A stretch of 63,769 nucleotides of DNA from an uncultured Treponema sp. (GTDB lineage Bacteria > Spirochaetota > Spirochaetia > Treponematales > Treponemataceae): contig NZ_CAMCEC010000005.1 of NCBI RefSeq assembly GCF_945873775.1, positions 1 to 63,769 of the forward strand, written 5' to 3'. Numbering within the stretch: the first letter of the stretch is position 1; each line of letters starts with the position of its first letter. The translations under genes were made by a program, and so were the position numbers. Shown piece after piece: positions 1 through 63,769 of the stretch. A model generated the notes under the pieces. It was not told where the DNA came from and made no database searches. It saw only the letters and a program-made list of their open reading frames with translations.

Positions 1-60
1 CTTTAGGAATATTCACTCAGGGTCTTAGGAATACTTACTCAAGGCTTTAGGAATACTCTC
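1..60. repeat. 22-bp degenerate tandem repeat
   Basis: Two full units and a partial third of a 22-bp repeat start at 1, 23 and 45. Each opens with (C/T)(T/C)TTAGGAATA and the full units continue into ACTCA. The array runs off the left edge, so the copy number is unknown. Similar GGAATA/GAATAT words recur in the AT-rich repeat block at 32640-32870. No coding potential or known element is recognised. Confidence 0.6.
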
Positions 61-110
61 TTTAGAAATTCCAACACAAACCAAATATTCTCATCTTGTC
101 TTTTTTCTTT

Positions 111-155
111 TTTCGTGGGATAATCCAAACTGCCACTTTGGATTATCCCACGAAA
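111..155. repeat. Perfect 19-bp inverted repeat before the ATPase gene
   Basis: TTTCGTGGGATAATCCAAA (111-129) is followed by a 7-nt loop and its exact reverse complement (137-155). The 3' arm ends 19 nt before the ATG at 175. A pyrimidine-rich tract precedes it and TTTAATTTT follows on the plus strand. It could be a terminator of an upstream gene, a 5'-UTR hairpin or an operator. The perfection of the arms makes chance unlikely, but the role is inference. Confidence 0.7.
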
Positions 156-174
156 TTTAATTTTGGAAGAAAAT

Positions 175-1407
175 ATGGTTTTTATAGAGCGTCATGCAGA
201 AAAAACAATAGAACGGATGTCCCAGTCGTTCCCGGCAGTGCTTGTTACGGGAGCAAGGCAGACTGGAAAGACAACTCTTTTAAAAAACGTAACGGACAAA
301 AAATCCGTCAGTTATCTTACATTTGACGACCCGACGGAGGAGCAGTCCGCAAAAAACGATCCGCAGTCGTTCATTGATTTTCACCCAAGCCCTTTCTTGT
401 TTGATGAAGTTCAGTATGTTCCAGAGTTGTTCCGGTATTTAAAAATCGAAATTGACAAGAACCGGCACAATGGAATGTATTATCTGACAAGAAGCCAGCA
501 GTTTAGGCTTATGGAAAGAGCTACAGAAAGTCTTTCTGGCAGAATCGGAATCGTGCAGCTTTATCCGCTTTCTGCACGTGAAAAACGAGGCGACAGCTTT
601 AATCAGCCTTTTATTCCTTCAAGAGAATACATCTTGCAGAGAAACAGTGAATTTTTCGGAAAGGAATTTTCTGCTTCGGAAACTTGGAATTCAATTTTTA
701 CAGGAGGCTATCCAGAAGTTGCAAAAGGCAATGTCTCGCCGAATGATTTTTACTCAAGCTATCTGAAAACTTACATCGAGCGTGATATTCGGAGTTTGAC
801 TCAAGTTGCAGACGAGATGCAGTTTCTCCAGTTTATTGCGGTTGTCGCGGCAAGAACTGCGCAGCTTGTGAATTACGGAGACATTGCAAACGAGGTCGGA
901 ATAAGCGAGGTTACGGCGAAAAAATGGCTTTCTCTTCTTGTAACTTCGGGGCTTGTTTATCTGCTGCCGCCTTTTTCAGTGAATGTTGAAAAACGTGTTG
1001 TAAAAACTCCCAAGCTTTACTTTGTTGATACAGGACTTGCCGCCTATCTTACAAGATGGACGAATTCAAATGTGCTTCGCTCCGGTGCTATGTCGGGCGC
1101 GTTTTTTGAAACATACATTGTTGGCGAGGTGCTTAAGTCTTTCTGCAATGCTGGAATTGAGCCGCCGCTTTATTTTTACAGGGACAAGGATAAAATCGAA
1201 ATTGATTTGATTATTTTTCTGAACAATACAGTCTATCCTGTTGAAATAAAGAAGACCGCCACACCAAAAACAGACGACGCGAAGAATTTTTTTATCACAG
1301 GCAGAATCAAGAATGTGGAAGTCGCTACGCCGTGCATTGTCTGCAACTGCGGAAAGCCGGTTTCTGTTGCAAAAGGAGTGATTGCGATTCCGGCAGAGTA
1401 TGTGTAG
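175..1407 (+). CDS. AAA-type ATPase with C-terminal DUF4143 domain
   Basis: A 410-residue protein of the large family of standalone P-loop ATPases with a DUF4143 C-terminus; the cellular role of this family is poorly known. The P-loop GARQTGKT lies at residues 26-33, a Walker B-like segment FLFDEVQ follows, and the C-terminus carries a PD-(D/E)xK-like pattern (EIDLI, then VEIKK). Between them is a stretch resembling a winged helix. The ATG at 175 is preferred because GGAAGA sits just upstream; an in-frame TTG at 163 overlaps that signal. In related proteins the sensor segment usually reads LTGSQQ, but here it is LTRSQQ, an Arg for Gly change that could affect ATPase activity. It stands alone, with no partner gene at its 5' side in the window. 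Confidence 0.85.
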   Translation: MVFIERHAEKTIERMSQSFPAVLVTGARQTGKTTLLKNVTDKKSVSYLTFDDPTEEQSAKNDPQSFIDFHPSPFLFDEVQYVPELFRYLKIEIDKNRHNGMYYLTRSQQFRLMERATESLSGRIGIVQLYPLSAREKRGDSFNQPFIPSREYILQRNSEFFGKEFSASETWNSIFTGGYPEVAKGNVSPNDFYSSYLKTYIERDIRSLTQVADEMQFLQFIAVVAARTAQLVNYGDIANEVGISEVTAKKWLSLLVTSGLVYLLPPFSVNVEKRVVKTPKLYFVDTGLAAYLTRWTNSNVLRSGAMSGAFFETYIVGEVLKSFCNAGIEPPLYFYRDKDKIEIDLIIFLNNTVYPVEIKKTATPKTDDAKNFFITGRIKNVEVATPCIVCNCGKPVSVAKGVIAIPAEYV

Positions 1408-1425
1408 TTACTCCGATAATAATAT

Positions 1426-2064
1426 ATGAGCAAATTATATATTGTTAATTTTTCAAGGTCGGAGTATGCAATGCATATTCCTGTGTTCAGGGTTCTTTGT
1501 CCGTCTTATGCTTCTGAGTACCTTGAAAGCCATAAAATTAAGGGCAAGGAAATTAAGGAAACTGACCAAGTTCTTATTGGGTGCACGGCTGATGAAAGAA
1601 AGGCTCTTGAAGCTCTTCTTATTCTAAGAGAAAAAAAGCTTTATATAACGCTTTATTCAGAGAGACCTCCGACTGCTCTTTTTCTAAGCATTGTCCGCAA
1701 GCTGGATAACATTTCGCTTCTTTTCTGCCCGGAAAGCATGGAAGACGTTGCTCATTGCGCGGAGTTCTGCAGAATAAAAAAGAAGTTTATGTCAAAGTCG
1801 GCGCAGAGAAAAACCGAGACAGATCTTTTAGGCAGATTTATAAACATAGAATCCCTTAGCGAAACAAACAGGCTGCTTGTCTTTGCAATTGCGGAAGGAT
1901 TGTCCTTAAAAGAAATGCAGTCGCTTACAAGGCGCAAGGAAAGGTACATACAGACTTGCCTTCATAGGCTTAAAGAAAGGTTCAATGTGCTTGAAAGGCG
2001 GGAGCTTTTTAGCGCGCTCTTAAAATGGCTTTCCTTGGACGTTCAAGATTTTCAGGCAGGATAA
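1426..2064 (+). CDS. Orphan HTH (LuxR-like C-terminus) protein
   Basis: A 212-residue protein of unknown function. The first 120 residues look like an alternating alpha/beta domain, possibly a degenerate receiver, but the usual phospho-acceptor pattern is not obvious. The last 65 residues (from SETNRLLVF through ERRELFSALLKWL) resemble a LuxR/GerE four-helix DNA-binding domain. It starts 18 bp after the ATPase stop. There is no Shine-Dalgarno; GATAAT lies 5 nt before the ATG, suggesting a leaderless message. Its 3' end overlaps the convergent gene at 2052-2297 by 13 bp. Regulator is the best guess; the target is unknown. Confidence 0.6.
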   Translation: MSKLYIVNFSRSEYAMHIPVFRVLCPSYASEYLESHKIKGKEIKETDQVLIGCTADERKALEALLILREKKLYITLYSERPPTALFLSIVRKLDNISLLFCPESMEDVAHCAEFCRIKKKFMSKSAQRKTETDLLGRFINIESLSETNRLLVFAIAEGLSLKEMQSLTRRKERYIQTCLHRLKERFNVLERRELFSALLKWLSLDVQDFQAG

Positions 2065-2297
2065 ACAATAGACGCGCAGAATTTTTCTTTGTCTTTCCAA
2101 GCCGGAACAAGCACGCGGGTATTCTTTAAGGCTTTTTTATATAAAACCGGCAGCAGGCTTGAGAATACTTCCACTTTGTGAGTTCTGGACTTGGACTTTA
2201 CAGTAAGAAGACAGCCGAGCTCTTTTTCTTTATTAAGAATTGGCTCGGCATCTTTTTCAAGTATTCCCAAAAGCATAACGTTTTCTTTTGTTTCCAT
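2052..2297 (-). CDS. Hypothetical small protein (81 aa)
   Basis: An 81-residue protein with no recognised domain. It begins METKENVMLLGILEK and is rich in Lys, Leu and Val, with no signal peptide or membrane segment. Support for it being real: a TATATA box sits 6 nt before the ATG (2304-2309) and the codon choice resembles neighbouring genes. It converges on the HTH gene, overlapping it by 13 bp. The sequence suggests a compact alpha/beta fold, perhaps a small regulatory or ligand-binding domain, but nothing specific can be claimed. Confidence 0.55.
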   Translation of the reverse strand: METKENVMLLGILEKDAEPILNKEKELGCLLTVKSKSRTHKVEVFSSLLPVLYKKALKNTRVLVPAWKDKEKFCASIVYPA

Positions 2298-2335
2298 GCA
2301 TTATATATATGCTTTTTTTTACAGAAAATGACTCA

Positions 2336-2377
2336 TTGACAATCAGTAAATTATAAGTTACAAATAACATTTGTTAT
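2336..2377 (+). promoter_or_regulatory. Promoter and palindrome before the beta-barrel gene
   Basis: TTGACA at 2336-2341 is followed after 17 bp by TACAAA (2359-2364). Overlapping the -10 side is the perfect palindrome ATAACA-TT-TGTTAT (2364-2377), placed where a repressor would block initiation. The -10 match is weak, so this is a plausible rather than certain promoter. Confidence 0.45.
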
Positions 2378-2404
2378 AAACAATACACTTTGGAGAAACT
2401 TGTA

Positions 2405-3208
2405 ATGATAAAAAAAATCAGCTTAGTTGCAATTTTAATGTCCGCTCTTTTTATGCCGGCGTTTTCAAAGGAAGAGCTTATTTTCAACAGCAGTAGAATT
2501 AAAATAGAAGAAAAAGAATGGAGCTGGGAAAATTCTGTTACAGACGAAGAAGAATCCAGCGATAGTTTTTTTGGTCTCTTAGTTGATATGCTTATAGCTG
2601 AAAACTTTTTGATTTTCTACGGAAAATATCCTTTCTACAACAACGAGCCTTTTATAAATTTTTGCTCTGATGACGAGCCTACTTCCGGAAAGTTCTGGAG
2701 AATGGAAGTAGAGACAGGCGCATTCAGTTTTCCCGCAAAAAAATTCATAGGGAGCGAAACTCGCATTGAAGGCGTTCTTTACCATATAATCGGACCGGTA
2801 ATTGAATACCAGCACATCGCAAAAACGAACAAAGACGACATCATGGGAAACCTTAAGCTTGGCGGACAGTTCTTTATCTTTCAGTCAAACTTTATCTGCG
2901 CATCCATAATGTTTCAATGGAATAAAGTTTTTATAATCGAGCCTGAGCATGACAGAGCTTCTGGTCCTGGACTTGGAATAATCTTAAAGTCCTACATCAT
3001 TCCAAAATGCATTCTTGAATGGAGAGCTTCAGTCGCAGTTGTTTCAGGCTACACAGATGAAAGCTGCGCAATTTCAGAATCACACTTGGAACTTGGATAC
3101 ATGGTCGCAGGTCCTCTTGAAATTTACGCCGCCTGGAAAAGACAGGAAAATGAAATTCTTGACTACAACACAAACGGATTTGCGCTCGGCTTGAAATTCC
3201 ATTTTTAA
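2405..3208 (+). CDS. Predicted secreted/outer-membrane beta-barrel protein
   Basis: A 267-residue protein starting MIKKISLVAILMSALFMPAFS, a clear Sec signal peptide cut near AFS-KE. The mature part has alternating hydrophobic strands and ends in GLKFHF; an aromatic C-terminal residue is the classic sorting signal of outer-membrane beta-barrels. The ATG at 2405 is chosen because GGAG lies 9 nt upstream; a TTG at 2390 overlaps that signal. The family is not recognised and the protein is probably lineage-specific. It stands alone, followed by a repeat-rich intergenic region and the convergent purF gene. Confidence 0.65.
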   Translation: MIKKISLVAILMSALFMPAFSKEELIFNSSRIKIEEKEWSWENSVTDEEESSDSFFGLLVDMLIAENFLIFYGKYPFYNNEPFINFCSDDEPTSGKFWRMEVETGAFSFPAKKFIGSETRIEGVLYHIIGPVIEYQHIAKTNKDDIMGNLKLGGQFFIFQSNFICASIMFQWNKVFIIEPEHDRASGPGLGIILKSYIIPKCILEWRASVAVVSGYTDESCAISESHLELGYMVAGPLEIYAAWKRQENEILDYNTNGFALGLKFHF

Positions 3209-3220
3209 GCAATGGGAAAA

Positions 3221-3248
3221 GATTATCGGGTCAAGCCCGATAATGACA
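3221..3248. repeat. REP-like palindrome
   Basis: Arms ATTATCGGG (3222-3230) and CCCGATAAT (3236-3244) surround the loop TCAAG, followed by GACA. It is a member of the dispersed family described in the findings and lies between convergent gene ends. Confidence 0.75.
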
Positions 3249-3315
3249 AACTGCAATACTGATAATGACAGAATCCATGTCTGATAATGACAAAATGCCA
3301 TGCCCGACAATGACA
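3239..3315. repeat. 22-bp iteration of GATAATGACA
   Basis: The 3' half of the REP-like palindrome, GATAATGACA, recurs at 3239, 3261, 3283 and (as GACAATGACA) 3306, spaced 22-23 bp apart. This looks like a palindrome half that has been tandemly amplified. The later copies have lost the opposite arm. Confidence 0.6.
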
Positions 3316-3324
3316 GAGTGCGAT

Positions 3325-3352
3325 GTCATTCCCGCACTTGATGCGGGAATCT
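3325..3352. repeat. REP-like palindrome
   Basis: Arms ATTCCCGCA (3328-3336) and TGCGGGAAT (3342-3350) flank CTTGA, the reverse complement of the family loop. GTC precedes and CT follows. It lies just past the purF stop, between convergent genes. Confidence 0.75.
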
Positions 3353-3372
3353 ATTGCAGAAGATTAAAACCT

Positions 3373-4860
3373 TTAGTCAGAAATCTTTTTTCCGCTAAGC
3401 TCGCCTGGAACAGAAATTGGATATTCGCCGGTAAAGCAGCCTTTGCAGAATCCGTACTGTTCTGGATTGCATTCACGGCAGGCATCAAGCATTCCTTCCG
3501 CGCTAATAAACGCCAAGCTGTCAGCACCTATTTCCTTGCAGATTTCCTCTTCGTTGTGAATGCTTGAAATGAGCTCGCCTCTAGTTGGTGTGTTGATTCC
3601 GAAGTAGCAAGGAAATTTTACAGGCGGACTTGAAATTCTAAAGTGAACTTCTTTTGCTCCGGCGCGTCTTAAAATCTGTACAAGGCGGCGGCTTGTTGTT
3701 CCGCGCACAATGGAGTCGTCGATTACAACAACTCTTTTTCCGTCAACAACAGATTTTACAGCATTGAGCTTTACAAAAACCATGTTCTCACGCTCACGCT
3801 GAGTCGGCGCAATAAAGGTGCGTCCTATATATTTGTTCTTTATGATTCCGCTTGCATAGGGAATTCCGGCTTCTTTTGCATATCCCTGGGCAGCGCCAAT
3901 TCCAGAGTCAGGAACTCCGATTACAACATCAGCAGGAACTCCGCTTTCACGTGCAAGGCAGGCGCCCATTTTTTCACGTGCTTCTGTAACTGGGATTCCG
4001 TCGATTATGCTGTCTGGGCGCGCAAAGTAAACGTATTCAAAAACGCAAGTCCGTTTGGAAGTTCGCTCTCCAAATTCAAATGAAAGAACTCCGTCTTCGT
4101 TTATTATTACGATTTCTCCAGGCTGAATGTCGCGCACGTAAGTTCCGTTTACAGAATCAATTGCGCAAGTTTCGCTTGCAAGAATCCAGCCGTTTTCAAC
4201 TTTTCCAAGGCAGAGCGGACGGATTCCATTTGGGTCTCTTGCGCCGATAAGACATTTTTCTGTTGAAACAACAAGCGCAAAAGAGCCTTTTATCATTTGG
4301 ATTGTATCGGTCAGAGCGCGCTCAAGTCCTTTTTTGTAAGACTTTGCAATAAGCTTTAAAATAACTTCTGTGTCGCTTGTAGAAGAAAATGTGCTTCCTG
4401 AATCTTCAAGCATTTCGCGAAGCTGCTCGTAGTTTACAAGCTGTCCGTTGTGGGCAACTGCGACTGCTCCAAGCTTTGATTTTAAAAGAAGCGGCTGGGC
4501 ATTTTCCAAAGTCGCGCTTCCTGCTGTTGCATAACGGACGTGTCCGCAGGCAATGTTTCCTTTTAAGGCTTCAAGGTTTTCCGGCTTAAAGACTTCCGCA
4601 GTTGTTCCCATTGCCTTGTGAATGGAAATATCTTCGCCGTTACTTACAGCAATTCCAACGCTGTCCTGTCCGCGGTGCTGCAATGCGTAAAGCGCATAAT
4701 AAGCCTGAGTCGCGGCGTTAAAGTCGCTGGCAGAATAAGCCACATATTCTTTTTTTTCTGGTTCGCCCTGCTTAGGTGGATTCAAATAAATTCCGACAAC
4801 ACCGCATTCATCGCGCAGCTTGTCTTCCTCTTCTTCAACAAGAAATTCACAGCACTTCAT
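3373..4860 (-). CDS. purF: Amidophosphoribosyltransferase
   Basis: A 495-residue enzyme for the first committed purine step, PRPP + glutamine to 5-phosphoribosylamine. The N-terminal Ntn glutaminase domain has its nucleophile at Cys19 (DECGVVGIY), preceded by an 18-residue propeptide expected to be removed. The PRPP site VVVIDDSIVRGTT is clear. The C-terminus has the Cys-rich CRECNPEQYGFCKGC segment of the Bacillus-type, Fe-S-containing subfamily. The start is supported by a weak GGAAA motif. It follows purE by 26 bp on the same strand, so the two are probably cotranscribed. Its length matches the family. Confidence 0.95.
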   Translation of the reverse strand: MKCCEFLVEEEEDKLRDECGVVGIYLNPPKQGEPEKKEYVAYSASDFNAATQAYYALYALQHRGQDSVGIAVSNGEDISIHKAMGTTAEVFKPENLEALKGNIACGHVRYATAGSATLENAQPLLLKSKLGAVAVAHNGQLVNYEQLREMLEDSGSTFSSTSDTEVILKLIAKSYKKGLERALTDTIQMIKGSFALVVSTEKCLIGARDPNGIRPLCLGKVENGWILASETCAIDSVNGTYVRDIQPGEIVIINEDGVLSFEFGERTSKRTCVFEYVYFARPDSIIDGIPVTEAREKMGACLARESGVPADVVIGVPDSGIGAAQGYAKEAGIPYASGIIKNKYIGRTFIAPTQRERENMVFVKLNAVKSVVDGKRVVVIDDSIVRGTTSRRLVQILRRAGAKEVHFRISSPPVKFPCYFGINTPTRGELISSIHNEEEICKEIGADSLAFISAEGMLDACRECNPEQYGFCKGCFTGEYPISVPGELSGKKISD

Positions 4861-4886
4861 TTTTTTTCCATTAGATATTTATTAAA

Positions 4887-5387
4887 TTACAGTTCGATTC
4901 CTGAACCGCCATTTGATTCTGCATCGGCAGTAATATTTGCGCGGAATTCTATAAGCTTTGTTTTTATTTCAGGATATTTGATTCCGAGGATTTCGAGCGC
5001 AAGGTAGGCAGCATTTTTTGCATTTCCGATTCCGACAGTTGCAACAGGAATTTGCGGCGGCATCTGAACAATAGAAAGGAGAGAATCCATTCCCGCAAGT
5101 CCGTTTGATTTTCCTGGATTAATGCATTCAAGAGGAACGCCTACAACAGGAAGAACTGTGCGGCTGGCGATAACACCCGGAAGAGCCGCGCTAAGTCCTG
5201 CGCCTGCAATAATTACATCGCAGCCTTCTTTTTCTACAGCTGCAATAGTTTTTACAAGCAAATCTCCTGCTCTGTGCGCAGAAATAACGTAAGCCTTGTA
5301 TTCAACGCCAAATTCTTTTAGAACATCAGCGGACTTTTTCATTGTATCCAAATCAGACTTGGAACCTAAAAAGATAGCAACTTTCAT
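4887..5387 (-). CDS. purE: N5-carboxyaminoimidazole ribonucleotide mutase (class I PurE)
   Basis: A 166-residue enzyme that interconverts N5-CAIR and CAIR in purine synthesis. Conserved signatures: FLGSKSDLDTM, ISAHRAG, AGAGLSAALPG and QMPPQIPVATV. The AGAG..AALPG and SIVQMP patterns match class I PurE, the type paired with PurK, rather than the class II AIR carboxylase known from T. denticola. The ATG at 5387 is used because the mature fold begins there; an upstream GTG at 5402 would add five residues. No clear Shine-Dalgarno is seen. It sits between the TPR gene (47 bp upstream) and purF. Confidence 0.93.
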   Translation of the reverse strand: MKVAIFLGSKSDLDTMKKSADVLKEFGVEYKAYVISAHRAGDLLVKTIAAVEKEGCDVIIAGAGLSAALPGVIASRTVLPVVGVPLECINPGKSNGLAGMDSLLSIVQMPPQIPVATVGIGNAKNAAYLALEILGIKYPEIKTKLIEFRANITADAESNGGSGIEL

Positions 5388-5434
5388 ACTGTAAAATATC
5401 ACAATGAATAAAAGAAATCAACACAGCCCGCTTT

Positions 5435-8110
5435 TTATTCGCCTGAATACGGAAGCAGGATTTCTGACATCCTGTTTATTTCCGCAGAAAGCAAAGTTGA
5501 AATTTGTTCATCCTGAATATAATTTACAAGCTCCTTTAAGCACAAAATAACTTTTAAAAGAAGCTTTATGCCGGTTTCGTTTTCCTGTGCGGAAGGAACA
5601 AAGCCAGAATTTTTTCTTGCATTTTCCGCGGAAGCAAAAAGACCTTGCTTTCCAGACAGGCGCGAAATTATATATTCAAGCTGAAGATTTGTCTTGCTTT
5701 CAAGAAAATTCTTTTTCTGCTGTTCTGGAAGATAACGGCACAATGACTTTAATTTCTTAAAAAGCTGCGTCTGGGAATTTTCTAATGATTTTTCATCGTT
5801 CTCGTTTTTCTCTTCTATATTATCCGCAGCACTTTCATCGCTCAAATTTAAAGAGTCTGTTTCGTTTGCAACTTGAAGCGGCTCTATAGATTTTTCAGGC
5901 GCGTCGCTTTCCATAAAGAATTCTTGAGCCGCAAGGTCTTTTTCCTCTTCACCAAAATCATCATCTTCAAAGTTCAAGTTTTCATCTTCAAACAAATCTT
6001 CGGAATCTTCAGTTGAATCAGCAGGCTGTTCCGGCAAATCAAAAATGTCATCTTCAGAAAAATCTTCATCATCAATAAATTCTTCCGGCTCAGAAATTTC
6101 TTCTTCTTGCACAGGAACTTCTGGTTCTGTTTTTTGCGGCGCAGGAATTTTTTCTTCCGGCATTTTATATTCACGCTTAGGAAGCTCTTTCTTTGCATTT
6201 TTTTCTTCAAGCGGAATAGAAGTTACAGCAGGCTTTTCTTCTTCCAAGTCAAAACTTTCTGTTTCAAAATCGGGTTCAAAAGAATTCTCTTTGGGAGCAG
6301 AAGTTTTGTCTCCGGATGAAAATGGATTCTGAGCAAAAAAATCTTCTGCGCTTGTTTCGTCTTCTTCAAGCCCGCCAACATCTTCGTCTTGATATTCTTC
6401 TGGAACTAAATTGTCAAGGCTCTGGGAATATTTTTCCTTGTCATTATCTTCTGATTCAGCATCAAGTTTTCCGTCTGAAAAAACTTCTTCAACGGCGACT
6501 TCTTCATTTTGAAGATTTTCAAATTCCAACTCTGGTTCGCTTATGGATTCTGTTTCAGTTTTTATTTCACTTGGAGCAGAAGGCAGCTGTCCAATTTCAG
6601 AAGAAGAAATTTCTGGAGATTCAGTTTTTTCACCAAGTCCAATTTCAAAGTTTTCGTCTGCATCTCCAAATTCATCTTCAATGGAATTTCCTGCGTTTGC
6701 AAAAATATTTGTAGAGTCAAGAAGCCTTTTGTTTATTCGCTCAATGCCATTTTTCCAAGCTTTGTTTTCTGAATCGAATTTTTCAATCTGCTTGTAAGTG
6801 GACATTGCCTGAGTAAGATTTCCCTGCGCCTCGTAATTTTTTGCAATAGAATGAAGACCGTCTACGTTTTCTGGATTTTGAGCGATATAGCGAAGATAAA
6901 ATTCTTCCGCTTTTTTTAGCTCGCCTTTTTGTGAATAGCGCATTCCGCCTTCACGGTAAAAATCAGAATAGCTAGGATTCAACGCCTTTATCTTTTTAAA
7001 GCAGCCGGAAGCCTTGCGCTCGTCTCCAATGCAAATGTAATACTGCCCCAGCAGATTCAGAACATGGACATCGCTTGGATTTTTTTCGTAGGCGCACTGA
7101 ATTTTTTTTCCAGCTTCTTCAATTCGGTCTGCGCTCAAAAGAATATGCGCATACTGGCAAAGCATTGAGGAATCTTCTGGAGATGCTGTTTCCATGCGGT
7201 CCATTATTTCAAGAGCATCTTCATTTCTTCCAGTTGATTCGTAAGTAGATGCAAGTCCAGAAAGTGCCTTTGAAAATTCCGGGCGGATTTTTAGCGCCTC
7301 ATTGTATTCAACTTCCGCATTATCAAAGTCGCTTTGCTTTGTGTAGACATCTCCAAGTTTTGTGTGCATGGCGGCATCTTTTGGATTTAAATTCAGAGCG
7401 TGCCTTACAAGCTCGCCGGCATTGCGTGTCTTGTTTTTTTTCAAAAGCAAGTCGGCGTAATTTTCTATAGCTTCAAGCCAGCCCGGTTTTGTTTTTAAGG
7501 CGGCTTCATATTCAGACTGGGCTTTTTCAAATTCTCCAAGAGAGTCATAGCTTTTCGCAAGATTCAGATGAAGAATCGGATGGTTCGGGTCAATTTTAAG
7601 TCCGCGCAGATAAGAAGACACAGCGTCTTTGGGCTGATTTTTCAACGCGTAAATTGAGCCGATATGGTTGAACGCAAGAACATCTTCCGGATTTTCCTCG
7701 ACAACTCTGTTAAAGCAATTAAGGGCATCGTCATATTTTCCCATCAGCTTGAATGTAAAGCCCAAGTTGTAAAAAGACTGAACGTTTGACTCATCGGCAA
7801 TAACTGCCTGCTCAAGAACAGAAATGGAATCGTCGTATTTTTTAAGGCGGCGGTAAACACCTCCAAGCGAATTCAAGGCTTCAACATTTTTTGAATCAAT
7901 GCGGATAATTTCATTAAAATATGCAAGAGCTTTTTCATCATCTCCGCTTTTTACATAAAGATTTCCCAAGGAACTTAGAAGCTCAATGTTCTGAGGATCG
8001 CTTTTTAAAAGTCCTCTGTAAATGCGGGCTGCCTGTTCAAAATCCCTGGAAAGAATCGCGGCATTCGCTCTGTCCAAAATTCCATTGTTTCGCTTGCTCT
8101 CGTTATCCAT
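5435..8110 (-). CDS. Large TPR-repeat protein with acidic linker
   Basis: An 891-residue protein. Roughly residues 5-470 are successive tetratricopeptide repeats (patterns such as ALAYFNEIIRID and NLGFTFKLMGKYDDALNCF). A long, strongly acidic, Pro/Ser-rich low-complexity linker follows (about 490-760, dominated by Glu, Asp and Ser). A helical domain of about 110 residues closes the protein. No signal peptide or membrane segment is seen, so it is probably a cytoplasmic scaffold. The ATG at 8110 is preferred because AGGAAG lies 6 nt upstream; a start at 8182 would overlap the LamG gene. It begins 10 bp after that gene, implying cotranscription. Function unknown beyond protein-protein interaction. 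Confidence 0.85.
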   Translation of the reverse strand: MDNESKRNNGILDRANAAILSRDFEQAARIYRGLLKSDPQNIELLSSLGNLYVKSGDDEKALAYFNEIIRIDSKNVEALNSLGGVYRRLKKYDDSISVLEQAVIADESNVQSFYNLGFTFKLMGKYDDALNCFNRVVEENPEDVLAFNHIGSIYALKNQPKDAVSSYLRGLKIDPNHPILHLNLAKSYDSLGEFEKAQSEYEAALKTKPGWLEAIENYADLLLKKNKTRNAGELVRHALNLNPKDAAMHTKLGDVYTKQSDFDNAEVEYNEALKIRPEFSKALSGLASTYESTGRNEDALEIMDRMETASPEDSSMLCQYAHILLSADRIEEAGKKIQCAYEKNPSDVHVLNLLGQYYICIGDERKASGCFKKIKALNPSYSDFYREGGMRYSQKGELKKAEEFYLRYIAQNPENVDGLHSIAKNYEAQGNLTQAMSTYKQIEKFDSENKAWKNGIERINKRLLDSTNIFANAGNSIEDEFGDADENFEIGLGEKTESPEISSSEIGQLPSAPSEIKTETESISEPELEFENLQNEEVAVEEVFSDGKLDAESEDNDKEKYSQSLDNLVPEEYQDEDVGGLEEDETSAEDFFAQNPFSSGDKTSAPKENSFEPDFETESFDLEEEKPAVTSIPLEEKNAKKELPKREYKMPEEKIPAPQKTEPEVPVQEEEISEPEEFIDDEDFSEDDIFDLPEQPADSTEDSEDLFEDENLNFEDDDFGEEEKDLAAQEFFMESDAPEKSIEPLQVANETDSLNLSDESAADNIEEKNENDEKSLENSQTQLFKKLKSLCRYLPEQQKKNFLESKTNLQLEYIISRLSGKQGLFASAENARKNSGFVPSAQENETGIKLLLKVILCLKELVNYIQDEQISTLLSAEINRMSEILLPYSGE

Positions 8111-8120
8111 AACTTTCTTC

Positions 8121-9608
8121 CTATTTTCTTGAAGGACGGGCAAAAACTTCTTTAGAAAGTTCGCCCATAATTCTTGAGTCATATTTTGAGTAAGAGGCTA
8201 TTGCAAAGTAATAAATTTTTCCGTTCTTCAAGCCGTTTAATTTTATAGAAACAGAATTTCCTGCATCAATAGGAGACTGACCTTCCAAGGCTTCTCTGCC
8301 TAAATATTCGCCCGGACGCTCTCCATAAAAAATATAGTAGCCGCCAACGCTGTCATCAACTGAATAAGGCCAAGTCAAAACCACAGAGCCGTCCATTGGA
8401 ACAGCTGTCAATTTGAACGGAGCAAGAGGCGAAGGAATTTCTTTGTAGTTTATGCTTAGCTGTGTAACAGAAGGAGAACGCGAGCCTTTTCCGTCTGGAT
8501 ACAATTCCGCTGCAATCTGAAAGTAAAGTCCAGAAACATTTTCAATTTTTTCTTCAGGCTTTACAGGAATCCATTCAGGGAAATCCTGCGTCCAGTTATA
8601 AAAGTTGTCTCCGCTTCGGATAAAAAATTCAACTCCAGTTTCTGAAGGCTTGTCCACAATTGCATCAATGCTTACAACGCTTGAACCTTGGCTTAAAAGA
8701 ACCGGCTCTGTTTCAAATCTTCCGCCTGAAATTTTATAGTTGTCAATTCTAAGGTCTTCTGAAACTTCACTTTTTGATGCGCGCTGAATTCTAAAGTCGT
8801 CAATCAGGCCAGTGTACTGCGGGCAAATATCAATGTCGGCAGGAACTCCCATAATTGGAGAATACACAGAGCCGCCAGTTTCATGCCCAGAAGTTGTAAC
8901 ATATTTTAAGTCTTCAAGTTTGCCGTTGATTCTATATTCAAACGCTCCTGTATCCTGATCAAAGTGAATGGCGTGGTACATCCAAATTTCTGGAATTATT
9001 GTCGTGTAGCTTGAAAGTGTTATTTCTCCGCCGTCTTTAACATATCCGTTGAAAACATTTGTAAAAGACCACTCAAGATGATTTCCAAAGAAGCTTGCCG
9101 TAATCATCTGGTAAAGCGGATACCCTGCGACAGTTCTTGATGACCGCCATGAAAAAACAATTTCTCCGTTTTCCGCAATTGAAGGCTTGAGCCAGAATTC
9201 AATTGTGATTGAGCCGCCCTGCCCTTGCTTTCCAAAAATCGTATCACCTTTGCCGCGTAAACGCACTCCGCCAGTTCCACGTGAAAGCCCTGAATATTTT
9301 CCCATAAAAGATTTTTCTGCAGGAACTAAAGAGTTGCTTGTAACAGTATAATTTCCTGAAACGTCTTTTACTTCATTGTTTTCAAAATTAATAAGGAGAT
9401 CTGTATCTTTATCTAAAGGCCTGCTGTTTGTGGCAAGAACCATCGCGTCATAACCGAACCTGCCCTTTCCCTGAACAATTCCATCCATTTTTGAAAGTGC
9501 CGGCCATCCATCTTTTCCGCCAAGCACAATGGATTTTTCCTGGGCAAAGGCAGTATTCAAAAGCGCGAAAAAAAATGCTATAATTGCAATCAAAATATTT
9601 TTATTCAT
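8121..9608 (-). CDS. Secreted LamG-like / fibronectin type III protein
   Basis: A 495-residue exported protein. A signal peptide (MNKNILIAIIAFFFALLNTAFA) is followed by a LamG/concanavalin-like jelly-roll (about residues 95-270, with GSITIEFWLKPSI and IDDFRIQRAS). A second beta domain follows, then a C-terminal fibronectin type III module (PFKLTAVPMDGSVVLTWPY...GLKNGKIYYFAIASYSK). Such proteins are commonly periplasmic or surface-associated in treponemes. The start at 9608 gives a proper signal peptide; its ATG is only 3 nt from the divergent uvrC ATG. It heads the apparent LamG-TPR-purE-purF operon. The ligand is unknown. Confidence 0.8.
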   Translation of the reverse strand: MNKNILIAIIAFFFALLNTAFAQEKSIVLGGKDGWPALSKMDGIVQGKGRFGYDAMVLATNSRPLDKDTDLLINFENNEVKDVSGNYTVTSNSLVPAEKSFMGKYSGLSRGTGGVRLRGKGDTIFGKQGQGGSITIEFWLKPSIAENGEIVFSWRSSRTVAGYPLYQMITASFFGNHLEWSFTNVFNGYVKDGGEITLSSYTTIIPEIWMYHAIHFDQDTGAFEYRINGKLEDLKYVTTSGHETGGSVYSPIMGVPADIDICPQYTGLIDDFRIQRASKSEVSEDLRIDNYKISGGRFETEPVLLSQGSSVVSIDAIVDKPSETGVEFFIRSGDNFYNWTQDFPEWIPVKPEEKIENVSGLYFQIAAELYPDGKGSRSPSVTQLSINYKEIPSPLAPFKLTAVPMDGSVVLTWPYSVDDSVGGYYIFYGERPGEYLGREALEGQSPIDAGNSVSIKLNGLKNGKIYYFAIASYSKYDSRIMGELSKEVFARPSRK

Positions 9609-9611
9609 AAT

Positions 9612-11579
9612 ATGAACGACCATAAAATAAATTCTACGCCAAAACTTTCACATAGAGAGATTCTCCATCAAACCGCGCTAAAGGCACCGTTAAAAAGCGG
9701 AGTTTATCTTTGGCGGAATGAAGAACAAACCGTAATCTATGTAGGCAAAGCAAAAAATTTAAAAAACAGGCTCACTTCGTATTTCAGCGGAAACAAGGAC
9801 ATAAAGACAAGACTGCTTATAAGCCGCGCCCGCTCTATTGAGTATATTACAACCGACAATGAATATGAAGCGTTCCTTCTCGAAAACAACCTCATAAAAA
9901 AATATTCACCGCGCTATAATATCAGCCTGAAGGACGGAAAATCTTATCCTGTAATAAAAGTTACAAAAGAAAAATTTCCGCGCCTTTTTAAAACAAGAAA
10001 CATAACGCATGACGGCTCAATTTATTTCGGACCGTTTCCTGACGCTTCGGCATTGGATTCATTCTTAGAAACGCTCTATGAAATCTATCCGCTGCGAAGA
10101 TGCAAAAAGTTCCGCGAAAAAAATTTTCCGTGCATGTATTACCACATAGGAAGATGCAAAGCTCCGTGCTGCAAAAAAACAAACGAATCCACCTATAATG
10201 AATTTATCGAAGAAATTTGCTCGCTACTTGAGGGCAAAGGCGAAGAAACTGTAAAAAAACTTCAAGCCCAGATGAAGGAAGCGGCAAAGAACTTGAACTT
10301 TGAAAAAGCCGCAAGGTTGCGCGATGGAATCAAAGCATTGGAAATTCTTCAGCACAGAAACATTGTTGAAAATTTTGAAGGCACAAACAAAGACTACATT
10401 GCTCCTTGGCGCGAAGGCGAGCTTGTAAGTTTTACAGTTCTAAAAATGCGCGGCGGAAAACTGCTTGGCAGAGACAATTACAGAACCGTAAGCCTAAACG
10501 AAGACTCGGAGCTTATCCCGGAATTCATGGCTTCATATTACAATGAAAAAGAGCTTATTCCTCCGCAGATTTATATAATGCAAAGCGACGGAACTGAATT
10601 TATGAAGCGGTGGATTTTTGAAACCTACGGAATCAAAACTGAAATAGTCGCGGTAAATGAAAATTCACCAAGCGTCCATAAAGCCGCAATAGGAATGGCT
10701 CAGCAAAATGCAAAAGAAGACATAGTGCGCAGAATGAGGGAGCGCGGAGACTTCCCGGCAATGGAAGAGCTTAAAAAAGAACTGTCGCTTCCAAGTCTTC
10801 CTGCAAGAATTGAAGGCTTTGATATTGCGCATATCGGCGGAAAATTTCCAGTGGCCAGCTTAATCAGTTTTTACAACGGAAATCCAGACAAGAAAAACTA
10901 CAGATATTTCAGGCTGAAAACAACGGACGGAATAATAGACGACTTTGCTTCAATGAAAGAGGCAGTTTCAAGAAGGTACACAAGGCTTGTAAACGAAAAA
11001 AAAGAATTGCCTGATTTGATTTTAATCGACGGCGGAATCGGGCAAGTAAATGCTGTTGATTCCATCTTAAAATCGCTTGACCTTGATATTCCAATCGCAG
11101 GTCTTGCAAAGCGCGATGAAGAAATTTACCGCCCCGGAAACAGCACGCCAATCTGTCTTCCAAAACGAAGCGACGCTCTAAGATTGCTTCAGCGTGTGCG
11201 GGATGAAACCCACAGATTTGCCACAAGCCGAAACCAAGAGCTTAGGACAAAAGAAAACACAGTTTCACCTTTTACAAAAATACACGGAATCGGTCCAAAA
11301 CGAGACGCGCTTTTAATGAAGAAATTCGGAACGTTAAAAAGCCTTGCAGAATCAAATGAAAACGAAATTGCAGAGACTCTAAAAGTAACAGAAGAAGCCG
11401 CTCAGGAAATTTTAGTTTCAGCAAAAAAACTTTTCCAAGAGCAAAACGCTTTGCTTCAAAAACAAAGGCTTTCAATTGGAGCTGCAGGAACAACAAAAGA
11501 AAAGGCCGCACGAAGCAAGCTTAATGAAAACTTAGCATCGGCAGCCCTTGAAGTTGCAAGTCCGGATGATTTTTCCTAG
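9612..11579 (+). CDS. uvrC: Excinuclease ABC subunit C
   Basis: A 655-residue nucleotide excision repair nuclease that makes both incisions around a lesion after UvrAB loading. An N-terminal GIY-YIG domain (SGVYLWRNEEQTVIYVGKAKNLKNRL split by one turn), a UVR motif near residues 210-245, an RNase H-like domain (EGFDIAHIGG, LILIDGGIGQ) and helix-hairpin-helix repeats near 555-600 (IHGIGPKRDALL) are all present. There is no other in-frame ATG, GTG or TTG near the N-terminus, so ATG 9612 is secure. No Shine-Dalgarno is seen; TATAAT lies about 25 nt upstream inside the divergent gene. The 3' end overlaps the fadL-like gene by 4 bp. Confidence 0.96.
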   Translation: MNDHKINSTPKLSHREILHQTALKAPLKSGVYLWRNEEQTVIYVGKAKNLKNRLTSYFSGNKDIKTRLLISRARSIEYITTDNEYEAFLLENNLIKKYSPRYNISLKDGKSYPVIKVTKEKFPRLFKTRNITHDGSIYFGPFPDASALDSFLETLYEIYPLRRCKKFREKNFPCMYYHIGRCKAPCCKKTNESTYNEFIEEICSLLEGKGEETVKKLQAQMKEAAKNLNFEKAARLRDGIKALEILQHRNIVENFEGTNKDYIAPWREGELVSFTVLKMRGGKLLGRDNYRTVSLNEDSELIPEFMASYYNEKELIPPQIYIMQSDGTEFMKRWIFETYGIKTEIVAVNENSPSVHKAAIGMAQQNAKEDIVRRMRERGDFPAMEELKKELSLPSLPARIEGFDIAHIGGKFPVASLISFYNGNPDKKNYRYFRLKTTDGIIDDFASMKEAVSRRYTRLVNEKKELPDLILIDGGIGQVNAVDSILKSLDLDIPIAGLAKRDEEIYRPGNSTPICLPKRSDALRLLQRVRDETHRFATSRNQELRTKENTVSPFTKIHGIGPKRDALLMKKFGTLKSLAESNENEIAETLKVTEEAAQEILVSAKKLFQEQNALLQKQRLSIGAAGTTKEKAARSKLNENLASAALEVASPDDFS

Positions 11580-12880
11580 AAAGGTTTTACAGTAACACCC
11601 AACGCAAGCATTACAACATCCTTTGAAAGTTCCATTGTGTATCCTGCTTTTTTGTAATCCTCGCTGAAATATTTGCAGTACATCGCAGAGCCGGAAATTG
11701 TAACAAGTTTTACAGGCGAATATTCAACACCAGCACCAATAACAAAGTTGTCAAGAACCGGGCTGAAGACATTGTTTACATCAGACTTTGCGCCTTGCTT
11801 TCCATAAGAAAATCCAGTTCCAAAGCTAAGCTGCTCATTCAGTCTGTAGTCCGCTCCAAGAGCAATTTCCCAAGAATCATCGTAGTCATATTCAGAGCGG
11901 TCAATCGGACTTTCAATTGTAGCCTGCTTGTTGAAATAATAGTTGAAACTCATGCTGGCATTAAGCTTGTCAAAGAAAGTGTAGCCTACGCCAAGGTTTA
12001 AAACTGCCGGCAAATCATTTTTAAAGTTGTCGCCTTCATCTGCGTTAAGGAAAGAAGACGCATAGGCACCAGTCAAGTCATCGTATTTGTACTTGAGCTT
12101 TGTAATTGTCTGATACTGAATTCCAACATCGAGAGTATTCCAAGGCTTGATATGAATACCGAAAATTCCGCCGAATCCATATCCGTTTGACTCATAGCCG
12201 ATTTTTGAGCTTCCGCCGTTAACTGACTTCAAGCCGTCGCATTTAAGTGTAATGTTCTGCTCACCGTGCATAAATCTTCCTGCCGCCGCAACAGAAACCA
12301 TGTCGTTGATTTTATATGAAGCGCCAAGGATTTCTCCAAGCTGAACTGAATAAACTTCAAGAGAATGTGAAGAAAGCTGCTCCAAAAGTTTTTGGGCATA
12401 AGCCTGAGACTGTGCAAGCGTAAGTTTTCCAGCCATAACCGCCTCAGTAACTTTCGCTTTTACAGCAGATGCCATTCCCTGTTTAAGCGCCAATGAAGTA
12501 AGTCCGGTTCCGTCGCTGTAGTCAAGAGTTCCGCCGCCGCCAAAAACGCCAAAGCCAAAGAACGCCGCCCAATTGTCTTTCTTGTAGACAACCTCAGCAT
12601 TTGGATAAAAGTAAACGTTTTCATCGTCTTCAAATTTCTGTCCGTCAAGTTTGTCAGCGTAATTCTTTAAAACAAACTGGTTTCCAAGCTCAAAGTAAAG
12701 TCCGTCGTTCATAAATGCTGTTCCGCCGATATTGTACAAAACAGCTTCCGGACGCAAAGTTTCTGTATTGCGGCTAGGATTTCTCATGTAGCCTTGATTC
12801 AAATTTGTCTTGTTATCTACACCGCCTGCAAAAGCAAATCCAAGACCAGCGGTAAAAGCCAGCAAAGCAATTTTCTTCAT
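11576..12880 (-). CDS. OmpP1/FadL-family outer-membrane transporter
   Basis: A 434-residue outer-membrane beta-barrel protein of the FadL/TodX family, which moves long-chain fatty acids and other hydrophobic molecules across the outer membrane; treponemes carry several paralogues. A signal peptide (MKKIALLAFTAGLGFAFAGG) is followed by GYMRNPSRNTETL, similar to the FadL N-terminal region, with many amphipathic strands and an aromatic C-terminus (VTVKPF). The ATG at 12880 is supported by GGAG 8 nt upstream; an in-frame ATG at 12901 is too far upstream. It has a good sigma-70-like promoter and converges on uvrC. Confidence 0.85.
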   Translation of the reverse strand: MKKIALLAFTAGLGFAFAGGVDNKTNLNQGYMRNPSRNTETLRPEAVLYNIGGTAFMNDGLYFELGNQFVLKNYADKLDGQKFEDDENVYFYPNAEVVYKKDNWAAFFGFGVFGGGGTLDYSDGTGLTSLALKQGMASAVKAKVTEAVMAGKLTLAQSQAYAQKLLEQLSSHSLEVYSVQLGEILGASYKINDMVSVAAAGRFMHGEQNITLKCDGLKSVNGGSSKIGYESNGYGFGGIFGIHIKPWNTLDVGIQYQTITKLKYKYDDLTGAYASSFLNADEGDNFKNDLPAVLNLGVGYTFFDKLNASMSFNYYFNKQATIESPIDRSEYDYDDSWEIALGADYRLNEQLSFGTGFSYGKQGAKSDVNNVFSPVLDNFVIGAGVEYSPVKLVTISGSAMYCKYFSEDYKKAGYTMELSKDVVMLALGVTVKPF

Positions 12881-12919
12881 AATAGTTACTCCAATAAACA
12901 TAAAGTTTAACTGGAGAAA

Positions 12920-12948
12920 AGACTAGCACGGATAAAAGATTTTATCAA
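12920..12948 (-). promoter_or_regulatory. Sigma-70-type promoter of the fadL-like gene
   Basis: On the minus strand TTGATA (12943-12948), a 17-bp spacer and TAGTCT (12920-12925) precede the gene. Just upstream of the -35 lies the palindrome TGTCAT-A-ATGACA (12966-12978), followed by an inverted repeat ATGATTTT/AAAATCAT (12983-13008). Both could be operator sites. Confidence 0.6.
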
Positions 12949-13036
12949 GACACTTTTTCAAAAAATGTCATAATGACACAAGATGATTTTATGTCATTAA
13001 AAATCATTTTATCTAATGTCGAGTTTTACACATTAC

Positions 13037-13064
13037 TGTCATTATCGGGCTTGACCCGATAATC
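13037..13064. repeat. REP-like palindrome
   Basis: TGTC is followed by arms ATTATCGGG and CCCGATAAT around CTTGA. It matches the element at 3221-3248 in the opposite orientation. It lies just past the DMT stop codon. Confidence 0.75.
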
Positions 13065-13096
13065 TGCTGAAAACTCAAAGCAAATTCCTAATCGAA

Positions 13097-13993
13097 TTAT
13101 TTCTTGTCCTGCCTTAAATTCGGAATCACTTCTGCCAAAACTATTGCGCAGAAAATCAAGGCGCAGCCAACGAACATTTTTGGCGTGAGGCGTTCACCAA
13201 GGAAAATGCAGCTGCAAAGAACTCCGAAAACGCTTTCCAAAGAAAGAAAAAGAGAAGCCAGCGCAGAAGGAACATATTTCAATCCGACGTTCTGAAGCAC
13301 AAAGCAAACCATTGAACTGAAAATTCCAAGGTAAAGCATGGAAACAACAACCGTTGAATTTTTTATAAGTGAAATGTCAAAGTTTCCGTCTAAAAAAGGC
13401 GCAGTTACAAATCCCAGAACTCCGCTAGCCGCAAACTGAAAAAATGTAAGAAGAATCACATCTTCTTTCTTTACAAAAAATGAACCTGCAATTATATGAA
13501 GCGCAAAGAAAATTCCACAGATTAAAGTAAGAACATCTCCGCGGTTCATGATGTACCAGGCACCGTCTCCGTCAAGAGCAAGCAAGCCGATTCCTGTAAG
13601 AGCCACAGCCGCCGCAACCCAGACATACCAGCCCGGCTTTTTCTTAAAAACTGGCCAGCCGATAAGCGGAACAAGAATTACATAAAAAGTTGTAAGGAAA
13701 GCGTTTTTTCCGGCAGTTGTAAAATTGCAGCCAATTGTCTGGGTAAGATAGCCCAAAAACAAAAGAACTCCCAAAAAGCATCCGTGAAAAAAAATGTCTT
13801 TATTTAAATGCTTAAACCGTTTTATAAAAATCAAGCCGAAACAGACAGCGGCAATTGTAAAGCGGATTGCAACCATCCAAGTAGGTCCGACAAAATCCAA
13901 GCTGTCTTTTACAACAACAAAAGCAAATCCCCAGATTGCGGCAGTAAGAACCAGTCCCGCTCCAAAAATAATAGAAAGTTCACGTTTTTCCAT
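13097..13993 (-). CDS. EamA/DMT-family transporter
   Basis: A 298-residue inner-membrane protein with about ten transmembrane helices in two EamA repeats (AAIWGFAFVVVKDSL in the first, LTLICGIFFALHIIAGSFFV opening the second). DMT proteins typically export amino acids or metabolites; the substrate cannot be told from sequence. The second repeat ends VPSALASLFLSLESVFGVLCS...GERLT, a strong family signature. There is no Shine-Dalgarno: TATCTT ends 7 nt before the ATG, so the mRNA is probably leaderless. A palindromic insertion element abuts the promoter. Confidence 0.9.
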   Translation of the reverse strand: MEKRELSIIFGAGLVLTAAIWGFAFVVVKDSLDFVGPTWMVAIRFTIAAVCFGLIFIKRFKHLNKDIFFHGCFLGVLLFLGYLTQTIGCNFTTAGKNAFLTTFYVILVPLIGWPVFKKKPGWYVWVAAAVALTGIGLLALDGDGAWYIMNRGDVLTLICGIFFALHIIAGSFFVKKEDVILLTFFQFAASGVLGFVTAPFLDGNFDISLIKNSTVVVSMLYLGIFSSMVCFVLQNVGLKYVPSALASLFLSLESVFGVLCSCIFLGERLTPKMFVGCALIFCAIVLAEVIPNLRQDKK

Positions 13994-14030
13994 AGCGGAT
14001 AAGATAATAAGTTTTCAGTCTAAAGGTCAA
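13994..14030 (-). promoter_or_regulatory. Leaderless-type promoter of the DMT gene
   Basis: TTGACC (14025-14030), an 18-bp spacer and TATCTT (14001-14006) lie on the minus strand, with only 7 nt between the -10 box and the ATG. Initiation 6-8 nt past the -10 would fall on the start codon. Most of the -35 lies inside the 11-bp direct repeat flanking the adjacent insertion. Confidence 0.65.
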
Positions 14031-14261
14031 TACGGCCATGGCAAACGCATTATAAATGTATTCAGCATAAAACTGGCTCCCAGGCACGGTTTCCTGGTTC
14101 AAAATCGCACAATAATGCGCTACACACTGATTGTTGCAAAGTAACTATAGAATTACCCGCTCACGCGGTCGCAACAATCAGAGTGTTTTTGCCCAAGGAA
14201 CCGTTCCCTCGCGCAAACTTTACTTAAATTATTTATAATGCGTTTGCCCTGTCAATACGGC
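14026..14261. mobile_element. MITE-like 214-bp palindromic element with 11-bp flanking repeats
   Basis: The 11-bp sequence GTCAATACGGC occurs at 14026-14036 and 14251-14261, as expected for a target-site duplication. Between them, GGCAAACGCATTATAAAT (14040-14057) and its perfect inverse (14231-14248) form terminal inverted repeats. Two further inverted blocks lie inside: ACGGTTTCCTGG against CCAAGGAACCGT, and CACACTGATTGTTGC against GCAACAATCAGAGTG with one mismatch. The whole element could therefore fold into a long imperfect hairpin. It encodes no protein, so it would be non-autonomous; the source transposase is not in the window. Confidence 0.75.
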
Positions 14262-14278
14262 TTGGACAAACCCAAAAT

Positions 14279-14311
14279 AAAAAAACTCCGTGCAGAAAAA
14301 TCCACACGGAG
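14279..14311 (-). terminator. Intrinsic terminator downstream of glgP
   Basis: Minus-strand hairpin CTCCGTG (14305-14311), a 12-nt loop, CACGGAG (14286-14292), then seven T residues. It lies 144 bp past the glgP stop, with REP-like sequence in between. Confidence 0.8.
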
Positions 14312-14343
14312 CCGAAACGGGTTATTCAAAAAGCAACTTTTAT

Positions 14344-14421
14344 GTCATTTTCGGGCTTGTGTCAAAAAGTCTTTGCCAACACAAAGTTTATTAGATTGCC
14401 GGATCAAGTCCGGCAATGACA
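14344..14421. repeat. REP-like pair
   Basis: A complete palindrome (ATTGCCGGA, TCAAG, TCCGGCAAT, then GACA) spans 14393-14421. A degenerate half copy, GTCATTTTCGGGCTTG, sits at 14344-14359 in the opposite orientation. Both lie between the glgP stop and its terminator. Confidence 0.7.
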
Positions 14422-14454
14422 TTTTAACTTATTGAACAAACCCAGTGCCAAAAG

Positions 14455-16902
14455 TTATTTTACAACGACTTTCTTCAAGTGCCAGATGTCTTTTACGTAG
14501 TCTTCAATTGTGCGGTCGCTTGAGAATTTTCCGCTGTTTGCAATGTTGATTAAAGCTTTTCTTGCCCAGGCTTTTTTGTCAGCATATTCAGCGGCAAGTT
14601 TTTCGTGAGCCTTAACATAAGAATCAAAGTCAGCAAGAATAAAGTAAACATCAGGCTGCTGTCCTTCAACACCGTAAACAATCGAATCGTGAAGTTCCTT
14701 GAACAAAAGTCCGCTTGGATCGTAAGTTCCGTCAACAAGCTGATTTACAACTTTTGCAAGAGATGGATTTCTGTCAAGATATTTTGTAGGATTGTAAGAA
14801 TGCTCCTGCTTCATCTTGACAATTTCGTCCGCCTTAAGACCGAAGATAAATGCGTTGTCTTCTCCAGCCTCTTCAACGATTTCAATATTTGCGCCGTCCA
14901 AAGTTCCGATTGTGAGCGCGCCGTTCATCATAAACTTCATGTTTGAAGTTCCAGAAGCCTCAAATCCTGCTGTTGAAATCTGCTCGGAAACATCAGAAGC
15001 CGGAATGATTTTTTCTGCAACTGAAACGCGGTAGTTTTCAACAAACACAACACGAAGCTTGCCACGGACGCGGCGGTCATTGTTAACTCTTTCTGCAACA
15101 GTGTTGATAAGCTTGATAATTGCCTTTGCGCGGCGGTAACCAGAAGCTGCCTTTGCGCCAAAGATAAATGTGCGTGCAGGAGGATTATAGCTTGGATCTT
15201 CCACAATCTTGTTATAAAGATACATGATGTGGAACACGTTCAAAAGCTGTCTCTTGTATTCATGCAAACGCTTTACCTGTGTATCGAAAATGCTTTCCGG
15301 GTCAAGGAATTCATTCTGGCTATGCTTTAAGTATTCAGCAAGCTTTTCCTTGTTGTGGCGTTTGATTGCAATGAGTTCTTCCAAAGAAGCGTCGTCATCA
15401 ACATATTTTTCAAGGCCTTTGAGAAGAGAAAGCTCTTTTTCCCAGCCGTGTCCGATTCTCTTTGTAATGAAATCAGAAAGTTCTGGGTTTGCGAACAAAA
15501 GCCATCTTCTCTGTGTAACGCCGTTTGTCTTGTTGTTGAATTTCTCTGGATAAATTTTGTACCAGTCCTTAAGTTCCTGCTCCTTAAGAATTTTTGTATG
15601 AAGGGCAGCAACGCCGTTTACGCTGAAACCTGCATGAATTGCAAGCCATGCCATATAAACTTTTCCGTCATGGATAATTGCCATGTGGTTCTGCTTTTCA
15701 TAATCGTTAGGGAACTGCTGGCGAAGCTCAATTACAAAGCGGCGGTTGATTTCTTCAACAATCTGATAAATACGCGGAAGAAGTTTCTGGAAAACTTCGA
15801 TTGTCCATTTTTCCAAAGCTTCTGAAAGAATTGTGTGGTTTGTATAAGCGAAAGTTTTCTGAACAACGCTCCAAGCATCGTCCCAGCCCACATTGTATTC
15901 ATCAATGAGAATTCTCATAAGCTCAGGAATTGCAACTACTGGATGAGTGTCGTTAAGCTGAATAACATGATATTCAGGGAACTTTGAGAAATCAGCTCCG
16001 TAAGTATTTACAAAGTGATGAACCAAATCCTGAAGAGATGCAGAAGTAAAGAAATACTGCTGGCGCAAACGAAGTTCTTTTCCCATAGGACCATTGTCAT
16101 TTGGATAAAGAACACGGCTGATATTCTCAGCATCGTTCTGGCGTTCAACTGCGCGGTGGTACTGCATATCATTGAAAAGCTGAAGATCGAATCCGTTAGG
16201 ACTTGAAGCCTGCCACAAGCGCAATGTGTTTACATTGTTTGAACCGTAAGCAACAATCGGCATATCGTAAGGAGTCGCTGTAATTTCCTCTGCGTTTTCA
16301 AGATAGAATCTGTCCTGTCCGTCAGGAGTTTTTCCATATTTAATCTGTCCGCCGAATTTTACAGTTACAGCAAGGTCGCTTCTTTTTACTTCCCAAGGAT
16401 CGCGGTGCTTAAGCCAGTTGTCAGGGAATTCAACCTGCTCGCCGTTGATGATGTGCTGCTCAAACATTCCGTATTCATAGCGGATTCCGTATCCATGTCC
16501 TGGATATTCAAGAGTTGCAAGTGAATCAAGGAAGCAAGCCGCAAGACGACCAAGACCGCCATTTCCAAGACCAGCATCAGGCTCTTCGTCTTCAATAAAG
16601 TCATAGCTGATGTTCATGTCTTTAAGGACATCTTTCACCTGCTCCATAATGCCAGAATTAATCAGGTTGTTTCCCAGCGCGCGTCCCATCAAAAACTCTG
16701 CGCTCAAATAATAAAGCTGCTTTGTAGGCTTAGCTTCATACTCTTTGCGGGTATTCATCCAGTTTGGCATGATAATTTCAAGCGCACTCGCGCTTACTGC
16801 ATCAAACAAGTCGTGCTTATTTGCCTGTGTGATGTCTTTTCCATACTGGCGGCGCAGACGGGCTGTGAGATTTTCCTTAAACTGCTCTGCATCAAAAGTC
16901 AT
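14455..16902 (-). CDS. glgP: Glycogen/alpha-glucan phosphorylase
   Basis: An 815-residue enzyme that releases glucose-1-phosphate from alpha-1,4-glucans using phosphate and pyridoxal phosphate. Characteristic segments are YLSAEFLMGRALGNNL near the N-terminus, EDEEPDAGLGNGGLGRLAACF, the N-linked region VKRLHEYKRQLLNV, and the PLP-lysine region ASGTSNMKFMMNG. The length is normal for the family. The start is supported by GGAGG 8 nt upstream. It lies 103 bp after glgX with its own promoter region, containing a perfect 12-bp palindrome that looks like a LacI-family operator. With glgX it forms a glycogen breakdown unit. Confidence 0.97.
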   Translation of the reverse strand: MTFDAEQFKENLTARLRRQYGKDITQANKHDLFDAVSASALEIIMPNWMNTRKEYEAKPTKQLYYLSAEFLMGRALGNNLINSGIMEQVKDVLKDMNISYDFIEDEEPDAGLGNGGLGRLAACFLDSLATLEYPGHGYGIRYEYGMFEQHIINGEQVEFPDNWLKHRDPWEVKRSDLAVTVKFGGQIKYGKTPDGQDRFYLENAEEITATPYDMPIVAYGSNNVNTLRLWQASSPNGFDLQLFNDMQYHRAVERQNDAENISRVLYPNDNGPMGKELRLRQQYFFTSASLQDLVHHFVNTYGADFSKFPEYHVIQLNDTHPVVAIPELMRILIDEYNVGWDDAWSVVQKTFAYTNHTILSEALEKWTIEVFQKLLPRIYQIVEEINRRFVIELRQQFPNDYEKQNHMAIIHDGKVYMAWLAIHAGFSVNGVAALHTKILKEQELKDWYKIYPEKFNNKTNGVTQRRWLLFANPELSDFITKRIGHGWEKELSLLKGLEKYVDDDASLEELIAIKRHNKEKLAEYLKHSQNEFLDPESIFDTQVKRLHEYKRQLLNVFHIMYLYNKIVEDPSYNPPARTFIFGAKAASGYRRAKAIIKLINTVAERVNNDRRVRGKLRVVFVENYRVSVAEKIIPASDVSEQISTAGFEASGTSNMKFMMNGALTIGTLDGANIEIVEEAGEDNAFIFGLKADEIVKMKQEHSYNPTKYLDRNPSLAKVVNQLVDGTYDPSGLLFKELHDSIVYGVEGQQPDVYFILADFDSYVKAHEKLAAEYADKKAWARKALINIANSGKFSSDRTIEDYVKDIWHLKKVVVK

Positions 16903-16954
16903 TTTTATATTCCTCCAATCAGCCTGTTAAGCTAAAAAGCAAAACGGCATTATG

Positions 16955-16985
16955 TTTACCTAGTATAATATGGAAACGTTTCCTT
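16955..16985 (-). promoter_or_regulatory. glgP promoter with LacI-type operator
   Basis: The perfect palindrome GGAAACGTTTCC (16972-16983) has the central CG and flanks typical of LacI/GalR-family and cre-like sites. On the minus strand it is followed directly by ATATTATACTAGG, which provides a -10-like TATACT. A bound repressor would overlap the -35 region. This suggests carbohydrate-responsive control of glgP apart from glgX. Confidence 0.6.
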
Positions 16986-17005
16986 ATTCAAGTTCCCGCC
17001 CGATT

Positions 17006-19144
17006 TTATTTTGCAACCAGAATCAGCATAGAGCTGGCAGGAAGCACATAGCGGTCTTGAGAAAGCAAAGTTTCAGCATTTTCCACAGAAAGAAGCGACG
17101 TTTCATCTTCAATAGAAGTGTCCGCGACTCTATACCATTTGCGTGAATCCGTAATAGCCGGAATTCTAAGCATTATATCCTGACGGTCTGTGTTTGCAGC
17201 GATAAAAAAATCGTTGTCGGAAATTTTTCCTGCCCCGGAATCAAATGTTCCCAAAAGCCTGAATGCAAGAAATCTTGAAATTTTGCTCCAGTCCGGATTG
17301 CTTCCATCGGCGGCGTACCACTGAATGTCCGGCTGCTTTCCTGCCATGCTGCCTTTAAAGAATTCAGTGCGGCGGAAAACAGGATGATTTTTTCTTAGTT
17401 CGATTGCTTTTCTTGTAAACGAGACAAGCGCAGAATTCAAGCCGCAGTTTCCCCAGTCAAACCAGCTGATGTCATTGTCCTGACAATACGCATTGTTGTT
17501 TCCCTGCTGTCCCCTGCGGAATTCATCTCCGCCCAAAAGCATCGGTGTTCCCTGCGAAATCAAAATTGTAAGCATATAGTTGCGCATCTGTCGGTTTCGC
17601 ATTTTTTCGATTACAGGATTCAATGTAGGACCTTCGTAACCGTGATTGTAGCTCCAGTTTGAGTCTGAGCCATCGCGGTTGCCTTCACCGTTTTCATCGT
17701 TATGCTTTCCATTGTAGCTTACCAAATCGTTCATTGTAAAACCGTCATGGCAGCAAACGTAATTTATGCTGTGATACGGAGCGCGTCCAGAAATTGTAAA
17801 CAAATCGCTTGAGCCGCTGATTCTTGTAGCCGCATTTGTAGAAACATATTCATCTCCGCGCCAAAATCTTCTTATATCATCACGGAAGCGGTCGTTCCAT
17901 TCAGCCCATCTTCCGCCGGGGAATCCTCCAAGCTGATAAGCTCCGCCAGCATCCCAAGGCTCTGCAATTATTTTTGTTTTGCCAAGAACCGGGTCTTCTG
18001 CAATTGCATTTGTAAGCGGCGGAAATTTCAAAAGCTCGCCTTCCTGTCCTCTGCTCAAAATTGAAGCAAGGTCAAACCTGAATCCGTCAATGTGATAGTT
18101 CAAAACCCAGTAGCGCAAACTGTCAATTATAAAATTTCTTACGATAGGATGATTGCAGTTCACGGTGTTTCCGCAGCCTGAAAAATTCATGTAGTATTCT
18201 TTGTGGCTGCCAACAAGAGTATAGTAAACGCTGTTTTCAAATCCGCGGAAATTCAAAGCGACTCCATGCTCGTTTCCTTCCGCAGTGTGATTGAAAACAA
18301 CGTCAAGAATAACTTCGATTCCAGCCTTGTGAAGTTCCCGAACCAAAGCCTTAAATTCATTTACGCAGCCACCGGGAGTTTTGTCCGCCGCAAAAGAAGC
18401 TTTCGGTGAAAAGAAATTTATTGTGCTGTAGCCCCAGTAATTTTTCATCCGTTCGCCAGTGCGCGGGTTCACATTTGAATTTTCAAATTCATCAAATTCA
18501 AAAATAGGAAGAAGCTCAACCGCAGTAATTCCCAAATCTTTAAGATAAGGAATTTTTTCAATAAAGCCAGCATAAGTTCCAGGGCAAGAAACTCCGGCAT
18601 TTTTTCCAGCGGTAAAGCCCTTTAAATGAACTTCATAAATTACGCTTTCTGACAAAGGCCTGTTAATCGGCTTGTCTCCCTGCCAGTCAAAATTTTCATT
18701 GTCAACAACAACGCATTTTGGAAAAACTTTTGCGCACTGATTTTTTCCATGCTCGATGTCATTCTTGTCAAGCGGCGCAGAATAGTCAGGCGGAAGATTA
18801 TAAAAAACAGAAACTGGAGTAATCGCCTTTGCATAAGGATCAAAAAGGCGTTGATGCACATTGAACCTATGGCCTTTTGAAGGCTCGAACGGTCCGTCTA
18901 CCCTAAAAAGATAAAGAGAGCCGGGCTTTATTCCAGGCACAAACGCATGCCAAATATCGCCGGTTCTATTTTCAGAAGGACTGAATTCAACTTGAGCATA
19001 AGGCTCGCTGTCCTCGCTGGCAGAATAAAATTCCAAAAATACCTTTGTGGCATTCCGGCTAAAAACTGAAAAATTAACGCCGTCTTTAGCAACAGAAGCT
19101 CCAAGTGGAAGTGGTGTTCCGGGTAGAGAGTTCAAAATTTCCAT
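17006..19144 (-). CDS. glgX: Glycogen debranching enzyme (GH13 isoamylase type)
   Basis: A 712-residue enzyme that cleaves alpha-1,6 branches of glycogen. It has an N-terminal CBM48-like domain (LPLGASVAKDGVNFSVFSRNATKVFLEFY), then a GH13 barrel with DVVFNHTAEG, the nucleophile region DGFRFDLAS, acid/base region IIAEPWD and YVCCHDGFTMND. The C-terminal beta domain ends the protein. There is no Shine-Dalgarno: TATAAT lies 6 nt before the ATG. It starts 20 bp before the end of the anti-sigma gene region, so it has an independent promoter despite close spacing. It acts with glgP downstream. Confidence 0.95.
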   Translation of the reverse strand: MEILNSLPGTPLPLGASVAKDGVNFSVFSRNATKVFLEFYSASEDSEPYAQVEFSPSENRTGDIWHAFVPGIKPGSLYLFRVDGPFEPSKGHRFNVHQRLFDPYAKAITPVSVFYNLPPDYSAPLDKNDIEHGKNQCAKVFPKCVVVDNENFDWQGDKPINRPLSESVIYEVHLKGFTAGKNAGVSCPGTYAGFIEKIPYLKDLGITAVELLPIFEFDEFENSNVNPRTGERMKNYWGYSTINFFSPKASFAADKTPGGCVNEFKALVRELHKAGIEVILDVVFNHTAEGNEHGVALNFRGFENSVYYTLVGSHKEYYMNFSGCGNTVNCNHPIVRNFIIDSLRYWVLNYHIDGFRFDLASILSRGQEGELLKFPPLTNAIAEDPVLGKTKIIAEPWDAGGAYQLGGFPGGRWAEWNDRFRDDIRRFWRGDEYVSTNAATRISGSSDLFTISGRAPYHSINYVCCHDGFTMNDLVSYNGKHNDENGEGNRDGSDSNWSYNHGYEGPTLNPVIEKMRNRQMRNYMLTILISQGTPMLLGGDEFRRGQQGNNNAYCQDNDISWFDWGNCGLNSALVSFTRKAIELRKNHPVFRRTEFFKGSMAGKQPDIQWYAADGSNPDWSKISRFLAFRLLGTFDSGAGKISDNDFFIAANTDRQDIMLRIPAITDSRKWYRVADTSIEDETSLLSVENAETLLSQDRYVLPASSMLILVAK

Positions 19145-19156
19145 GCCAAGATTATA
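19145..19156 (-). promoter_or_regulatory. Leaderless-type -10 of glgX
   Basis: A perfect TATAAT (19151-19156) stands 6 nt before the glgX ATG and no Shine-Dalgarno is present. Transcription would begin at or next to the start codon. No strong -35 is seen. Confidence 0.6.
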
Positions 19157-19164
19157 TCAGTTTT

Positions 19165-19617
19165 TCATTGGATTTTCCACTTTTTAATGAAAAAATCCAT
19201 ATTTGTTCCAACAAAAGCTGCACAATACATAATTATACTAAACGCAAAAAATAGCGACAACGGAAAAACAAAAAATTCTGCAGAAGCAAAAAACGCAAGC
19301 ATTTCAAAAAGAACAACGCACAAAATCAAAGCCGCGCCAGCCACCAGCCACTGCCGCATAGAAACACGCTCTTTTTGCAAGTTGTACATTTCATAAGCTG
19401 AATCAAGGCGGCGCATGATTTCAACAACATTCTTTGAGTCGCATGAAATTTTTTTCATGTTTTCCTTGGAACATTTTTTTTCAAGCAGTGAAAATTTTCT
19501 TACAAAGTTTCTGCATTTTTTGCAAAACAAAAGATGAACAGTAAGACTTGCAGGCAGCCGCTCATTTTTATCCAAGGCGAAAAATTCATCCATATAAAAG
19601 TCGCAGTTCTTTTTCAT
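19165..19617 (-). CDS. Zinc-binding anti-sigma factor, membrane-anchored
   Basis: A 150-residue protein with an N-terminal zinc anti-sigma motif HLLFCKKC (H-x3-C-x2-C) near residue 28, followed by a helical linker and two membrane helices (WLVAGAALILCVVLFEMLAFF and the next hydrophobic stretch). The ATG overlaps the sigma-factor stop by 4 bp, implying translational coupling. Such proteins hold an ECF sigma factor at the inner membrane until an envelope or redox signal releases it. The signal here is unknown. The zinc motif and operon position make the assignment good despite low family conservation. Confidence 0.8.
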   Translation of the reverse strand: MKKNCDFYMDEFFALDKNERLPASLTVHLLFCKKCRNFVRKFSLLEKKCSKENMKKISCDSKNVVEIMRRLDSAYEMYNLQKERVSMRQWLVAGAALILCVVLFEMLAFFASAEFFVFPLSLFFAFSIIMYCAAFVGTNMDFFIKKWKIQ

Positions 19618-20189
19618 TTATAATCCTCCAGCTTTTTTCCAAGAATTTTTTTTGCGCGGAAAATATGCGACTTGATTGTGTTTACAGGAATTCCTGTAGC
19701 TTTTGAAATTTCCTCATGGCTCATTCCGTTGAAAAAATAAAGCCGCACACATTCAGCATAACGTTCAGGCAAAATTTCAAGAGAGCCTTTTACAGCTTCC
19801 ACAGTTGCAGAATAAATCAGTTCTTCCTCAGGCGTTTTTATTTTTCCCGGAATCAAATTTTCATCAGAAAGAGTTTCCGCATCGTGGCTTCTTTCCTTTT
19901 GATTCATCGCAGTTGTAAAGGCAATTCTTGTAAGCCAAGTTGAAAAAAGACTTTCGCCTTTAAAGCTTGAAAGTTTTTCATAAGCCTTCAAAAAAACATT
20001 CTGTGCAAAATCTTCAGAGTCAGCCTGATTATGAAAAAACCGCATTCCAATTGCAAAAATACGCTTATAGTAAAAACCCGTCAGCTTGGAAAACGCACGG
20101 GAAGAACCGTTCAAGGTTTCCTGCACATAGTAAAAATCACGTTTTCTAATAACAAGATTTTCCAGAGACGAAGAAATTGTTTTTTTCAT
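19614..20189 (-). CDS. ECF-type RNA polymerase sigma factor
   Basis: A 191-residue sigma-70 family protein with region 2 (FSKLTGFYYKRIFAIGMRF...DSEDFAQNVFLKAYEKL) and region 4 (LEILPERYAECVRLYFFNGMSHEEISKATGIPVNTIKSHIFRAKKIL), but no regions 1.1 or 3, as in the extracytoplasmic function class. It is sandwiched between a small membrane protein 23 bp upstream and its anti-sigma factor 4 bp overlapping downstream. No Shine-Dalgarno is evident. No ECF-type autoregulated promoter is obvious upstream of the operon. Confidence 0.92.
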   Translation of the reverse strand: MKKTISSSLENLVIRKRDFYYVQETLNGSSRAFSKLTGFYYKRIFAIGMRFFHNQADSEDFAQNVFLKAYEKLSSFKGESLFSTWLTRIAFTTAMNQKERSHDAETLSDENLIPGKIKTPEEELIYSATVEAVKGSLEILPERYAECVRLYFFNGMSHEEISKATGIPVNTIKSHIFRAKKILGKKLEDYK

Positions 20190-20212
20190 AGATAAAAACT
20201 AAAACTAAAAAA

Positions 20213-20539
20213 TTACTTTGAAATCCTGTGGAAAAGCAAAAGCATTATGCCGACTGCAAGCGGAATAAGTCCGCCTAAAAGTCCCCAGGAAAGATGCTTT
20301 AAAAGCACAAACATCAATGAAAGAACAATTCCCACGCCAACAAGACAAAGTCCCAAAAGCAAAGAAAAATTCCGCAAGTCAATTCTCGGCGGATTGTACG
20401 AGTCTTTTTGAATCAGCATTACATTTTCGTGGTGCTTCCATAACAAGGCGAAAAAAATAATTGATGCCGCAAAACAAATTCCAACAATCGGAATAATTGA
20501 AACAATAACCTGTGCAGCAGGCGAAACAATCTGGTTCAT
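20213..20539 (-). CDS. Small membrane protein of the sigma operon
   Basis: A 108-residue protein with an N-terminal hydrophobic segment (VIVSIIPIVGICFAASIIFFALL) and two closely spaced C-terminal segments (LLLGLCLVGVGIVLSLMFV and GLLGGLIPLAVGIMLLLF). It has a cytoplasmic-looking loop with NPPRIDLRNF. An AGAGG sequence precedes the ATG. It is the first gene of the sigma/anti-sigma operon, so it may sense or transmit the envelope signal. This role is inferred from position only; similar short proteins near sigma genes are uncharacterised. Confidence 0.75.
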   Translation of the reverse strand: MNQIVSPAAQVIVSIIPIVGICFAASIIFFALLWKHHENVMLIQKDSYNPPRIDLRNFSLLLGLCLVGVGIVLSLMFVLLKHLSWGLLGGLIPLAVGIMLLLFHRISK

Positions 20540-20591
20540 ATAATCTGTAACCTCTTAAAATATAAGACACAATTTTATAAAAAAAGTTGCA

Positions 20592-20625
20592 AGAAAAAAA
20601 GGCATGATGCAAAACACACCATGCC
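20592..20625 (-). terminator. Intrinsic terminator of the AGCS gene
   Basis: Minus-strand hairpin GGCATG (20620-20625), a 13-nt loop, CATGCC (20601-20606), then a T run (20594-20600). It lies 26 bp past the symporter stop. Confidence 0.85.
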
Positions 20626-20650
20626 TCTAAAAATGAAACTTAACGCAACA

Positions 20651-22072
20651 TTAAAGTGTCGGCTTTCTGTCGAAATACGCCTTTGTCTCCTTTGCCACAA
20701 TGCCGCTGAGAACAATCAGCGAGATGCAGTTCGGGATTGCCATGAGCGCGTTCGTGATGTCAGCGATTGTCCAGACCGCGGAAATCGTCATGTAAGGTCC
20801 AATTGCAACCGCAAGAATGTAGAGCCATCTGTAGACTTTTACGACCGTCATGTTTCCGTTTGAAAGGTACTCAAGACATTTTTCTGAATAGTAGTCCCAG
20901 CCGAGGATTGTCGTGAACGCGAAGAACACAAGGCAGAGCATGAGCAGGAACTGAACCGAATGCTGGTCGCCGCCGAGAACTTTTGAGAACGCAGCCGAAG
21001 TGAGTGCCGCTCCTGAAAGTCCGCTGTTCCATACATCGCCGCCCGCAATCACGATTGAAAGTCCTGTCATCGTGCAGATAACAAGAGTGTCGATGATTGT
21101 TCCGGTCATGTTTACCATTCCCTGCTCGACAGGCTCGTTTGTCTGAACTGCGGAAGCCGCAATCGGAGCTGAACCGAGACCGGCCTCGTTGGAGAAGATT
21201 CCGCGCGCGATTCCCTTCTGCATCGCCATTCTGATTATTGTTCCGGCTGTCGCGCCTGCAAGAGCCTGCATTCCAGTGTCCGCACCGAACGCTCCTTTGA
21301 ATATGAGCGCGAAAGCTCCAGGAATTTTTGTCGCGTTCATGATAAGAACTGAAAGACCGAGGAACACGTAGATTATCGCCATGGCAGGAACAACTTTTTC
21401 GGCAACCTTCGCGATTCTCTTCAAACCGCCGATTACAACGAGGGCTACGGAAATTGTGATTACCGCGCCGCCGATTACAGTCGCCCAGGAATATGAGTTT
21501 CCGCCGAGCGTGAATGCGACCACAGACTTGTTAGGGTCAAAAGCGTTCTGAACCGCGCCGCAGATTCCGTTTACCTGAGTGAAAGTTCCGATTCCGAAAA
21601 GTCCTACGAGCGTTCCGAAAATTGCAAAAAGAACCGCAAGCCATTTCCAGTTCTTGCCCATTCCCTTCTCAATCACATAGAAAGGTCCGCCCAGAACGTG
21701 TCCGTCCTCCTTGACCTCGCGGTATTTGATTGAAAGCATACATTCCGCGTACTTTGTGGCAGTTCCCAGAATCGCCATGAACCACATCCAGAAAAGAGCT
21801 CCCGGACCACCTGCAAGAATAGCGGTTGCGACTCCGACAATGTTTCCGGTTCCGATTGTGGCGGAAAGAGCCGTGCAGAGCGCGCTGAATCCCGAAAGCT
21901 CGCCGTGGCCTTCATTTTCCTTAAAGATTCCCTTGAAGGCGCGTCCGAATTTTGTGAACTGGATTCCGCGGGTACGGATTGTCATCAGTAGACCTGTGAC
22001 AAAAATCAGGATGATGGTTGGAAGTCCCCATACGACATCATCAATAGTGTTGAGGATTGCTTCAAAAGACAT
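20651..22072 (-). CDS. AGCS-family alanine/glycine:Na+ symporter
   Basis: A 473-residue inner-membrane transporter of the amino acid:cation symporter (AGCS) family, importing alanine or glycine with sodium. The family signature GTGNIVGVATAILAGGPGALFWMW is split around residue 80, and about ten membrane helices are evident. The ATG at 22072 is preferred since GAGG lies upstream; the open frame extends further but covers the riboswitch. Codon use is more GC-rich and regular than that of its neighbours, suggesting high expression or transfer. The glycine riboswitch in its leader suggests that glycine is the transported or sensed ligand. Confidence 0.94.
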   Translation of the reverse strand: MSFEAILNTIDDVVWGLPTIILIFVTGLLMTIRTRGIQFTKFGRAFKGIFKENEGHGELSGFSALCTALSATIGTGNIVGVATAILAGGPGALFWMWFMAILGTATKYAECMLSIKYREVKEDGHVLGGPFYVIEKGMGKNWKWLAVLFAIFGTLVGLFGIGTFTQVNGICGAVQNAFDPNKSVVAFTLGGNSYSWATVIGGAVITISVALVVIGGLKRIAKVAEKVVPAMAIIYVFLGLSVLIMNATKIPGAFALIFKGAFGADTGMQALAGATAGTIIRMAMQKGIARGIFSNEAGLGSAPIAASAVQTNEPVEQGMVNMTGTIIDTLVICTMTGLSIVIAGGDVWNSGLSGAALTSAAFSKVLGGDQHSVQFLLMLCLVFFAFTTILGWDYYSEKCLEYLSNGNMTVVKVYRWLYILAVAIGPYMTISAVWTIADITNALMAIPNCISLIVLSGIVAKETKAYFDRKPTL

Positions 22073-22086
22073 TTTGTGTCCTCGCA

Positions 22087-22132
22087 AGAAAAAAAATAAG
22101 AGCCGCCCAGTTTTACCTGAACAGGCTCTCCA
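22087..22132 (-). terminator. Leader terminator of the glycine riboswitch
   Basis: On the minus strand a hairpin with arms AGAGCC (22124-22129) and GGCTCT (22100-22105), plus inner CAG/CTG pairing, is followed by a T-rich tail. It lies between the aptamer and the symporter ATG, so it is the likely expression platform. Whether glycine turns the gene on or off cannot be decided by eye. Confidence 0.7.
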
Positions 22133-22157
22133 AAGAGTGATGAACGGACATTTTTTA

Positions 22158-22246
22158 TGCTCTGTCCACTTTGCCTGAGATGTCGGCTTGAATAGCCTTA
22201 ACCCTTCGGCGCTCCACAAGGATTTATGGAGACTCTCCAGAGAATC
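22158..22246 (-). promoter_or_regulatory. Glycine riboswitch, single aptamer
   Basis: The minus strand carries the conserved blocks of a glycine aptamer in order: GGAGAG, a P2 stem CUCCA/UGGAG, CGCCGAAGG, a P3 stem (AAGGCU/AAGCC) and CUCAGGCAAA followed by GGACAGAG. Only one aptamer is present, and a terminator hairpin follows. Its position directly upstream of an AGCS symporter fits known glycine riboswitch targets. Confidence 0.92.
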
Positions 22247-22320
22247 AAAAAATCAACAACGCTGTTTTCTTGACAATTCAAACTATCATTTTTTTTTAAT
22301 TTAATCAACAGAATTTTTTT

Positions 22321-22479
22321 CTATTTGCAATGGCATTTTTTGCAAGCAGCGGCTCCGGGACATCCTATGCAGATGTGGTTTCCGCTTAAACGGGCATTTC
22401 TTTTCTGCTTTACAATATAAACAATGACAGCAACAAGCCATACTGCAAGCACAAGAATTCCAACAATGTTTCCAATCAT
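22321..22479 (-). CDS. FeoB-associated Cys-rich membrane microprotein
   Basis: A 52-residue protein with one N-terminal membrane helix (NIVGILVLAVWLVAVIVYIV), a basic stop-transfer sequence KQKRNAR, and a Cys-rich tail with CIGCPG and CKKCHCK. This layout matches the FeoB-associated Cys-rich membrane protein family, found beside feoB and thought to play an electron or iron handling role in Fe(II) uptake. An AGAGG motif precedes the ATG. It lies after the terminator at 22514-22556, so it needs readthrough or its own promoter. A previously reported longer frame over this region is a shadow in another frame. Confidence 0.85.
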   Translation of the reverse strand: MIGNIVGILVLAVWLVAVIVYIVKQKRNARLSGNHICIGCPGAAACKKCHCK

Positions 22480-22513
22480 AATCAGCCTCTGAAAAAAAAT
22501 AAATAAACTTTAT

Positions 22514-22556
22514 AAAAAAAACAAGGCTTTCCAAGAAAAAATTCCCAGAAAGCCTT
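22514..22556 (-). terminator. Intrinsic terminator inside the feo locus
   Basis: Minus-strand hairpin AAGGCTTTC (22548-22556) and GAAAGCCTT (22523-22531), then G and eight T residues. It ends the main feoA-feoA-feoB-microprotein transcript just before the Cys-rich microprotein gene. Confidence 0.85.
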
Positions 22557-22580
22557 ATTCAGTTCAAGAACAAAACTTTC

Positions 22581-22715
22581 TCAAGCTTCATCCTTTTTTT
22601 GTTTATGCTTTTTTATTTTTTCTACGATTGTGATTACCGCGACACACATAACATAAAGAACTGCAAGCACGGCAATCATTATTCCCATAGAAAATTTGCC
22701 TATGGAACCGCCCAT
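22581..22715 (-). CDS. Small membrane microprotein downstream of feoB
   Basis: A 44-residue protein, not long enough for most ORF filters. It has one membrane helix (SMGIMIAVLAVLYVMCVAVI) and a short, highly basic tail (KIKKHKQKKDEA). It starts 5 bp after the feoB stop, so coupled translation is likely; no strong Shine-Dalgarno is seen. Position and topology suggest an accessory of the FeoB transporter, perhaps a small helper subunit. No family was recognised. Confidence 0.65.
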   Translation of the reverse strand: MGGSIGKFSMGIMIAVLAVLYVMCVAVITIVEKIKKHKQKKDEA

Positions 22716-22720
22716 ATTTT

Positions 22721-24988
22721 TTATGATGCGCTCTTTGAATCAAAGTACTGTCCCTTGTAAGGATCTTTTCTGAACAAAGCGAAAATAATTCCTGCAAGGA
22801 AAATAAAAGCGAATACAGTTCCCACGCCAAAGTGTCCGTGAACAAAAAGCATTCCAAGCTGGTAAACAATCAATGTCAAAACGTAAGCGAAAATATTCTG
22901 GAACAAGATTGCAAACCAGAACCATTTGCGGCTCTTAAGCTCGTTTGCCATTGTAGCAATTGCGGCAAGACAAGGAGAATCAAGCAAGTTGAACATAAGG
23001 AATGCAAAGGCTGCCAACGCTGTAGCAAACCATCCGCTGATAGCTTCAGCAACAACTGCGTCATCTTCAACATTTTCCTCATCAACATTTGCAAGAACGC
23101 CCATTGTAGAAACAATCGCTTCTTTTGCGCTGAATCCAGACAAGCTAGCTGCCGCGCTCTGCCAGCCGCCAACTTTTTCACCAAATCCAAGTGGCTTGAA
23201 TACGTAGCGGATAACATTTCCAACGTCAGCAAGCAAAGATTCGTCTGCGTCAACAAGTCCGAATCCGCCTTCAACTGCCTCTTCAACAACTTCGCCGTTT
23301 TCTACAACTTCATCTTTTGGAGAAGCGAATCCGTAAGAAGAAAGGAACCAGATTACAAGACAAGCAACGAAAAGAATTGTTCCGGCTTTTACAATAAATC
23401 CTCTAAGGCGTTCCCAAGTGTGCATGAGAACTGTCTTAAGCTGCGGAAGGTGATACTGCGGAAGCTCCATAACGAAAGGCGCGGCTTTTCCGTGGAAAGG
23501 CTTTGTTTTCTTGAGCATAATTGCTGCCATTACAACAGCTCCGATTCCGATTACATACATCAAAAGTGTAAGAGAACCGCCGTCCCATCCAGTGAGTTTT
23601 GCACCGATAACACCAGCGATAAGCGCAATTACAGGAAGCTTTGCTCCACAAGGAATCCAAGTAGTAGTAAAGATTGTAAGACGTCTGTCGTTGTCATTTT
23701 CGATTGTGCGGCTTGCCATAATTCCAGGAACGCCACAGCCAGAACCTACAAGAAGCGGAATAAACGATTTTCCAGAAAGACCGAACTTGCGGAAAATGCG
23801 GTCCATAACGAACGCAATGCGAACCATGTATCCGCAGTCTTCAATCAAAGAAAGAAGAAGGAACAAGACAGCCATCTGAGGAACGAATCCAAGAACCGCT
23901 CCAACACCGCCAATAACACCGTTGACAATGCAGTCAATAAGAACTTCGTTTGCGCCGGCATTTGTAAGAGCTTCTTCCACGGAAGCCGAAATTCCCGGAA
24001 TAGCAAGTCCTTCAATTCCAAGGAAGTTCCAGCCATCTCCAAAGAGTCCGTCATTCGCCCAGTCAGTCAAAACTGTTCCAAGAGAAGAAACTGCAATGTA
24101 ATAAACAACCCACATTACTGCAAGGAAAATTGGAATTCCAAGCCAGCGGTTTGTAACAATGCGGTCGATTTTGTCTGAGCGGGTCATTTTCTGTCCAGAC
24201 TTTCTTACGCAGCGGCTTACGATTCCCTGAATGTAAACGTAGCGTTCATTTGTTATGATTGACTCAACGTCATCATCTTTTGCTTTTTCCAATGCCTTTG
24301 AGATTTCTTCAGCTTTTGCAGAATCCGCAGAAGAAAGAGCAAGCTGTCCAAGCACAACAGAATCGCGTTCAAGAAGCTTTATTGCGTACCATCTTTTCAA
24401 TTCTGATTTTACAGTTGAAGGAACAAGAGCTTCCATCTTTGAAATATATTCTTCAACATCTTTTGAGAAAACTGCAGTCGGAATAAAAGCTTTTCCAGAT
24501 TCAGCAGCTTTCTTTGCAGCGGCGGCAGCTTCCTTTACGCCAGTTCCTTTGAGCGCGCTTGTTTCAATTACAGTGCAACCAAGTTCAGCCTGAAGTTTTT
24601 CTGTATCAACAGAATCGCCTGATTTTTTAAGAACATCAATCATGTTCAAGGCAATTACTGTAGGCTTTCCAAGTTCAAGAAGCTGAGTTGTAAGATAAAG
24701 GTTTCTTTCAATATTTGTAGCATCAACCAAGTCAAGGATTGCGTCCGGATTGTCTTTGATAAGATAATCGCGGGAAACAACTTCCTCTGATGTATAAGGT
24801 GAAAGTGAATAAATTCCAGGCAAGTCTGTTACAACAACATCCTTCATGCCTTTCATTTTTCCTTCTTTCTTTTCAACAGTAACTCCAGGCCAGTTTCCTA
24901 CGTACTGGTTTGAGCCTGTAAGGTTGTTGAACATTGTGGTTTTTCCGCAGTTTGGATTTCCTGCAAGAGCAATTCTGATTTCTGACAT
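22721..24988 (-). CDS. feoB: Ferrous iron transport protein B
   Basis: A 755-residue Fe(II) transporter. The N-terminal G domain has G1 GNPNCGKTT (residues 10-18), G3 DLPGIYSLSP and G4 NMID; the helical spacer follows. The membrane domain has the Gate motifs, including GSGCGVPGIMASRT and GAKLPVIALI. It sits 1 bp after feoA, so the genes are cotranscribed. A roughly 60-residue acidic insertion (DEVVENGEVVEEAVEGG) lies in a periplasmic or cytoplasmic loop of the second half. The ATG start is in the conserved position. Confidence 0.97.
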   Translation of the reverse strand: MSEIRIALAGNPNCGKTTMFNNLTGSNQYVGNWPGVTVEKKEGKMKGMKDVVVTDLPGIYSLSPYTSEEVVSRDYLIKDNPDAILDLVDATNIERNLYLTTQLLELGKPTVIALNMIDVLKKSGDSVDTEKLQAELGCTVIETSALKGTGVKEAAAAAKKAAESGKAFIPTAVFSKDVEEYISKMEALVPSTVKSELKRWYAIKLLERDSVVLGQLALSSADSAKAEEISKALEKAKDDDVESIITNERYVYIQGIVSRCVRKSGQKMTRSDKIDRIVTNRWLGIPIFLAVMWVVYYIAVSSLGTVLTDWANDGLFGDGWNFLGIEGLAIPGISASVEEALTNAGANEVLIDCIVNGVIGGVGAVLGFVPQMAVLFLLLSLIEDCGYMVRIAFVMDRIFRKFGLSGKSFIPLLVGSGCGVPGIMASRTIENDNDRRLTIFTTTWIPCGAKLPVIALIAGVIGAKLTGWDGGSLTLLMYVIGIGAVVMAAIMLKKTKPFHGKAAPFVMELPQYHLPQLKTVLMHTWERLRGFIVKAGTILFVACLVIWFLSSYGFASPKDEVVENGEVVEEAVEGGFGLVDADESLLADVGNVIRYVFKPLGFGEKVGGWQSAAASLSGFSAKEAIVSTMGVLANVDEENVEDDAVVAEAISGWFATALAAFAFLMFNLLDSPCLAAIATMANELKSRKWFWFAILFQNIFAYVLTLIVYQLGMLFVHGHFGVGTVFAFIFLAGIIFALFRKDPYKGQYFDSKSAS

Positions 24989-24989
24989 T

Positions 24990-25211
24990 TTATTCTACCT
25001 CAATATTTTCAGCGTCATCTTTGCGAACGCTAAGCTCGTAGCCACGAATTGTAACTTCAACAGGATCGCCAAGAGGTGCGACTTTGCGGACATAAACTTC
25101 GCATCCGTTTGTAAATCCCATGTCCATAAGACGTCTTTTTAAAGCGCCTTCACCGTTCAACTTTTTTACCTTTACAGTTGAACCAACTTGTGCTTCACGC
25201 AATGTACCCAT
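24990..25211 (-). CDS. feoA: FeoA domain protein (proximal to feoB)
   Basis: A 73-residue SH3-like FeoA protein, with MGFTNGCEVYVRKVAPLGDPVEVTIRGYELSVRKDDAENI matching the family (split here for reading: MGFTNGCEVYVRK, then APLGDPVEV, then IRGYELSVRK). FeoA binds FeoB and is thought to modulate its G-domain activity. It is the second of two feoA genes in the operon, located 1 bp before feoB. A GGAG-type signal lies upstream of the ATG. Confidence 0.93.
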   Translation of the reverse strand: MGTLREAQVGSTVKVKKLNGEGALKRRLMDMGFTNGCEVYVRKVAPLGDPVEVTIRGYELSVRKDDAENIEVE

Positions 25212-25273
25212 TTATTTTTACTCCTATAAAAAGCCAATGAGAAGTTTCAGTTTTTGATTTTAGTTTTAGAAAA

Positions 25274-25483
25274 TCAGACAATAATCTTGGAAGCCATGCT
25301 GCTGTCCAATGCGACACGGGCTTCCTTGACTTTTACAATCAAGCCGGTCTTTACTTTCTGAACAATAGTGACTAAAGAGCCAACATTGAATCCAAGCTCA
25401 TTCAAGTGCTGTCTTACCTGCGGATTTCCATTAACACCAGAAATTTTTACTTCATCTCCAGGATTTGCAAACAATAATGGCAT
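25274..25483 (-). CDS. Second FeoA domain protein
   Basis: A 69-residue FeoA paralogue: LLFANPGDEVKISGVNG, then RQHLNELGFNVGSLVTIV and KVKEARVALDSSMASKIIV. The Cys-free sequence has the conserved LGF and small SH3 fold. The ATG at 25483 is fixed by a perfect AGGAGG 5 nt upstream. It is the first gene of the feo operon; tandem feoA genes are common in anaerobes, where one may act on FeoB and the other have a distinct binding role. Confidence 0.92.
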   Translation of the reverse strand: MPLLFANPGDEVKISGVNGNPQVRQHLNELGFNVGSLVTIVQKVKTGLIVKVKEARVALDSSMASKIIV

Positions 25484-25562
25484 AAAAACCTCCTGACAAG
25501 TTAACAAAGAGCAACAATGATTACCTAAAACAAATAAAAATTAACCTGCCCTAACCTTCGTT

Positions 25563-25591
25563 ATCTTACACTAACTAAAATGATATGTCAA
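25563..25591 (-). promoter_or_regulatory. feo operon promoter
   Basis: TTGACA (25586-25591), a 17-bp spacer and TAAGAT (25563-25568) on the minus strand form a strong sigma-70 promoter. Downstream, GGTTAGGG and GGTTAA-like words between 25530 and 25560 resemble halves of DtxR/TroR-family metal boxes but do not make a clean palindrome, so no operator is claimed. Confidence 0.65.
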
Positions 25592-25635
25592 TAAATTCTG
25601 AATTTCTAAAAATCAATTTGTCTTTTAGAATGGAA

Positions 25636-25673
25636 ATAAAAAAAACTTCCAGCTTCAAAAGAAACCGGAAGTC
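25636..25673 (-). terminator. Intrinsic terminator of the hemerythrin gene
   Basis: Minus-strand hairpin ACTTCC (25667-25672), a 16-nt loop, GGAAGT (25645-25650), then a T run (25636-25644). It lies 30 bp past the hemerythrin stop. Confidence 0.8.
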
Positions 25674-25702
25674 TTGCAAAGTTCAAATAAAAAATTTGCT
25701 TA

Positions 25703-26113
25703 TTAAATTTTTGGCTTTACAAATGCCGCCCAGACACGGTCAGCTTTTGCAATGTGATTCAAAATCCAGCCAACCATGTAAGAATAGAATCTTGCGCCGT
25801 CATCTTTGCGGTCAGAAGAAAGCTGCTTAATCTGATGGTTAACTTCATTTATAAAGTTGTCATGCGCAGTCTTGTGAATGTCAACTCCGGAATATCCGTA
25901 CTTGCGCATAAATTCCTCTTCATTTGAAAAATGGTAAACCGTGTAGTCTGTAAGTTTTTTTAGAACCTTCGCCATATTAAGACCATAAGCTTCATCAGTA
26001 CCAGTAGCCGCAGCGTAAAGTTCATTTGCAATCTGAATCAGTTTTTTGTGCTGATTGTCAATTTCAGGAATTCCCAAAAGATAAGAGTCGCTCCATTCAA
26101 TTTTTTCAACCAT
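25703..26113 (-). CDS. Bacteriohemerythrin
   Basis: A 136-residue single-domain hemerythrin with all expected di-iron ligands: His22, His61, Glu65, His80, His84, His120 and Asp125. Such proteins bind O2 reversibly and may detect or scavenge oxygen in anaerobes. The ATG at 26113 has AGG(T) 7 nt upstream; the 10-residue extension in the same frame is not needed. It starts 37 bp after lysA on the same strand and may be cotranscribed. Oxygen protection of an anaerobe is the likely job. Confidence 0.93.
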   Translation of the reverse strand: MVEKIEWSDSYLLGIPEIDNQHKKLIQIANELYAAATGTDEAYGLNMAKVLKKLTDYTVYHFSNEEEFMRKYGYSGVDIHKTAHDNFINEVNHQIKQLSSDRKDDGARFYSYMVGWILNHIAKADRVWAAFVKPKI

Positions 26114-26150
26114 CTTTTTACCTCCAATGGCAAATCTATTCAAGCTAAAA

Positions 26151-27419
26151 TCAGCTGAAGTTTTTCAGTCCTTCAAAATCCAATGTAGCAAAATAATCCT
26201 CGACTGTTTCGCGGCGGCGGATTTCTTTTACAGATCCATCTGAACGCAAAAGAAGTTCTCCGGCACGAAGCTTTCCGTTGTAGTTAAAGCCCATTGCTCT
26301 TCCGTGCGCGCCGGCATCGTGGATAATCAAAAGGTCTCCAGTTTCAATTTTTGGAAGATTTCTCTGAACTGCAAATTTATCGCAGTTTTCGCACAAGCTT
26401 CCAGAAACATCATAAATATAATCTTTAGGAGCGTTTTCTTTTCCGCTGACAGTAACTTCATGGTAAGCTCCGTACATTCCAGGGCGCATCAAGTCCGCCA
26501 TGCTTGCGTCAACTCCAATGTAGTTGCGGTAGATATTTTTTTCGTGAATCGCTTTTGTAACAAGCCAGCCGTAAGGTCCTGTAATAGGACGTCCGCATTC
26601 AAAGCAAAGCTTTAAAGGATCTAGTCCAGCCGGAACAATCATCTTATCGTAAAGAACTTTTGTTCTTTTTGCGACATAATCAAGGTCAACTTTTTTCTGT
26701 CCGCTCTTGTAAGGAATTCCAACTCCGCCGCCAAGATCCGCAAACTCAATATTAACGCCGCACTCTTTTTGAACCTCAAGAATAAGCTCAAAAACTATGC
26801 GCGCAGTGTCAACAAAGAAATCAGGGTTAAGCTCGTTGGAAGCAACCATCGTGTGAATTCCAAAATGCTTTACGCCTTCCGCCTTGCAAATTTTATAAGC
26901 CTGAATCATCTGCTCTTTTGTAAGACCGTACTTGGCTTCTTCCGGCTTTCCGATTATAGAATTTCCGCCTTCCTTTAAAGGTCCAGGATTATATCTAAAG
27001 CAGATTGTGTCTGGAAGCTTTCCGCCGAGAGCATTTTTCAAAAACTCAATATGAGTAATGTCATCGAGGTTTATAATTGCTCCAAGTTTCTGCGCATAAA
27101 CAAATTCCTGGGCGGGAGTGTCGTTGCTTGTAAACATTATTCTGCGCCCGGTTATTCCAGATTTTTCGCAAAGCATAAGTTCCGGCAAGCTAGAACAGTC
27201 TCCGCCGCAGCCTTCACTTTCAAGAACTTTTAGAATGTAAGGATTGGGAAGCGCCTTGACCGCAAAATATTCCGTAAACGAAGGAAAAATGCTGAATGCT
27301 TTATAAAAATATTTTACATTTTCGCGGATTGCTTTTTCATCATAAATATAGAAAGGAGTAGGAAATTTTTTTGCAAGCTCAACAAGCTGGCTATGGCTCA
27401 ACGGAAAATCTGAACTCAT
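26151..27419 (-). CDS. lysA: Diaminopimelate decarboxylase (fold type III PLP)
   Basis: A 422-residue enzyme for the last step of lysine synthesis, meso-DAP to lysine. The PLP lysine lies in EYFAVKALPNP, the phosphate-binding Gly-rich region is FADLGGGVGIPY, and the GSLCENCD / AGAHGRAMGFNYN segments correspond to the catalytic Cys and substrate-binding regions of the group IV decarboxylases. The ATG at 27419 has TGGAGG 6 nt upstream. The classical signature residues differ slightly from well studied LysA, so another amino-acid decarboxylase of the same group remains possible. A short palindrome lies in the promoter. Confidence 0.85.
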   Translation of the reverse strand: MSSDFPLSHSQLVELAKKFPTPFYIYDEKAIRENVKYFYKAFSIFPSFTEYFAVKALPNPYILKVLESEGCGGDCSSLPELMLCEKSGITGRRIMFTSNDTPAQEFVYAQKLGAIINLDDITHIEFLKNALGGKLPDTICFRYNPGPLKEGGNSIIGKPEEAKYGLTKEQMIQAYKICKAEGVKHFGIHTMVASNELNPDFFVDTARIVFELILEVQKECGVNIEFADLGGGVGIPYKSGQKKVDLDYVAKRTKVLYDKMIVPAGLDPLKLCFECGRPITGPYGWLVTKAIHEKNIYRNYIGVDASMADLMRPGMYGAYHEVTVSGKENAPKDYIYDVSGSLCENCDKFAVQRNLPKIETGDLLIIHDAGAHGRAMGFNYNGKLRAGELLLRSDGSVKEIRRRETVEDYFATLDFEGLKNFS

Positions 27420-27449
27420 AAAATGCCTCCAAAACAAGCTGGTAATTTT

Positions 27450-27464
27450 TGCAATAGTATTGCA
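27450..27464. promoter_or_regulatory. Palindrome upstream of lysA
   Basis: TGCAATA-G-TATTGCA is a perfect 7+1+7 palindrome 31 bp before the lysA ATG and overlaps an AT-rich stretch that could serve as the -10 region. Its size fits a dimeric regulator site; the regulator is unknown. Confidence 0.45.
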
Positions 27465-27561
27465 CTTTTTTGGAGGGAAGACAAGCCACCTTTTTTTTCA
27501 GCTTAGCGAATTGATGCGACTTTTCTTGCCGCATATTAAATTTTCACATTCTTCAAGAGAA

Positions 27562-29682
27562 TTATTTTGCAAGGATTTCGGATAAAAGTGCAAGCAACGC
27601 CTTTATGTCAAATGGCTTGGAAACAAAATAATCCATTCCAGATTTCAATGCCTGCTCCTTGTCTTCTTCAAAAGCATTCGCCGTCATCGCAACAATTGGA
27701 ATAGAAGACTTGGACTTGCTTTTCATCTCGCGGATTTTCATAGAAGCCTCGTATCCATTCATGACAGGCATCATCACATCCATAAGAATAACTTTGTAAT
27801 ATCCGTCCGGGCAAGCAGAAAGCATATCCAGCGCGATTTTTCCGTTTTCAGCCTCGTCAATAACAAAGCCTGCGCCCTTTAAAAGTTCCCTTGCAATGTC
27901 GCGGTTAAGGCTGTTGTCTTCCACCAAAAGAATTCTAGTTCCTTTCAAGTCCACTGATTTTTCCGGGGAATCAGAAATTTCTTTTTTGCCAGATTCTGTT
28001 TCAGGAGCATTTTCAAAGTCAAAACATATAAGAAATTCTGTTCCAACATCTTTTTTGCTTTTTAGAAAAATCGAACCGTCCATTTTTTCAACAAGATTTT
28101 TTGAAATTGAAAGTCCAAGCCCTGTTCCCTGAACATGAAAGTTTTCAATATTTTCGTCCCGCTCAAACGGATTAAAAACTTTTTTCTGAAACTCTTCCGA
28201 CATTCCAATTCCGTTGTCCTTGATTCTGAATTGATACGAAGAATATCCATCCGAAACAGAAGGAGTTTCCGCGGCGGTGAATTTTATTGAGCCGTTTTCT
28301 CCAGTGTATTTTACAGAGTTTCCGAGGATGTTTATAAGAATCTGCTTGAGCCTGAGCTTGTCGCAAAAAACTTTACGGCTAAGATTTCCATGGCGCAAAA
28401 CTGAATAATTAAGTTTTTTAGATTGAAGTTGCGGCTGAATAACGCTGTCAACTTCCGCAAGAATATCTTCAATTGTATTCGATGTGAGCTTTATTTTTAT
28501 TTTTCCGCTTTCAATTCGGGACATATCAAGCACATCATTTATAAGGCAAAGCAAATAGCTTGAACTTGTCTTTATGCGCGCAAGATCCGACTTTATAAGT
28601 TCCGGGTTTCCAATGTGCTTTTCCGCAAGCGAAGTGTAGCCGATAATTGCGTTCATAGGAGTTCTAATGTCGTGGCTCATGTTGGAAAGGAATCGCGACT
28701 TTGCGTGGCTTGCAAGTTCCGCCATGGACAACGCTTCCTGCAATGCTTTCCGCTGTTTCATCTCATGTTCGGTTTCCGTGTCAACATTCATAAAGCCCAT
28801 AAGAACATTTCCTGTTTCGCGGATATTTCCAATTCTAACAACAGTAAGCTTCATGTAGGAAATTTTGTTGTTTATATACGAGCGGAAATTTACGTAATAA
28901 CTTTCACGCTTGGAAAGCTGCTTTAAAATATTTTCACGGGAAAAAGCACGTTTGATCATGTCGCGGTCATCTTCATAAACTGAAACGCTGGCGTAAAAAT
29001 CAAGCACATCGTCATAAGGAAGACCTTCCAAAGATTCATTGTAAAAAGAACTTACTCTGTCGTTGATTCTTACAATGCGGATTATTCCAGACATTACATT
29101 TATCATAAAAACATTGCTGTATTCAATTGTAAGAGCGTTGATAATTTCCAGCTGATAAAGTTTTTCTTCTTTTTGCCTGTAGCCGCTTGTAATATTTTTT
29201 ACAACAGCAAGTCCCATTATGTCGCCAGTGTTTTCGTCCTTTGTAAGAATTATTGTTGTGCGTGTCCAAAAAGATTCGCCGTTGTAAGTAGACCTGCTTG
29301 AGTCAAACTGAATTTCATATTTTTCCATTATAAACGAATCCAAGAGACAGTAAACGTTCATCTTCTCAAGGAATCGTTTTTTTTCTTCATCCGACAAATC
29401 CCAGCAAAGCGCGTCAATAAAATCAGTGTAAGAACAGTTTTCAGGAAGCCCCATCGCAGGCTTAAGCTGAATAATCCGGTCGCTCATTCTCTGCACAGGA
29501 TTTCCTACAATCAAGTCTTTTGAAAGATTGAATTCATAGAGAATCATTGCGTCGGCAGCGATTGCCTTTTTGTACTGATTTGTTTTTATATCGCCGCTAT
29601 CCAAAATGTAGCCGCTAACACTTTTTTTTATCTGGGAAAACTCATGTTCCTTGTCGTCTGAAAAAATAGAAATATTTTGCAT
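27562..29682 (-). CDS. Hybrid sensor histidine kinase with receiver domain
   Basis: A 706-residue signalling protein. Two or three PAS-like segments occupy residues 1-310. A HisKA domain has phospho-acceptor His in FLSNMSHDIRTPMNAIIGY, followed by a HATPase domain (N box ILINILGNSVKYT, G boxes DNGIGMSEEF and GTGLGLSISKNL). A C-terminal receiver (ILLVEDNSLNRD, VILMDVMMPVMNG with the phospho-acceptor Asp, and VSKPF) completes it. There is no N-terminal membrane helix, so it is cytoplasmic. No response-regulator gene is adjacent. The start at 29682 is only moderately certain because AGGA lies rather far upstream. Confidence 0.9.
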   Translation of the reverse strand: MQNISIFSDDKEHEFSQIKKSVSGYILDSGDIKTNQYKKAIAADAMILYEFNLSKDLIVGNPVQRMSDRIIQLKPAMGLPENCSYTDFIDALCWDLSDEEKKRFLEKMNVYCLLDSFIMEKYEIQFDSSRSTYNGESFWTRTTIILTKDENTGDIMGLAVVKNITSGYRQKEEKLYQLEIINALTIEYSNVFMINVMSGIIRIVRINDRVSSFYNESLEGLPYDDVLDFYASVSVYEDDRDMIKRAFSRENILKQLSKRESYYVNFRSYINNKISYMKLTVVRIGNIRETGNVLMGFMNVDTETEHEMKQRKALQEALSMAELASHAKSRFLSNMSHDIRTPMNAIIGYTSLAEKHIGNPELIKSDLARIKTSSSYLLCLINDVLDMSRIESGKIKIKLTSNTIEDILAEVDSVIQPQLQSKKLNYSVLRHGNLSRKVFCDKLRLKQILINILGNSVKYTGENGSIKFTAAETPSVSDGYSSYQFRIKDNGIGMSEEFQKKVFNPFERDENIENFHVQGTGLGLSISKNLVEKMDGSIFLKSKKDVGTEFLICFDFENAPETESGKKEISDSPEKSVDLKGTRILLVEDNSLNRDIARELLKGAGFVIDEAENGKIALDMLSACPDGYYKVILMDVMMPVMNGYEASMKIREMKSKSKSSIPIVAMTANAFEEDKEQALKSGMDYFVSKPFDIKALLALLSEILAK

Positions 29683-29743
29683 TTTCTTAATTGTAATCCT
29701 AAATGAAAGAAAACACAAATAAAAACAAAAGCCAGAAATGAGT

Positions 29744-29794
29744 AAAAAAAATAAGCCGCCTGCAAAAAACTTTTCAGCTTAATGCAAACGGCTT
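29744..29794 (-). terminator. Intrinsic terminator of leuB
   Basis: Minus-strand stem with AAGCCG (29789-29794) pairing to CGGCTT (29753-29758), extended by TTTGCA/TGCAGG with U-G pairs, followed by a T run (29744-29752). Confidence 0.7.
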
Positions 29795-29818
29795 TAAATT
29801 TTTTCAGCAAAAGTAAAG

Positions 29819-30904
29819 CTAGATGCGCTCTACAACAAGCTGGCCCATTTCCTTTGTGCCGACAAGTTTTCCAGAAGACTTAAGCTCTTCAAGGTGGCTT
29901 CCGGCAATGTCGCCTGTTCTGTAGCCTTCATCAAGAACTGAATTAACAGCGTCTTCAATAACTTTTGCTTCTTTTTCAAGTCCAAAGCTATAGCGCAAAA
30001 GCATCGCGGCAGAAAGAATTGTCGCAAGAGGATTTGCAAGATTTTTTCCGGCAATGTCTGGAGCAGAACCGTGAATCGGCTCGTAAAGTCCAGGACCTCC
30101 GTCGCCCAATGAAGCTGAAGCCAGCATTCCGATTGAGCCTGTAATCTGGCTTGCTTCGTCAGAAAGAATGTCGCCGAACATATTGCTTGTTGCAATTACA
30201 TCGAACTGACGCGGGTTGCGGACAAGCTGCATAGAAGCATTGTCAATATAAAGGTAAGAAAGCGCAACATCAGGATAGTCGCCTTTTACAGATTCTGTAA
30301 CTTTTCTCCAGAGCTGGCTTGAATTCAAGATGTTCGCCTTGTCAACTACGCAAAGACGCTTCTGGCGTTTCTGTGCGAATTCAAATCCCATGCGGACAAT
30401 GCGCTCAATTTCACTCCAAGTATACTTTTCTGTGTCCCAGGCAGATTTTCCGTCAGCGGCAGTTCCTCTGTCCCCAAAGTAAATTCCGGAAATCAGCTCG
30501 CGGACAATGAGAATGTTAAGTCCATCGCCGACAATTTCATCTTTTAAAGGACAAGCATCTTTAAGCTGCTTCCACATTACAGCCGGACGAAGATTTGCAA
30601 AAACTTTCATTCCTCCGCGAAGACCAAGCAATGCTTTTTCAGGACGAAGTTCAGACGGAAGGTTGTCCCACTTTGGACCGCCCACAGCGCCAAGAAGAAC
30701 AGCATCGCTTTTAAGGCACTTGTCAAGTTCTTCCTGTGGCAATGGCTTTCCGAACTTATCGATTGCGCATCCGCCGGCAGTAACAGTTTCATAATTAAAT
30801 TTATGACCGAATTTTGAAGCAACTGTGTTCAAGACATTTACAGCTTCGGCAACAACATCAGGACCAATTCCATCTCCAGGAATCAAAGCAATATTTTTTT
30901 CCAT
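29819..30904 (-). CDS. leuB: 3-isopropylmalate dehydrogenase
   Basis: A 361-residue NAD-dependent enzyme, used for leucine synthesis and, with citramalate-derived substrate, for 2-oxobutyrate synthesis. Characteristic segments are IALIPGDGIGPDV, LLGAVGGPKWDNLP, the Arg-rich substrate loop LLGLRGGMKVFANLRP and the catalytic segment VDKANILNSSQLWRK. The ATG at 30904 is chosen for GGAG upstream. It follows the CimA-type gene by 97 bp, containing two inverted repeats (30934-30952 and 30959-30975). The pair points to isoleucine/leucine synthesis. Confidence 0.96.
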   Translation of the reverse strand: MEKNIALIPGDGIGPDVVAEAVNVLNTVASKFGHKFNYETVTAGGCAIDKFGKPLPQEELDKCLKSDAVLLGAVGGPKWDNLPSELRPEKALLGLRGGMKVFANLRPAVMWKQLKDACPLKDEIVGDGLNILIVRELISGIYFGDRGTAADGKSAWDTEKYTWSEIERIVRMGFEFAQKRQKRLCVVDKANILNSSQLWRKVTESVKGDYPDVALSYLYIDNASMQLVRNPRQFDVIATSNMFGDILSDEASQITGSIGMLASASLGDGGPGLYEPIHGSAPDIAGKNLANPLATILSAAMLLRYSFGLEKEAKVIEDAVNSVLDEGYRTGDIAGSHLEELKSSGKLVGTKEMGQLVVERI

Positions 30905-31001
30905 AATCAAACTCCTATAAAAAGTCAACGAAAACTTTACTAATACTAAAGTTTATAAAGTATTTATAAAATACTCCAAAGCAACATTTATGTAAAGGAC
31001 A

Positions 31002-32600
31002 TTAAATGAATTTGTGATATTTTTTTTCAATATCCTTAATCAGTTTGTATTCAAAAGAATCAACCAAGGCAAGCCAGGAAGCTTCAATAACATCGCAGCT
31101 CACACCGATTGTCGTCCAGCTGTCAGTTCCGTCTGTAGATTCAATCAGAACACGGACACTTGCGGCTGTGGCTGATTTTCCGTCAAGAACGCGGACTTTA
31201 TAGTCTGTAAGGTGAATATCCTGCACGCTCGGATAAAAAGATTTGAGCGCAGTGCGCAACGCAAAGTCAAGAGCGTTAACAGGACCGTTTCCTTCGCCGG
31301 CGGCAATTTCTTCATGACCGTCAACTTCAATTTTAAGCTGGGCAAAAGAATAAAGTCCTTCTTCAATAAGCGGAGACTCATCGGAAGTTTTATAGTAACG
31401 CAATTTAAAGAACGGCTGGTATTTTCCAATCGACTTGCGGACTAAAAGCTCAAAGCTTCCGTCTGCGCCTTCAAACTGGTAGCCCTGATGCTCAAGTTCT
31501 TTTACCTTCGCCATGATTTCTGAAACAACCGGACTTGACTTTGTAATTGACGGATCAAACTTTCTGATTTTTTCAATAACCATGCTTCTTCCAGCAACTT
31601 CGCTCATAAGGAACACGCGGGAATTTCCAACTGACTCAGGCTCGATGTGCTCATAAGCAAACGGATTTTTTAGAACCGCATCGATGTGCATTCCGGCTTT
31701 GTGCGCAAAAGCATTCTGGCCGACATAAGGAAGCCCCGGGTCAAGCGTAATGTTTGTAATTTCCGCAACGCGCTTGCATATTGGAGTGAGCTGTTTTATG
31801 TTTTCTTCTGGAATACACTTGCAGTTCATCTTAAGCTGAAGATTTGAAATTATTGTAGAAAGATTTGCGTTTCCTGTGCGCTCGCCGAATCCAAGAAGAA
31901 CACCCTGAACATGAGTTGCGCCGGCTTCAACTGCGACAAGAGAATTTGCAACGGCAAGCCCAGAATCATTGTGCGTGTGAATTCCAATCACCGCGCCCGC
32001 CCCGAATTTTTCAACAGCGGCACGGACACCTTCGCGGCACTCTTCAATCATTGCGCCGCCTTTTGTCTCGCAAAGTGAAAGGACGCTCGCCCCACCCTCA
32101 ATCGCAGCACCCAAAGCCTTTAAAGCGTAATCTTTGTTCGCCTTGAATCCTGTAAAAAAATGCTCGGCATCAAAAATAACATTGCGGCCACGCTGCTTTA
32201 AATATGCGCAAGTATCCCTTATCATTTCAAGATTTTCTTCAAGGGAAGCATGAAGAATTTCCGTAGCCTGAAAATCCCAAGTCTTTCCGAAGATAACGAC
32301 AGTTTCCGTTTCCGCAGAAAGAAGGCTTTGCAAGTTAGCGTCTTCCGCGCATGAAGAGTCTTTCCTTCTTGTTGAGCCGAACGCAACAATCTGAGAATTT
32401 TTCAGTTTAAGGCTTTTTGCACGCTGAAAGAATTCCATGTCCTTGGGATTCGAGCCAGGGTTTCCGGCTTCAATATATTTTATGCCCAAGTCGTCCAAAG
32501 CCTGCACAATATGAATTTTATCCTGAACAGAATAGCTTATTCCTTCTCCCTGCGAACCGTCGCGCAAAGTAGAATCAAGTATCTCAATCTTTCTTTCCAT
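31002..32600 (-). CDS. cimA: (R)-citramalate synthase
   Basis: A 532-residue HMGL-like enzyme that condenses acetyl-CoA with pyruvate to make citramalate, the threonine-independent route to isoleucine. The N-terminal barrel shows EILDSTLRDGSQGEGIS, AEHFFTGFKANKDYA and the metal site GIHTHNDSGLAVANS. The C-terminal LeuA-type dimerisation/allosteric domain (about 370-525) and the 530-residue length are typical of CimA-type proteins. There is no Shine-Dalgarno; TATATT ends 7 nt before the ATG. LeuB lies downstream on the same strand. Confidence 0.93.
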   Translation of the reverse strand: MERKIEILDSTLRDGSQGEGISYSVQDKIHIVQALDDLGIKYIEAGNPGSNPKDMEFFQRAKSLKLKNSQIVAFGSTRRKDSSCAEDANLQSLLSAETETVVIFGKTWDFQATEILHASLEENLEMIRDTCAYLKQRGRNVIFDAEHFFTGFKANKDYALKALGAAIEGGASVLSLCETKGGAMIEECREGVRAAVEKFGAGAVIGIHTHNDSGLAVANSLVAVEAGATHVQGVLLGFGERTGNANLSTIISNLQLKMNCKCIPEENIKQLTPICKRVAEITNITLDPGLPYVGQNAFAHKAGMHIDAVLKNPFAYEHIEPESVGNSRVFLMSEVAGRSMVIEKIRKFDPSITKSSPVVSEIMAKVKELEHQGYQFEGADGSFELLVRKSIGKYQPFFKLRYYKTSDESPLIEEGLYSFAQLKIEVDGHEEIAAGEGNGPVNALDFALRTALKSFYPSVQDIHLTDYKVRVLDGKSATAASVRVLIESTDGTDSWTTIGVSCDVIEASWLALVDSFEYKLIKDIEKKYHKFI

Positions 32601-32613
32601 AGCGGAAAATATA
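32601..32613 (-). promoter_or_regulatory. Leaderless-type -10 of cimA
   Basis: TATATT (32608-32613) lies 7 nt before the cimA ATG, with the spacer TTCCGCT. The start region TCCGCTATGGAAA is identical to that of the DMT gene at 13993. No Shine-Dalgarno is present. Confidence 0.6.
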
Positions 32614-32639
32614 TCAGAAATAATTTTTTTTTAATAGCG

Positions 32640-32870
32640 TGATTCAGGAATATTTAATTTTCCTCTGGAATTCTTTAAAAGCTTCAAGAATATTGTATTT
32701 TCCAGATGGAATTCGTCAAAAAACTCAAGAATATGGAATTTTCCTGAAGAATATGCATAAAAAGTCTGGAATATCTTGTATTCTTCAATATTTATGCAAA
32801 TTCTTCAAGAATATACAATATTCCAGAAGAATATCATTTATTCCTGTATATTTATGCATATTTTAACAGA
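32640..32870. repeat. AT-rich GAATAT repeat block
   Basis: Within the 339-bp gap between cimA and thrH, (A/G)GAATAT recurs about ten times, with TTCC and ATTTATGCA words between. Several copies are mutually inverted: GGAATATCTTGTATTCTT pairs imperfectly with AAGAATATACAATATTCC. An open frame of 75 codons crosses it (32639-32866), but its low-complexity Tyr/Phe/Ile/Leu composition tracks the repeat and is not taken as a gene. The rest, 32871-32939, contains the thrH 5' region. Confidence 0.6.
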
Positions 32871-32939
32871 AAATCGGCTTAAAATTGCACAATGGTTCAG
32901 ATTCTGATAAACTAAGGCAAATTTTATTCGGAGAAAAAT

Positions 32940-33545
32940 ATGTACATTACATGCTTAGATTTAGAGGGCGTTCTTGTTCCTGAAATTTGGATTGCATTTG
33001 CAAAGGCTTCTGGAATCCCAGAGCTTACACGCACAACACGCGACGAGCCGGACTACAACAAGCTCATGAACTGGAGAATCGGAATTCTTAAGGAACACAA
33101 GCTTGGGCTCAAGGAAATTCAGGAAGTAATTGAAAAAATAGATCCGCTTCCTGGCGCAAAGGAATTCCTTGACGAGCTTAGATCAATCTGCCAGACAATA
33201 ATAATCAGCGACACATTCACGCAGTTCGCTTCTCCGCTGATGAAAAAACTCGGACAGCCTACAATTTTTTGCAACTCGCTTGAAGTTTCTGATTCCGGGG
33301 AAATCACGGGATTTAAAATGCGCATCGAAAATTCCAAGCTGACAACAGTAAAAGCTCTTCAGTCAATTGGATACGATACAATCGCATCTGGAGACAGCTA
33401 CAACGACCTTGGAATGATAAAGGCAAGCAAAGCGGGATTTTTATTTAAAAGCACAGACAAAATAAAGTCGGAAAATCCAGAGCTTCCGGCGTTTGAAGAA
33501 TACAGCGAGCTTCTTGACGCAATAAAAGCCCAGCTGAAAAAATAA
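32940..33545 (+). CDS. thrH: ThrH-type phosphoserine phosphatase / homoserine phosphotransferase
   Basis: A 201-residue HAD-superfamily enzyme. The first catalytic motif is CLDLEGVLVPEIWIAFA, with Asp7 and Glu9 as in ThrH rather than the DxD of most HAD phosphatases. Motif II is IISDTFTQF and motif IV GDSYNDLGMI. ThrH removes phosphate from phosphoserine and can pass it to homoserine, linking serine and threonine metabolism. The ATG has GGAG 6 nt upstream. The gene is monocistronic: a strong terminator follows immediately. Confidence 0.92.
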   Translation: MYITCLDLEGVLVPEIWIAFAKASGIPELTRTTRDEPDYNKLMNWRIGILKEHKLGLKEIQEVIEKIDPLPGAKEFLDELRSICQTIIISDTFTQFASPLMKKLGQPTIFCNSLEVSDSGEITGFKMRIENSKLTTVKALQSIGYDTIASGDSYNDLGMIKASKAGFLFKSTDKIKSENPELPAFEEYSELLDAIKAQLKK

Positions 33546-33560
33546 TAATTTTTGCAAAAA

Positions 33561-33598
33561 AGCATACTCTGGATTTTTCCAAAGTATGCTTTTTTTTT
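33561..33598 (+). terminator. Strong intrinsic terminator after thrH
   Basis: AGCATACT (33561-33568) and AGTATGCT (33583-33590), with extra CTGG/CCAA pairing near the loop, are followed by eight T residues. A-rich sequence on the other side means it could also work for fhs on the opposite strand. Confidence 0.9.
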
Positions 33599-33671
33599 AT
33601 TTATGGTTTATCAAAACCTTAAAAACGGATGAGCCAAGGCCTTGAGTGCAATCGTGCCTTGACCAGACGTA

Positions 33672-35351
33672 TTAGAACAGTCCTGAAATTATTCCGTTGT
33701 CATCAACGTCTATATTAAGAGCCGCAGGAGCTTTTGGAAGTCCAGGCATATCAACGATGTCGCCGGCAAATGCAACAACAAATCCTGCTCCAGAATAAAG
33801 CTGAACATCGCGGATCGGGAACACGTAATCTTTTGGCGCGCCCTGCAAAGATTTGTCGTGGCTTATTGAGTTCTGGGTTTTCGCCATGCAGATTGGAAGA
33901 GATCCAAATCCCTGCTCTTCAAACTGCTTGAGTTTTTTCAAAGCCTTTCCTTCAAATTCAACAGAAGAAGCTCTGTAAATTTCCTTTGCAAGAATTTCAA
34001 TTTTTTGTTTAAGCGGAATATCAAGCGGATAAATATTTTTGAATTCAGAAGGTGAATCGCAAAGCTCAACAACTTTATGAGCAAGGTCAACAGCTCCGTT
34101 TCCGCCTTTTTCCCAGCCTTCGCAAACTACAGCGTTGCATCCATTTTCCGAGCAAAGTTTCTGCACAAGCGCAATTTCTGAATCAGTGTCTGTAATAAAT
34201 TTATTGATTGCAACAGCGACAGGCACTCCGAATTTTTTCATGTTCTCAATATGAGCCTTGAGGTTTGCAAATCCGATTTCAACAGCCGGAATATTTTCTG
34301 CGGCAAGGTCTGCCTTTGCAACACCGCCGTGCATTTTAAGAGCGCGCACAGTAGCAACAATCACAGCGGCATTTGGAGCAAGTCCGTTCATGCGGCATTT
34401 TATGTCAAAGAATTTTTCAGCTCCAAGGTCGGCGGCAAAGCCAGCTTCGGTAACAACGTAGTCTCCCAAGGCAAGCGCGCAAAGTGTGGCGTTGATTGAA
34501 TTGCATCCGTGGGCAATATTCGCAAAAGGTCCTCCATGTATAAATGCAGGATTTTTTTCAAGTGTCTGAACCAAGTTTGGGCGGATTGCATCTTTTAAAA
34601 GCGCGGCGACAGCTCCAGTGCAGCCAAGGCTTCCGAATGTAACAGGATTCTTGTTGTAATCTGCGCCGATTGTAATTTTGGAAATGCGCTCTTTCAATTC
34701 TGAAATTGTTTTTGACAGGCAGACAATCGCCATTATTTCGCTTGCAACTGAAATCTGAAAATGGCTTTCACGCGGAACTCCGTCAATTTTTCCGCCAAGC
34801 CCGACAATCACATTTCTAAGAGAGCGGTCATTCAAGTCCACGCATCTTTTCCAGGAAATTGTGCGGGGATCGATGTTTAAGGAATTTCCCTGTTGAATAT
34901 GGTTGTCAATAAGAGCCGCCATAAGATTGTTTGCAGCAGTGATTGCATGAATGTCGCCGGTAAAATGAAGGTTTATATCTTCCATTGGAACAACCTGCGC
35001 ATAACCGCCGCCGCAAGCTCCGCCTTTTATTCCAAAGCAAGGACCAAGCGAAGGCTCGCGCAAAGCAATTACAGAGTTTTTTCCAATTTTTCTAAGGCCG
35101 TCTCCAAGCGCAATCGTTACTGTTGATTTTCCTTCGCCAGCAGCAGTCGGAGTCATCGCAGTAACCAAAACAAGTTTTCCGCGGGAAGAAGAGTCAAGTG
35201 CTTTTTTCTGCAAGGCATTGAGTTTTTCAAAGGAAATTTTTGCTTTGTAGTTTCCGTAAAGCTCCAAAGATTCCCGGTCAATTCCAATTTTTTCCGCGAT
35301 TTTTTCAACTGGCTCCATTACATTTTTCTGGGCAATTTCAATGTCAGTCAT
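33672..35351 (-). CDS. fhs: Formate-tetrahydrofolate ligase
   Basis: A 559-residue enzyme making 10-formyl-THF from formate, THF and ATP, feeding purine synthesis and one-carbon metabolism. The P-loop-like TPTAAGEGKST, LREPSLGPCFGIKGGACGGGYAQV (split at GIK) and FTGDIHAITAANNL motifs are clear, and length matches the family. GAGG lies upstream of the ATG, which overlaps the stop of the pseudouridine synthase by 8 bp, so translation is probably coupled. Confidence 0.97.
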   Translation of the reverse strand: MTDIEIAQKNVMEPVEKIAEKIGIDRESLELYGNYKAKISFEKLNALQKKALDSSSRGKLVLVTAMTPTAAGEGKSTVTIALGDGLRKIGKNSVIALREPSLGPCFGIKGGACGGGYAQVVPMEDINLHFTGDIHAITAANNLMAALIDNHIQQGNSLNIDPRTISWKRCVDLNDRSLRNVIVGLGGKIDGVPRESHFQISVASEIMAIVCLSKTISELKERISKITIGADYNKNPVTFGSLGCTGAVAALLKDAIRPNLVQTLEKNPAFIHGGPFANIAHGCNSINATLCALALGDYVVTEAGFAADLGAEKFFDIKCRMNGLAPNAAVIVATVRALKMHGGVAKADLAAENIPAVEIGFANLKAHIENMKKFGVPVAVAINKFITDTDSEIALVQKLCSENGCNAVVCEGWEKGGNGAVDLAHKVVELCDSPSEFKNIYPLDIPLKQKIEILAKEIYRASSVEFEGKALKKLKQFEEQGFGSLPICMAKTQNSISHDKSLQGAPKDYVFPIRDVQLYSGAGFVVAFAGDIVDMPGLPKAPAALNIDVDDNGIISGLF

Positions 35352-36153
35352 TTTTTTCCTCTACATCTAAAAGTCTTATCTCTTCCTTTGTGAGCGGTCT
35401 GTAGCTTCCTTCTTCCAAAGTTTCATCCAGAAAAAGATTGTTGATTCTTATTCTTTTTAAGTAAACAACTTCGTTTCCAAGGGCTTTGAAGATTCGCTTT
35501 ACCTCGTGGAATTTTCCTTCCGTAACAGTAAGGCAGCAAACTTCTGAAGGATTTTCGCTAGTTTTGGTATAATACTGATTTTTATCTTTCCATTCAATTA
35601 CGGCAGGGCGGCAGTCAGCTTCTCCGTCTTTTCCTTCGGCTTCAATGTGAACTCCGGCGGCAAGTTTTTTTTCGTAGCTTAGCTTTTCTGAATCATCAAC
35701 GGAATCGCGCAAATAGACAAGATAAGTTTTTGGAACTTCATACTTTGGAAATGTAACCCGATGAATTAAATTTCCGTCGCTCGTAATAACAAGAAGTCCT
35801 TCGGTATCCGCGTCAAGCCTTCCGACTGTGCTAAGATTTCCGCCTGGATATTTTCTGTTGTCTTCTGGTGAAATATATTCAAAAACAGTTTTTCTTCTGT
35901 CGGATTTTGTGGAGCAGACTGCGCCGCAAGCCTTGTTCATCATAAAGTACGCATTTTGTTCAACAGTAAGAATTTTTCCGTCCACAAGAATTTCGTCAGT
36001 GCTTCCGTCTGCGTGAAATTCCGGTTCTCTTACAATAATTCCATTTACAGAAATTTTTCCGCTTCTTATAAGACGCTTTACATCACGGCGCGTTCCCATT
36101 CCATTGTTTGAAAGAATCTTATCAAGGCGTTCTGTGTTTTTTAAATCAGACAT
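35344..36153 (-). CDS. RsuA/RluB-family rRNA pseudouridine synthase
   Basis: A 269-residue enzyme converting a uridine of rRNA to pseudouridine. An S4 RNA-binding domain (ERLDKILSNNGMGTRRDVKRLIRSG) precedes the catalytic domain with GRLDADTEGLLVIT, containing the catalytic Asp, and the C-terminal KFHEVKRIFKALG motif. It is upstream of fhs with overlapping ends. Whether it modifies 16S or 23S rRNA cannot be told from sequence. Confidence 0.9.
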   Translation of the reverse strand: MSDLKNTERLDKILSNNGMGTRRDVKRLIRSGKISVNGIIVREPEFHADGSTDEILVDGKILTVEQNAYFMMNKACGAVCSTKSDRRKTVFEYISPEDNRKYPGGNLSTVGRLDADTEGLLVITSDGNLIHRVTFPKYEVPKTYLVYLRDSVDDSEKLSYEKKLAAGVHIEAEGKDGEADCRPAVIEWKDKNQYYTKTSENPSEVCCLTVTEGKFHEVKRIFKALGNEVVYLKRIRINNLFLDETLEEGSYRPLTKEEIRLLDVEEKND

Positions 36154-36248
36154 TTTTCAACCTAATTTTTAACTGCAATAAAAAGCAATGCAGCGCAAGC
36201 AACACAAAATGCCGCCACACTGCAAATGAAATAAAATTTTATTTTAAA

Positions 36249-37748
36249 TTATTTTTTAGCTTTTGGATTTACAGGCTCTTCAAAAATAATTCTGTCGCCA
36301 GTTTTTATTTTTAGTCCGCCTCCAAAAGCAAGATTTGACAAAACATAATTTCCGTCATCGTTCAAGGAAATTTCGCCAATCGCAATTTTGTCTTTTCCGC
36401 GCCAAAGTGAACAAGGTAAAATAAAATCACGGTATTCAGGATTAGTGAAAATATTGCGGCTGAATTCGGCAATGTAAATTTCAGTGCCAGAATAATCACT
36501 TTGTTTTGCAATAATTCCGTCAGCTGTGCTTTTTCCAAAAGGCTCTGAACAAATCGCTTCAAGGAATTCATTGTAATCCGAAGAAACACGTTCATAATCA
36601 TTTTCCACGGAAGTTTTTTCCGCAATGAGCCTGTTGACTTCCGAAACGCTTGCAACTGAAATTTGATTTCCGGCAGTGTACGCATAACGCTTAATTGAGC
36701 GAACAAACGAAGCAACCGCATTTTCATCTTTAAATGGAAGCTGCTCTAAAAGCTCTGAAATTTTTTCAATTGAATCGTACAAATCTCTTTGAATTTCAAA
36801 CACGTCTTTAAAGTCTTCTGACGCATCTTCGGAAACAGGAATTTCAATATCCTCGTAAACAGGTCCTGTGTATTCGTCAGTGAAATTTTCTGCAACTTTA
36901 ACAAGAGTCTTTGCATCTGCGTTGTCTTTTGGAATCGGCGGATCATACTGATTGATTGTAAACGCAAGAAGCTCTTCCTGCCGCTTTAAATCTTCAGCCT
37001 GAGTTTGCTTTAAAAGATTTCTTGAATCTTCAAGGCGGGCCTCATAATCGTTGATTATTTTTTCCTTTTCCTTTTCGTGCAAAAAACGCTCGCTGTTTAT
37101 AATCGCCTTTTGCTTTTCCGCTTCCTGAACTCTTGTAGCATCGAATTCATTGCGCTGCTCCGTATACATTTTTAAATCTTCGTTGTAGTTCGCAATGAAT
37201 TTATTATATTTTTCCACGGAAGCCAAATCAGCTTTGTAAGTCTGCTCAATCTGCTGCTCCTGCTGAAGACGCCGGGTTTTATTTTTAATATTCAATGCGG
37301 CAAGTGATTTTAATGCGGCGGCGCGGATTCCTTCGATTCGTTCGATTTCCGCATTGCGCTGCTCTTCAATCGCTTTTTTCGCATTTTCAATTTCGTGGAT
37401 TTTTTGGTCGATGTCGTTTACTTTGTTCAGCAAGCTGGTAAGATTCAAGCTTTTAAATTCGCTTACTTCAACTTTTATTTCTCTGTTTGAATTTGCAACA
37501 AAAAGCACAAGGAAAACTGTAATCGCAAAAACAACTCCAAAGCAAATAAGAAGCCTAAGCCACATATTTTGCCACATGAACGAAAAGCTGTTTTTCTTTG
37601 TCTTTGAAAATTCATCTTCTATGCTGAAAGATTCACGCTTGTTGTCCATTGCAATTCTGTTTAGTTCATTTTCAAGAAGAAGCGCAACTTCCTTATGAAC
37701 ATTCGCAGCCGCAGGAACCATTGAATTTATTTTGTCGTCATTGCCCAT
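36249..37748 (-). CDS. Membrane-anchored coiled-coil protein, cyclase-linked
   Basis: A 499-residue protein. A cytoplasmic N-terminus (about 65 residues) is followed by one membrane helix (LRLLICFGVVFAITVFLVLFV). A long, charged coiled coil (about 110-275, with EIENAKKAIEEQRNAEIERI and EKEKIINDYEARLEDSRNL) comes next, then a globular C-terminal domain ending in a beta-rich part. It starts 22 bp inside the cyclase gene with a GGAGTGGAA Shine-Dalgarno, so it is surely cotranscribed. It may be a periplasmic or structural partner of the cyclase. No family recognised. Confidence 0.8.
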   Translation of the reverse strand: MGNDDKINSMVPAAANVHKEVALLLENELNRIAMDNKRESFSIEDEFSKTKKNSFSFMWQNMWLRLLICFGVVFAITVFLVLFVANSNREIKVEVSEFKSLNLTSLLNKVNDIDQKIHEIENAKKAIEEQRNAEIERIEGIRAAALKSLAALNIKNKTRRLQQEQQIEQTYKADLASVEKYNKFIANYNEDLKMYTEQRNEFDATRVQEAEKQKAIINSERFLHEKEKEKIINDYEARLEDSRNLLKQTQAEDLKRQEELLAFTINQYDPPIPKDNADAKTLVKVAENFTDEYTGPVYEDIEIPVSEDASEDFKDVFEIQRDLYDSIEKISELLEQLPFKDENAVASFVRSIKRYAYTAGNQISVASVSEVNRLIAEKTSVENDYERVSSDYNEFLEAICSEPFGKSTADGIIAKQSDYSGTEIYIAEFSRNIFTNPEYRDFILPCSLWRGKDKIAIGEISLNDDGNYVLSNLAFGGGLKIKTGDRIIFEEPVNPKAKK

Positions 37749-39457
37749 ATTCCACTCCAGTCTTCTGGTGAAGATTTCATTCCGATTCTTTCAAGGAAAA
37801 CTTTTGCAACATCCAAGCCTGATTTTTTAAATTCAGCTCTTGCAGTTTTCCAGTCGCCGTCATAATAAGCTTTTAGTCCGTATTCGAAAATTTTAAACTT
37901 TTCATCAAGGTTTTCAAACTTCCATTCTTCAAGAGAACATTCTTTGTCAAGCGGGAAATAAATTTTTACGCCTTCAGTTTTTCCTTTGACTTGAACTGTG
38001 TCAATTTCATAAAATTTATAGCGTGAAGCAGCCTCGTTGTCGCGAAGAGTTTCTTCCATAATATACGAGCTTACAATAACTGGGACTTTGTAAATTCTTG
38101 TAAGGCCTTCCAATCTTGAAGCGGAGTTTACATTGTCGCCAATTACAGTATTTGCCATTCGCTTTGAAGAACCGATATTTCCGTAGAAAACATTTCCTCC
38201 GTCAATGCCAACTCCAACATCAAGCATTACAGCCTGATAAACGCGCTCTTCGCTTTCTGTAAGCGGACGTTCTTTTTCAAGGACAGCGCGGCGGTCTGAC
38301 ATTTTCTTTCTAAGTTCCGAAGTGACAGCCGTAATTTCCCATGCGGTTTTTATCGCATCGTAAGATTTGTTTGTTTCAACGTGCTCTTCAATTCCGTAGC
38401 TTGCAAGAATCGCATCACCAATAATCGAGCCGATAATTCCATTGTTGTCGCTGACTTTTCTGATAACGGAATCATAATGAACATTCAAAAGACCAATGAT
38501 GTCGTTTCCCAAAACTTCAGTTCGATAAGTAAAACTTTTTATGTCGCTGAAAAGAATTGTAAGCTCGCGCTGGCTTCCTTCCAAACGGATAAACTGCTCT
38601 TCATGCGCCTTGCGAACAACGTTTTCAGGAACAAACTTTTGGAAAATCTGAAGAAGATTTGTTATCGTGGAAGAAAGAGAGTTGAAGTTTGCGGCAAGAT
38701 AAGTGATGTCATCATTCGGAGATTCTGAAATATCAATGAGATTAAGTTTTTTGTCCTGCTGCATTTTGTAAAGCTGCGTTGAAAACTTATTGATATTTGA
38801 AAGAAGCCCGTCAAGAATTTTTGTTCCCATAAGAATGAAAAACGCTGACATTATAAGAACAAGCACAACGGTAATCCACAGAACTTGATACATTGCGCGG
38901 TTTGTGTCGGAACGACGGTTTGCACGGATTATATAAGTGAGCCAGTCCGGATGATATTTATAAACTCCAAAATACTCGTCTCCATCAGGAGAAATGAAAG
39001 AAACGGAACCTTCATGTGTTTCAGAATTTTCCATCATTTCGAGGCAATCTTTATCTGTAAAGCGTTCCCATTTCAGTTCTTCATTTGGAGTAGCAAAAAA
39101 CAAAAGAGAGCCGTCTGGATTCACGCCAAGCGCAACGCTATTTTTTTCATCTTTTGCAAATCCGTTTTTCGCGCTTTGAGCAATTGAATCAATGGAAGTT
39201 TGCGTGTCCTGCGAATAAGCTTCAATTTGCTTCTGGCTATTTGCAACGTTGTAAAGTTCCGTGAGTTTATCAACAAGAACAATATTTGAAAGCTGAATTG
39301 TTTTTCTCTGTGAAAGCATAATCGCAACAAGGTTTGTTGAAAAAGTAGAAAGCAAAAGCATTGCCACAAAGAAAATAATTATTTTCAATTTTGTAGGAAC
39401 AATCGGAGTGTCGCCAACATATTGAAAAAACTTTAAATGACGTTTTCCAGTCTTCAA
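37727..39457 (-). CDS. Membrane class III adenylate/guanylate cyclase
   Basis: A 576-residue protein with an N-terminal helix (KIIIFFVAMLLLSTFSTNLVA), a periplasmic sensor region (about 40-180, Cache-like: FATPNEELKWERF and DGDEYFGVYKYHPDWLTYI), a second helix and HAMP-like linker, then a class III cyclase domain (LTILFSDIKSFTYRTEVL, GSIIGDAILASYG, MANTVIGDNVNSASRLEG). cAMP is the usual product. The start is TTG at 39457, backed by GGAGG 6 nt upstream; the next ATG lies inside the membrane helix. It is cotranscribed with the coiled-coil gene. Confidence 0.93.
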   Translation of the reverse strand: MKTGKRHLKFFQYVGDTPIVPTKLKIIIFFVAMLLLSTFSTNLVAIMLSQRKTIQLSNIVLVDKLTELYNVANSQKQIEAYSQDTQTSIDSIAQSAKNGFAKDEKNSVALGVNPDGSLLFFATPNEELKWERFTDKDCLEMMENSETHEGSVSFISPDGDEYFGVYKYHPDWLTYIIRANRRSDTNRAMYQVLWITVVLVLIMSAFFILMGTKILDGLLSNINKFSTQLYKMQQDKKLNLIDISESPNDDITYLAANFNSLSSTITNLLQIFQKFVPENVVRKAHEEQFIRLEGSQRELTILFSDIKSFTYRTEVLGNDIIGLLNVHYDSVIRKVSDNNGIIGSIIGDAILASYGIEEHVETNKSYDAIKTAWEITAVTSELRKKMSDRRAVLEKERPLTESEERVYQAVMLDVGVGIDGGNVFYGNIGSSKRMANTVIGDNVNSASRLEGLTRIYKVPVIVSSYIMEETLRDNEAASRYKFYEIDTVQVKGKTEGVKIYFPLDKECSLEEWKFENLDEKFKIFEYGLKAYYDGDWKTARAEFKKSGLDVAKVFLERIGMKSSPEDWSGIWAMTTK

Positions 39458-39501
39458 AATTTTCCTCCCGTTGCTCTCCTTTAAAAATAATCCTTTAGCG
39501 A

Positions 39502-39539
39502 TTGCTTTATTTTATTAAGCGGATTATTCTATATATTAT
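39502..39539 (+). promoter_or_regulatory. murJ promoter, near-leaderless
   Basis: TTGCTT (39502-39507), a 17-bp spacer and TATTCT (39525-39530) lie 9 nt before the murJ ATG. No Shine-Dalgarno is present. A 5' UTR of only 0-3 nt is expected. Confidence 0.6.
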
Positions 39540-41150
39540 ATGTCTACTTCTCAAAAAAATAAAGAAAAAAATGCGCAAAATTCACTTTTAGCAAAAGGAA
39601 TTTCACTTTCAATGCTTACCTTGGCCTCAAGAATTCTTGGACTTTTAAGGGAAATGACAAAGGCACGCTTTTTAGGAACTTCGGCTTTTTCAGACGCATT
39701 TGGAATCGCTTTTATGATTCCGAATCTTTTCCGCAGGCTTTTTGCTGAAAATTCGATTTCAGTGGCTTTTATTCCGACTTTTAAAAATCATCTTGAAGAA
39801 TGCGGAACTCCAGAAGGAAAACAAAAAACGCAGGATTTTATAAGCGCGACTTTTACGTTGGTTGTTTTTCTGACATCAGTTTTTGTTGTCGCCGGAATTA
39901 TTTTTGCGCCGTTCATTCTGCGGATTTTTTATGCTGACAAAAATTCAATGGAAGAAGCTGTTGTTTTGACAAGGATAATGTTTCCTTATCTTTTTGTAAT
40001 TTCCGTGGCGGCTTTTTTTCAGGGAATTTTAAACGGACTTAAAATATTTTCGCCGTCAGGATTCACTCCGATTCTTTTCAATATAACTGTAATTTTGTCA
40101 ACGTATATTCTTTCTCGCTTCACGGAAAATCCCGCAAGAGCAATGGCAATAGGCGTAATTTCAGGCGGAACAATCCAAGCGATTTTTCAGCTTCCGTTTG
40201 TTTTAAAAAATGACTGGCGCATAACTTTTGTAAATTTAAAAAAAGCATTTTCAAATGAAGGAAGCAAAAAAGTTTTTGCGTTGATTGGTCCGACAATAAT
40301 CGGAATGGCAGGCTACCAGATAAACGACATTGTGTCTTCGGCATTGGCGGCGCGCGCAGGGGAAGGAATCGTTTCAAGCCTTCAATATTCGCTCAGGCTT
40401 CAGGAATTGATTTTGGGAATTTGCGCTGTAACAATCGGAACTGTAATTCTTCCGGACTTAACTGGTTTTGCAAAAAAAAATCTGTGGGAAAATTTCAACT
40501 CGCTTTTAATTCAGTCAATAAAAATAATGGCGTTGATTGCAATTCCTGTAACTTTTTATTCGCTTGCAATGGGCGAAAATATTATCACGTTAATTTTTGC
40601 AGGCGGAAAATTCAATTCAGAATCAACAAAGATGACTGTTGAAGTTTTTAACTTTCACATCGCGGGACTTTTTTTTATTGCCGTAAACAGAATCGTTTCC
40701 CCGGCATTTTATGCTCAGCAAAACACCAAAAGCCCCACAATTGCAGGACTTATAAATTTCGCCGTGAACATTGCGCTGGCTTCAATTCTTTCAATCAAGT
40801 TCAAAGGAAAAGGAATTGCGCTGGCTCTCACAATTGCAAGCGCGGCAAACACATTGATGCTTTTTATTTTTTTAAGAAAAACAAAATCAATTCATGTTGG
40901 AAACATTTTAAAGCTTGCAGTTTTATATGCAATAAAAATCGCGGCGTTTTCTGTAATTGCAGTTATTCCTGTTATTCTGACAAAAAATTATTTTATTAAA
41001 TTTTTCAGCGGAAATCCAAGAATCATTTCACAAGGAATTCCTGTTTTTGTAACCGCGGCAATTTTCGGAGCAATCGGAATTTTGCTTCTTTTCATTTCAA
41101 AAGATTCACTTTTAAAAACAGCATTTGAAAAAATTTCAAGACGAAAATAA
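39540..41150 (+). CDS. murJ: Lipid II flippase MurJ
   Basis: A 536-residue inner-membrane protein with about 14 helices, flipping lipid-linked peptidoglycan precursors. The MviN/MurJ signature ASRILGLLREMTKARFLGTSAFSDAFGIAFMIPN is present (read as two blocks), along with RRLFAENSISVAFIP and GVISGGTIQAIFQLPFV. Length fits the family. It has no Shine-Dalgarno, with a -10 box close to the ATG. It is followed after 17 bp by the M24 peptidase gene. Confidence 0.96.
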   Translation: MSTSQKNKEKNAQNSLLAKGISLSMLTLASRILGLLREMTKARFLGTSAFSDAFGIAFMIPNLFRRLFAENSISVAFIPTFKNHLEECGTPEGKQKTQDFISATFTLVVFLTSVFVVAGIIFAPFILRIFYADKNSMEEAVVLTRIMFPYLFVISVAAFFQGILNGLKIFSPSGFTPILFNITVILSTYILSRFTENPARAMAIGVISGGTIQAIFQLPFVLKNDWRITFVNLKKAFSNEGSKKVFALIGPTIIGMAGYQINDIVSSALAARAGEGIVSSLQYSLRLQELILGICAVTIGTVILPDLTGFAKKNLWENFNSLLIQSIKIMALIAIPVTFYSLAMGENIITLIFAGGKFNSESTKMTVEVFNFHIAGLFFIAVNRIVSPAFYAQQNTKSPTIAGLINFAVNIALASILSIKFKGKGIALALTIASAANTLMLFIFLRKTKSIHVGNILKLAVLYAIKIAAFSVIAVIPVILTKNYFIKFFSGNPRIISQGIPVFVTAAIFGAIGILLLFISKDSLLKTAFEKISRRK

Positions 41151-41167
41151 ATTTTCAGAGGAAAAAA

Positions 41168-42301
41168 ATGGAATTTAATTTAAAGCAAATTTATGAAGAC
41201 AGACGAAAAAAAGTCAGCGAGTATTTAAAGCAAAACAACATCAAGGTGGCAATTTTTGAGGATTCAGAACAAAGAAGAGATGTTGCCGTGCGTTATCTTT
41301 GCGGACATCCAAGCGACGCATCTTTAATTATTTTAGACAACGGAAAATCATTTTTAATTCCATGGGACGAAAATCTAGCAAAGGACAAAGCATTTGCTGA
41401 CGAAATAATCCCTTCTGAAAAATTTAAAAGAAGCTATATAAATGCCGCGGAAGAAATTTTGACTTCAGCCATTTCCGAAAAAAAATCAAAAATCTGCATT
41501 TCTCCAGAAACCCCATATATTCAGTTTAAAAAATATTCAGAAAAACTTGGAAGCTTTAAAATCTGCGCTGAAGAAAATTCTGCGCACGACTTTGTAAAAT
41601 CACTTCGCGCTGTAAAAGACAAATATGAAATTGCCTGCACAAAAAAAGCCGCTTCAATCACAGATGAAATGACAAAAATCATTGTAGAAAATTTGCGCCA
41701 AGGAAAAATAAAAACAGAAACTGACGTTGCGCTTTTTGCAGAACGTGAGCTAAGAATAAAAGGCGCAGAACGCACAAGTTTTGACACGCTTGCAGCAGGA
41801 CCAGAACGAAGTTTTGCAATCCATGCTTTTCCGGGCTACACGCAAGGCAACTGGGGAACACAAGGATTGTCAATTTTGGACTACGGAGTTTGCTATGAAG
41901 GCTATGCGAGCGACTGCACAATCACAATTGCAAAAGGACCGCTTTCAAAAGAACAGGAACAGCTTTTAAATTCTGTGCAAGAAGCCGCAGATGAATGCAA
42001 AAAACTTTACATGCCAAAAGAAAAAATTTCGTGTGCAGTAAAAAAGGCCGATGAAATTTTCGCAAAGATAAATAGAGTTATGCCGCATGGACTTGGACAC
42101 GGAACTGGCCTTGAAATTCACGAAGAACCGTTTGTAAGCATGAGGGCAAGTGAAAATGATGTCTTTAAAGCCGGAAACATAATAACTCTTGAGCCAGGAC
42201 TTTATGACAAAACGCTTGGCGGAACTCGTCTTGAAAACGACATTTTGATAACGGAAACTGGCAATGAAATATTAACTCACTCAGAAATATTCAGACTTTA
42301 A
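41168..42301 (+). CDS. M24-family Xaa-Pro peptidase
   Basis: A 377-residue protein of the aminopeptidase P / prolidase family. An N-terminal creatinase-like domain is followed by the pita-bread catalytic domain, whose metal ligands are seen in order: Asp in LDYGVCYEGYASDCTIT (both), His in PHGLGHGTGLEIHEEP, Glu in TLEPGLY and Glu in TRLENDILIT. It would cut the N-terminal residue from peptides with proline in position two, or dipeptides. It follows murJ closely (AGAGG upstream) and overlaps the convergent gene end by 4 bp. Confidence 0.93.
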   Translation: MEFNLKQIYEDRRKKVSEYLKQNNIKVAIFEDSEQRRDVAVRYLCGHPSDASLIILDNGKSFLIPWDENLAKDKAFADEIIPSEKFKRSYINAAEEILTSAISEKKSKICISPETPYIQFKKYSEKLGSFKICAEENSAHDFVKSLRAVKDKYEIACTKKAASITDEMTKIIVENLRQGKIKTETDVALFAERELRIKGAERTSFDTLAAGPERSFAIHAFPGYTQGNWGTQGLSILDYGVCYEGYASDCTITIAKGPLSKEQEQLLNSVQEAADECKKLYMPKEKISCAVKKADEIFAKINRVMPHGLGHGTGLEIHEEPFVSMRASENDVFKAGNIITLEPGLYDKTLGGTRLENDILITETGNEILTHSEIFRL

Positions 42302-43314
42302 ATTTCATTGCGCCAAACTTTGCAAAGCCGGCTGTCAATTTGAAAAATAAAATTTTCTTTTGTCAGCCGAAACTTTGTTTCTGTCAATTTTGAAAAATAA
42401 GACATAACATTAGAAAAAAATCTTCCTACCCTGCCATTGAAGAAAATATTTTTTGAAATTAAAAATTGCGACACAAAAACAAAGCCGCAAAGCCGGCCAG
42501 CTTTTACAAGTCCCAAATTCAAAGCTCCCAAAGTTATATTTAATTTTCCAAAAGAAAATAAAATTTTTCCATGCGGAGAAAACAAAGAAAAAAATACAAC
42601 AAAAAAAATCAAAAGCACAGACGGTAAAATTTTCAAAACTCTTTTTTTTATAAAAACTAAAAAGGCAAAAAGCACAACAATAAAATAAATTTCAAGAACT
42701 GAATTTCTAAAAGCCAAAACAGAAAAACCGATTGCAGAAAGAGCAATGTTAAAAAAATTTATCTTTTTATTTTTTGAAAATTCTGAATCCATTTTTGAAG
42801 GAATTCCAATGGCAAGCTCATTAAACCAAACTGATTTTCTGCAAAATTTTTCTGCAAAAATTCCCAAAGCTAGCGAAGTGCAAAATGAAACGCTAAGCAT
42901 TGGAGGCGCAATAAATTTCACATTTGAGCCAAATATAAAAATGCCAGCTAAAAAAATCTGCGCAACATTATTTGCAAGCCCGCCGCAAATCGAAACACCA
43001 ATGAAAGAAATTTTGCTCCTAAAAATAAAATACGCAAGCATCATGGAAAGACCAGAAGCGACAGAGCCTGCAAAAGAAAAAATAAAAACGTAAGAAAATA
43101 AAGTTCCGCTTACAACTGCCTGCAAAAAAATTTTTAAGAAAACAAGAAGCAAAGTTTCTTTTTTTTTTAACACTGAAAGACTTATCAAAATCGGAAGATT
43201 TGCAAATCCAATTTTAAAAAAAGGCAGAGGCTTTGGAACTGCATATTCCACAGCGGAAAGAAAAAAGCAGAGAGCAGAAAAAAAAGCAATTTTGTTCCAG
43301 TCAACTTTTTCCAT
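42298..43314 (-). CDS. Gx/ECF-like membrane protein, S domain fused to a T-like domain
   Basis: A 338-residue membrane protein. The first 180 residues resemble the Gx transporter / Hpre_diP_synt_I family (EYAVPKPLPFFKIGFANLPILISL), which is related to ECF transporter S components. The last 140 residues contain more helices and a segment LGALNLGLVKAGRLCGFVFVSQFLIS reminiscent of EcfT/CbiQ-type proteins. No ATPase is nearby, so it may share ATPases encoded elsewhere. Its ATG overlaps the mnmG stop by 1 nt (TAATG). The substrate is unknown. Confidence 0.65.
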   Translation of the reverse strand: MEKVDWNKIAFFSALCFFLSAVEYAVPKPLPFFKIGFANLPILISLSVLKKKETLLLVFLKIFLQAVVSGTLFSYVFIFSFAGSVASGLSMMLAYFIFRSKISFIGVSICGGLANNVAQIFLAGIFIFGSNVKFIAPPMLSVSFCTSLALGIFAEKFCRKSVWFNELAIGIPSKMDSEFSKNKKINFFNIALSAIGFSVLAFRNSVLEIYFIVVLFAFLVFIKKRVLKILPSVLLIFFVVFFSLFSPHGKILFSFGKLNITLGALNLGLVKAGRLCGFVFVSQFLISKNIFFNGRVGRFFSNVMSYFSKLTETKFRLTKENFIFQIDSRLCKVWRNEI

Positions 43315-45386
43315 TAGCGAAGATAAACCATTAAAAGCATTATGTCGCTGTTTCTGATTCCACTTATTCTTGAGGCCTGTCCCAAAGTTAGCGGCCGGAC
43401 TTTTTCAAGTTTTGCACGGCTTTCAGAAGACAATGCGACAATTTTTGAATAATCAAAATCAGCTGGAATTCTTGCGTTTTCCATGCGGTGCATTTTTGCA
43501 ACTCTGGAATCCTGCTTTTCAATATAATAGCGGTACTTAAAATCTTCTTGTGCCAAAGTCCATTCAAGATTATTGAAAGCACCCGGATTTTCAGCATCTG
43601 GATGCTTGCTCAAAAATTCAAGAGCTTCATCAACTTTTTGATATTTCAAATTCATCTGCTCAAACTGCGATTTTGAAATAAGTCCTGCATCAAATCCTTT
43701 TTTCCGCAGACGTCTGTCAGCAGTGTCATGCCTAAGTTTCAGCCTGTATTCAGCGCGGGCAGTGAACATTCTGTACGGCTCTTTTGTTCCAAGCGTAACA
43801 AGGTCGTCAATAAGAACGCCAATGTATGCTTCATCGCGGCCAAGAACAAGCGGCTCATAAGACGGAATTTTTTCAAAAGAATCAAAGCCAAATTCCTTTT
43901 GAGTTTCCCTCAATTTTTTAGACAAGGCTTCTGTTTCCCGCGCGGAAATTTCAGCAAAATTTTTCAACTCGTCAGAATTGAAAACTGGCTTGGGCATAAA
44001 TTTTCCAGGCTCAGAACTTGCAGGAGAAGAACCAAATGTTGAGTCGGAAGCGCAAATCGGTCCGCACAATTTTTTATGCTCTCTTGCATAAAGCGCGGCA
44101 TTTATTCCGGCAACAAGTCCCTGCCCCGCCGCTTCTTCATAACCAGAAGTTCCATTAATCTGACCAGCATTAAAAAGACCAGCAACACGTTTTGTTTCAA
44201 GAGAAGGAAAAAGCTGAGTCGGCTCAACATAGTCGTATTCAACTGCGTACCCCGGACGGCTTACGATACAATTTTCAAATCCAGACATAGTTCTCAAAAA
44301 AGCATCCTGAACTTCTTCTGGCAAACTGGAGCTTAATCCGTTCAAATAAATTTCGTCAGTTTCAAGTCCTTCCGGCTCAACAAAAAGCTGATGCCTGTTC
44401 CGCTCCGAAAAACGCATAACCTTGTCTTCGATGCTCGGACAATAACGAGGACCAACTCCGCTGATTTTTCCAGAATACAAAGGCGAGCGGTTTATATTTT
44501 CTCTGATTATTTTATGAGTTTCTTCATTTGTGTAAACCAAATGGCAAGGCACAATCGGGCGTTCAATTTTTTCATCATCAAAGCTAAACGGAACAATTTC
44601 CGAGTCTCCTTCCTGAAGTTCAAACTCTGAAAAATCAACTGTGTGCTTTAAAATACGCGGAGGCGTTCCGGTTTTCAGTCTGCCTGTTGTAAATCCAAGG
44701 CGGCTCAAACTTTCCGTCAAACCAAATGCGCCGGTCTCTCCCAAACGTCCGCACGGAGCATCATATTCGCCGATAAAAATTCTTCCGCCCAAAAAAGTTC
44801 CCGTTGTAAGAACTGCGGCACGGCAAGGAATAATTCTTCCACGCTCCGTAACAACACCAATAATTTTCTGTCTCATTCCGCTGCGGCACGCTTGTGTGGC
44901 AAAAGTATATGAAGAGTCCGAGCGTTTTTCCCCAGGAATCGAACCAGCTTTCAAAGAACCAGAACTGTCTTTTGGCAGCGGCACATCCGAAGCAACCGTC
45001 AAAACGTCAACAACTGTGTCCATCAAAGTTGAAAGATTTTCTGTAGTTTCCACAACATGGCGAGCAAGAGATGAATAAACAATTTTGTCGGCTTGGGAAC
45101 GAGGAGCTTGAACTGCAGGACCGCGGCTTTTGTTCAGCATCCTGAACTGAATCATCGAGCGGTCAATCATCTTTCCCATTTCTCCGCCAAGAGCATCAAT
45201 TTCCCGGACTATATTTCCTTTTGCAATTCCGCCGATTGAAGGATTGCAGCTCATTCTTCCAATTGAGTCAATCGACTGCGTAATTAAAATTGTCTTTAGC
45301 CCCATTCTAGCGCAAGCAAGGGAAGCTTCAATTCCGGCATGACCTCCGCCACAAACTGCTACATCGAATGAATCATAAAAAGCCAT
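43314..45386 (-). CDS. mnmG: tRNA 5-carboxymethylaminomethyluridine synthesis enzyme MnmG
   Basis: A 690-residue FAD enzyme that, with MnmE, modifies U34 of tRNAs. The N-terminal dinucleotide motif is VAVCGGGHAGIEASLACAR; MSCNPSIGGIAKGNIVREIDALGG (read as two blocks) and the TGTFLGG region follow, and the C-terminal helical domain is complete. The protein is longer than typical (about 630), mainly because of a 30-40-residue insertion near residues 130-180. An AGAGGAA Shine-Dalgarno precedes the ATG. It is the upstream gene of a two-gene operon with the Gx-like membrane protein. Confidence 0.95.
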   Translation of the reverse strand: MAFYDSFDVAVCGGGHAGIEASLACARMGLKTILITQSIDSIGRMSCNPSIGGIAKGNIVREIDALGGEMGKMIDRSMIQFRMLNKSRGPAVQAPRSQADKIVYSSLARHVVETTENLSTLMDTVVDVLTVASDVPLPKDSSGSLKAGSIPGEKRSDSSYTFATQACRSGMRQKIIGVVTERGRIIPCRAAVLTTGTFLGGRIFIGEYDAPCGRLGETGAFGLTESLSRLGFTTGRLKTGTPPRILKHTVDFSEFELQEGDSEIVPFSFDDEKIERPIVPCHLVYTNEETHKIIRENINRSPLYSGKISGVGPRYCPSIEDKVMRFSERNRHQLFVEPEGLETDEIYLNGLSSSLPEEVQDAFLRTMSGFENCIVSRPGYAVEYDYVEPTQLFPSLETKRVAGLFNAGQINGTSGYEEAAGQGLVAGINAALYAREHKKLCGPICASDSTFGSSPASSEPGKFMPKPVFNSDELKNFAEISARETEALSKKLRETQKEFGFDSFEKIPSYEPLVLGRDEAYIGVLIDDLVTLGTKEPYRMFTARAEYRLKLRHDTADRRLRKKGFDAGLISKSQFEQMNLKYQKVDEALEFLSKHPDAENPGAFNNLEWTLAQEDFKYRYYIEKQDSRVAKMHRMENARIPADFDYSKIVALSSESRAKLEKVRPLTLGQASRISGIRNSDIMLLMVYLR

Positions 45387-45561
45387 AGTTCCTCTATTTT
45401 TTCAAGCGGAAAGTTTTTAAAAGCAAAATTTTTCAGCGCAAAATAAAAACTCAAAAACCTGAATTTTCAATTTTCTAAATGCGCCAAGTATACCAAATTT
45501 TAAATCTAAATGGAAGAAACTCTTTCCACAGAAAAATTGATTCTGATTATTTTTTGTCAAC

Positions 45562-45590
45562 TTGTCTTATGCAAAAACATTTTGTATCTT
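45562..45590 (+). promoter_or_regulatory. Promoter of the FTR-thioredoxin pair
   Basis: TTGTCT (45562-45567), a 17-bp spacer and TATCTT (45585-45590) lie about 60 bp upstream of the FTR-like gene. The 266-bp gap from mnmG holds no other recognised element. Confidence 0.5.
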
Positions 45591-45652
45591 TTATTATGAC
45601 AGAAAAAATTGCAAAAGATTTTTATAACGACTTGCTTTTGTTTGGAGGAAAA

Positions 45653-45850
45653 ATGAAAATAACTGAAAATCCAAATTCTGAAATTGCGCAAACTGTAAAA
45701 GAAGGCTTAAAGCAAAAAGGCGGATACTGTCCGTGCAGAGTTGAAAAAACTCCAGACACAAAATGTATGTGCAAAGAATTCAGAGACCAAATAAAAGATC
45801 CTGAATTTGAAGGTTTTTGCCATTGCATGCTTTATTATAAACAAAAATAA
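45653..45850 (+). CDS. Ferredoxin-thioredoxin reductase catalytic-chain-like protein
   Basis: A 65-residue protein with six conserved Cys in the pattern CPC (26/28), CMC (38/40) and CHC (56/58), as in the FTR catalytic beta chain. By analogy, Cys28/Cys58 would be the redox-active pair and Cys26/38/40/56 would hold the 4Fe-4S cluster. It would pass electrons from ferredoxin to thioredoxin. The ATG at 45653 has GGAGG 5 nt upstream; the longer frame from 45479 lacks such a signal. Thioredoxin follows 14 bp downstream. No variable (alpha) FTR chain is present. Confidence 0.9.
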   Translation: MKITENPNSEIAQTVKEGLKQKGGYCPCRVEKTPDTKCMCKEFRDQIKDPEFEGFCHCMLYYKQK

Positions 45851-45864
45851 TTTTGGAGGAAATT

Positions 45865-46173
45865 ATGGAAGTAAAAATCACAGAATCAAATTTCAAAGAA
45901 GAAGTTTTAAACTCAAACAAACCTGTCCTTGTTGACTTTTGGGCAACTTGGTGCGGACCTTGCAAAATGCTGTCTCCTGTAATTGAAGAAATTGCGGCGG
46001 AAAAATCAGAAACTTTAAAAGTCGGAAAAGTGAATGTTGATGAAGAGCCTGCGCTTGCAACACAATTCGGAGTCGTAAGCATTCCGATGCTTGTGCTTTT
46101 CAAAAATGGCAAAGCAGTAAAAACAAGCGTCGGCTATCAGCCAAAAGAAGAAATTCTAAAATTCATAGAATAG
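45865..46173 (+). CDS. trxA: Thioredoxin
   Basis: A 102-residue thioredoxin, with active site WATWCGPCK (Cys30, Cys33), cis-proline segment SIPML and the expected short length. The ATG at 45865 has GGAGGAA 4-5 nt upstream. Cotranscription with the FTR-like gene points to ferredoxin-driven thioredoxin reduction; no thioredoxin reductase gene is seen in the window. A terminator hairpin follows. Confidence 0.96.
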   Translation: MEVKITESNFKEEVLNSNKPVLVDFWATWCGPCKMLSPVIEEIAAEKSETLKVGKVNVDEEPALATQFGVVSIPMLVLFKNGKAVKTSVGYQPKEEILKFIE

Positions 46174-46181
46174 CAGCAAGA

Positions 46182-46220
46182 AATCCGTCTGAAGATTTTT
46201 TATCATTAGGCGGATTCTTT
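46182..46220 (+). terminator. Terminator after trxA
   Basis: AATCCGTC (46182-46189) pairs with GGCGGATT (46209-46216), allowing one U-G pair, and is followed by CTTTT. It lies between trxA and the convergent GH3 gene. Confidence 0.65.
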
Positions 46221-47905
46221 TAGTGCTTTAAAGGAATAATTCCCTGTGGAACAAATTCTCCGCTCAATGCCCCAAACAAAGCCGCAAACGAGTAGCTTGA
46301 ATAGCTGTACCCGCAAAGAATCGTGTCCGCCCAGTCAAAATCATCAAGAACAAAAACCGGCGACATAATAGAAAAAACAACAACGCGCTTGTCCATATAC
46401 CGCAAACGTTTCGCAATGTTGGCCGTGTGCTTGTCATAAACGCAGATAATGATTGTGTCATAGCTGTCCGCAACGGAAACTAACGAAGCCGCGTTCCAAA
46501 TGTCAAAATTGCTGTTGTCGTTTTTCAATTCATAGCTAAAATGAAAAGTTGAAACATTTGGATAACGCTTCCGCCCTTCACTATAAAGCGAAAGAAAAGG
46601 TCCTGCTATTAAAATGCGTTCGCCTTCCGCAGGCTTTAACGGAAAAGCTGAACCTTGCTTGTAAACACTCACAGAACGGCAGGCTTGCTCAAGAAAAAAT
46701 TTCTGTCCGTCTTTATCTGGAATGTGCTCAAAAATTGAATTCTCATCAGGATAAAGAGGCGCATGATTTTCACTTTTAAAATAATTCAGCTTGGCAAAAA
46801 CAACACGGCGGGCAGCATCTTTTACACGTTCTTTAAATTCTGAATTTGTTCTCATCCGCTCAAGATTGCGTGTCCACATATTGTCATAAAGTCCGGCAGT
46901 CGTGGAAGAAATTATAATGTCGTTTCCAGCCTCAATCGCCATCATTACAGCACGATGAAAAGAGCCAGCAAATAAAGTCGCGCCGTTCATCATCATGTCA
47001 TCAGTAATTATAAGGCCATCGTAATTCATCTGGCGGCGCAAAATATCAGTAAGAAATTTTTTTGAAAGGCTTGCAGGAGTTCCGTCGCTTTCAATCTGCG
47101 GAAACGAAAGATGCCCGCTCATGATTGCCGGAATTTTTGCCTTTATCAAATATTCAAACGGAACAAGCTCACGGTTCACCAAAGTCCGCGCATCAATTTC
47201 AATCTGCGGAAGTCTTCCGTGGCTGTCAAGGCTTGTGTCGCCATGTCCGGGAAAATGCTTTGCAGTCGGAATAACACCAGCGTCCATAGAGCCAGCCGCA
47301 AAAGCTTCACCCAAAATTCCAGAATAAACAGGATCAGAGCCAAACGACCGCGGACCAATTACACTTGAATTCAAATTCGTATACAAATCCACAGTAGGAG
47401 CAAAATTCATATTAATTCCAAGCGCACGGATTTCACGGTTTATATAAAAGCCGGAATAATAAGCGTCAAGAGGATAACCAGAAGCTCCAATCGCAAGATT
47501 CCCCGGGGTATCAGAAGTTTCACCTTTTACATGGCGAATCCAGCCGCCTTCCTGGTCAGTAGCAACAAACAGAGGAATCTTTAAAGGCCTGCTTGCCGCC
47601 TCCTGCTGAAGAATGCGCACTGACTTTGCAACTTTCTGAATGTTGTCAGTATTCCAACCGAAAACTTTTACACTGCCAAGTCCACGTTGCGTCACCCAGG
47701 AATTCAGCAAGTCGCTCGGCTCTGCCCCAGCCCAGCCAAACATTAAAATCTGCGCAAGAAGTTCTTCATCGCTCATGGATTCAACAAGCTTTTGAGAAAG
47801 AGGTTCTGGCGGAATATCGCTCCAAAAATCTATTTTTGCAGAATCAGCAAAGGCAACTGAAAAAATTGCTGAACAGAAAAAAAACGCTACAACTTTTAAT
47901 TTCAT
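46220..47905 (-). CDS. Exported glycoside hydrolase family 3 (NagZ-like)
   Basis: A 561-residue protein with a Sec signal peptide (KLKVVAFFFCSAIFSVAFA) and a GH3 catalytic domain. The motif KHFPGHGDTSLDSHGRLP matches beta-N-acetylhexosaminidases of the NagZ type, and IITDDMMM holds the nucleophile Asp. A C-terminal domain (about 400-560) extends it beyond cytoplasmic NagZ (about 340). It probably removes N-acetylglucosamine from periplasmic muropeptides or dietary glycans. The ATG gives a correct signal peptide; a structured leader lies upstream. Confidence 0.92.
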   Translation of the reverse strand: MKLKVVAFFFCSAIFSVAFADSAKIDFWSDIPPEPLSQKLVESMSDEELLAQILMFGWAGAEPSDLLNSWVTQRGLGSVKVFGWNTDNIQKVAKSVRILQQEAASRPLKIPLFVATDQEGGWIRHVKGETSDTPGNLAIGASGYPLDAYYSGFYINREIRALGINMNFAPTVDLYTNLNSSVIGPRSFGSDPVYSGILGEAFAAGSMDAGVIPTAKHFPGHGDTSLDSHGRLPQIEIDARTLVNRELVPFEYLIKAKIPAIMSGHLSFPQIESDGTPASLSKKFLTDILRRQMNYDGLIITDDMMMNGATLFAGSFHRAVMMAIEAGNDIIISSTTAGLYDNMWTRNLERMRTNSEFKERVKDAARRVVFAKLNYFKSENHAPLYPDENSIFEHIPDKDGQKFFLEQACRSVSVYKQGSAFPLKPAEGERILIAGPFLSLYSEGRKRYPNVSTFHFSYELKNDNSNFDIWNAASLVSVADSYDTIIICVYDKHTANIAKRLRYMDKRVVVFSIMSPVFVLDDFDWADTILCGYSYSSYSFAALFGALSGEFVPQGIIPLKH

Positions 47906-47949
47906 TGAAAAAATATTTTAGCTTAAACAGACAAAAAATGCAATTTTAT

Positions 47950-48013
47950 AAAAAAATGCCGCCCGAAGGCAGCAATATATAAAATCGGATTCCAGCTTTG
48001 CTTGTAAAATCCG
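47950..48013 (-). ncRNA. Structured leader or small RNA upstream of the GH3 gene
   Basis: On the minus strand a hairpin CGGATT...AATCCG (48013-47986) is followed by a second one, GCTGCC-TTCG-GGCGGC (47973-47958), with a UUCG tetraloop and seven T residues. This is a good intrinsic terminator 45 nt before the GH3 ATG. It could end an independent small RNA, serve as a second terminator for tRNA-Cys transcription, or attenuate the GH3 gene. Confidence 0.5.
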
Positions 48014-48020
48014 TAAGCGC

Positions 48021-48050
48021 AAAAAAAAGATGCCTTAAAAAAGACATCTT
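48021..48050 (-). terminator. Terminator after tRNA-Cys
   Basis: Minus-strand hairpin AAGATGTC (48050-48043) and GGCATCTT (48034-48027), then a T run. It starts 10 nt past the tRNA 3' end. Confidence 0.8.
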
Positions 48051-48060
48051 CAATTGCGAA

Positions 48061-48132
48061 AGGCGTCAATCGGAATCGAACCGATGCATAGTGGTTTTGC
48101 AGACCAGTCCCTTACCACTTGGGTATGACGCC
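48061..48132 (-). tRNA. tRNA-Cys (GCA anticodon)
   Basis: A 72-nt cloverleaf: acceptor GGCGTCA/TGACGCC, D stem CCC/GGG, anticodon loop CTGCAAA with GCA, T arm ATCGG-TTCGATT-CCGAT, discriminator T. CCA is not encoded; the next bases are TTC. The closing pair of the anticodon stem (27-43) is C-C, a mismatch, leaving four good pairs. A promoter and a terminator flank it, so it is a single-gene unit. Confidence 0.95.
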
Positions 48133-48145
48133 ATAACGTGAAAAT

Positions 48146-48174
48146 ACTATAGCAAGAAAAAAGATTCTTGTCTA
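48146..48174 (-). promoter_or_regulatory. tRNA-Cys promoter
   Basis: TAGACA (48169-48174), a 17-bp spacer and TATAGT (48146-48151) on the minus strand precede the tRNA by 13 nt. Confidence 0.7.
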
Positions 48175-48181
48175 GTGGAAT

Positions 48182-48463
48182 TTACAATTTTTCAAAACGT
48201 TCTTTTAGAACAAGATAAGAGCCCAAAATTCCGCACAAACATACAATTACAATCACATAAGTTTTTAGCGGAATCAAAATCGGAAGAAGTTCAACAAGAG
48301 CGCAAAGAAGCAAGCTGCTTACAAACGATGCACTGGCTTTGGAAATTTCTTTGCCTTCTTTTTTCATTGCATTTTTTTTCGCTGAAATTTTCATGCAGTA
48401 AAAAAACAAAACGCAAAGATAAATTATAATTCCTGCAATGCAAACAAAAAAACTAGCGCGCAT
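48182..48463 (-). CDS. Small membrane protein
   Basis: A 93-residue protein with an N-terminal hydrophobic helix (FFVCIAGIIIYLCVLFFYC), a basic linker (KISAKKNAMKKEGKEI) and two C-terminal helices (SSLLLCALVELLPILI and VIVIVCLCGILGSYLVL). It begins 11 bp before the NUDIX stop, so it is cotranscribed. Function unknown; no family recognised. Confidence 0.7.
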   Translation of the reverse strand: MRASFFVCIAGIIIYLCVLFFYCMKISAKKNAMKKEGKEISKASASFVSSLLLCALVELLPILIPLKTYVIVIVCLCGILGSYLVLKERFEKL

Positions 48464-48992
48464 TTTTTATCTCCAGATATTTTAAAAGAGCTTTTTTTGC
48501 AGACTCGAATGCCAATGGAATTTTTTCTATATCCGCCAAAGATTCAGCTTTTACCCATTCAAGTGAAATGACTTCGCTCTGCTGAGTTTTAAATTCAAAA
48601 TCAGAAGGCAAAGACGCAGAATAAAACAAGTCGCAGGTTTTATAAATTATTTTTTTATAAACATAAGTATTTGGAAACGCCCCGACAAATTTTATGTTTT
48701 CCGGCACAACTCCAATTTCCTCGGAACATTCACGCATTACGCTTTTTTCAGGCTCTTCGTCAGGCTCGCAAAATCCTCCGGGAAACGCAAGAAAATTTTT
48801 TCTAGGTTCTTTTGCCCGGCGTTCAAAAAGAATTTCATATTTTTCATTTTCAAGAATCACACCAACCGCAGAAGCAACGTTGTTAAAAAGCTCAAGTCCG
48901 CAATCAGGACAGAACCATTGTCTTCCGTTCAAAAGTGTTTGGACTTTTTTTGAGCCGCAATCAGGACAAAAATTAAATTTATTATTTTCCAT
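48453..48992 (-). CDS. NUDIX hydrolase with N-terminal zinc ribbon
   Basis: A 179-residue protein. A CPDC zinc ribbon (Cys9/12 and 28/31) precedes a NUDIX domain with the box GGFCEPDEEPEKSVMRECSEEIGV (in pieces: GGFCEPDEE, RECSEEIGV). The layout resembles bacterial NUDIX enzymes of the NudC-like or ADP-sugar type; the substrate is uncertain. The ATG at 48992 lies 7 nt after a perfect TATAAT, with no Shine-Dalgarno, so a leaderless mRNA is expected. It overlaps the small membrane protein gene downstream. Confidence 0.9.
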   Translation of the reverse strand: MENNKFNFCPDCGSKKVQTLLNGRQWFCPDCGLELFNNVASAVGVILENEKYEILFERRAKEPRKNFLAFPGGFCEPDEEPEKSVMRECSEEIGVVPENIKFVGAFPNTYVYKKIIYKTCDLFYSASLPSDFEFKTQQSEVISLEWVKAESLADIEKIPLAFESAKKALLKYLEIKNAR

Positions 48993-49005
48993 AAAAAACA
49001 TTATA
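48993..49005 (-). promoter_or_regulatory. Leaderless-type -10 of the NUDIX gene
   Basis: TATAAT (49000-49005) followed by GTTTTTT and the ATG at 48992. The expected start of transcription is the first base of the start codon. Confidence 0.65.
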
Positions 49006-49058
49006 TCACAAATCGAGCGCAATGAAAAACTGCTATTTTATTTTTTACAAATTAAATG

Positions 49059-49070
49059 TATATTTACTTC
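49059..49070 (+). promoter_or_regulatory. Leaderless-type -10 of the 49071 gene
   Basis: TATATT (49059-49064) then TACTTC and ATG. No Shine-Dalgarno. It is divergent from the NUDIX promoter, with 53 bp between the two -10 boxes. Confidence 0.55.
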
Positions 49071-49472
49071 ATGGATAACATTCAAAAATTTTTTTCAGAT
49101 GTTCAAAAAATCAAAAAACATTACCGTTCAGAAAATCCGGTTTATGACGGAAAAAAAGTTTGCATTCAAATTCAGAATTTATTTTCAAACTCAAATAAAA
49201 ATTTAAAGTCGCTTGCAGATGCTTTTTCTGATTACTGGATGAACAAATATATTTTAAATTCAACTCAGCCAGAAAACGAGCCAACTGACGAGCACATAAA
49301 AATTCTTGGAGCAATGCAGGCGCTCATAGAAAATGACGTTTCTTCAACGGAAGCTTTGAGCAACGAAGACTGGAAAGAACTTTGCCAAATTACAAATTGC
49401 GAGGCGGAAGAAATTCCAATTGAAACTTTAAACAGCTTGATGATGATTTTTTTAGACAAGCAGGCAATGTAA
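49071..49472 (+). CDS. Hypothetical protein (133 aa) upstream of the radical SAM gene
   Basis: A 133-residue acidic, helical protein with no recognised domain. It begins MDNIQKFFSDVQKIKKHY and ends FLDKQAM. The start at 49071 is preferred to 49056 because the -10 box lies just upstream. The radical SAM gene begins 3 bp after its stop, so the two are cotranscribed and coupled. It may be a partner or substrate for the radical SAM protein; the family is not known. Confidence 0.7.
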   Translation: MDNIQKFFSDVQKIKKHYRSENPVYDGKKVCIQIQNLFSNSNKNLKSLADAFSDYWMNKYILNSTQPENEPTDEHIKILGAMQALIENDVSSTEALSNEDWKELCQITNCEAEEIPIETLNSLMMIFLDKQAM

Positions 49473-49475
49473 TCA

Positions 49476-50507
49476 ATGGAAAAGAATTTTTACCAGAGTT
49501 GCATTCAGTGCCCAAGAAAATGCAAGTCAGACAGAACAAACGGAAAAACAGGATTCTGCGGAGAAACAGAAAATGTAAAAGTTGCTTCTGCAGGATTGCA
49601 TTTTGGAGAAGAACCGCTCATTACAGTTTTTGGCGGAAGCGGAACAATATTTTTTACAGGCTGCACTTTAAAATGCTCATTCTGCCAAAATTACCAGATA
49701 AGCCAACAAGGAATGGGCGCAAATGTAGATGAAAAGGAATTTGTAGAAATCTGCATCAAGCTTCAAGAACTGGGAGCTGAAAATATAAATTTAGTTACAG
49801 GAAGCCATCACATCCCAAAAATCGCGCAGTTCTTAAAGGTTGCAAAAAATTCAGGACTTAAAATTCCTATTGCATGGAATTCCAGTGCTTACGAATCAAT
49901 TGAAAGTCTTGAGCTTTTAAAAAATCTTGTCGATATATGGCTTCCGGATTTTAAAACAATCAGCAGCAAAGCAAGCAAAAAACTTTTTATGGCAGAAGAC
50001 TATCCGCTTGTCGCAAAAAAAAGCATAAGCTGGATGATAAAAAATTTTCCGCTTGAAATAGAAGAAGTTTCTAAAAACGGAGAAAAGAAAGAAAAAATAA
50101 AACGCGGCGTTATAATAAGACATCTTGCATTGCCTGGAAAAATCGATGACACAATTCTTGCGCTTGAATGGCTTAAAAAAAATGCGGATGGAAAAAGCTG
50201 CATTTCACTCATGTCGCAATACACGCCAGTTCCTTTTAAATCAAAAACTGAAACTGAAAAAAGCTGGAGAGAAAATTCGCTTAGCACTTTTGAAAACCGC
50301 TTGATTAACAAAGACGAAGATGAAACTTTGCGCGACATTATTGAAGTCTACGACTTTGAATATTTGTTCTATCAAGATTTAAGCGACGACACAAGCTGGC
50401 TTCCTGACTTTAACAGAACACAGCCTTTCAGCAACGCACTTGCAAAACCAATTTGGCATTGGAAAGAAAAATTTTTAATACCTTTAATTTCTAGTTTTAT
50501 AACTTAA
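49476..50507 (+). CDS. PflX-like radical SAM protein
   Basis: A 343-residue radical SAM enzyme. The Cx3Cx2C cluster is at Cys63, Cys67 and Cys70 (TGCTLKCSFC). An N-terminal zinc/Cys motif (CIQCPRKCKSDR, GFCGE) is typical of the PflX / COG1313 group, whose reaction is unknown; they resemble pyruvate formate-lyase activating enzymes. A lysine-rich insertion (KNGEKKEKIKRG) lies near residue 205. No ATG Shine-Dalgarno is seen; translation is probably coupled to the upstream gene. No glycyl-radical enzyme is encoded in the window. Confidence 0.85.
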   Translation: MEKNFYQSCIQCPRKCKSDRTNGKTGFCGETENVKVASAGLHFGEEPLITVFGGSGTIFFTGCTLKCSFCQNYQISQQGMGANVDEKEFVEICIKLQELGAENINLVTGSHHIPKIAQFLKVAKNSGLKIPIAWNSSAYESIESLELLKNLVDIWLPDFKTISSKASKKLFMAEDYPLVAKKSISWMIKNFPLEIEEVSKNGEKKEKIKRGVIIRHLALPGKIDDTILALEWLKKNADGKSCISLMSQYTPVPFKSKTETEKSWRENSLSTFENRLINKDEDETLRDIIEVYDFEYLFYQDLSDDTSWLPDFNRTQPFSNALAKPIWHWKEKFLIPLISSFIT

Positions 50508-50608
50508 TGTCATTATCGGGCTCGACCCTGCGATGTTTCTGAAAGAAACTCGATTGATAATCCGCTGAAATTCTTCAATAGATTGCCGTGTCAAGCACGG
50601 CAATGACA
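50508..50608. repeat. REP-like pair
   Basis: A complete palindrome (ATTGCCGTG, TCAAG, CACGGCAAT, GACA) spans 50579-50608. The upstream member begins TGTCATTATCGGGCTCGACCC at 50509, but is interrupted by about 30 bp before GATAATCCGC resumes. Both lie between convergent genes; the rest of the 173-bp gap holds degenerate copies of ATGACA. Confidence 0.7.
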
Positions 50609-50680
50609 AACTTGTCAGCACTGAAATGACCGTCAAATGACAGTTTTGTCAAAACTCGACATTCAGGACTAGTTTTCAAA

Positions 50681-51832
50681 TTACTTTTTCCAAAATTCAA
50701 TATGTTCACTGCCAATTAAAAGTGAATCTAAAATTTCTTTTTCAACAGGAGACTTATGATTTGCAATTACAACTGCGATTCTGCTTGCAGAACTTGAAGG
50801 ACATTCTGGAACAAAGTCTCCCTTGTGCTTGTAAATGATTTTTTTTCCAGAAAGAAGCTTATAGTCGTCATTGAAAATTTTTCCGCTTTTTGTAGGAAGA
50901 TAATTGAACTGAGAAAGATAATTTTCATCTGAAGAAAAAACATTATTTTCATTTTGATTAAAAACATTCAGAACAGCATCTGCGTAGACATTTTTTTTAC
51001 AGCACTTTAAAAGCTCTTCAATTCCGCCGCCAACTCTAGGCGCAAAATCAATTGGAACAAAATCGTCTTCGCAATCTTCAATAAAATCAAACTGACCAAA
51101 CGAAATATTTTCTTTTTCAAATAAAGTATTGCACCATTTTTCAAGAACTGATTTTATTTTTTCATTAGGATTTAAAAGCTGATAAACCGCAGTGCACGGC
51201 GTTTCATGAATAAAAACAATTTCTTTTTTACAAAGCCGGACTAAAGAAATTTTTCCTTTAAAATAAAAAATATCCGCGCTGTATTCTTTGCCAAAAATAT
51301 ATTCTGTAACAAGCGCATTGTTGTTTTCAATTTCAAAAAGCTTTAACGCACGGTTATTCACATTGCGAGCATTAAAAATAAATTTTTCAACTTCATCAAT
51401 ATTTTCTTTGCTTGCAATTTTTATTCCGTAGCCAGAAAAAAGTCCATCGGGTTTTACAATAATATTTTTTCCAGTTTGATTGACAAAATTTTTTGCCTGC
51501 TGAATCGAATCAAAAATTTTTGGAACTTTAAAAATGCTCAGCAAACTATAAAGTTTTTTTTTCGAGCGCGAAGCCAGCAATGCGTTTTTTGAAATCCTGC
51601 AATTATTACTTTTTATACATTCAGAAATCCAATATTCAGACAGCGGAACAACAATTTTATTTTCTGAAATTTTTTCAGTAAATTCTATTTTTTCTTTTTC
51701 TGAAATTTTTTGATACTTGAGCATATAGGGAACTTCCGCAAAAGAAGATTCAATTCCAATACTCAAAAATGCATCTCTTATTTCGTCCAAGCCAAAAACA
51801 AAAGAAGCACCCGCTAAAACTATTTGCTCCAT
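50681..51832 (-). CDS. ATP-grasp protein
   Basis: A 383-residue ATP-grasp ligase-type enzyme. The ATP site is seen in GKNIIVKPDGLFSGYGIKIAS; the C-terminal grasp and metal site contain DFIEDCEDDFVPIDFAPRVGGG. The N-terminal preATP-grasp domain starts VLAGASFVFGLDEI. Such enzymes join a carboxylate to an amine; the substrate is unknown. It overlaps the upstream FAD oxidoreductase gene by 13 bp, so the two are cotranscribed and may work in one pathway. Confidence 0.85.
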   Translation of the reverse strand: MEQIVLAGASFVFGLDEIRDAFLSIGIESSFAEVPYMLKYQKISEKEKIEFTEKISENKIVVPLSEYWISECIKSNNCRISKNALLASRSKKKLYSLLSIFKVPKIFDSIQQAKNFVNQTGKNIIVKPDGLFSGYGIKIASKENIDEVEKFIFNARNVNNRALKLFEIENNNALVTEYIFGKEYSADIFYFKGKISLVRLCKKEIVFIHETPCTAVYQLLNPNEKIKSVLEKWCNTLFEKENISFGQFDFIEDCEDDFVPIDFAPRVGGGIEELLKCCKKNVYADAVLNVFNQNENNVFSSDENYLSQFNYLPTKSGKIFNDDYKLLSGKKIIYKHKGDFVPECPSSSASRIAVVIANHKSPVEKEILDSLLIGSEHIEFWKK

Positions 51833-53427
51833 TGCAGTGCAATCCTTTCACAGGCATTTTCACCGTCCATTGCAGAACTTACAATGCCGCCGGAATATCC
51901 GCTTCCTTCTCCAGCCGGAAAAAGATTCCTCAAACCAATGCATTCAAAACTTTCCTTGCCACGAAGAATTCTTACAGGAGTGCTTGTGCGTGTTTCCGAA
52001 GCAATCAAAAGCGCGTCATCGCAGACAAAGCCTTTCATTGACTTGTTGAATTCCACAAAAGCTTTTTCAAGGCGATTTGAAATTTGAGCGGGAAGCCATT
52101 CATCCAAACGGCTTGCGACAACTCCGGGAGCATAGCTTGCAGGCGGAAGGCTTTCACTTGACTTGCGATTCAGAAAATCCACAAGACGTTGAGCCGGAGC
52201 TTTTTGTCCTATTCCATTTTCAAAAGTTTTCTGCTCAATAAATTTTCTAAAAAGAAGCCCCGCAATTTTTTCAGTTCCAATTGACTTTGCTTTTTCAACA
52301 AATTCATTAGGAATATCTTCCGGGCGAGTTTCTACAACAATCGCTGAATTGCTCCACTTGCTATTGCGTCCTGCGGCAGACATTCCATTCACGACAATTT
52401 CAGATGGACCGGTGCTGCTTGGAACAACAAAACCTCCCGGGCACATACAAAAACTGTAAACACCACGCCCGTCAATTTGCGAAGTAAGTCTGTATTCTGC
52501 AGCTCCTAGTTCCTGTTTTTTTTCTCCATGAAACTGAATTAAGTCAATCAAAGTTCTTGGATGCTCAACACGAACACCCATTGCAAAAGTTTTTGCTTCA
52601 AGAGATTCCGGGGAATTTTTTGCAAGCAAAGTATAAATACTGTCAGCTGAATGCCCTGTTGCCAAAAGAACAGCATCCGCAAAAATACTTTTTATTTCGC
52701 CATGATTTTTTACAACAACGCCTTTTACAATTTTTTCACTGCCGGATTTTTCCAAAATGAAATCAACACATTCAGTATCAAAAAGAAATTCGCCGCCCTG
52801 TTGCAAAATAAAATTCCGAATGTTGTTTACAATTGCCGGAAGTTTGTCTGTGCCGATATGAGGATGAGCGTCCGTAAGAATTTTTTTGTCCGCCCCGAAA
52901 TGCTCAAAGATTTTTAAAATGCCATTTATGTTTCCGCGCTTGTTGCTGCGTGTGTAAAGTTTTCCATCGCTGAAAGTTCCAGCTCCTCCTTCACCAAAAC
53001 AGTAATTTGAATTTTCATCGACAATTCCAGTTGTGCTTATCATGGCAATGTCGCGTTTACGCTTTGAAGTTTCGCTGCCACGCTCAATTACGACAGGCCT
53101 AACTCCATGCTCCAAAAGTTTCAGCGCTCCAAAGAGTCCTGCAGGTCCAGAACCGATTATAGCAACAGTTCTTTTTCCATCCGCAGTTTTCCATTCAGGC
53201 AAAGCAAATTCATCAGAAGGATTTTCCCCGATGTAAACTTTATAGCGCAAGAAAAGCTTTATATTTCTATGGCGCGCGTCAATCGATTTTTTTACAAATA
53301 CAGTTGAAATGTCTTTTTCTTCAAAGCTGATTCCTTGTTTTTTTAATGCAAGGCAGATTTCTTTTTGTATGAAATTTTCATCCTTTTCTTTTTCAGGCTG
53401 AATCACAATGGAAACTTCTTTTATCAT
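51820..53427 (-). CDS. NAD(P)/FAD-dependent oxidoreductase (COG2509-like)
   Basis: A 535-residue flavoprotein. The dinucleotide-binding motif VAIIGSGPAGLFGALKLLEHG sits around residue 90, after an N-terminal alpha/beta domain, and a C-terminal FAD-contacting block (LFPAGEGSGYSGGIVSSAMDG, read as two parts) is present. These features match the COG2509 group of predicted FAD-dependent dehydrogenases. The reaction is unknown. TATATA lies 10 nt before the ATG, with no Shine-Dalgarno. It is the first gene of the pair with the ATP-grasp gene. Confidence 0.88.
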   Translation of the reverse strand: MIKEVSIVIQPEKEKDENFIQKEICLALKKQGISFEEKDISTVFVKKSIDARHRNIKLFLRYKVYIGENPSDEFALPEWKTADGKRTVAIIGSGPAGLFGALKLLEHGVRPVVIERGSETSKRKRDIAMISTTGIVDENSNYCFGEGGAGTFSDGKLYTRSNKRGNINGILKIFEHFGADKKILTDAHPHIGTDKLPAIVNNIRNFILQQGGEFLFDTECVDFILEKSGSEKIVKGVVVKNHGEIKSIFADAVLLATGHSADSIYTLLAKNSPESLEAKTFAMGVRVEHPRTLIDLIQFHGEKKQELGAAEYRLTSQIDGRGVYSFCMCPGGFVVPSSTGPSEIVVNGMSAAGRNSKWSNSAIVVETRPEDIPNEFVEKAKSIGTEKIAGLLFRKFIEQKTFENGIGQKAPAQRLVDFLNRKSSESLPPASYAPGVVASRLDEWLPAQISNRLEKAFVEFNKSMKGFVCDDALLIASETRTSTPVRILRGKESFECIGLRNLFPAGEGSGYSGGIVSSAMDGENACERIALQWSK

Positions 53428-53471
53428 GCAGACAGTCTATATAGAAAAGAAAGAGGAATCAACAGCCAAAG

Positions 53472-53597
53472 TTCTCCGGGGCAAGCCCGAAGATGACATT
53501 TTTTTGCCAGAATATGACAAGTTTATTTTACCTGTCATACTCTGGCTTGCTTGGAGTATCACGTGCTTCCTGTCATTACAGTGCTTGACACGGCAAT
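53472..53597. repeat. Cluster of three degenerate REP-like elements
   Basis: Degenerate copies lie at about 53472-53499 (TCTCCGGGG, CAAG, CCCGAAGATGACA), 53533-53560 (GTCATACTC ... GAGTATCAC) and 53570-53597 (TGTCATTACAGTGCTTGACAC). They fill the gap between the FAD gene and the lipoprotein gene. A 70-codon frame crossing them is not a gene. Confidence 0.65.
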
Positions 53598-53605
53598 TTC
53601 AAAGG

Positions 53606-55048
53606 CTAAAAATCCAATGAAAGAGAACCATCTGCGCCTGCCGTCCATCTCTTGAGTCCGGAATCAGAACTTGCGGAAACATAAGCGTTCAGCATTTGAA
53701 TCAGAGTGCCGCTGTATGCAAGTGTCTGCGCGCTCTTACATTCTGACGTAGTTCCGGCAGTAACAGAAGCGGACGGACTGTTTGTGTCAAACCAGCCGCA
53801 GCCTGTGATTTTTGACGGGTCTGGAATACAGTTTTCTTCAGTATAATCACCATAATTTGTATAGGCAATATGATTTTTTAAATTTCCATCTTGATTTATG
53901 CTGTCTTTAAGCCAGTAGCAATTAGTTAAATAGCCATCTGTTCTTGCAGCGATTGCAGCAGCAATATTATTTAATCGTTCCTTATTATCTATAAGACTTT
54001 TTGTTTTTATATTCACAGCACTTACAACATTTTCTACAGTTCCATAGTTTATTGCACAGATTCCACCCGTTTTCTGATATGAACCACGCCAGTAAGCATC
54101 CAATTGATTTTCTATATTGCCGGTTACAAAACAGTTTACTACTTTTCCGCTTTCAGTATTAACTTTACATATTCCGGCAGTGTCACTTCTTGTACCTATG
54201 GCAATATCTGACATTACAATACAGTTTTTTATATTTCCATAGTTATATGCACAAATCATTCCTCCACGGCTCAGCATACGGTTGCTAAGATCTCCTGAAT
54301 AAGTCTGATTAACAACAAGATTTTCAATTGTTCCGTAATTATCAAAAAACAAACCAAACACTTGGCTGTCAAGTCCATCTTCTCGTTTTTTTATTTCGTA
54401 CGAAATTGTTTTTCCGTTTCCGTTGAATGTTCCCCTAAATGGCATATTATTACTGTCCGCATCACTGTCTTCAGTTGATTTTATAAATCCAATCGGTTGC
54501 CAGTCGTCCGCATAATCTGCCAAATCAACGTCATCCGCAAGCGTAATCGTAATTCCTTCCAAGTCGCTTCCGGACTTTATCCATTCACCAAGTTTTACCA
54601 TGTCAGCAGAAGAAGCAACTGCAAGATATTTATATTTAGAACTAGAAGGAACGGAATCAAATGTAGAAATACATTTTGTAAGAGCCAAAGCCAATGCGCA
54701 GTCCGTGCTCTCTCCAGCATTTACTGTTACGCTAGAGGTTCCCCAGCCAACAACAAGATCGCCTTCATTCGAATCAAAGGCTTTAGCTTCTATTGTATAG
54801 TCTCCGGGATTAAGTTCGTCAAATTCTATTACCCCCCCCGAAAACCCAGTTTTTGTGTCAACAAGTTTAGAGCCCAAACTTATAGTTACAACAAATTTAT
54901 CTGCCTTGTCCTGACTAAAAGAATAGCGCGCACTTCCCGGCAAAACAACACGCACCGAGCCGCCTTCACCAGAAGAGCCGGACATATTCATGCACGAAGC
55001 GAACACAAATAAAAACGCAAATAAAGCAGGAAAAATAAATTTCTTCAT
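53606..55048 (-). CDS. GLUG-motif lipoprotein
   Basis: A 480-residue predicted lipoprotein. The signal peptide ends FLFVFASC, with the lipid-anchored Cys at 19. After an N-terminal Ig-like region (about 20-130), residues 160-420 hold beta-helical repeats of the GLUG type, with FRGTFNGNGKTISYEI, GTIENLVVNQTYSG, GICAINYGTVENVVSAVN and similar. The start at 55048 is fixed by GAGG 7 nt upstream; a longer frame to 55366 covers the TPP riboswitch and is not used. It is probably surface or periplasmic, with an unknown ligand. Confidence 0.85.
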   Translation of the reverse strand: MKKFIFPALFAFLFVFASCMNMSGSSGEGGSVRVVLPGSARYSFSQDKADKFVVTISLGSKLVDTKTGFSGGVIEFDELNPGDYTIEAKAFDSNEGDLVVGWGTSSVTVNAGESTDCALALALTKCISTFDSVPSSSKYKYLAVASSADMVKLGEWIKSGSDLEGITITLADDVDLADYADDWQPIGFIKSTEDSDADSNNMPFRGTFNGNGKTISYEIKKREDGLDSQVFGLFFDNYGTIENLVVNQTYSGDLSNRMLSRGGMICAYNYGNIKNCIVMSDIAIGTRSDTAGICKVNTESGKVVNCFVTGNIENQLDAYWRGSYQKTGGICAINYGTVENVVSAVNIKTKSLIDNKERLNNIAAAIAARTDGYLTNCYWLKDSINQDGNLKNHIAYTNYGDYTEENCIPDPSKITGCGWFDTNSPSASVTAGTTSECKSAQTLAYSGTLIQMLNAYVSASSDSGLKRWTAGADGSLSLDF

Positions 55049-55081
55049 AAAATACCTCCAGTAAATTAACGCATATTTTAT

Positions 55082-55111
55082 ATTATGATTCAGTTCATTT
55101 GCGAATGTCAA
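55082..55111 (-). promoter_or_regulatory. Promoter of the GLUG lipoprotein gene
   Basis: TTGACA (55106-55111), an 18-bp spacer and CATAAT (55082-55087) on the minus strand precede the ATG by 33 nt. Confidence 0.65.
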
Positions 55112-55146
55112 CTTTTTACAAAAGAAATTCAATTTTTTTAATAAAC

Positions 55147-55193
55147 TGTCATTACCGTGCCTGACGATTATAGGGTCAAGTCCGATAATGACA
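55147..55193. repeat. Composite REP-like element
   Basis: TGTCATTACCGTGCCTGACGAT is followed by TATAGGGTCAAGTCCGATAATGACA, two REP-like halves joined head to head, bounded by TGTCAT and ATGACA. It lies between divergent transcription units, just upstream of the thi promoter. Confidence 0.6.
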
Positions 55194-55203
55194 GCAAAAC
55201 ATA

Positions 55204-55231
55204 TTGAAATTATCTGCAATTTTTTTATAAT
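55204..55231 (+). promoter_or_regulatory. thi operon promoter
   Basis: TTGAAA (55204-55209), a 16-bp spacer and a perfect TATAAT (55226-55231) precede the TPP aptamer by about 5 nt. Confidence 0.75.
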
Positions 55232-55235
55232 AGCT

Positions 55236-55390
55236 AATGCACGGGGAGCTTGCGCAAAGCTTGCTGAGAGTAGGATGTGTTCCTTGACCCGCAACCTGAT
55301 TTGGATAATGCCAACGTAGGGACTTGTAAAAACAAACCTCTTTAAATTCACCGCGGAATTATTCAAATCATAATTTTTAAAGAGGCCGAT
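55236..55390 (+). promoter_or_regulatory. TPP riboswitch with SD-sequestering hairpin
   Basis: The conserved TPP aptamer blocks are present in order: GGGGAGC, CUGAGA, ACCUGAU, GGAUAAUGCC and GUAGGGA (aptamer about 55236-55328). Downstream, CCTCTTTAAA (55337-55346) is exactly complementary to TTTAAAGAGG (55376-55385), which contains the thiM Shine-Dalgarno. Bound TPP would be expected to leave that hairpin formed and block thiM translation. The switch has no terminator-like U run, so it probably acts on translation. Confidence 0.93.
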
Positions 55391-56209
55391 ATGTTTAAAG
55401 AATGTCTTGATTCAGTAAAAGAAAATTCTCCGCTCATCCACAACATCACAAATTATGTAACAGTCAACGATGTTGCAAACGCAATTCTCGCAGTGGGCGC
55501 AAGTCCGATTATGGCAGATGAAAAAAAAGAAGCCGCAGAAATCACTTCAATTTGCAATGGCTTGAACATAAACATTGGAACGCTCAACCGCAACACAATA
55601 AGAGCCATGCTTGCAGCCGGAAAAAAAGCACAGAGCCTGAATCACAAGATTTTGTTAGATCCAGTCGGTGCCGGAGCAAGCACTCTTAGAACAAAGACCG
55701 CGCTTGCACTTATAAGCAAAATCAAATTTGATGTAATCCGCGGAAATATTTCAGAAATAAAAACTCTCGCAACCGGAAGCGGAAAAACAAAAGGTGTGGA
55801 CGCAAACATTGAAGACGCAGTTTCAGAAAGCAACCTTGAATCCGCAGTTGCATTTGCAAAAAATTTCGCGGAAAAACAAAACTGCGTTGTCGCAATCACA
55901 GGTGCAATCGATTTAGTTTCAGACGGAAAAAAATGCTTTGTCATCAGAAACGGCAAACCGCAGATGGGACGCATAACGGGAACTGGCTGCCAGCTAAGCG
56001 GAATTATGACAGCTTTTATCTGCGCAGGAAAAAACACATTGGAATCTAGCGCAGCAGCAGTTTGCGCAATGGGACTTGCCGGAGAAATCGCATGGCAAAA
56101 AATGCAGGAAGGCGACGGAAATTCAACTTACAGAAATAGAATCATAGACGCGCTTTTTAACATGACTGGCACAGAACTTGAAGCAGGCGCAAAATATGAA
56201 ATCCGCTGA
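55391..56209 (+). CDS. thiM: Hydroxyethylthiazole kinase
   Basis: A 272-residue ribokinase-like enzyme that phosphorylates the thiazole alcohol salvaged from thiamine. Characteristic segments are PLIHNITNYVTVNDVANAILAVGASPIM (in two parts), LDPVGAGAST and the anion-hole region RITGTGCQLSG. The Shine-Dalgarno AGAGG is in the sequestering hairpin of the TPP riboswitch. It is the first of four thiamine genes; thiE overlaps its end by 14 bp. Confidence 0.96.
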   Translation: MFKECLDSVKENSPLIHNITNYVTVNDVANAILAVGASPIMADEKKEAAEITSICNGLNINIGTLNRNTIRAMLAAGKKAQSLNHKILLDPVGAGASTLRTKTALALISKIKFDVIRGNISEIKTLATGSGKTKGVDANIEDAVSESNLESAVAFAKNFAEKQNCVVAITGAIDLVSDGKKCFVIRNGKPQMGRITGTGCQLSGIMTAFICAGKNTLESSAAAVCAMGLAGEIAWQKMQEGDGNSTYRNRIIDALFNMTGTELEAGAKYEIR

Positions 56210-56867
56210 ACTAAAAAAATCCCTTTTGCTTTATGCCGTTACCGACAGAGCTTGGCTTGGAAAAAATTTCTGCTGCGAAACTTTAAGCGATGCAGTTTTG
56301 CAGGCAATTGAAGGCGGCGCAACTTTGATTCAGCTTAGGGAAAAAGAACTTTCAGAAAAAGAATTTTTAGAAGAAGCCTTCAGCATAAAAAAAATTTGTA
56401 CTTCAAAAAAAATTCCTTTAATCATAAACGACAATGTAAAAATTGCAAAAGAAACAGACGCTTATGGAGTTCACATCGGACAAAGCGACATGGAATTAAT
56501 TGAAGCAAGAAAAATTTTGGGTGCAGATAAAATCATCGGAGTTTCTTGCCAGACAGTTGAGCAGGCTTTGCAGGCAGAAAAAAACGGAGCTGACTATCTT
56601 GGAGTTGGAGCAGTTTTTTCAACATCCACAAAAACGGATGCGGACAATGTTCCGCTTTCAACTTTAAAGGAAATTTGCAGCTCTGTAAAAATTCCTGTTG
56701 TAGCAATCGGAGGAATTTCTTTGCAAAACATGAGCCAGCTTAAAGGCAGCGGCATTGCAGGAGTTTCAGTTATAAGCGCGATTTTCGCACAGCAAGATAT
56801 ACGCAGTTCAACAAAGGAACTCAAGTCTTCCGCAGAAAAACTTTTTCTGTCATTTATAGATTGTTAA
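56196..56867 (+). CDS. thiE: Thiamine-phosphate synthase
   Basis: A 223-residue TIM-barrel enzyme joining HMP-PP and thiazole phosphate. Signatures: LYAVTDRAW, IQLREKELSEKEF, INDNVKIAKETDAYGVHIGQSD and GVGAVFSTSTK, VVAIGGIS. The ATG at 56196 lies inside thiM and fits the family N-terminus better than the upstream in-frame ATG at 56178. It is coupled to thiM and followed by a 147-bp gap with a REP-like remnant before thiD. Confidence 0.95.
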   Translation: MKSAELKKSLLLYAVTDRAWLGKNFCCETLSDAVLQAIEGGATLIQLREKELSEKEFLEEAFSIKKICTSKKIPLIINDNVKIAKETDAYGVHIGQSDMELIEARKILGADKIIGVSCQTVEQALQAEKNGADYLGVGAVFSTSTKTDADNVPLSTLKEICSSVKIPVVAIGGISLQNMSQLKGSGIAGVSVISAIFAQQDIRSSTKELKSSAEKLFLSFIDC

Positions 56868-56884
56868 CCGAATTTGCTATGCAA

Positions 56885-56913
56885 ACATCGCAGTATCAAG
56901 TACGACAATGACA
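56885..56913. repeat. REP-like palindrome remnant
   Basis: ATCGCAGTA, TCAAG, TACGACAAT and GACA: the right arm is intact while the left has diverged by about two positions. It lies in the gap between thiE and thiD. Confidence 0.55.
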
Positions 56914-57014
56914 TTAAATTATAAAACTCGAATTTCTAAAACAAAGCAGCAACTGGGAGCACCACTTTTGCCGCTATAAAAAATAATGATTGTTTTCAAG
57001 CCATGGAGGTAAAA

Positions 57015-57806
57015 ATGAAAACTGCATTAACAATCGCTGGATCTGATTCTAGCGGAGGCGCCGGAATTCAAGCAGACATCAAGACAATGACAGCGAACGG
57101 AGTTTACGCAATGAGCGCTGTTACTGCCCTGACTGCCCAAAACACAACTGGCGTAAAATCAATTTTGGAGTCCACGCCAGAATTTCTAAAAGACCAGCTG
57201 GACTGCGTGTTCACGGACATTTTTCCGGATGCTGTAAAAACCGGAATGGTTTCTTCTGTTCCGCTCATCAAGGTAATTGCAGACCGCCTGAAATTCTACA
57301 ACGCAAAAAACATCGTGATTGATCCAGTCATGGTTTCAACAAGCGGATTCAAGCTGATTTCAGATGACGCTGTAAAAACATTGTGCGAAGAGCTTTTTCC
57401 GCTGGCAACTGTAATCACTCCGAATATTCCGGAAGCTGAAATTCTTTGCGGCAAAAAAATTTCTTCAGAAGAGCAGATGGAAGAAGCCGCAAAATCAATT
57501 AGCGAAAAATTCAATGTCGCAGTTTTACTAAAAGGCGGACACAACTTGAACGATGCAAACGACTTGCTCTTTCAGGCTGGAAAAGCAAAATGGTTCAAGG
57601 GCAAAAAAATAAACAACAGCAACACTCACGGAACTGGCTGCACACTTTCAAGTGCAATAGCTTCAAATCTTGCAAAGGGAAAAAGCCTTGAGATTTCAGT
57701 TGAAAAAGCAAAGGACTACATTTCAGGCTGTCTTGGAGCAATGCTAGACCTTGGCAAAGGAAGCGGTCCGATGAATCACGCATTCAAAATAAACGGAGAA
57801 TATTAA
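57015..57806 (+). CDS. thiD: HMP/HMP-phosphate kinase
   Basis: A 263-residue ribokinase-like enzyme that phosphorylates hydroxymethylpyrimidine twice to HMP-PP. Signatures: LTIAGSDSSGGAGIQADIKTM (read as two parts), VIDPVMVSTSG, and NSNTHGTGCTLSSAI. The ATG at 57015 has GGAGGT 5 nt upstream; the ATG at 57003 lies before that signal and is rejected. It sits in the thiamine operon between thiE and the HMP transporter, 2 bp before cytX. Confidence 0.96.
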   Translation: MKTALTIAGSDSSGGAGIQADIKTMTANGVYAMSAVTALTAQNTTGVKSILESTPEFLKDQLDCVFTDIFPDAVKTGMVSSVPLIKVIADRLKFYNAKNIVIDPVMVSTSGFKLISDDAVKTLCEELFPLATVITPNIPEAEILCGKKISSEEQMEEAAKSISEKFNVAVLLKGGHNLNDANDLLFQAGKAKWFKGKKINNSNTHGTGCTLSSAIASNLAKGKSLEISVEKAKDYISGCLGAMLDLGKGSGPMNHAFKINGEY

Positions 57807-57808
57807 AA

Positions 57809-58984
57809 ATGAACATAAAGTCAAAAGAAGTAAACATGGCATTGATTTGGTTTGGAGCCGGAGTTTCAATCGCTGAAATTATAACAGGAACATATTTTGC
57901 GCCATTGGGATTTTCAAAAGGAATACTTGCAATTTTGGCGGGACACATCATCGGATGCGCGCTTTTGTTTCTTGCCGGAAGCATAGGCTCGTTTTCAAAA
58001 AGAAGCTCAATGGAAACAACAAAGGGAAGCTTTGGAATTCTTGGAAGCAAATTTTTCGCGTTGCTGAATATACTTCAGCTTACAGGCTGGACTGGAATCA
58101 TGATTTACGACGGCGCGCTTTCTATAAACGGAATTTTTAAAAACGGAGCATGGCTCTGGGCAATCGTAATCGGACTTTTAATAGCCGCCTGGATTTTGAT
58201 TGGAATAAAAAATGTAAGCAAGCTGAACGTCGCATCCTTGTCTGCCCTTTTTATTCTTACACTCGTTTTGTGCAAAATAATTTTTTTCAACGGAGACAAT
58301 TCAGTTGTAAACTCCACTCAAGAAGAAGCGATGAGTTTTGGAGCGGCAGTAGAACTTGCGGCAGCAATGCCGTTGTCATGGCTTCCGTTAATCAGCGACT
58401 ACACAAAAGAAAGCAACAAGCCTGTCATGTCCTCGCTTTTGAGCAGCCTTGTCTACGGAGCAACCAGCTGCTGGATGTACCTGATTGGAATGGGTGCGGC
58501 AATCTTCACTTCGGAAACAGACATTTCACTCATTCTGTTAAAGTCAGGACTTGGCTGGGCGGCTCTTGTAATCGTGATTCTTTCAACTGTAACAACAACT
58601 TTCCTTGACGCGTTCTCGGCTGGAATTTCTTTTGAAACAATTTCTTCAAAGCCAAGCGGCAAGACTGTCGCGCTGATTGTAACTGCGCTAGGCACAATAG
58701 GAGCAGTCTTTCTTCCGATGGACAACATCACGGACTTTTTGTACTTAATCGGCTCGGTCTTTGCCCCGATGATTTCAATTCAAATTGCAGATTTCTTTGT
58801 CCTGAAGAATGACAGTTCAGCAAAAAGCATTGACCTGCAAAAAGCCGTAATCTGGATTCTAGGATTCGCGCTTTACAGAATTTCATTAAGCTGGAATTTC
58901 ATCCTCGGAAACACACTACCTGTAATGCTCATAATTTTTGCCGTAACAGTCGCCGCCCAAAAAATTCTAGGCAAGAAAAAATAA
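57809..58984 (+). CDS. cytX: Putative hydroxymethylpyrimidine transporter CytX
   Basis: A 391-residue membrane protein of the NCS1/cytosine permease family, with about twelve helices. MALIWFGAGVSIAEIITGTYFAPLG and AAAMPLSWLPLISDYTKES match CytX-type proteins, predicted HMP importers found in TPP-riboswitch operons. It begins 2 bp after thiD. Specificity for HMP is inferred from context rather than from sequence alone. Confidence 0.9.
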   Translation: MNIKSKEVNMALIWFGAGVSIAEIITGTYFAPLGFSKGILAILAGHIIGCALLFLAGSIGSFSKRSSMETTKGSFGILGSKFFALLNILQLTGWTGIMIYDGALSINGIFKNGAWLWAIVIGLLIAAWILIGIKNVSKLNVASLSALFILTLVLCKIIFFNGDNSVVNSTQEEAMSFGAAVELAAAMPLSWLPLISDYTKESNKPVMSSLLSSLVYGATSCWMYLIGMGAAIFTSETDISLILLKSGLGWAALVIVILSTVTTTFLDAFSAGISFETISSKPSGKTVALIVTALGTIGAVFLPMDNITDFLYLIGSVFAPMISIQIADFFVLKNDSSAKSIDLQKAVIWILGFALYRISLSWNFILGNTLPVMLIIFAVTVAAQKILGKKK

Positions 58985-59205
58985 CGCAAACTGAAAGTAT
59001 GTAATTTCCACAAACGTTAAAATAACGCAATAGGAAATTACGTGCTTTCTTCAAACGTTAAAATAACACAAGCTGAAATCACGTACTTTATACAAACGTT
59101 ATAATGACGCAACCAAAAATTGCGCACTTTCTTCAAACGTTAAAATAACGCAAGCTGAAATCACGTACTTTCCGCAAACGTTAAAAAAACACAAGCAAAG
59201 CAATG
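58970..59205. repeat. Exact 41-bp tandem repeat array upstream of ilvC
   Basis: CAAACGTT occurs at 59011, 59052, 59093, 59134 and 59175, each 41 bp apart, with a degenerate first unit from about 58970 that overlaps the cytX stop. Each unit has two palindromes: CGTTA-AAA-TAACG and GAAA-NN-ACGT-NN-TTTC. In the 59093 unit the ACGT core is GCGC, a paired change that keeps the symmetry. There are no spacers, so it is not a CRISPR. It may bind an unknown regulator on one DNA face or act as a boundary element. No other feature is seen in 58985-59310 apart from the ilvC promoter region. Confidence 0.85.
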
Positions 59206-59309
59206 CATAAGACGCAACACAAACTTGCTAATATTGCACTTTACGCATTTTATATTCAGTGTTAAAATCAAGTCATTATCTTAATTTAGACTTTTTACAG
59301 GAGATTTTT

Positions 59310-60788
59310 ATGGGAAACAATTATTTCAATTCAATTCCGTGGCGCGAGGCCCGTCTGCAGCTCGGTCACTGCCGCTCAATGGCAAAAGAAGAATTCGCTG
59401 ACGGAGTAAACGCTCTCAAAGGCAAAAAAATCGTAATCGTTGGATGCGGCGCTCAGGGCTTGAACCAGGGTTTGTGCTTGCGCGACTCAGGTCTTGATGT
59501 TTCTTACGCTCTCCGCGAGTCTGCAATCGCCGAAAAACGCCAGTCTTGGAAAAACGCGACAGAAAACGGCTTCAAAGTTGGAACTTACGACGAATTGATT
59601 CCTACTGCCGACCTTGTCGGAAACCTTACTCCGGACAAGCAGCATACAGCCGTTATCACAGAAGTTATGAAGAGAATGAAGAAAGGCTCGGCTCTGTGGT
59701 ACTCACACGGATTCAACATGATTGAAGAGGGAATGCAGATCCGTCCGGACATCACAGTTGTAATGTGCGCTCCAAAAGGACCGGGAACAGAAGTCTGGCA
59801 CGAATTCCAGAGAGGATTCGGTGTTCCTGACCTTATCGCCGTTCACCCTGTAAACGACCCTGAAAAGAAAGGCTGGGCTTATGCAAAGGCCTTGGCTGTA
59901 GGAATGGGCGGAAGCAAGGCAGGTGTTCTTGAGTCCTCATTCGTTGCGGAAGTTAAATCTGACCTTATGGGCGAACAGACAATTTTGTGCGGAATGCTTC
60001 AGGCCGGAACAATCGTCTGCTTTGACAAGATGGTAAGCGAGGGAATCGCTCCTGAATATGCCACAAAACTTTTGATGCACGGCTGGAACGTAATTTCTGA
60101 GGCTCTCAAATGGGGCGGAATCACAAACATGATGGACCGTCTTTCTAACCCTGCAAAAATCCGCGCTAACGAGCTTTCAAAGGAAATCAAAAAACTTTTG
60201 ACACCGCTCTACCAGAAACACATGGACGACATCATCAGCGGAAAATTCTCTAGCACAATGATGCAGGACTGGGCAAACAAAGACCACGACTTGCTCACAT
60301 GGCGCGAAGAGACTGGAAAACTTCCGTTTGAGTCAACTCCAGAATCAAAAGAAGAAATCACAGAACAGGAATATTTCGACAAGGGAATTCTGCTTGTAGC
60401 AATGGTAAAAGCCGGATGTGAGCTTGCATTCGAGACAATGGTTGACGCGGGAATCAAACCGGAAAGCGCTTACTACGAATCATTGCACGAAGTTCCGCTC
60501 ATCGCAAACCTGATTGACCGCAAACGCCTCTACGAAATGAACCGCGTAATTTCCGACACAGCAGAATACGGATGCTACCTTTTCAGCCGCGTTGCAGCGC
60601 CGATGATGGCAAAAGAGCTTATGCCGAAACTCCACACAGACGTTATCGGAAAAGGCCTTGAGCTCAAGGATACAAGCGTAAACAACACACAGCTCGTAGA
60701 AGTAAACGCCGAAATCCGCAACCACCCGATTGAAGTTGTGGGCCGCAAGCTCCGCGAGTACATGACAGCAATGAAGCCAGTTCTGTAA
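59310..60788 (+). CDS. ilvC: Ketol-acid reductoisomerase, class II
   Basis: A 492-residue enzyme of valine, leucine and isoleucine synthesis. The Rossmann motif is [16 protein letters not shown]; the family blocks [11 protein letters not shown] and [13 protein letters not shown] are present. The length of about 490 is that of the long class II form, with duplicated C-terminal knotted domains, as in E. coli. The ATG at 59310 has AGGAG 5 nt upstream. Codon use is highly biased to GC-ending codons compared with neighbours, suggesting high expression. The 41-bp array lies just upstream. Confidence 0.97.
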
Positions 60789-60838
60789 TCTTAGATTAAA
60801 GTACTGTAGCAAGGAAATGTCCCAAAAGTATTTTTTAT

Positions 60839-60912
60839 ATCATTCTCGTGCTACGACACGGGAATCTGTTGTAAAGTTTCAATAGATTGTCGTATCAAGT
60901 ACGACAATGACA
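60839..60912. repeat. REP-like pair after ilvC
   Basis: A right-hand element (ATTGTCGTA, TCAAG, TACGACAAT, GACA) spans 60883-60912. A left-hand degenerate one (ATCATTCTCGTG, CTACGA, CACGGGAATC) spans about 60839-60867. They lie between the ilvC stop and its terminator. Confidence 0.7.
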
Positions 60913-60969
60913 TTTAGAACTTACTAGACAGCCCCTTGCTCTTTTGTATTTTTCAATTGTTTTTTAAGG

Positions 60970-61001
60970 ACTGTCCGAATTTTATTCGGGCAGTTTTTTT
61001 T
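60970..61001 (+). terminator. ilvC intrinsic terminator
   Basis: ACTGTCCGAA (60970-60979) pairs with TTCGGGCAGT (60985-60994), one U-G pair, then eight T residues. It is 180 bp after ilvC, with REP-like elements in between. The convergent pseudogene ends just beyond. Confidence 0.85.
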
Positions 61002-61005
61002 ACAA

Positions 61006-61705
61006 CTACTCCGTCAATCCCCTTATAAACTGCTCAATTCCAATCGTGTTTTTTTCTCCGTTTTTCAGGACTGTAATCTGCCATTGCGATTTGTCCTGAA
61101 TCGGGAGATAGAAAATATGATTTGTTTTTCTTGAACATTCCAAGTAGCAGTTTGTCAAAGCCTTTACTTTCTTTGCGTATTCATCTTCGTCAATATTCAG
61201 CTGGGAAGATTTATTCACGCTTTTAACTTCAAAAATATGAATCTGTCCTTTTTTGTCTTTCATCACAAAATCGGGATAAGATGAATGTACATTTCCGTCA
61301 AGATAATATTCAAATTTTATTTCTGAATTGAACGGAAAATTCTTTCCCCAAAGAAATTTGTTGCCGAACAGTTCGCTTGAAGTCTGCAAGATTGAAGCAG
61401 AGCGTATGTCCTTTAAGATTTCCGCCCATTTTTTTTCGGCTTCGCTGTCAAAAGAAAAATCGTTTTCGTTGTCTTTTCTGCGCCAAACCCAGTCGTCCAA
61501 AGTTAGAGTCTTGCCGCTTTCGTTGTAGCAGCTGAATGTAGGAAAACTCACGTTGCCGCAGGCGTACATGCTTTTTGAATAATCCAGAATATATTCGCTG
61601 CATTTTGTTTTTATTGAGCCTAGATTTTCTGCAAAGATTCTCCAGTCCGAATAATTTTTTGCGTATTCATAGCACATTTTCTGAATGGCGACATTTTGTT
61701 TTTCT
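61006..61705 (-). pseudogene. C-terminal remnant of a helicase-nuclease (Res-like) gene
   Basis: The 223-codon frame from ATG 61677 reads like the C-terminal third of a type III Res/DEAD-box helicase-nuclease: MCYEYAKNYSDWRIFAENLGSIK, then WVWRRKDNENDF, then the nuclease core SSYPDFVMKDKKGQIHIFEVKSV with PD...ExK. Helicase motifs are absent. The same frame is open upstream (KEKQNVAIQK precedes the Met) until a TAA at 61708-61710, the stop of the 77-codon ORF, which is in the same frame. It therefore looks like a truncated gene, not a complete nuclease. Confidence 0.75.
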
Positions 61706-61707
61706 TT

Positions 61708-61941
61708 TTACAGTATTACTCCGCATCCGCTTAAGAAAATCGCCATATTTCCAAACGATTTGAACAAGTCTCTTTCCTGTGGCGGAAGTTTGTTGCATGA
61801 ATTATAAAAATCTGATTCTTTTAATAGCATATATTCATTATATTTACTTCCAAAAATTCGACACTTGTTAAGAGCATCGCAAAACTCTTTGAACTTAAAA
61901 GCACATTCAAATTTCTTCCTCATATAATCAAAATATTCCAT
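61708..61941 (-). CDS. Hypothetical small protein (77 aa)
   Basis: A 77-residue protein starting MEYFDYMRKKFECAF and ending FLSGCGVIL. GGAG lies 8 nt upstream of the ATG. It follows a 39-codon ORF by 1 nt and is in the same frame as the pseudogene after it. No family recognised. It could be a real small gene between restriction-type genes or a broken 5' part of a larger one; the first view is slightly preferred because of its Shine-Dalgarno. Confidence 0.5.
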   Translation of the reverse strand: MEYFDYMRKKFECAFKFKEFCDALNKCRIFGSKYNEYMLLKESDFYNSCNKLPPQERDLFKSFGNMAIFLSGCGVIL

Positions 61942-61942
61942 T

Positions 61943-62062
61943 TTATTTCTCCTCTTTTTTCAATCTGTCTAAAAATGTTTTCAGTCTATTTCTGTCCTCT
62001 TTTGATTTGTCGCCTTTAAAGTAGATTTCTATAAATGTTACGGTTCTAGTTTTTCCTGCCAT
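61943..62062 (-). CDS. Hypothetical microprotein (39 aa) or shifted Res tail
   Basis: A 39-residue frame, MAGKTRTVTFIEIYFKGDKS and a Lys/Glu-rich tail. It overlaps the Res-like gene by 25 bp and is followed after 1 nt by the 77-codon ORF. No Shine-Dalgarno is obvious. Codon use looks native. It may be a separate small gene, or the proper C-terminus of the Res protein reached through a frameshift at the GGGAAAAA tract (about 62150). Confidence 0.4.
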   Translation of the reverse strand: MAGKTRTVTFIEIYFKGDKSKEDRNRLKTFLDRLKKEEK

Positions 62063-63769
62063 ACGAATATTATTCTGATTCCTGACTGATTTCCTCTTCT
62101 CGGCAAACTTCTGCATGCAAATTTTCTGACTTTGTTTGCTGTATAATTTTTCCCGCAGAACCCTTCGGTTGGAAGAAACGCTGTAGAAGGAACATTCATT
62201 TCGTAAAAAGTTTCTATTATGTTAGAAGGTTTCTGTCTCCTGTCAGAAATCTTTATGTTTTTTTTCTCTGCGACATTCTGTAATCCATAGTCTTGTTTAA
62301 TATTGTATGTGTATTTTTGCTCTTCGCCAAAAAACTCCAAATTCGGTGCGTCACGCATAAAATCCTGCAAAATCATGTTTGCGTATTTTGACGGAATAAA
62401 AACATATTCCAGTCCGCTTGCCGAATACATCTGCTTTGCGTACTGAACTTTTGCCTGCGTGCTTGCCTTTTCAATCAGATTTTCGCCCTTGATTTCCACG
62501 ATATAATATTTGCCGTCGTCCAGTTTCACAAGAAAGTCCGGGTAATAGGAACGGAGCGTGTGAAGTTCCGGGTCGATGTAGTGGACGTAAAAATCGCTCT
62601 GCCCGTTGGTGAGCATTCCGGTGAACCAGATGTGCCTTATTCCTGAGTTTCCGAAGAGATTGCGCACAAAAAAACTCTTTTCGGAACTTGAGTCAAAGCC
62701 GTAGCCGGAAAGATTGAAACTTTTCTTTGCGTTCTGCGTTTTGGAGCTTTGGCTGTATTCGCGGAATTTTGCGTCGCTTTCTTCCACAAACAGCTCATCG
62801 TCAAAGTTCAGGTTATAGCAACCATCCGTTCCGTCCGGATTTTTCGGCGGGTCTTTGGTAAGCCATTTGATGATCTCCTTTTTCTCGCCTTTTTCGTAGC
62901 TGATTTTGTAAATCTGCCTGAACAGCTTTGGCACAACCCAGTTATAAAGAATTTCGTTCGAGTAGTTCACTTTTTCAAGGATAGCGTCCATTCCGTCCGT
63001 GCAGCGGGTGAGCAGATTTTGAATCTCCACAGGAGACCACCGGCTTGTCTTTTTCCCGGTTTCCTTGTCTGTCTCGTGCTGGGTAAGGTAAAGCGAGAGT
63101 TCCTCGACAAGGGAATATTCGGTGAAAGTCCGTTCATCGCTGGAAGCGACTTCGCGGCGGATTGACGCGGAATCGATATTGGAAAGAGTGTGCGTGCTTT
63201 TTGTGCGGCGGTATTTTTCAAAGTCAAAACCGCTGCCGTTTCCGAAAAGCGTAAATTCGCCCGGTTTCAGTTCCGAGATTCTATATTCGTAAGTCTGCTC
63301 GACCATTCTGACCGGAACTTTTTCCCGCACATAGATATGCCGAGTCTTCTTGCCGGAATCGTCCTTGCCTTTTAAATCTTCTACGCACACCTTGAAGTTC
63401 TTGTCCAGTTCGTCCTGCAAAATGCCGAGGTTTTCCGTGCTAAGGAAAATCTGCCCGGTCTGCTGGGTTTCCGTGATGGAACGCAGACAGCGCATTGTGG
63501 CCTGCAGTACAAAAATCGTGCTCTTGGGTTTTCGGAACAGGGCGACGCTGAAAAGCGAGCGGCAGTTCCAGCCTTCCTTTCCCTTGCCCACAAGAAGAAT
63601 GAACTGCTTTTTGCTTTCGGCGGTGTCGAGCTTCAGAAATTCGCGCAGGTCGTCCTGCTTGGTGAGCTTGTCATCGCCTACGTTCACAAGAATGGAATCT
63701 TCTGAAATGCCGAACTTTTGGAGCGTCTTTTCAAGTGCGGGTTTTAATTCGCTGTTCAGTTCATCGATT
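62038..63769 (-). CDS. Type III restriction Res-like helicase-nuclease (5' end outside window)
   Basis: The C-terminal 577 codons of a large protein; the frame is open to the right edge. Helicase motifs V (KEGWNCRSLFSVALF) and VI (LQATMRCLRSI) open the visible part, and a PD-(D/E)xK nuclease core (LRSYYPDFLVKLDDGKYYIVEIKGENL, read in two parts) lies about 170 codons from the end. These fit the DEAD-box restriction subunit Res of type III systems. The last 40 codons use unusual codons; a neighbouring frame looks more native, so a frameshift is possible. GC content is higher in the 62.5-63.8 kb part than around it, consistent with transfer. A mod gene, if present, lies beyond the window. Confidence 0.85.
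   Translation of the reverse strand, partial: IDELNSELKPALEKTLQKFGISEDSILVNVGDDKLTKQDDLREFLKLDTAESKKQFILLVGKGKEGWNCRSLFSVALFRKPKSTIFVLQATMRCLRSITETQQTGQIFLSTENLGILQDELDKNFKVCVEDLKGKDDSGKKTRHIYVREKVPVRMVEQTYEYRISELKPGEFTLFGNGSGFDFEKYRRTKSTHTLSNIDSASIRREVASSDERTFTEYSLVEELSLYLTQHETDKETGKKTSRWSPVEIQNLLTRCTDGMDAILEKVNYSNEILYNWVVPKLFRQIYKISYEKGEKKEIIKWLTKDPPKNPDGTDGCYNLNFDDELFVEESDAKFREYSQSSKTQNAKKSFNLSGYGFDSSSEKSFFVRNLFGNSGIRHIWFTGMLTNGQSDFYVHYIDPELHTLRSYYPDFLVKLDDGKYYIVEIKGENLIEKASTQAKVQYAKQMYSASGLEYVFIPSKYANMILQDFMRDAPNLEFFGEEQKYTYNIKQDYGLQNVAEKKNIKISDRRQKPSNIIETFYEMNVPSTAFLPTEGFCGKNYTANKVRKFACRSLPRRGNQSGIRIIFVWQEKLEP

Follow-up and report, generated by a model that had tools for sequence, protein, structure and literature searches.

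The segment we describe here is very probably an ISAs1-type MITE. What is new about it is its cargo, a structured core restricted to one genus that is carried by the MITE and yet also exists without any transposon ends. It was found in the window, a 63,769-nucleotide stretch of DNA from an uncultured Treponema sp., where it lies between a carbohydrate phosphorylase gene and an EamA/DMT gene, 43 bp upstream of the latter. Our high confidence in the ISAs1 assignment covers the MITE itself and does not extend to the role of the core, which we treat separately.

The element and its copies

From a comparison of its copies, the MITE extends from 14037 to 14251, a unit of 215 bp that runs CATGGCAAACGCATTATAAAT...ATTTATAATGCGTTTGCCCTG; the ends shared among copies are CA[G/T]GGCAAACGC...GCGTTTGCCCTG. 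The unit is short, non-coding and bounded by terminal inverted repeats (TIRs) of 21 bp with one mismatch (95% complementary). A first-pass annotation made from the letters alone had described perfect 18-bp inverted ends, and these are borne out, as 18 nt of arms that extend to 21. The 11-bp flanking repeats it reported are also real (GTCAATACGGC, at 14026-14036 and 14251-14261), but the target duplication is 10 bp long (TCAATACGGC); the eleventh base, a G, belongs to the flank at the left and closes the TIR at the right. The long hairpin it proposed holds as well. There is an inner inverted pair (Table 1), and the folding energy of the 214-nt strand is -74 kcal/mol, compared with -43.4 +/- 4.2 in shuffles (z -7.2, 0 of 200).

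Table 1. Features at the insertion site, in window coordinates.
Feature	Position	Strand	Basis or remark
EamA/DMT transporter gene, downstream of element	13097..13993	-	PF00892
Predicted DMT promoter, TTGACC-N18-TATCTT	14001..14032	-	Untouched by the insertion; present in the empty-site relative
Target duplication, left copy, TCAATACGGC	14027..14036	.	Repeat comparison; single copy in the G084 empty site
Left TIR, CATGGCAAACGCATTATAAAT	14037..14057	+	Third base T here, G in most copies
Structured core, covarying RNA-like repeat	14065..14225	-	Model R1 match, 162 bits; covariation; TIR-less copies elsewhere
Apical core: stem 14122-14137/14171-14186 round a small GC hairpin and a conserved CTATAG stretch	14122..14186	.	
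Promoter-like TTGACA-N16-AATAAT at the right junction	14228..14255	-	Consensus match only; reads into the element toward DMT
Right TIR, ending GCGTTTGCCCTG	14231..14251	-	ISAs1-family elements L170 and L197 have the same TIR
Target duplication, right copy, TCAATACGGC	14252..14261	.	Repeat and copy comparison
Carbohydrate (glycogen) phosphorylase gene, upstream of element	14455..16902	-	PF00343

The same annotation had suggested a search for further copies, and they turned up both in relatives and in the host genome (2.59 Mb), which holds 11 near-full-length copies (90-100% identity to the query) and one internally deleted copy of 101 bp, at 12 separate places. Exact end repeats of 10, 11 or 12 bp flank eight of the 12, and the remainder match at 7 to 9 of 10 positions; duplications of 11-12 bp occur in two host copies. 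Half of the host copies (6 of 12) lie between divergent genes. In a set of 90 distinct copies drawn from many genomes, exact end repeats nearly always measure either 0-2 bases or exactly 10 (27 copies), with one copy at 11 and one at 12. As a control, left ends were paired with the right ends of other copies, which gives about 0.15 per 90 at 9 or more matches in 10. Most loci with the same TIR in the genome collection are labelled Treponema or Spirochaet-, and the viral contigs searched for the TIR yielded one exact match (L196). Many exact TIRs (L092-L195; assemblies JALEPQ, CAMOWQ and CAMGTC) sit 20-180 bases from contig ends, so the repeat family probably breaks short-read assemblies.

A structured core with and without transposon ends

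Within the TIRs is a core of about 160 bp that occurs without TIRs in other Treponema. Five genomes (G023, G004, G166, G062 and G052) each hold from 16 to at least 40 cores with sharp edges, and in 31 of 93 sampled cores the flanks are no more TIR-like than control sequence. Of 296 genomes of the phylum, spread over 138 genera, 16 contain the core according to a covariance model, and all 16 belong to this one genus. The model still recognises more diverged relatives (L167 and L089) that keep the layout on other stem sequences. A search of Rfam with E values up to 1 gave no match to the core.

In alignments of 40-51 diverse copies, 28 of 41 pairs have double compensatory changes and 96.9% of cells are paired. 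All measures of covariation far exceed slid controls and beat all 500 shuffles, a control that carries a caveat for related sequences; the copies share ancestry. The consensus fold is much the stronger on the minus strand, at -57.8 kcal/mol versus -21.5 on the plus (alignments of 40 and 51 rows). A fixed stem pattern fits 64 of the 93 cores and makes a four-base apical loop readable in them; on the minus strand 58 of these 64 loops conform to GNRA, and many of the remaining cores have a shorter loop. Wobble pairs on the minus strand number 46 G-U against 8 A-C cells, an asymmetry on which we place no weight, since the copies are kin and the structure comes from the same alignment. We take covariation, loop and strand stability as signs that constraint acts on an RNA, the argument from strand being suggestive. 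Between the cores at one orthologous position in G166 and G062 (L286 and L287), both arms of the variable stem have changed together, as though the stem had been exchanged as a unit.

Where the TIR-less cores lie bears on what they might do. With neighbours taken from simple ORF calls, 31 of them divide into 16 between co-directional genes, nine between convergent genes, two between divergent genes (both with overlapping ORF calls) and four unclassed, and most start 6-40 nt past a stop codon. Several of these sites are common to two or three species. At one orthologous site, in G166, the outer stem alone is present, as a short plain hairpin; at another, in G023, the core interior has given way to an ordinary terminator-like hairpin. 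These two sites offer comparative hints that the core may act on mRNA ends or stability. Candidate empty sites of TIR-less cores turned out to have lost internal sequence, to carry short hairpins instead, or to be so diverged that the ends of a unit could not be placed. At two shared sites the core stands in opposite orientations in different species (L300 in G166 versus L304 in G023; L065 in G166 versus L064/L066).

Many intergenic copies, a conserved stem-loop and a position at the 3' ends of genes or between co-directional neighbours are features that the core has in common with ERIC- and REP-like repeats. Covariation, loop and position suggest that the core can likewise work as an RNA hairpin at 3' ends or between cistrons. 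We infer that the MITE is the dispersing form of the core.

The TIR-less cores might instead be old MITEs in which TIRs and duplications have decayed while the core was kept by selection or gene conversion. Some traces of ends do survive, for example a TIR-like right end at L304 (5 of 20 mismatched) and degraded TIR-like ends on both sides of L297 (5 and 4 mismatches), and some cores occupy one and the same site in two or three species. Against this, the distribution is bimodal, with the flanks of 31 of 93 cores at control level, and TIR-less cores lie mostly just past stop codons whereas half of the host MITEs lie between divergent genes. On balance we regard wholesale decay as rather unlikely. 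A bolder reading is tentative but possible. The core would be an undescribed class of Treponema structured RNA, GNRA-capped, strongly covarying and kept at 3' ends, that exists both as a stationary form and as cargo of an ISAs1 MITE, the ISAs1 ends acting as vehicles for lineage-specific palindromes.

Ends shared with ISAs1

The TIR ties the MITE to a transposase family. It is common to the MITE and to elements that encode an ISAs1 transposase (L170, L197 and L199, and in part L198). One of these, L170, is a 1201-bp element with a broken transposase and the exact MITE TIR at one end. Another, L197 (in G030), is 1266 bp long, is bounded by a nearly identical TIR and has an intact frame of 397 aa, with a score of 360 bits against NF033564 (for which the cut-off is 70) and the domains PF13808 and PF01609. 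A close relative of the host, G145, has at least ten ISAs1 copies of 1278-1279 bp with the terminal 14 bp of the TIR, and four of its 10 autonomous copies have perfect 10-bp duplications, from which we took the duplication length of the family. When the G030 transposase was run by tblastn against the TIR-bearing loci, L170 alone matched at full length, with a 38-aa piece in L117. Two inverted ISAs1 copies in G145 (L229, G145:C1:2122000-2128200) hold one 10-bp duplication reciprocally (AACATTTCCA/TGGAAATGTT), which suggests an inversion between them.

ISAs1-family ISs (NF033564; DDE_Tnp_1 with DDE_Tnp_1_assoc) thus resemble the MITE in their ends, CAGGGC(A)AACGCAT..., and in a 10-bp duplication; they differ in having a transposase gene and a length of about 1200-1280 bp, against 215 bp and no gene. 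Beyond the ends we detected no sequence common to the MITE and the ISs, and in intact autonomous elements a few inner positions of the TIR differ from those of the MITE. The first-pass annotation was right to call the element MITE-like and non-autonomous, as copies, empty site and transposases with matching TIRs (which it had proposed seeking, and which L170 and L197 supply) all support. Its statement that the element is unlike listed families went too far: the TIR and the length of the duplication both indicate the ISAs1 family. In the literature we found nothing specific on ISAs1 MITEs or on palindromic repeats of Treponema.

By this assignment an ISAs1-family transposase, the presumed mover judging from the shared ends, would act in trans on the 21-bp TIRs. 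Insertion would occur at a 10-bp staggered cut, and repair of the gaps would yield the duplication TCAATACGGC. The NF033564 search found no ISAs1 transposase in the host genome, a draft of 49 contigs in which a copy could be missed; the element is therefore probably dormant there. A MITE need not share its genome with an autonomous partner.

Elements of the IS4 family (IS231 type) have ends that start CAT or CA and duplications of about 10-12 bp. An origin there can draw on the left end in the window, which begins CAT, and on the two host copies with 11-12-bp duplications. It is nevertheless very unlikely, since CAT is a variant, most copies beginning CAGGG, and since the transposases found with the MITE TIR belong to the ISAs1 family. 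The consensus end and those transposases indicate ISAs1, and we dropped IS4.

The TIR of the MITE is not tied to one interior. In genomes that carry the label Bacteroidetes or Bacteroidales it also bounds elements of 136-216 bp, and the interiors of these are unrelated. Among these, L094:4857-5072, L137:692-903 and L177 (a Bacteroidetes-labelled contig) enclose a different long palindrome, TGTCCCGTTAGGGACA..., that folds at about -95 to -100 kcal/mol. It is this quite different palindrome between the same TIRs that leads us to the tentative idea that ISAs1 ends may capture palindromes. A further family of 145-bp MITEs with the same TIR, from a Bacteroidales MAG (L101, L121, L130, L151, L153, L159 and L169), is AT-rich and lacks a structured core; tandem insertions are seen at L130 and L153.

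One site in three forms

The site can be compared in two close relatives. In the sister genome G084 (also the genome of locus L126), the flanks are 96-98% identical to those of the window and the element is absent. The site reads gtctaaagg-TCAATACGGC-ttggataaaccc, with the duplication sequence present once, and is thus the exact empty site that the first-pass annotation had proposed looking for. Seven of the 12 host sites are contiguous in G084, and at the window site and four other host insertions the flanks overlap there by exactly 10-12 nt. The site of L010 is also empty in G145.

In G145 the same place, with the same duplication, is occupied by an element of about 335 bp in which a second inverted-repeat element of about 120 bp is nested. 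At least five further copies of the 335-bp form occur in G145, several with 10-bp duplications of their own, so the composite form moves too. The nested element (GGATGTCCAATAAGT...ACTTATTGGACATCC; L271-L276) sits at one fixed inner position in at least six copies. At most sites G145 is filled and its flanks are 97-100% identical to those of the host. At the window locus the host flanks are closer to the empty G084 than to the filled G145. The history of this site is not simple, and recombination, precise loss and a second insertion are all candidates.

That the segment is instead a fixed regulatory hairpin of the phosphorylase-DMT region, a terminator or attenuator, is suggested by its strong fold and by its intergenic place between co-directional neighbours, but is extremely unlikely and as an origin refuted, given the orthologous G084 site, where it is absent and one target copy remains, and the 11 other copies that adjoin unrelated genes; a later regulatory role is possible for what we take to be an ISAs1-type MITE.

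What the insertion may mean for the DMT gene is a related matter. The candidate promoter of this gene matches 9 of 12 consensus bases on the minus strand, from 14030-14032 down to 14001, and its region is kept in G084, where the element is absent. The first-pass annotation held that insertion had duplicated the TTGACC of the -35. This does not stand, because the original is preserved, there is no copy of TTGACC on the far side, and the new motif there, TTGACA, joins the TTGA of the duplication to the CA at the end of the element; the link is a formal one. With 11 of 12 bases, the right-junction sequence is promoter-like as a consensus match, which is no proof of function. What the insertion did was to swap out all sequence upstream of the predicted DMT core promoter while the promoter itself was retained.

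Two other structures lie in the interval between the MITE and the phosphorylase gene. A minus-strand, terminator-like hairpin with a T run (14284-14313) is conserved in G084 and G145. Next to it, just right of the MITE, is a second palindromic repeat (14316-14447, GGGTTATTCAAAAAG...TGTCATT...AATGACA...CTTATTGAACAAACCC), parts of which match at least 47 places in the host genome, and of which G145 and G084 carry differing versions at the site.

Relation to known repeats

The nearest published parallel we found is QMITE2 of Coxiella burnetii, a small palindrome-carrying MITE with direct repeats. It is 150-190 bp long, has direct repeats of 7-11 nt and a REP palindrome inside, lies mainly in 3' UTRs and intergenic regions and is linked to an sRNA (PMC5896051). 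The likeness is one of description and concerns another bacterium; the palindromic core of Treponema can be found without TIRs as well. ERIC, RUP, Correia and YPAL are short non-coding intergenic repeats with strong stem-loops, and ERIC affects mRNA stability (PMC2229807). Their ends are mostly TA, whereas the Treponema MITE has a 10-bp duplication and ISAs1 ends; the core, for its part, shows no clear duplication at its edges. Palindromic candidate structured RNAs from human microbiomes can be read on both strands, some of them REP-like and many terminator-like (PMC8040213). In the part of that source considered here there is no palindromic example from Treponema, and its resemblance to the core is by description rather than by motif.

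The element is a clear case of a MITE: three close genomes show its site filled, empty and with a nested form, and a transposase family can be assigned to it. It also connects a DDE-transposase MITE with a structured repeat that lives without transposon ends as well. The pair could reveal how 3'-end elements of the ERIC and REP kind arise and spread, and whether transposons ferry functional RNA structures between genes.
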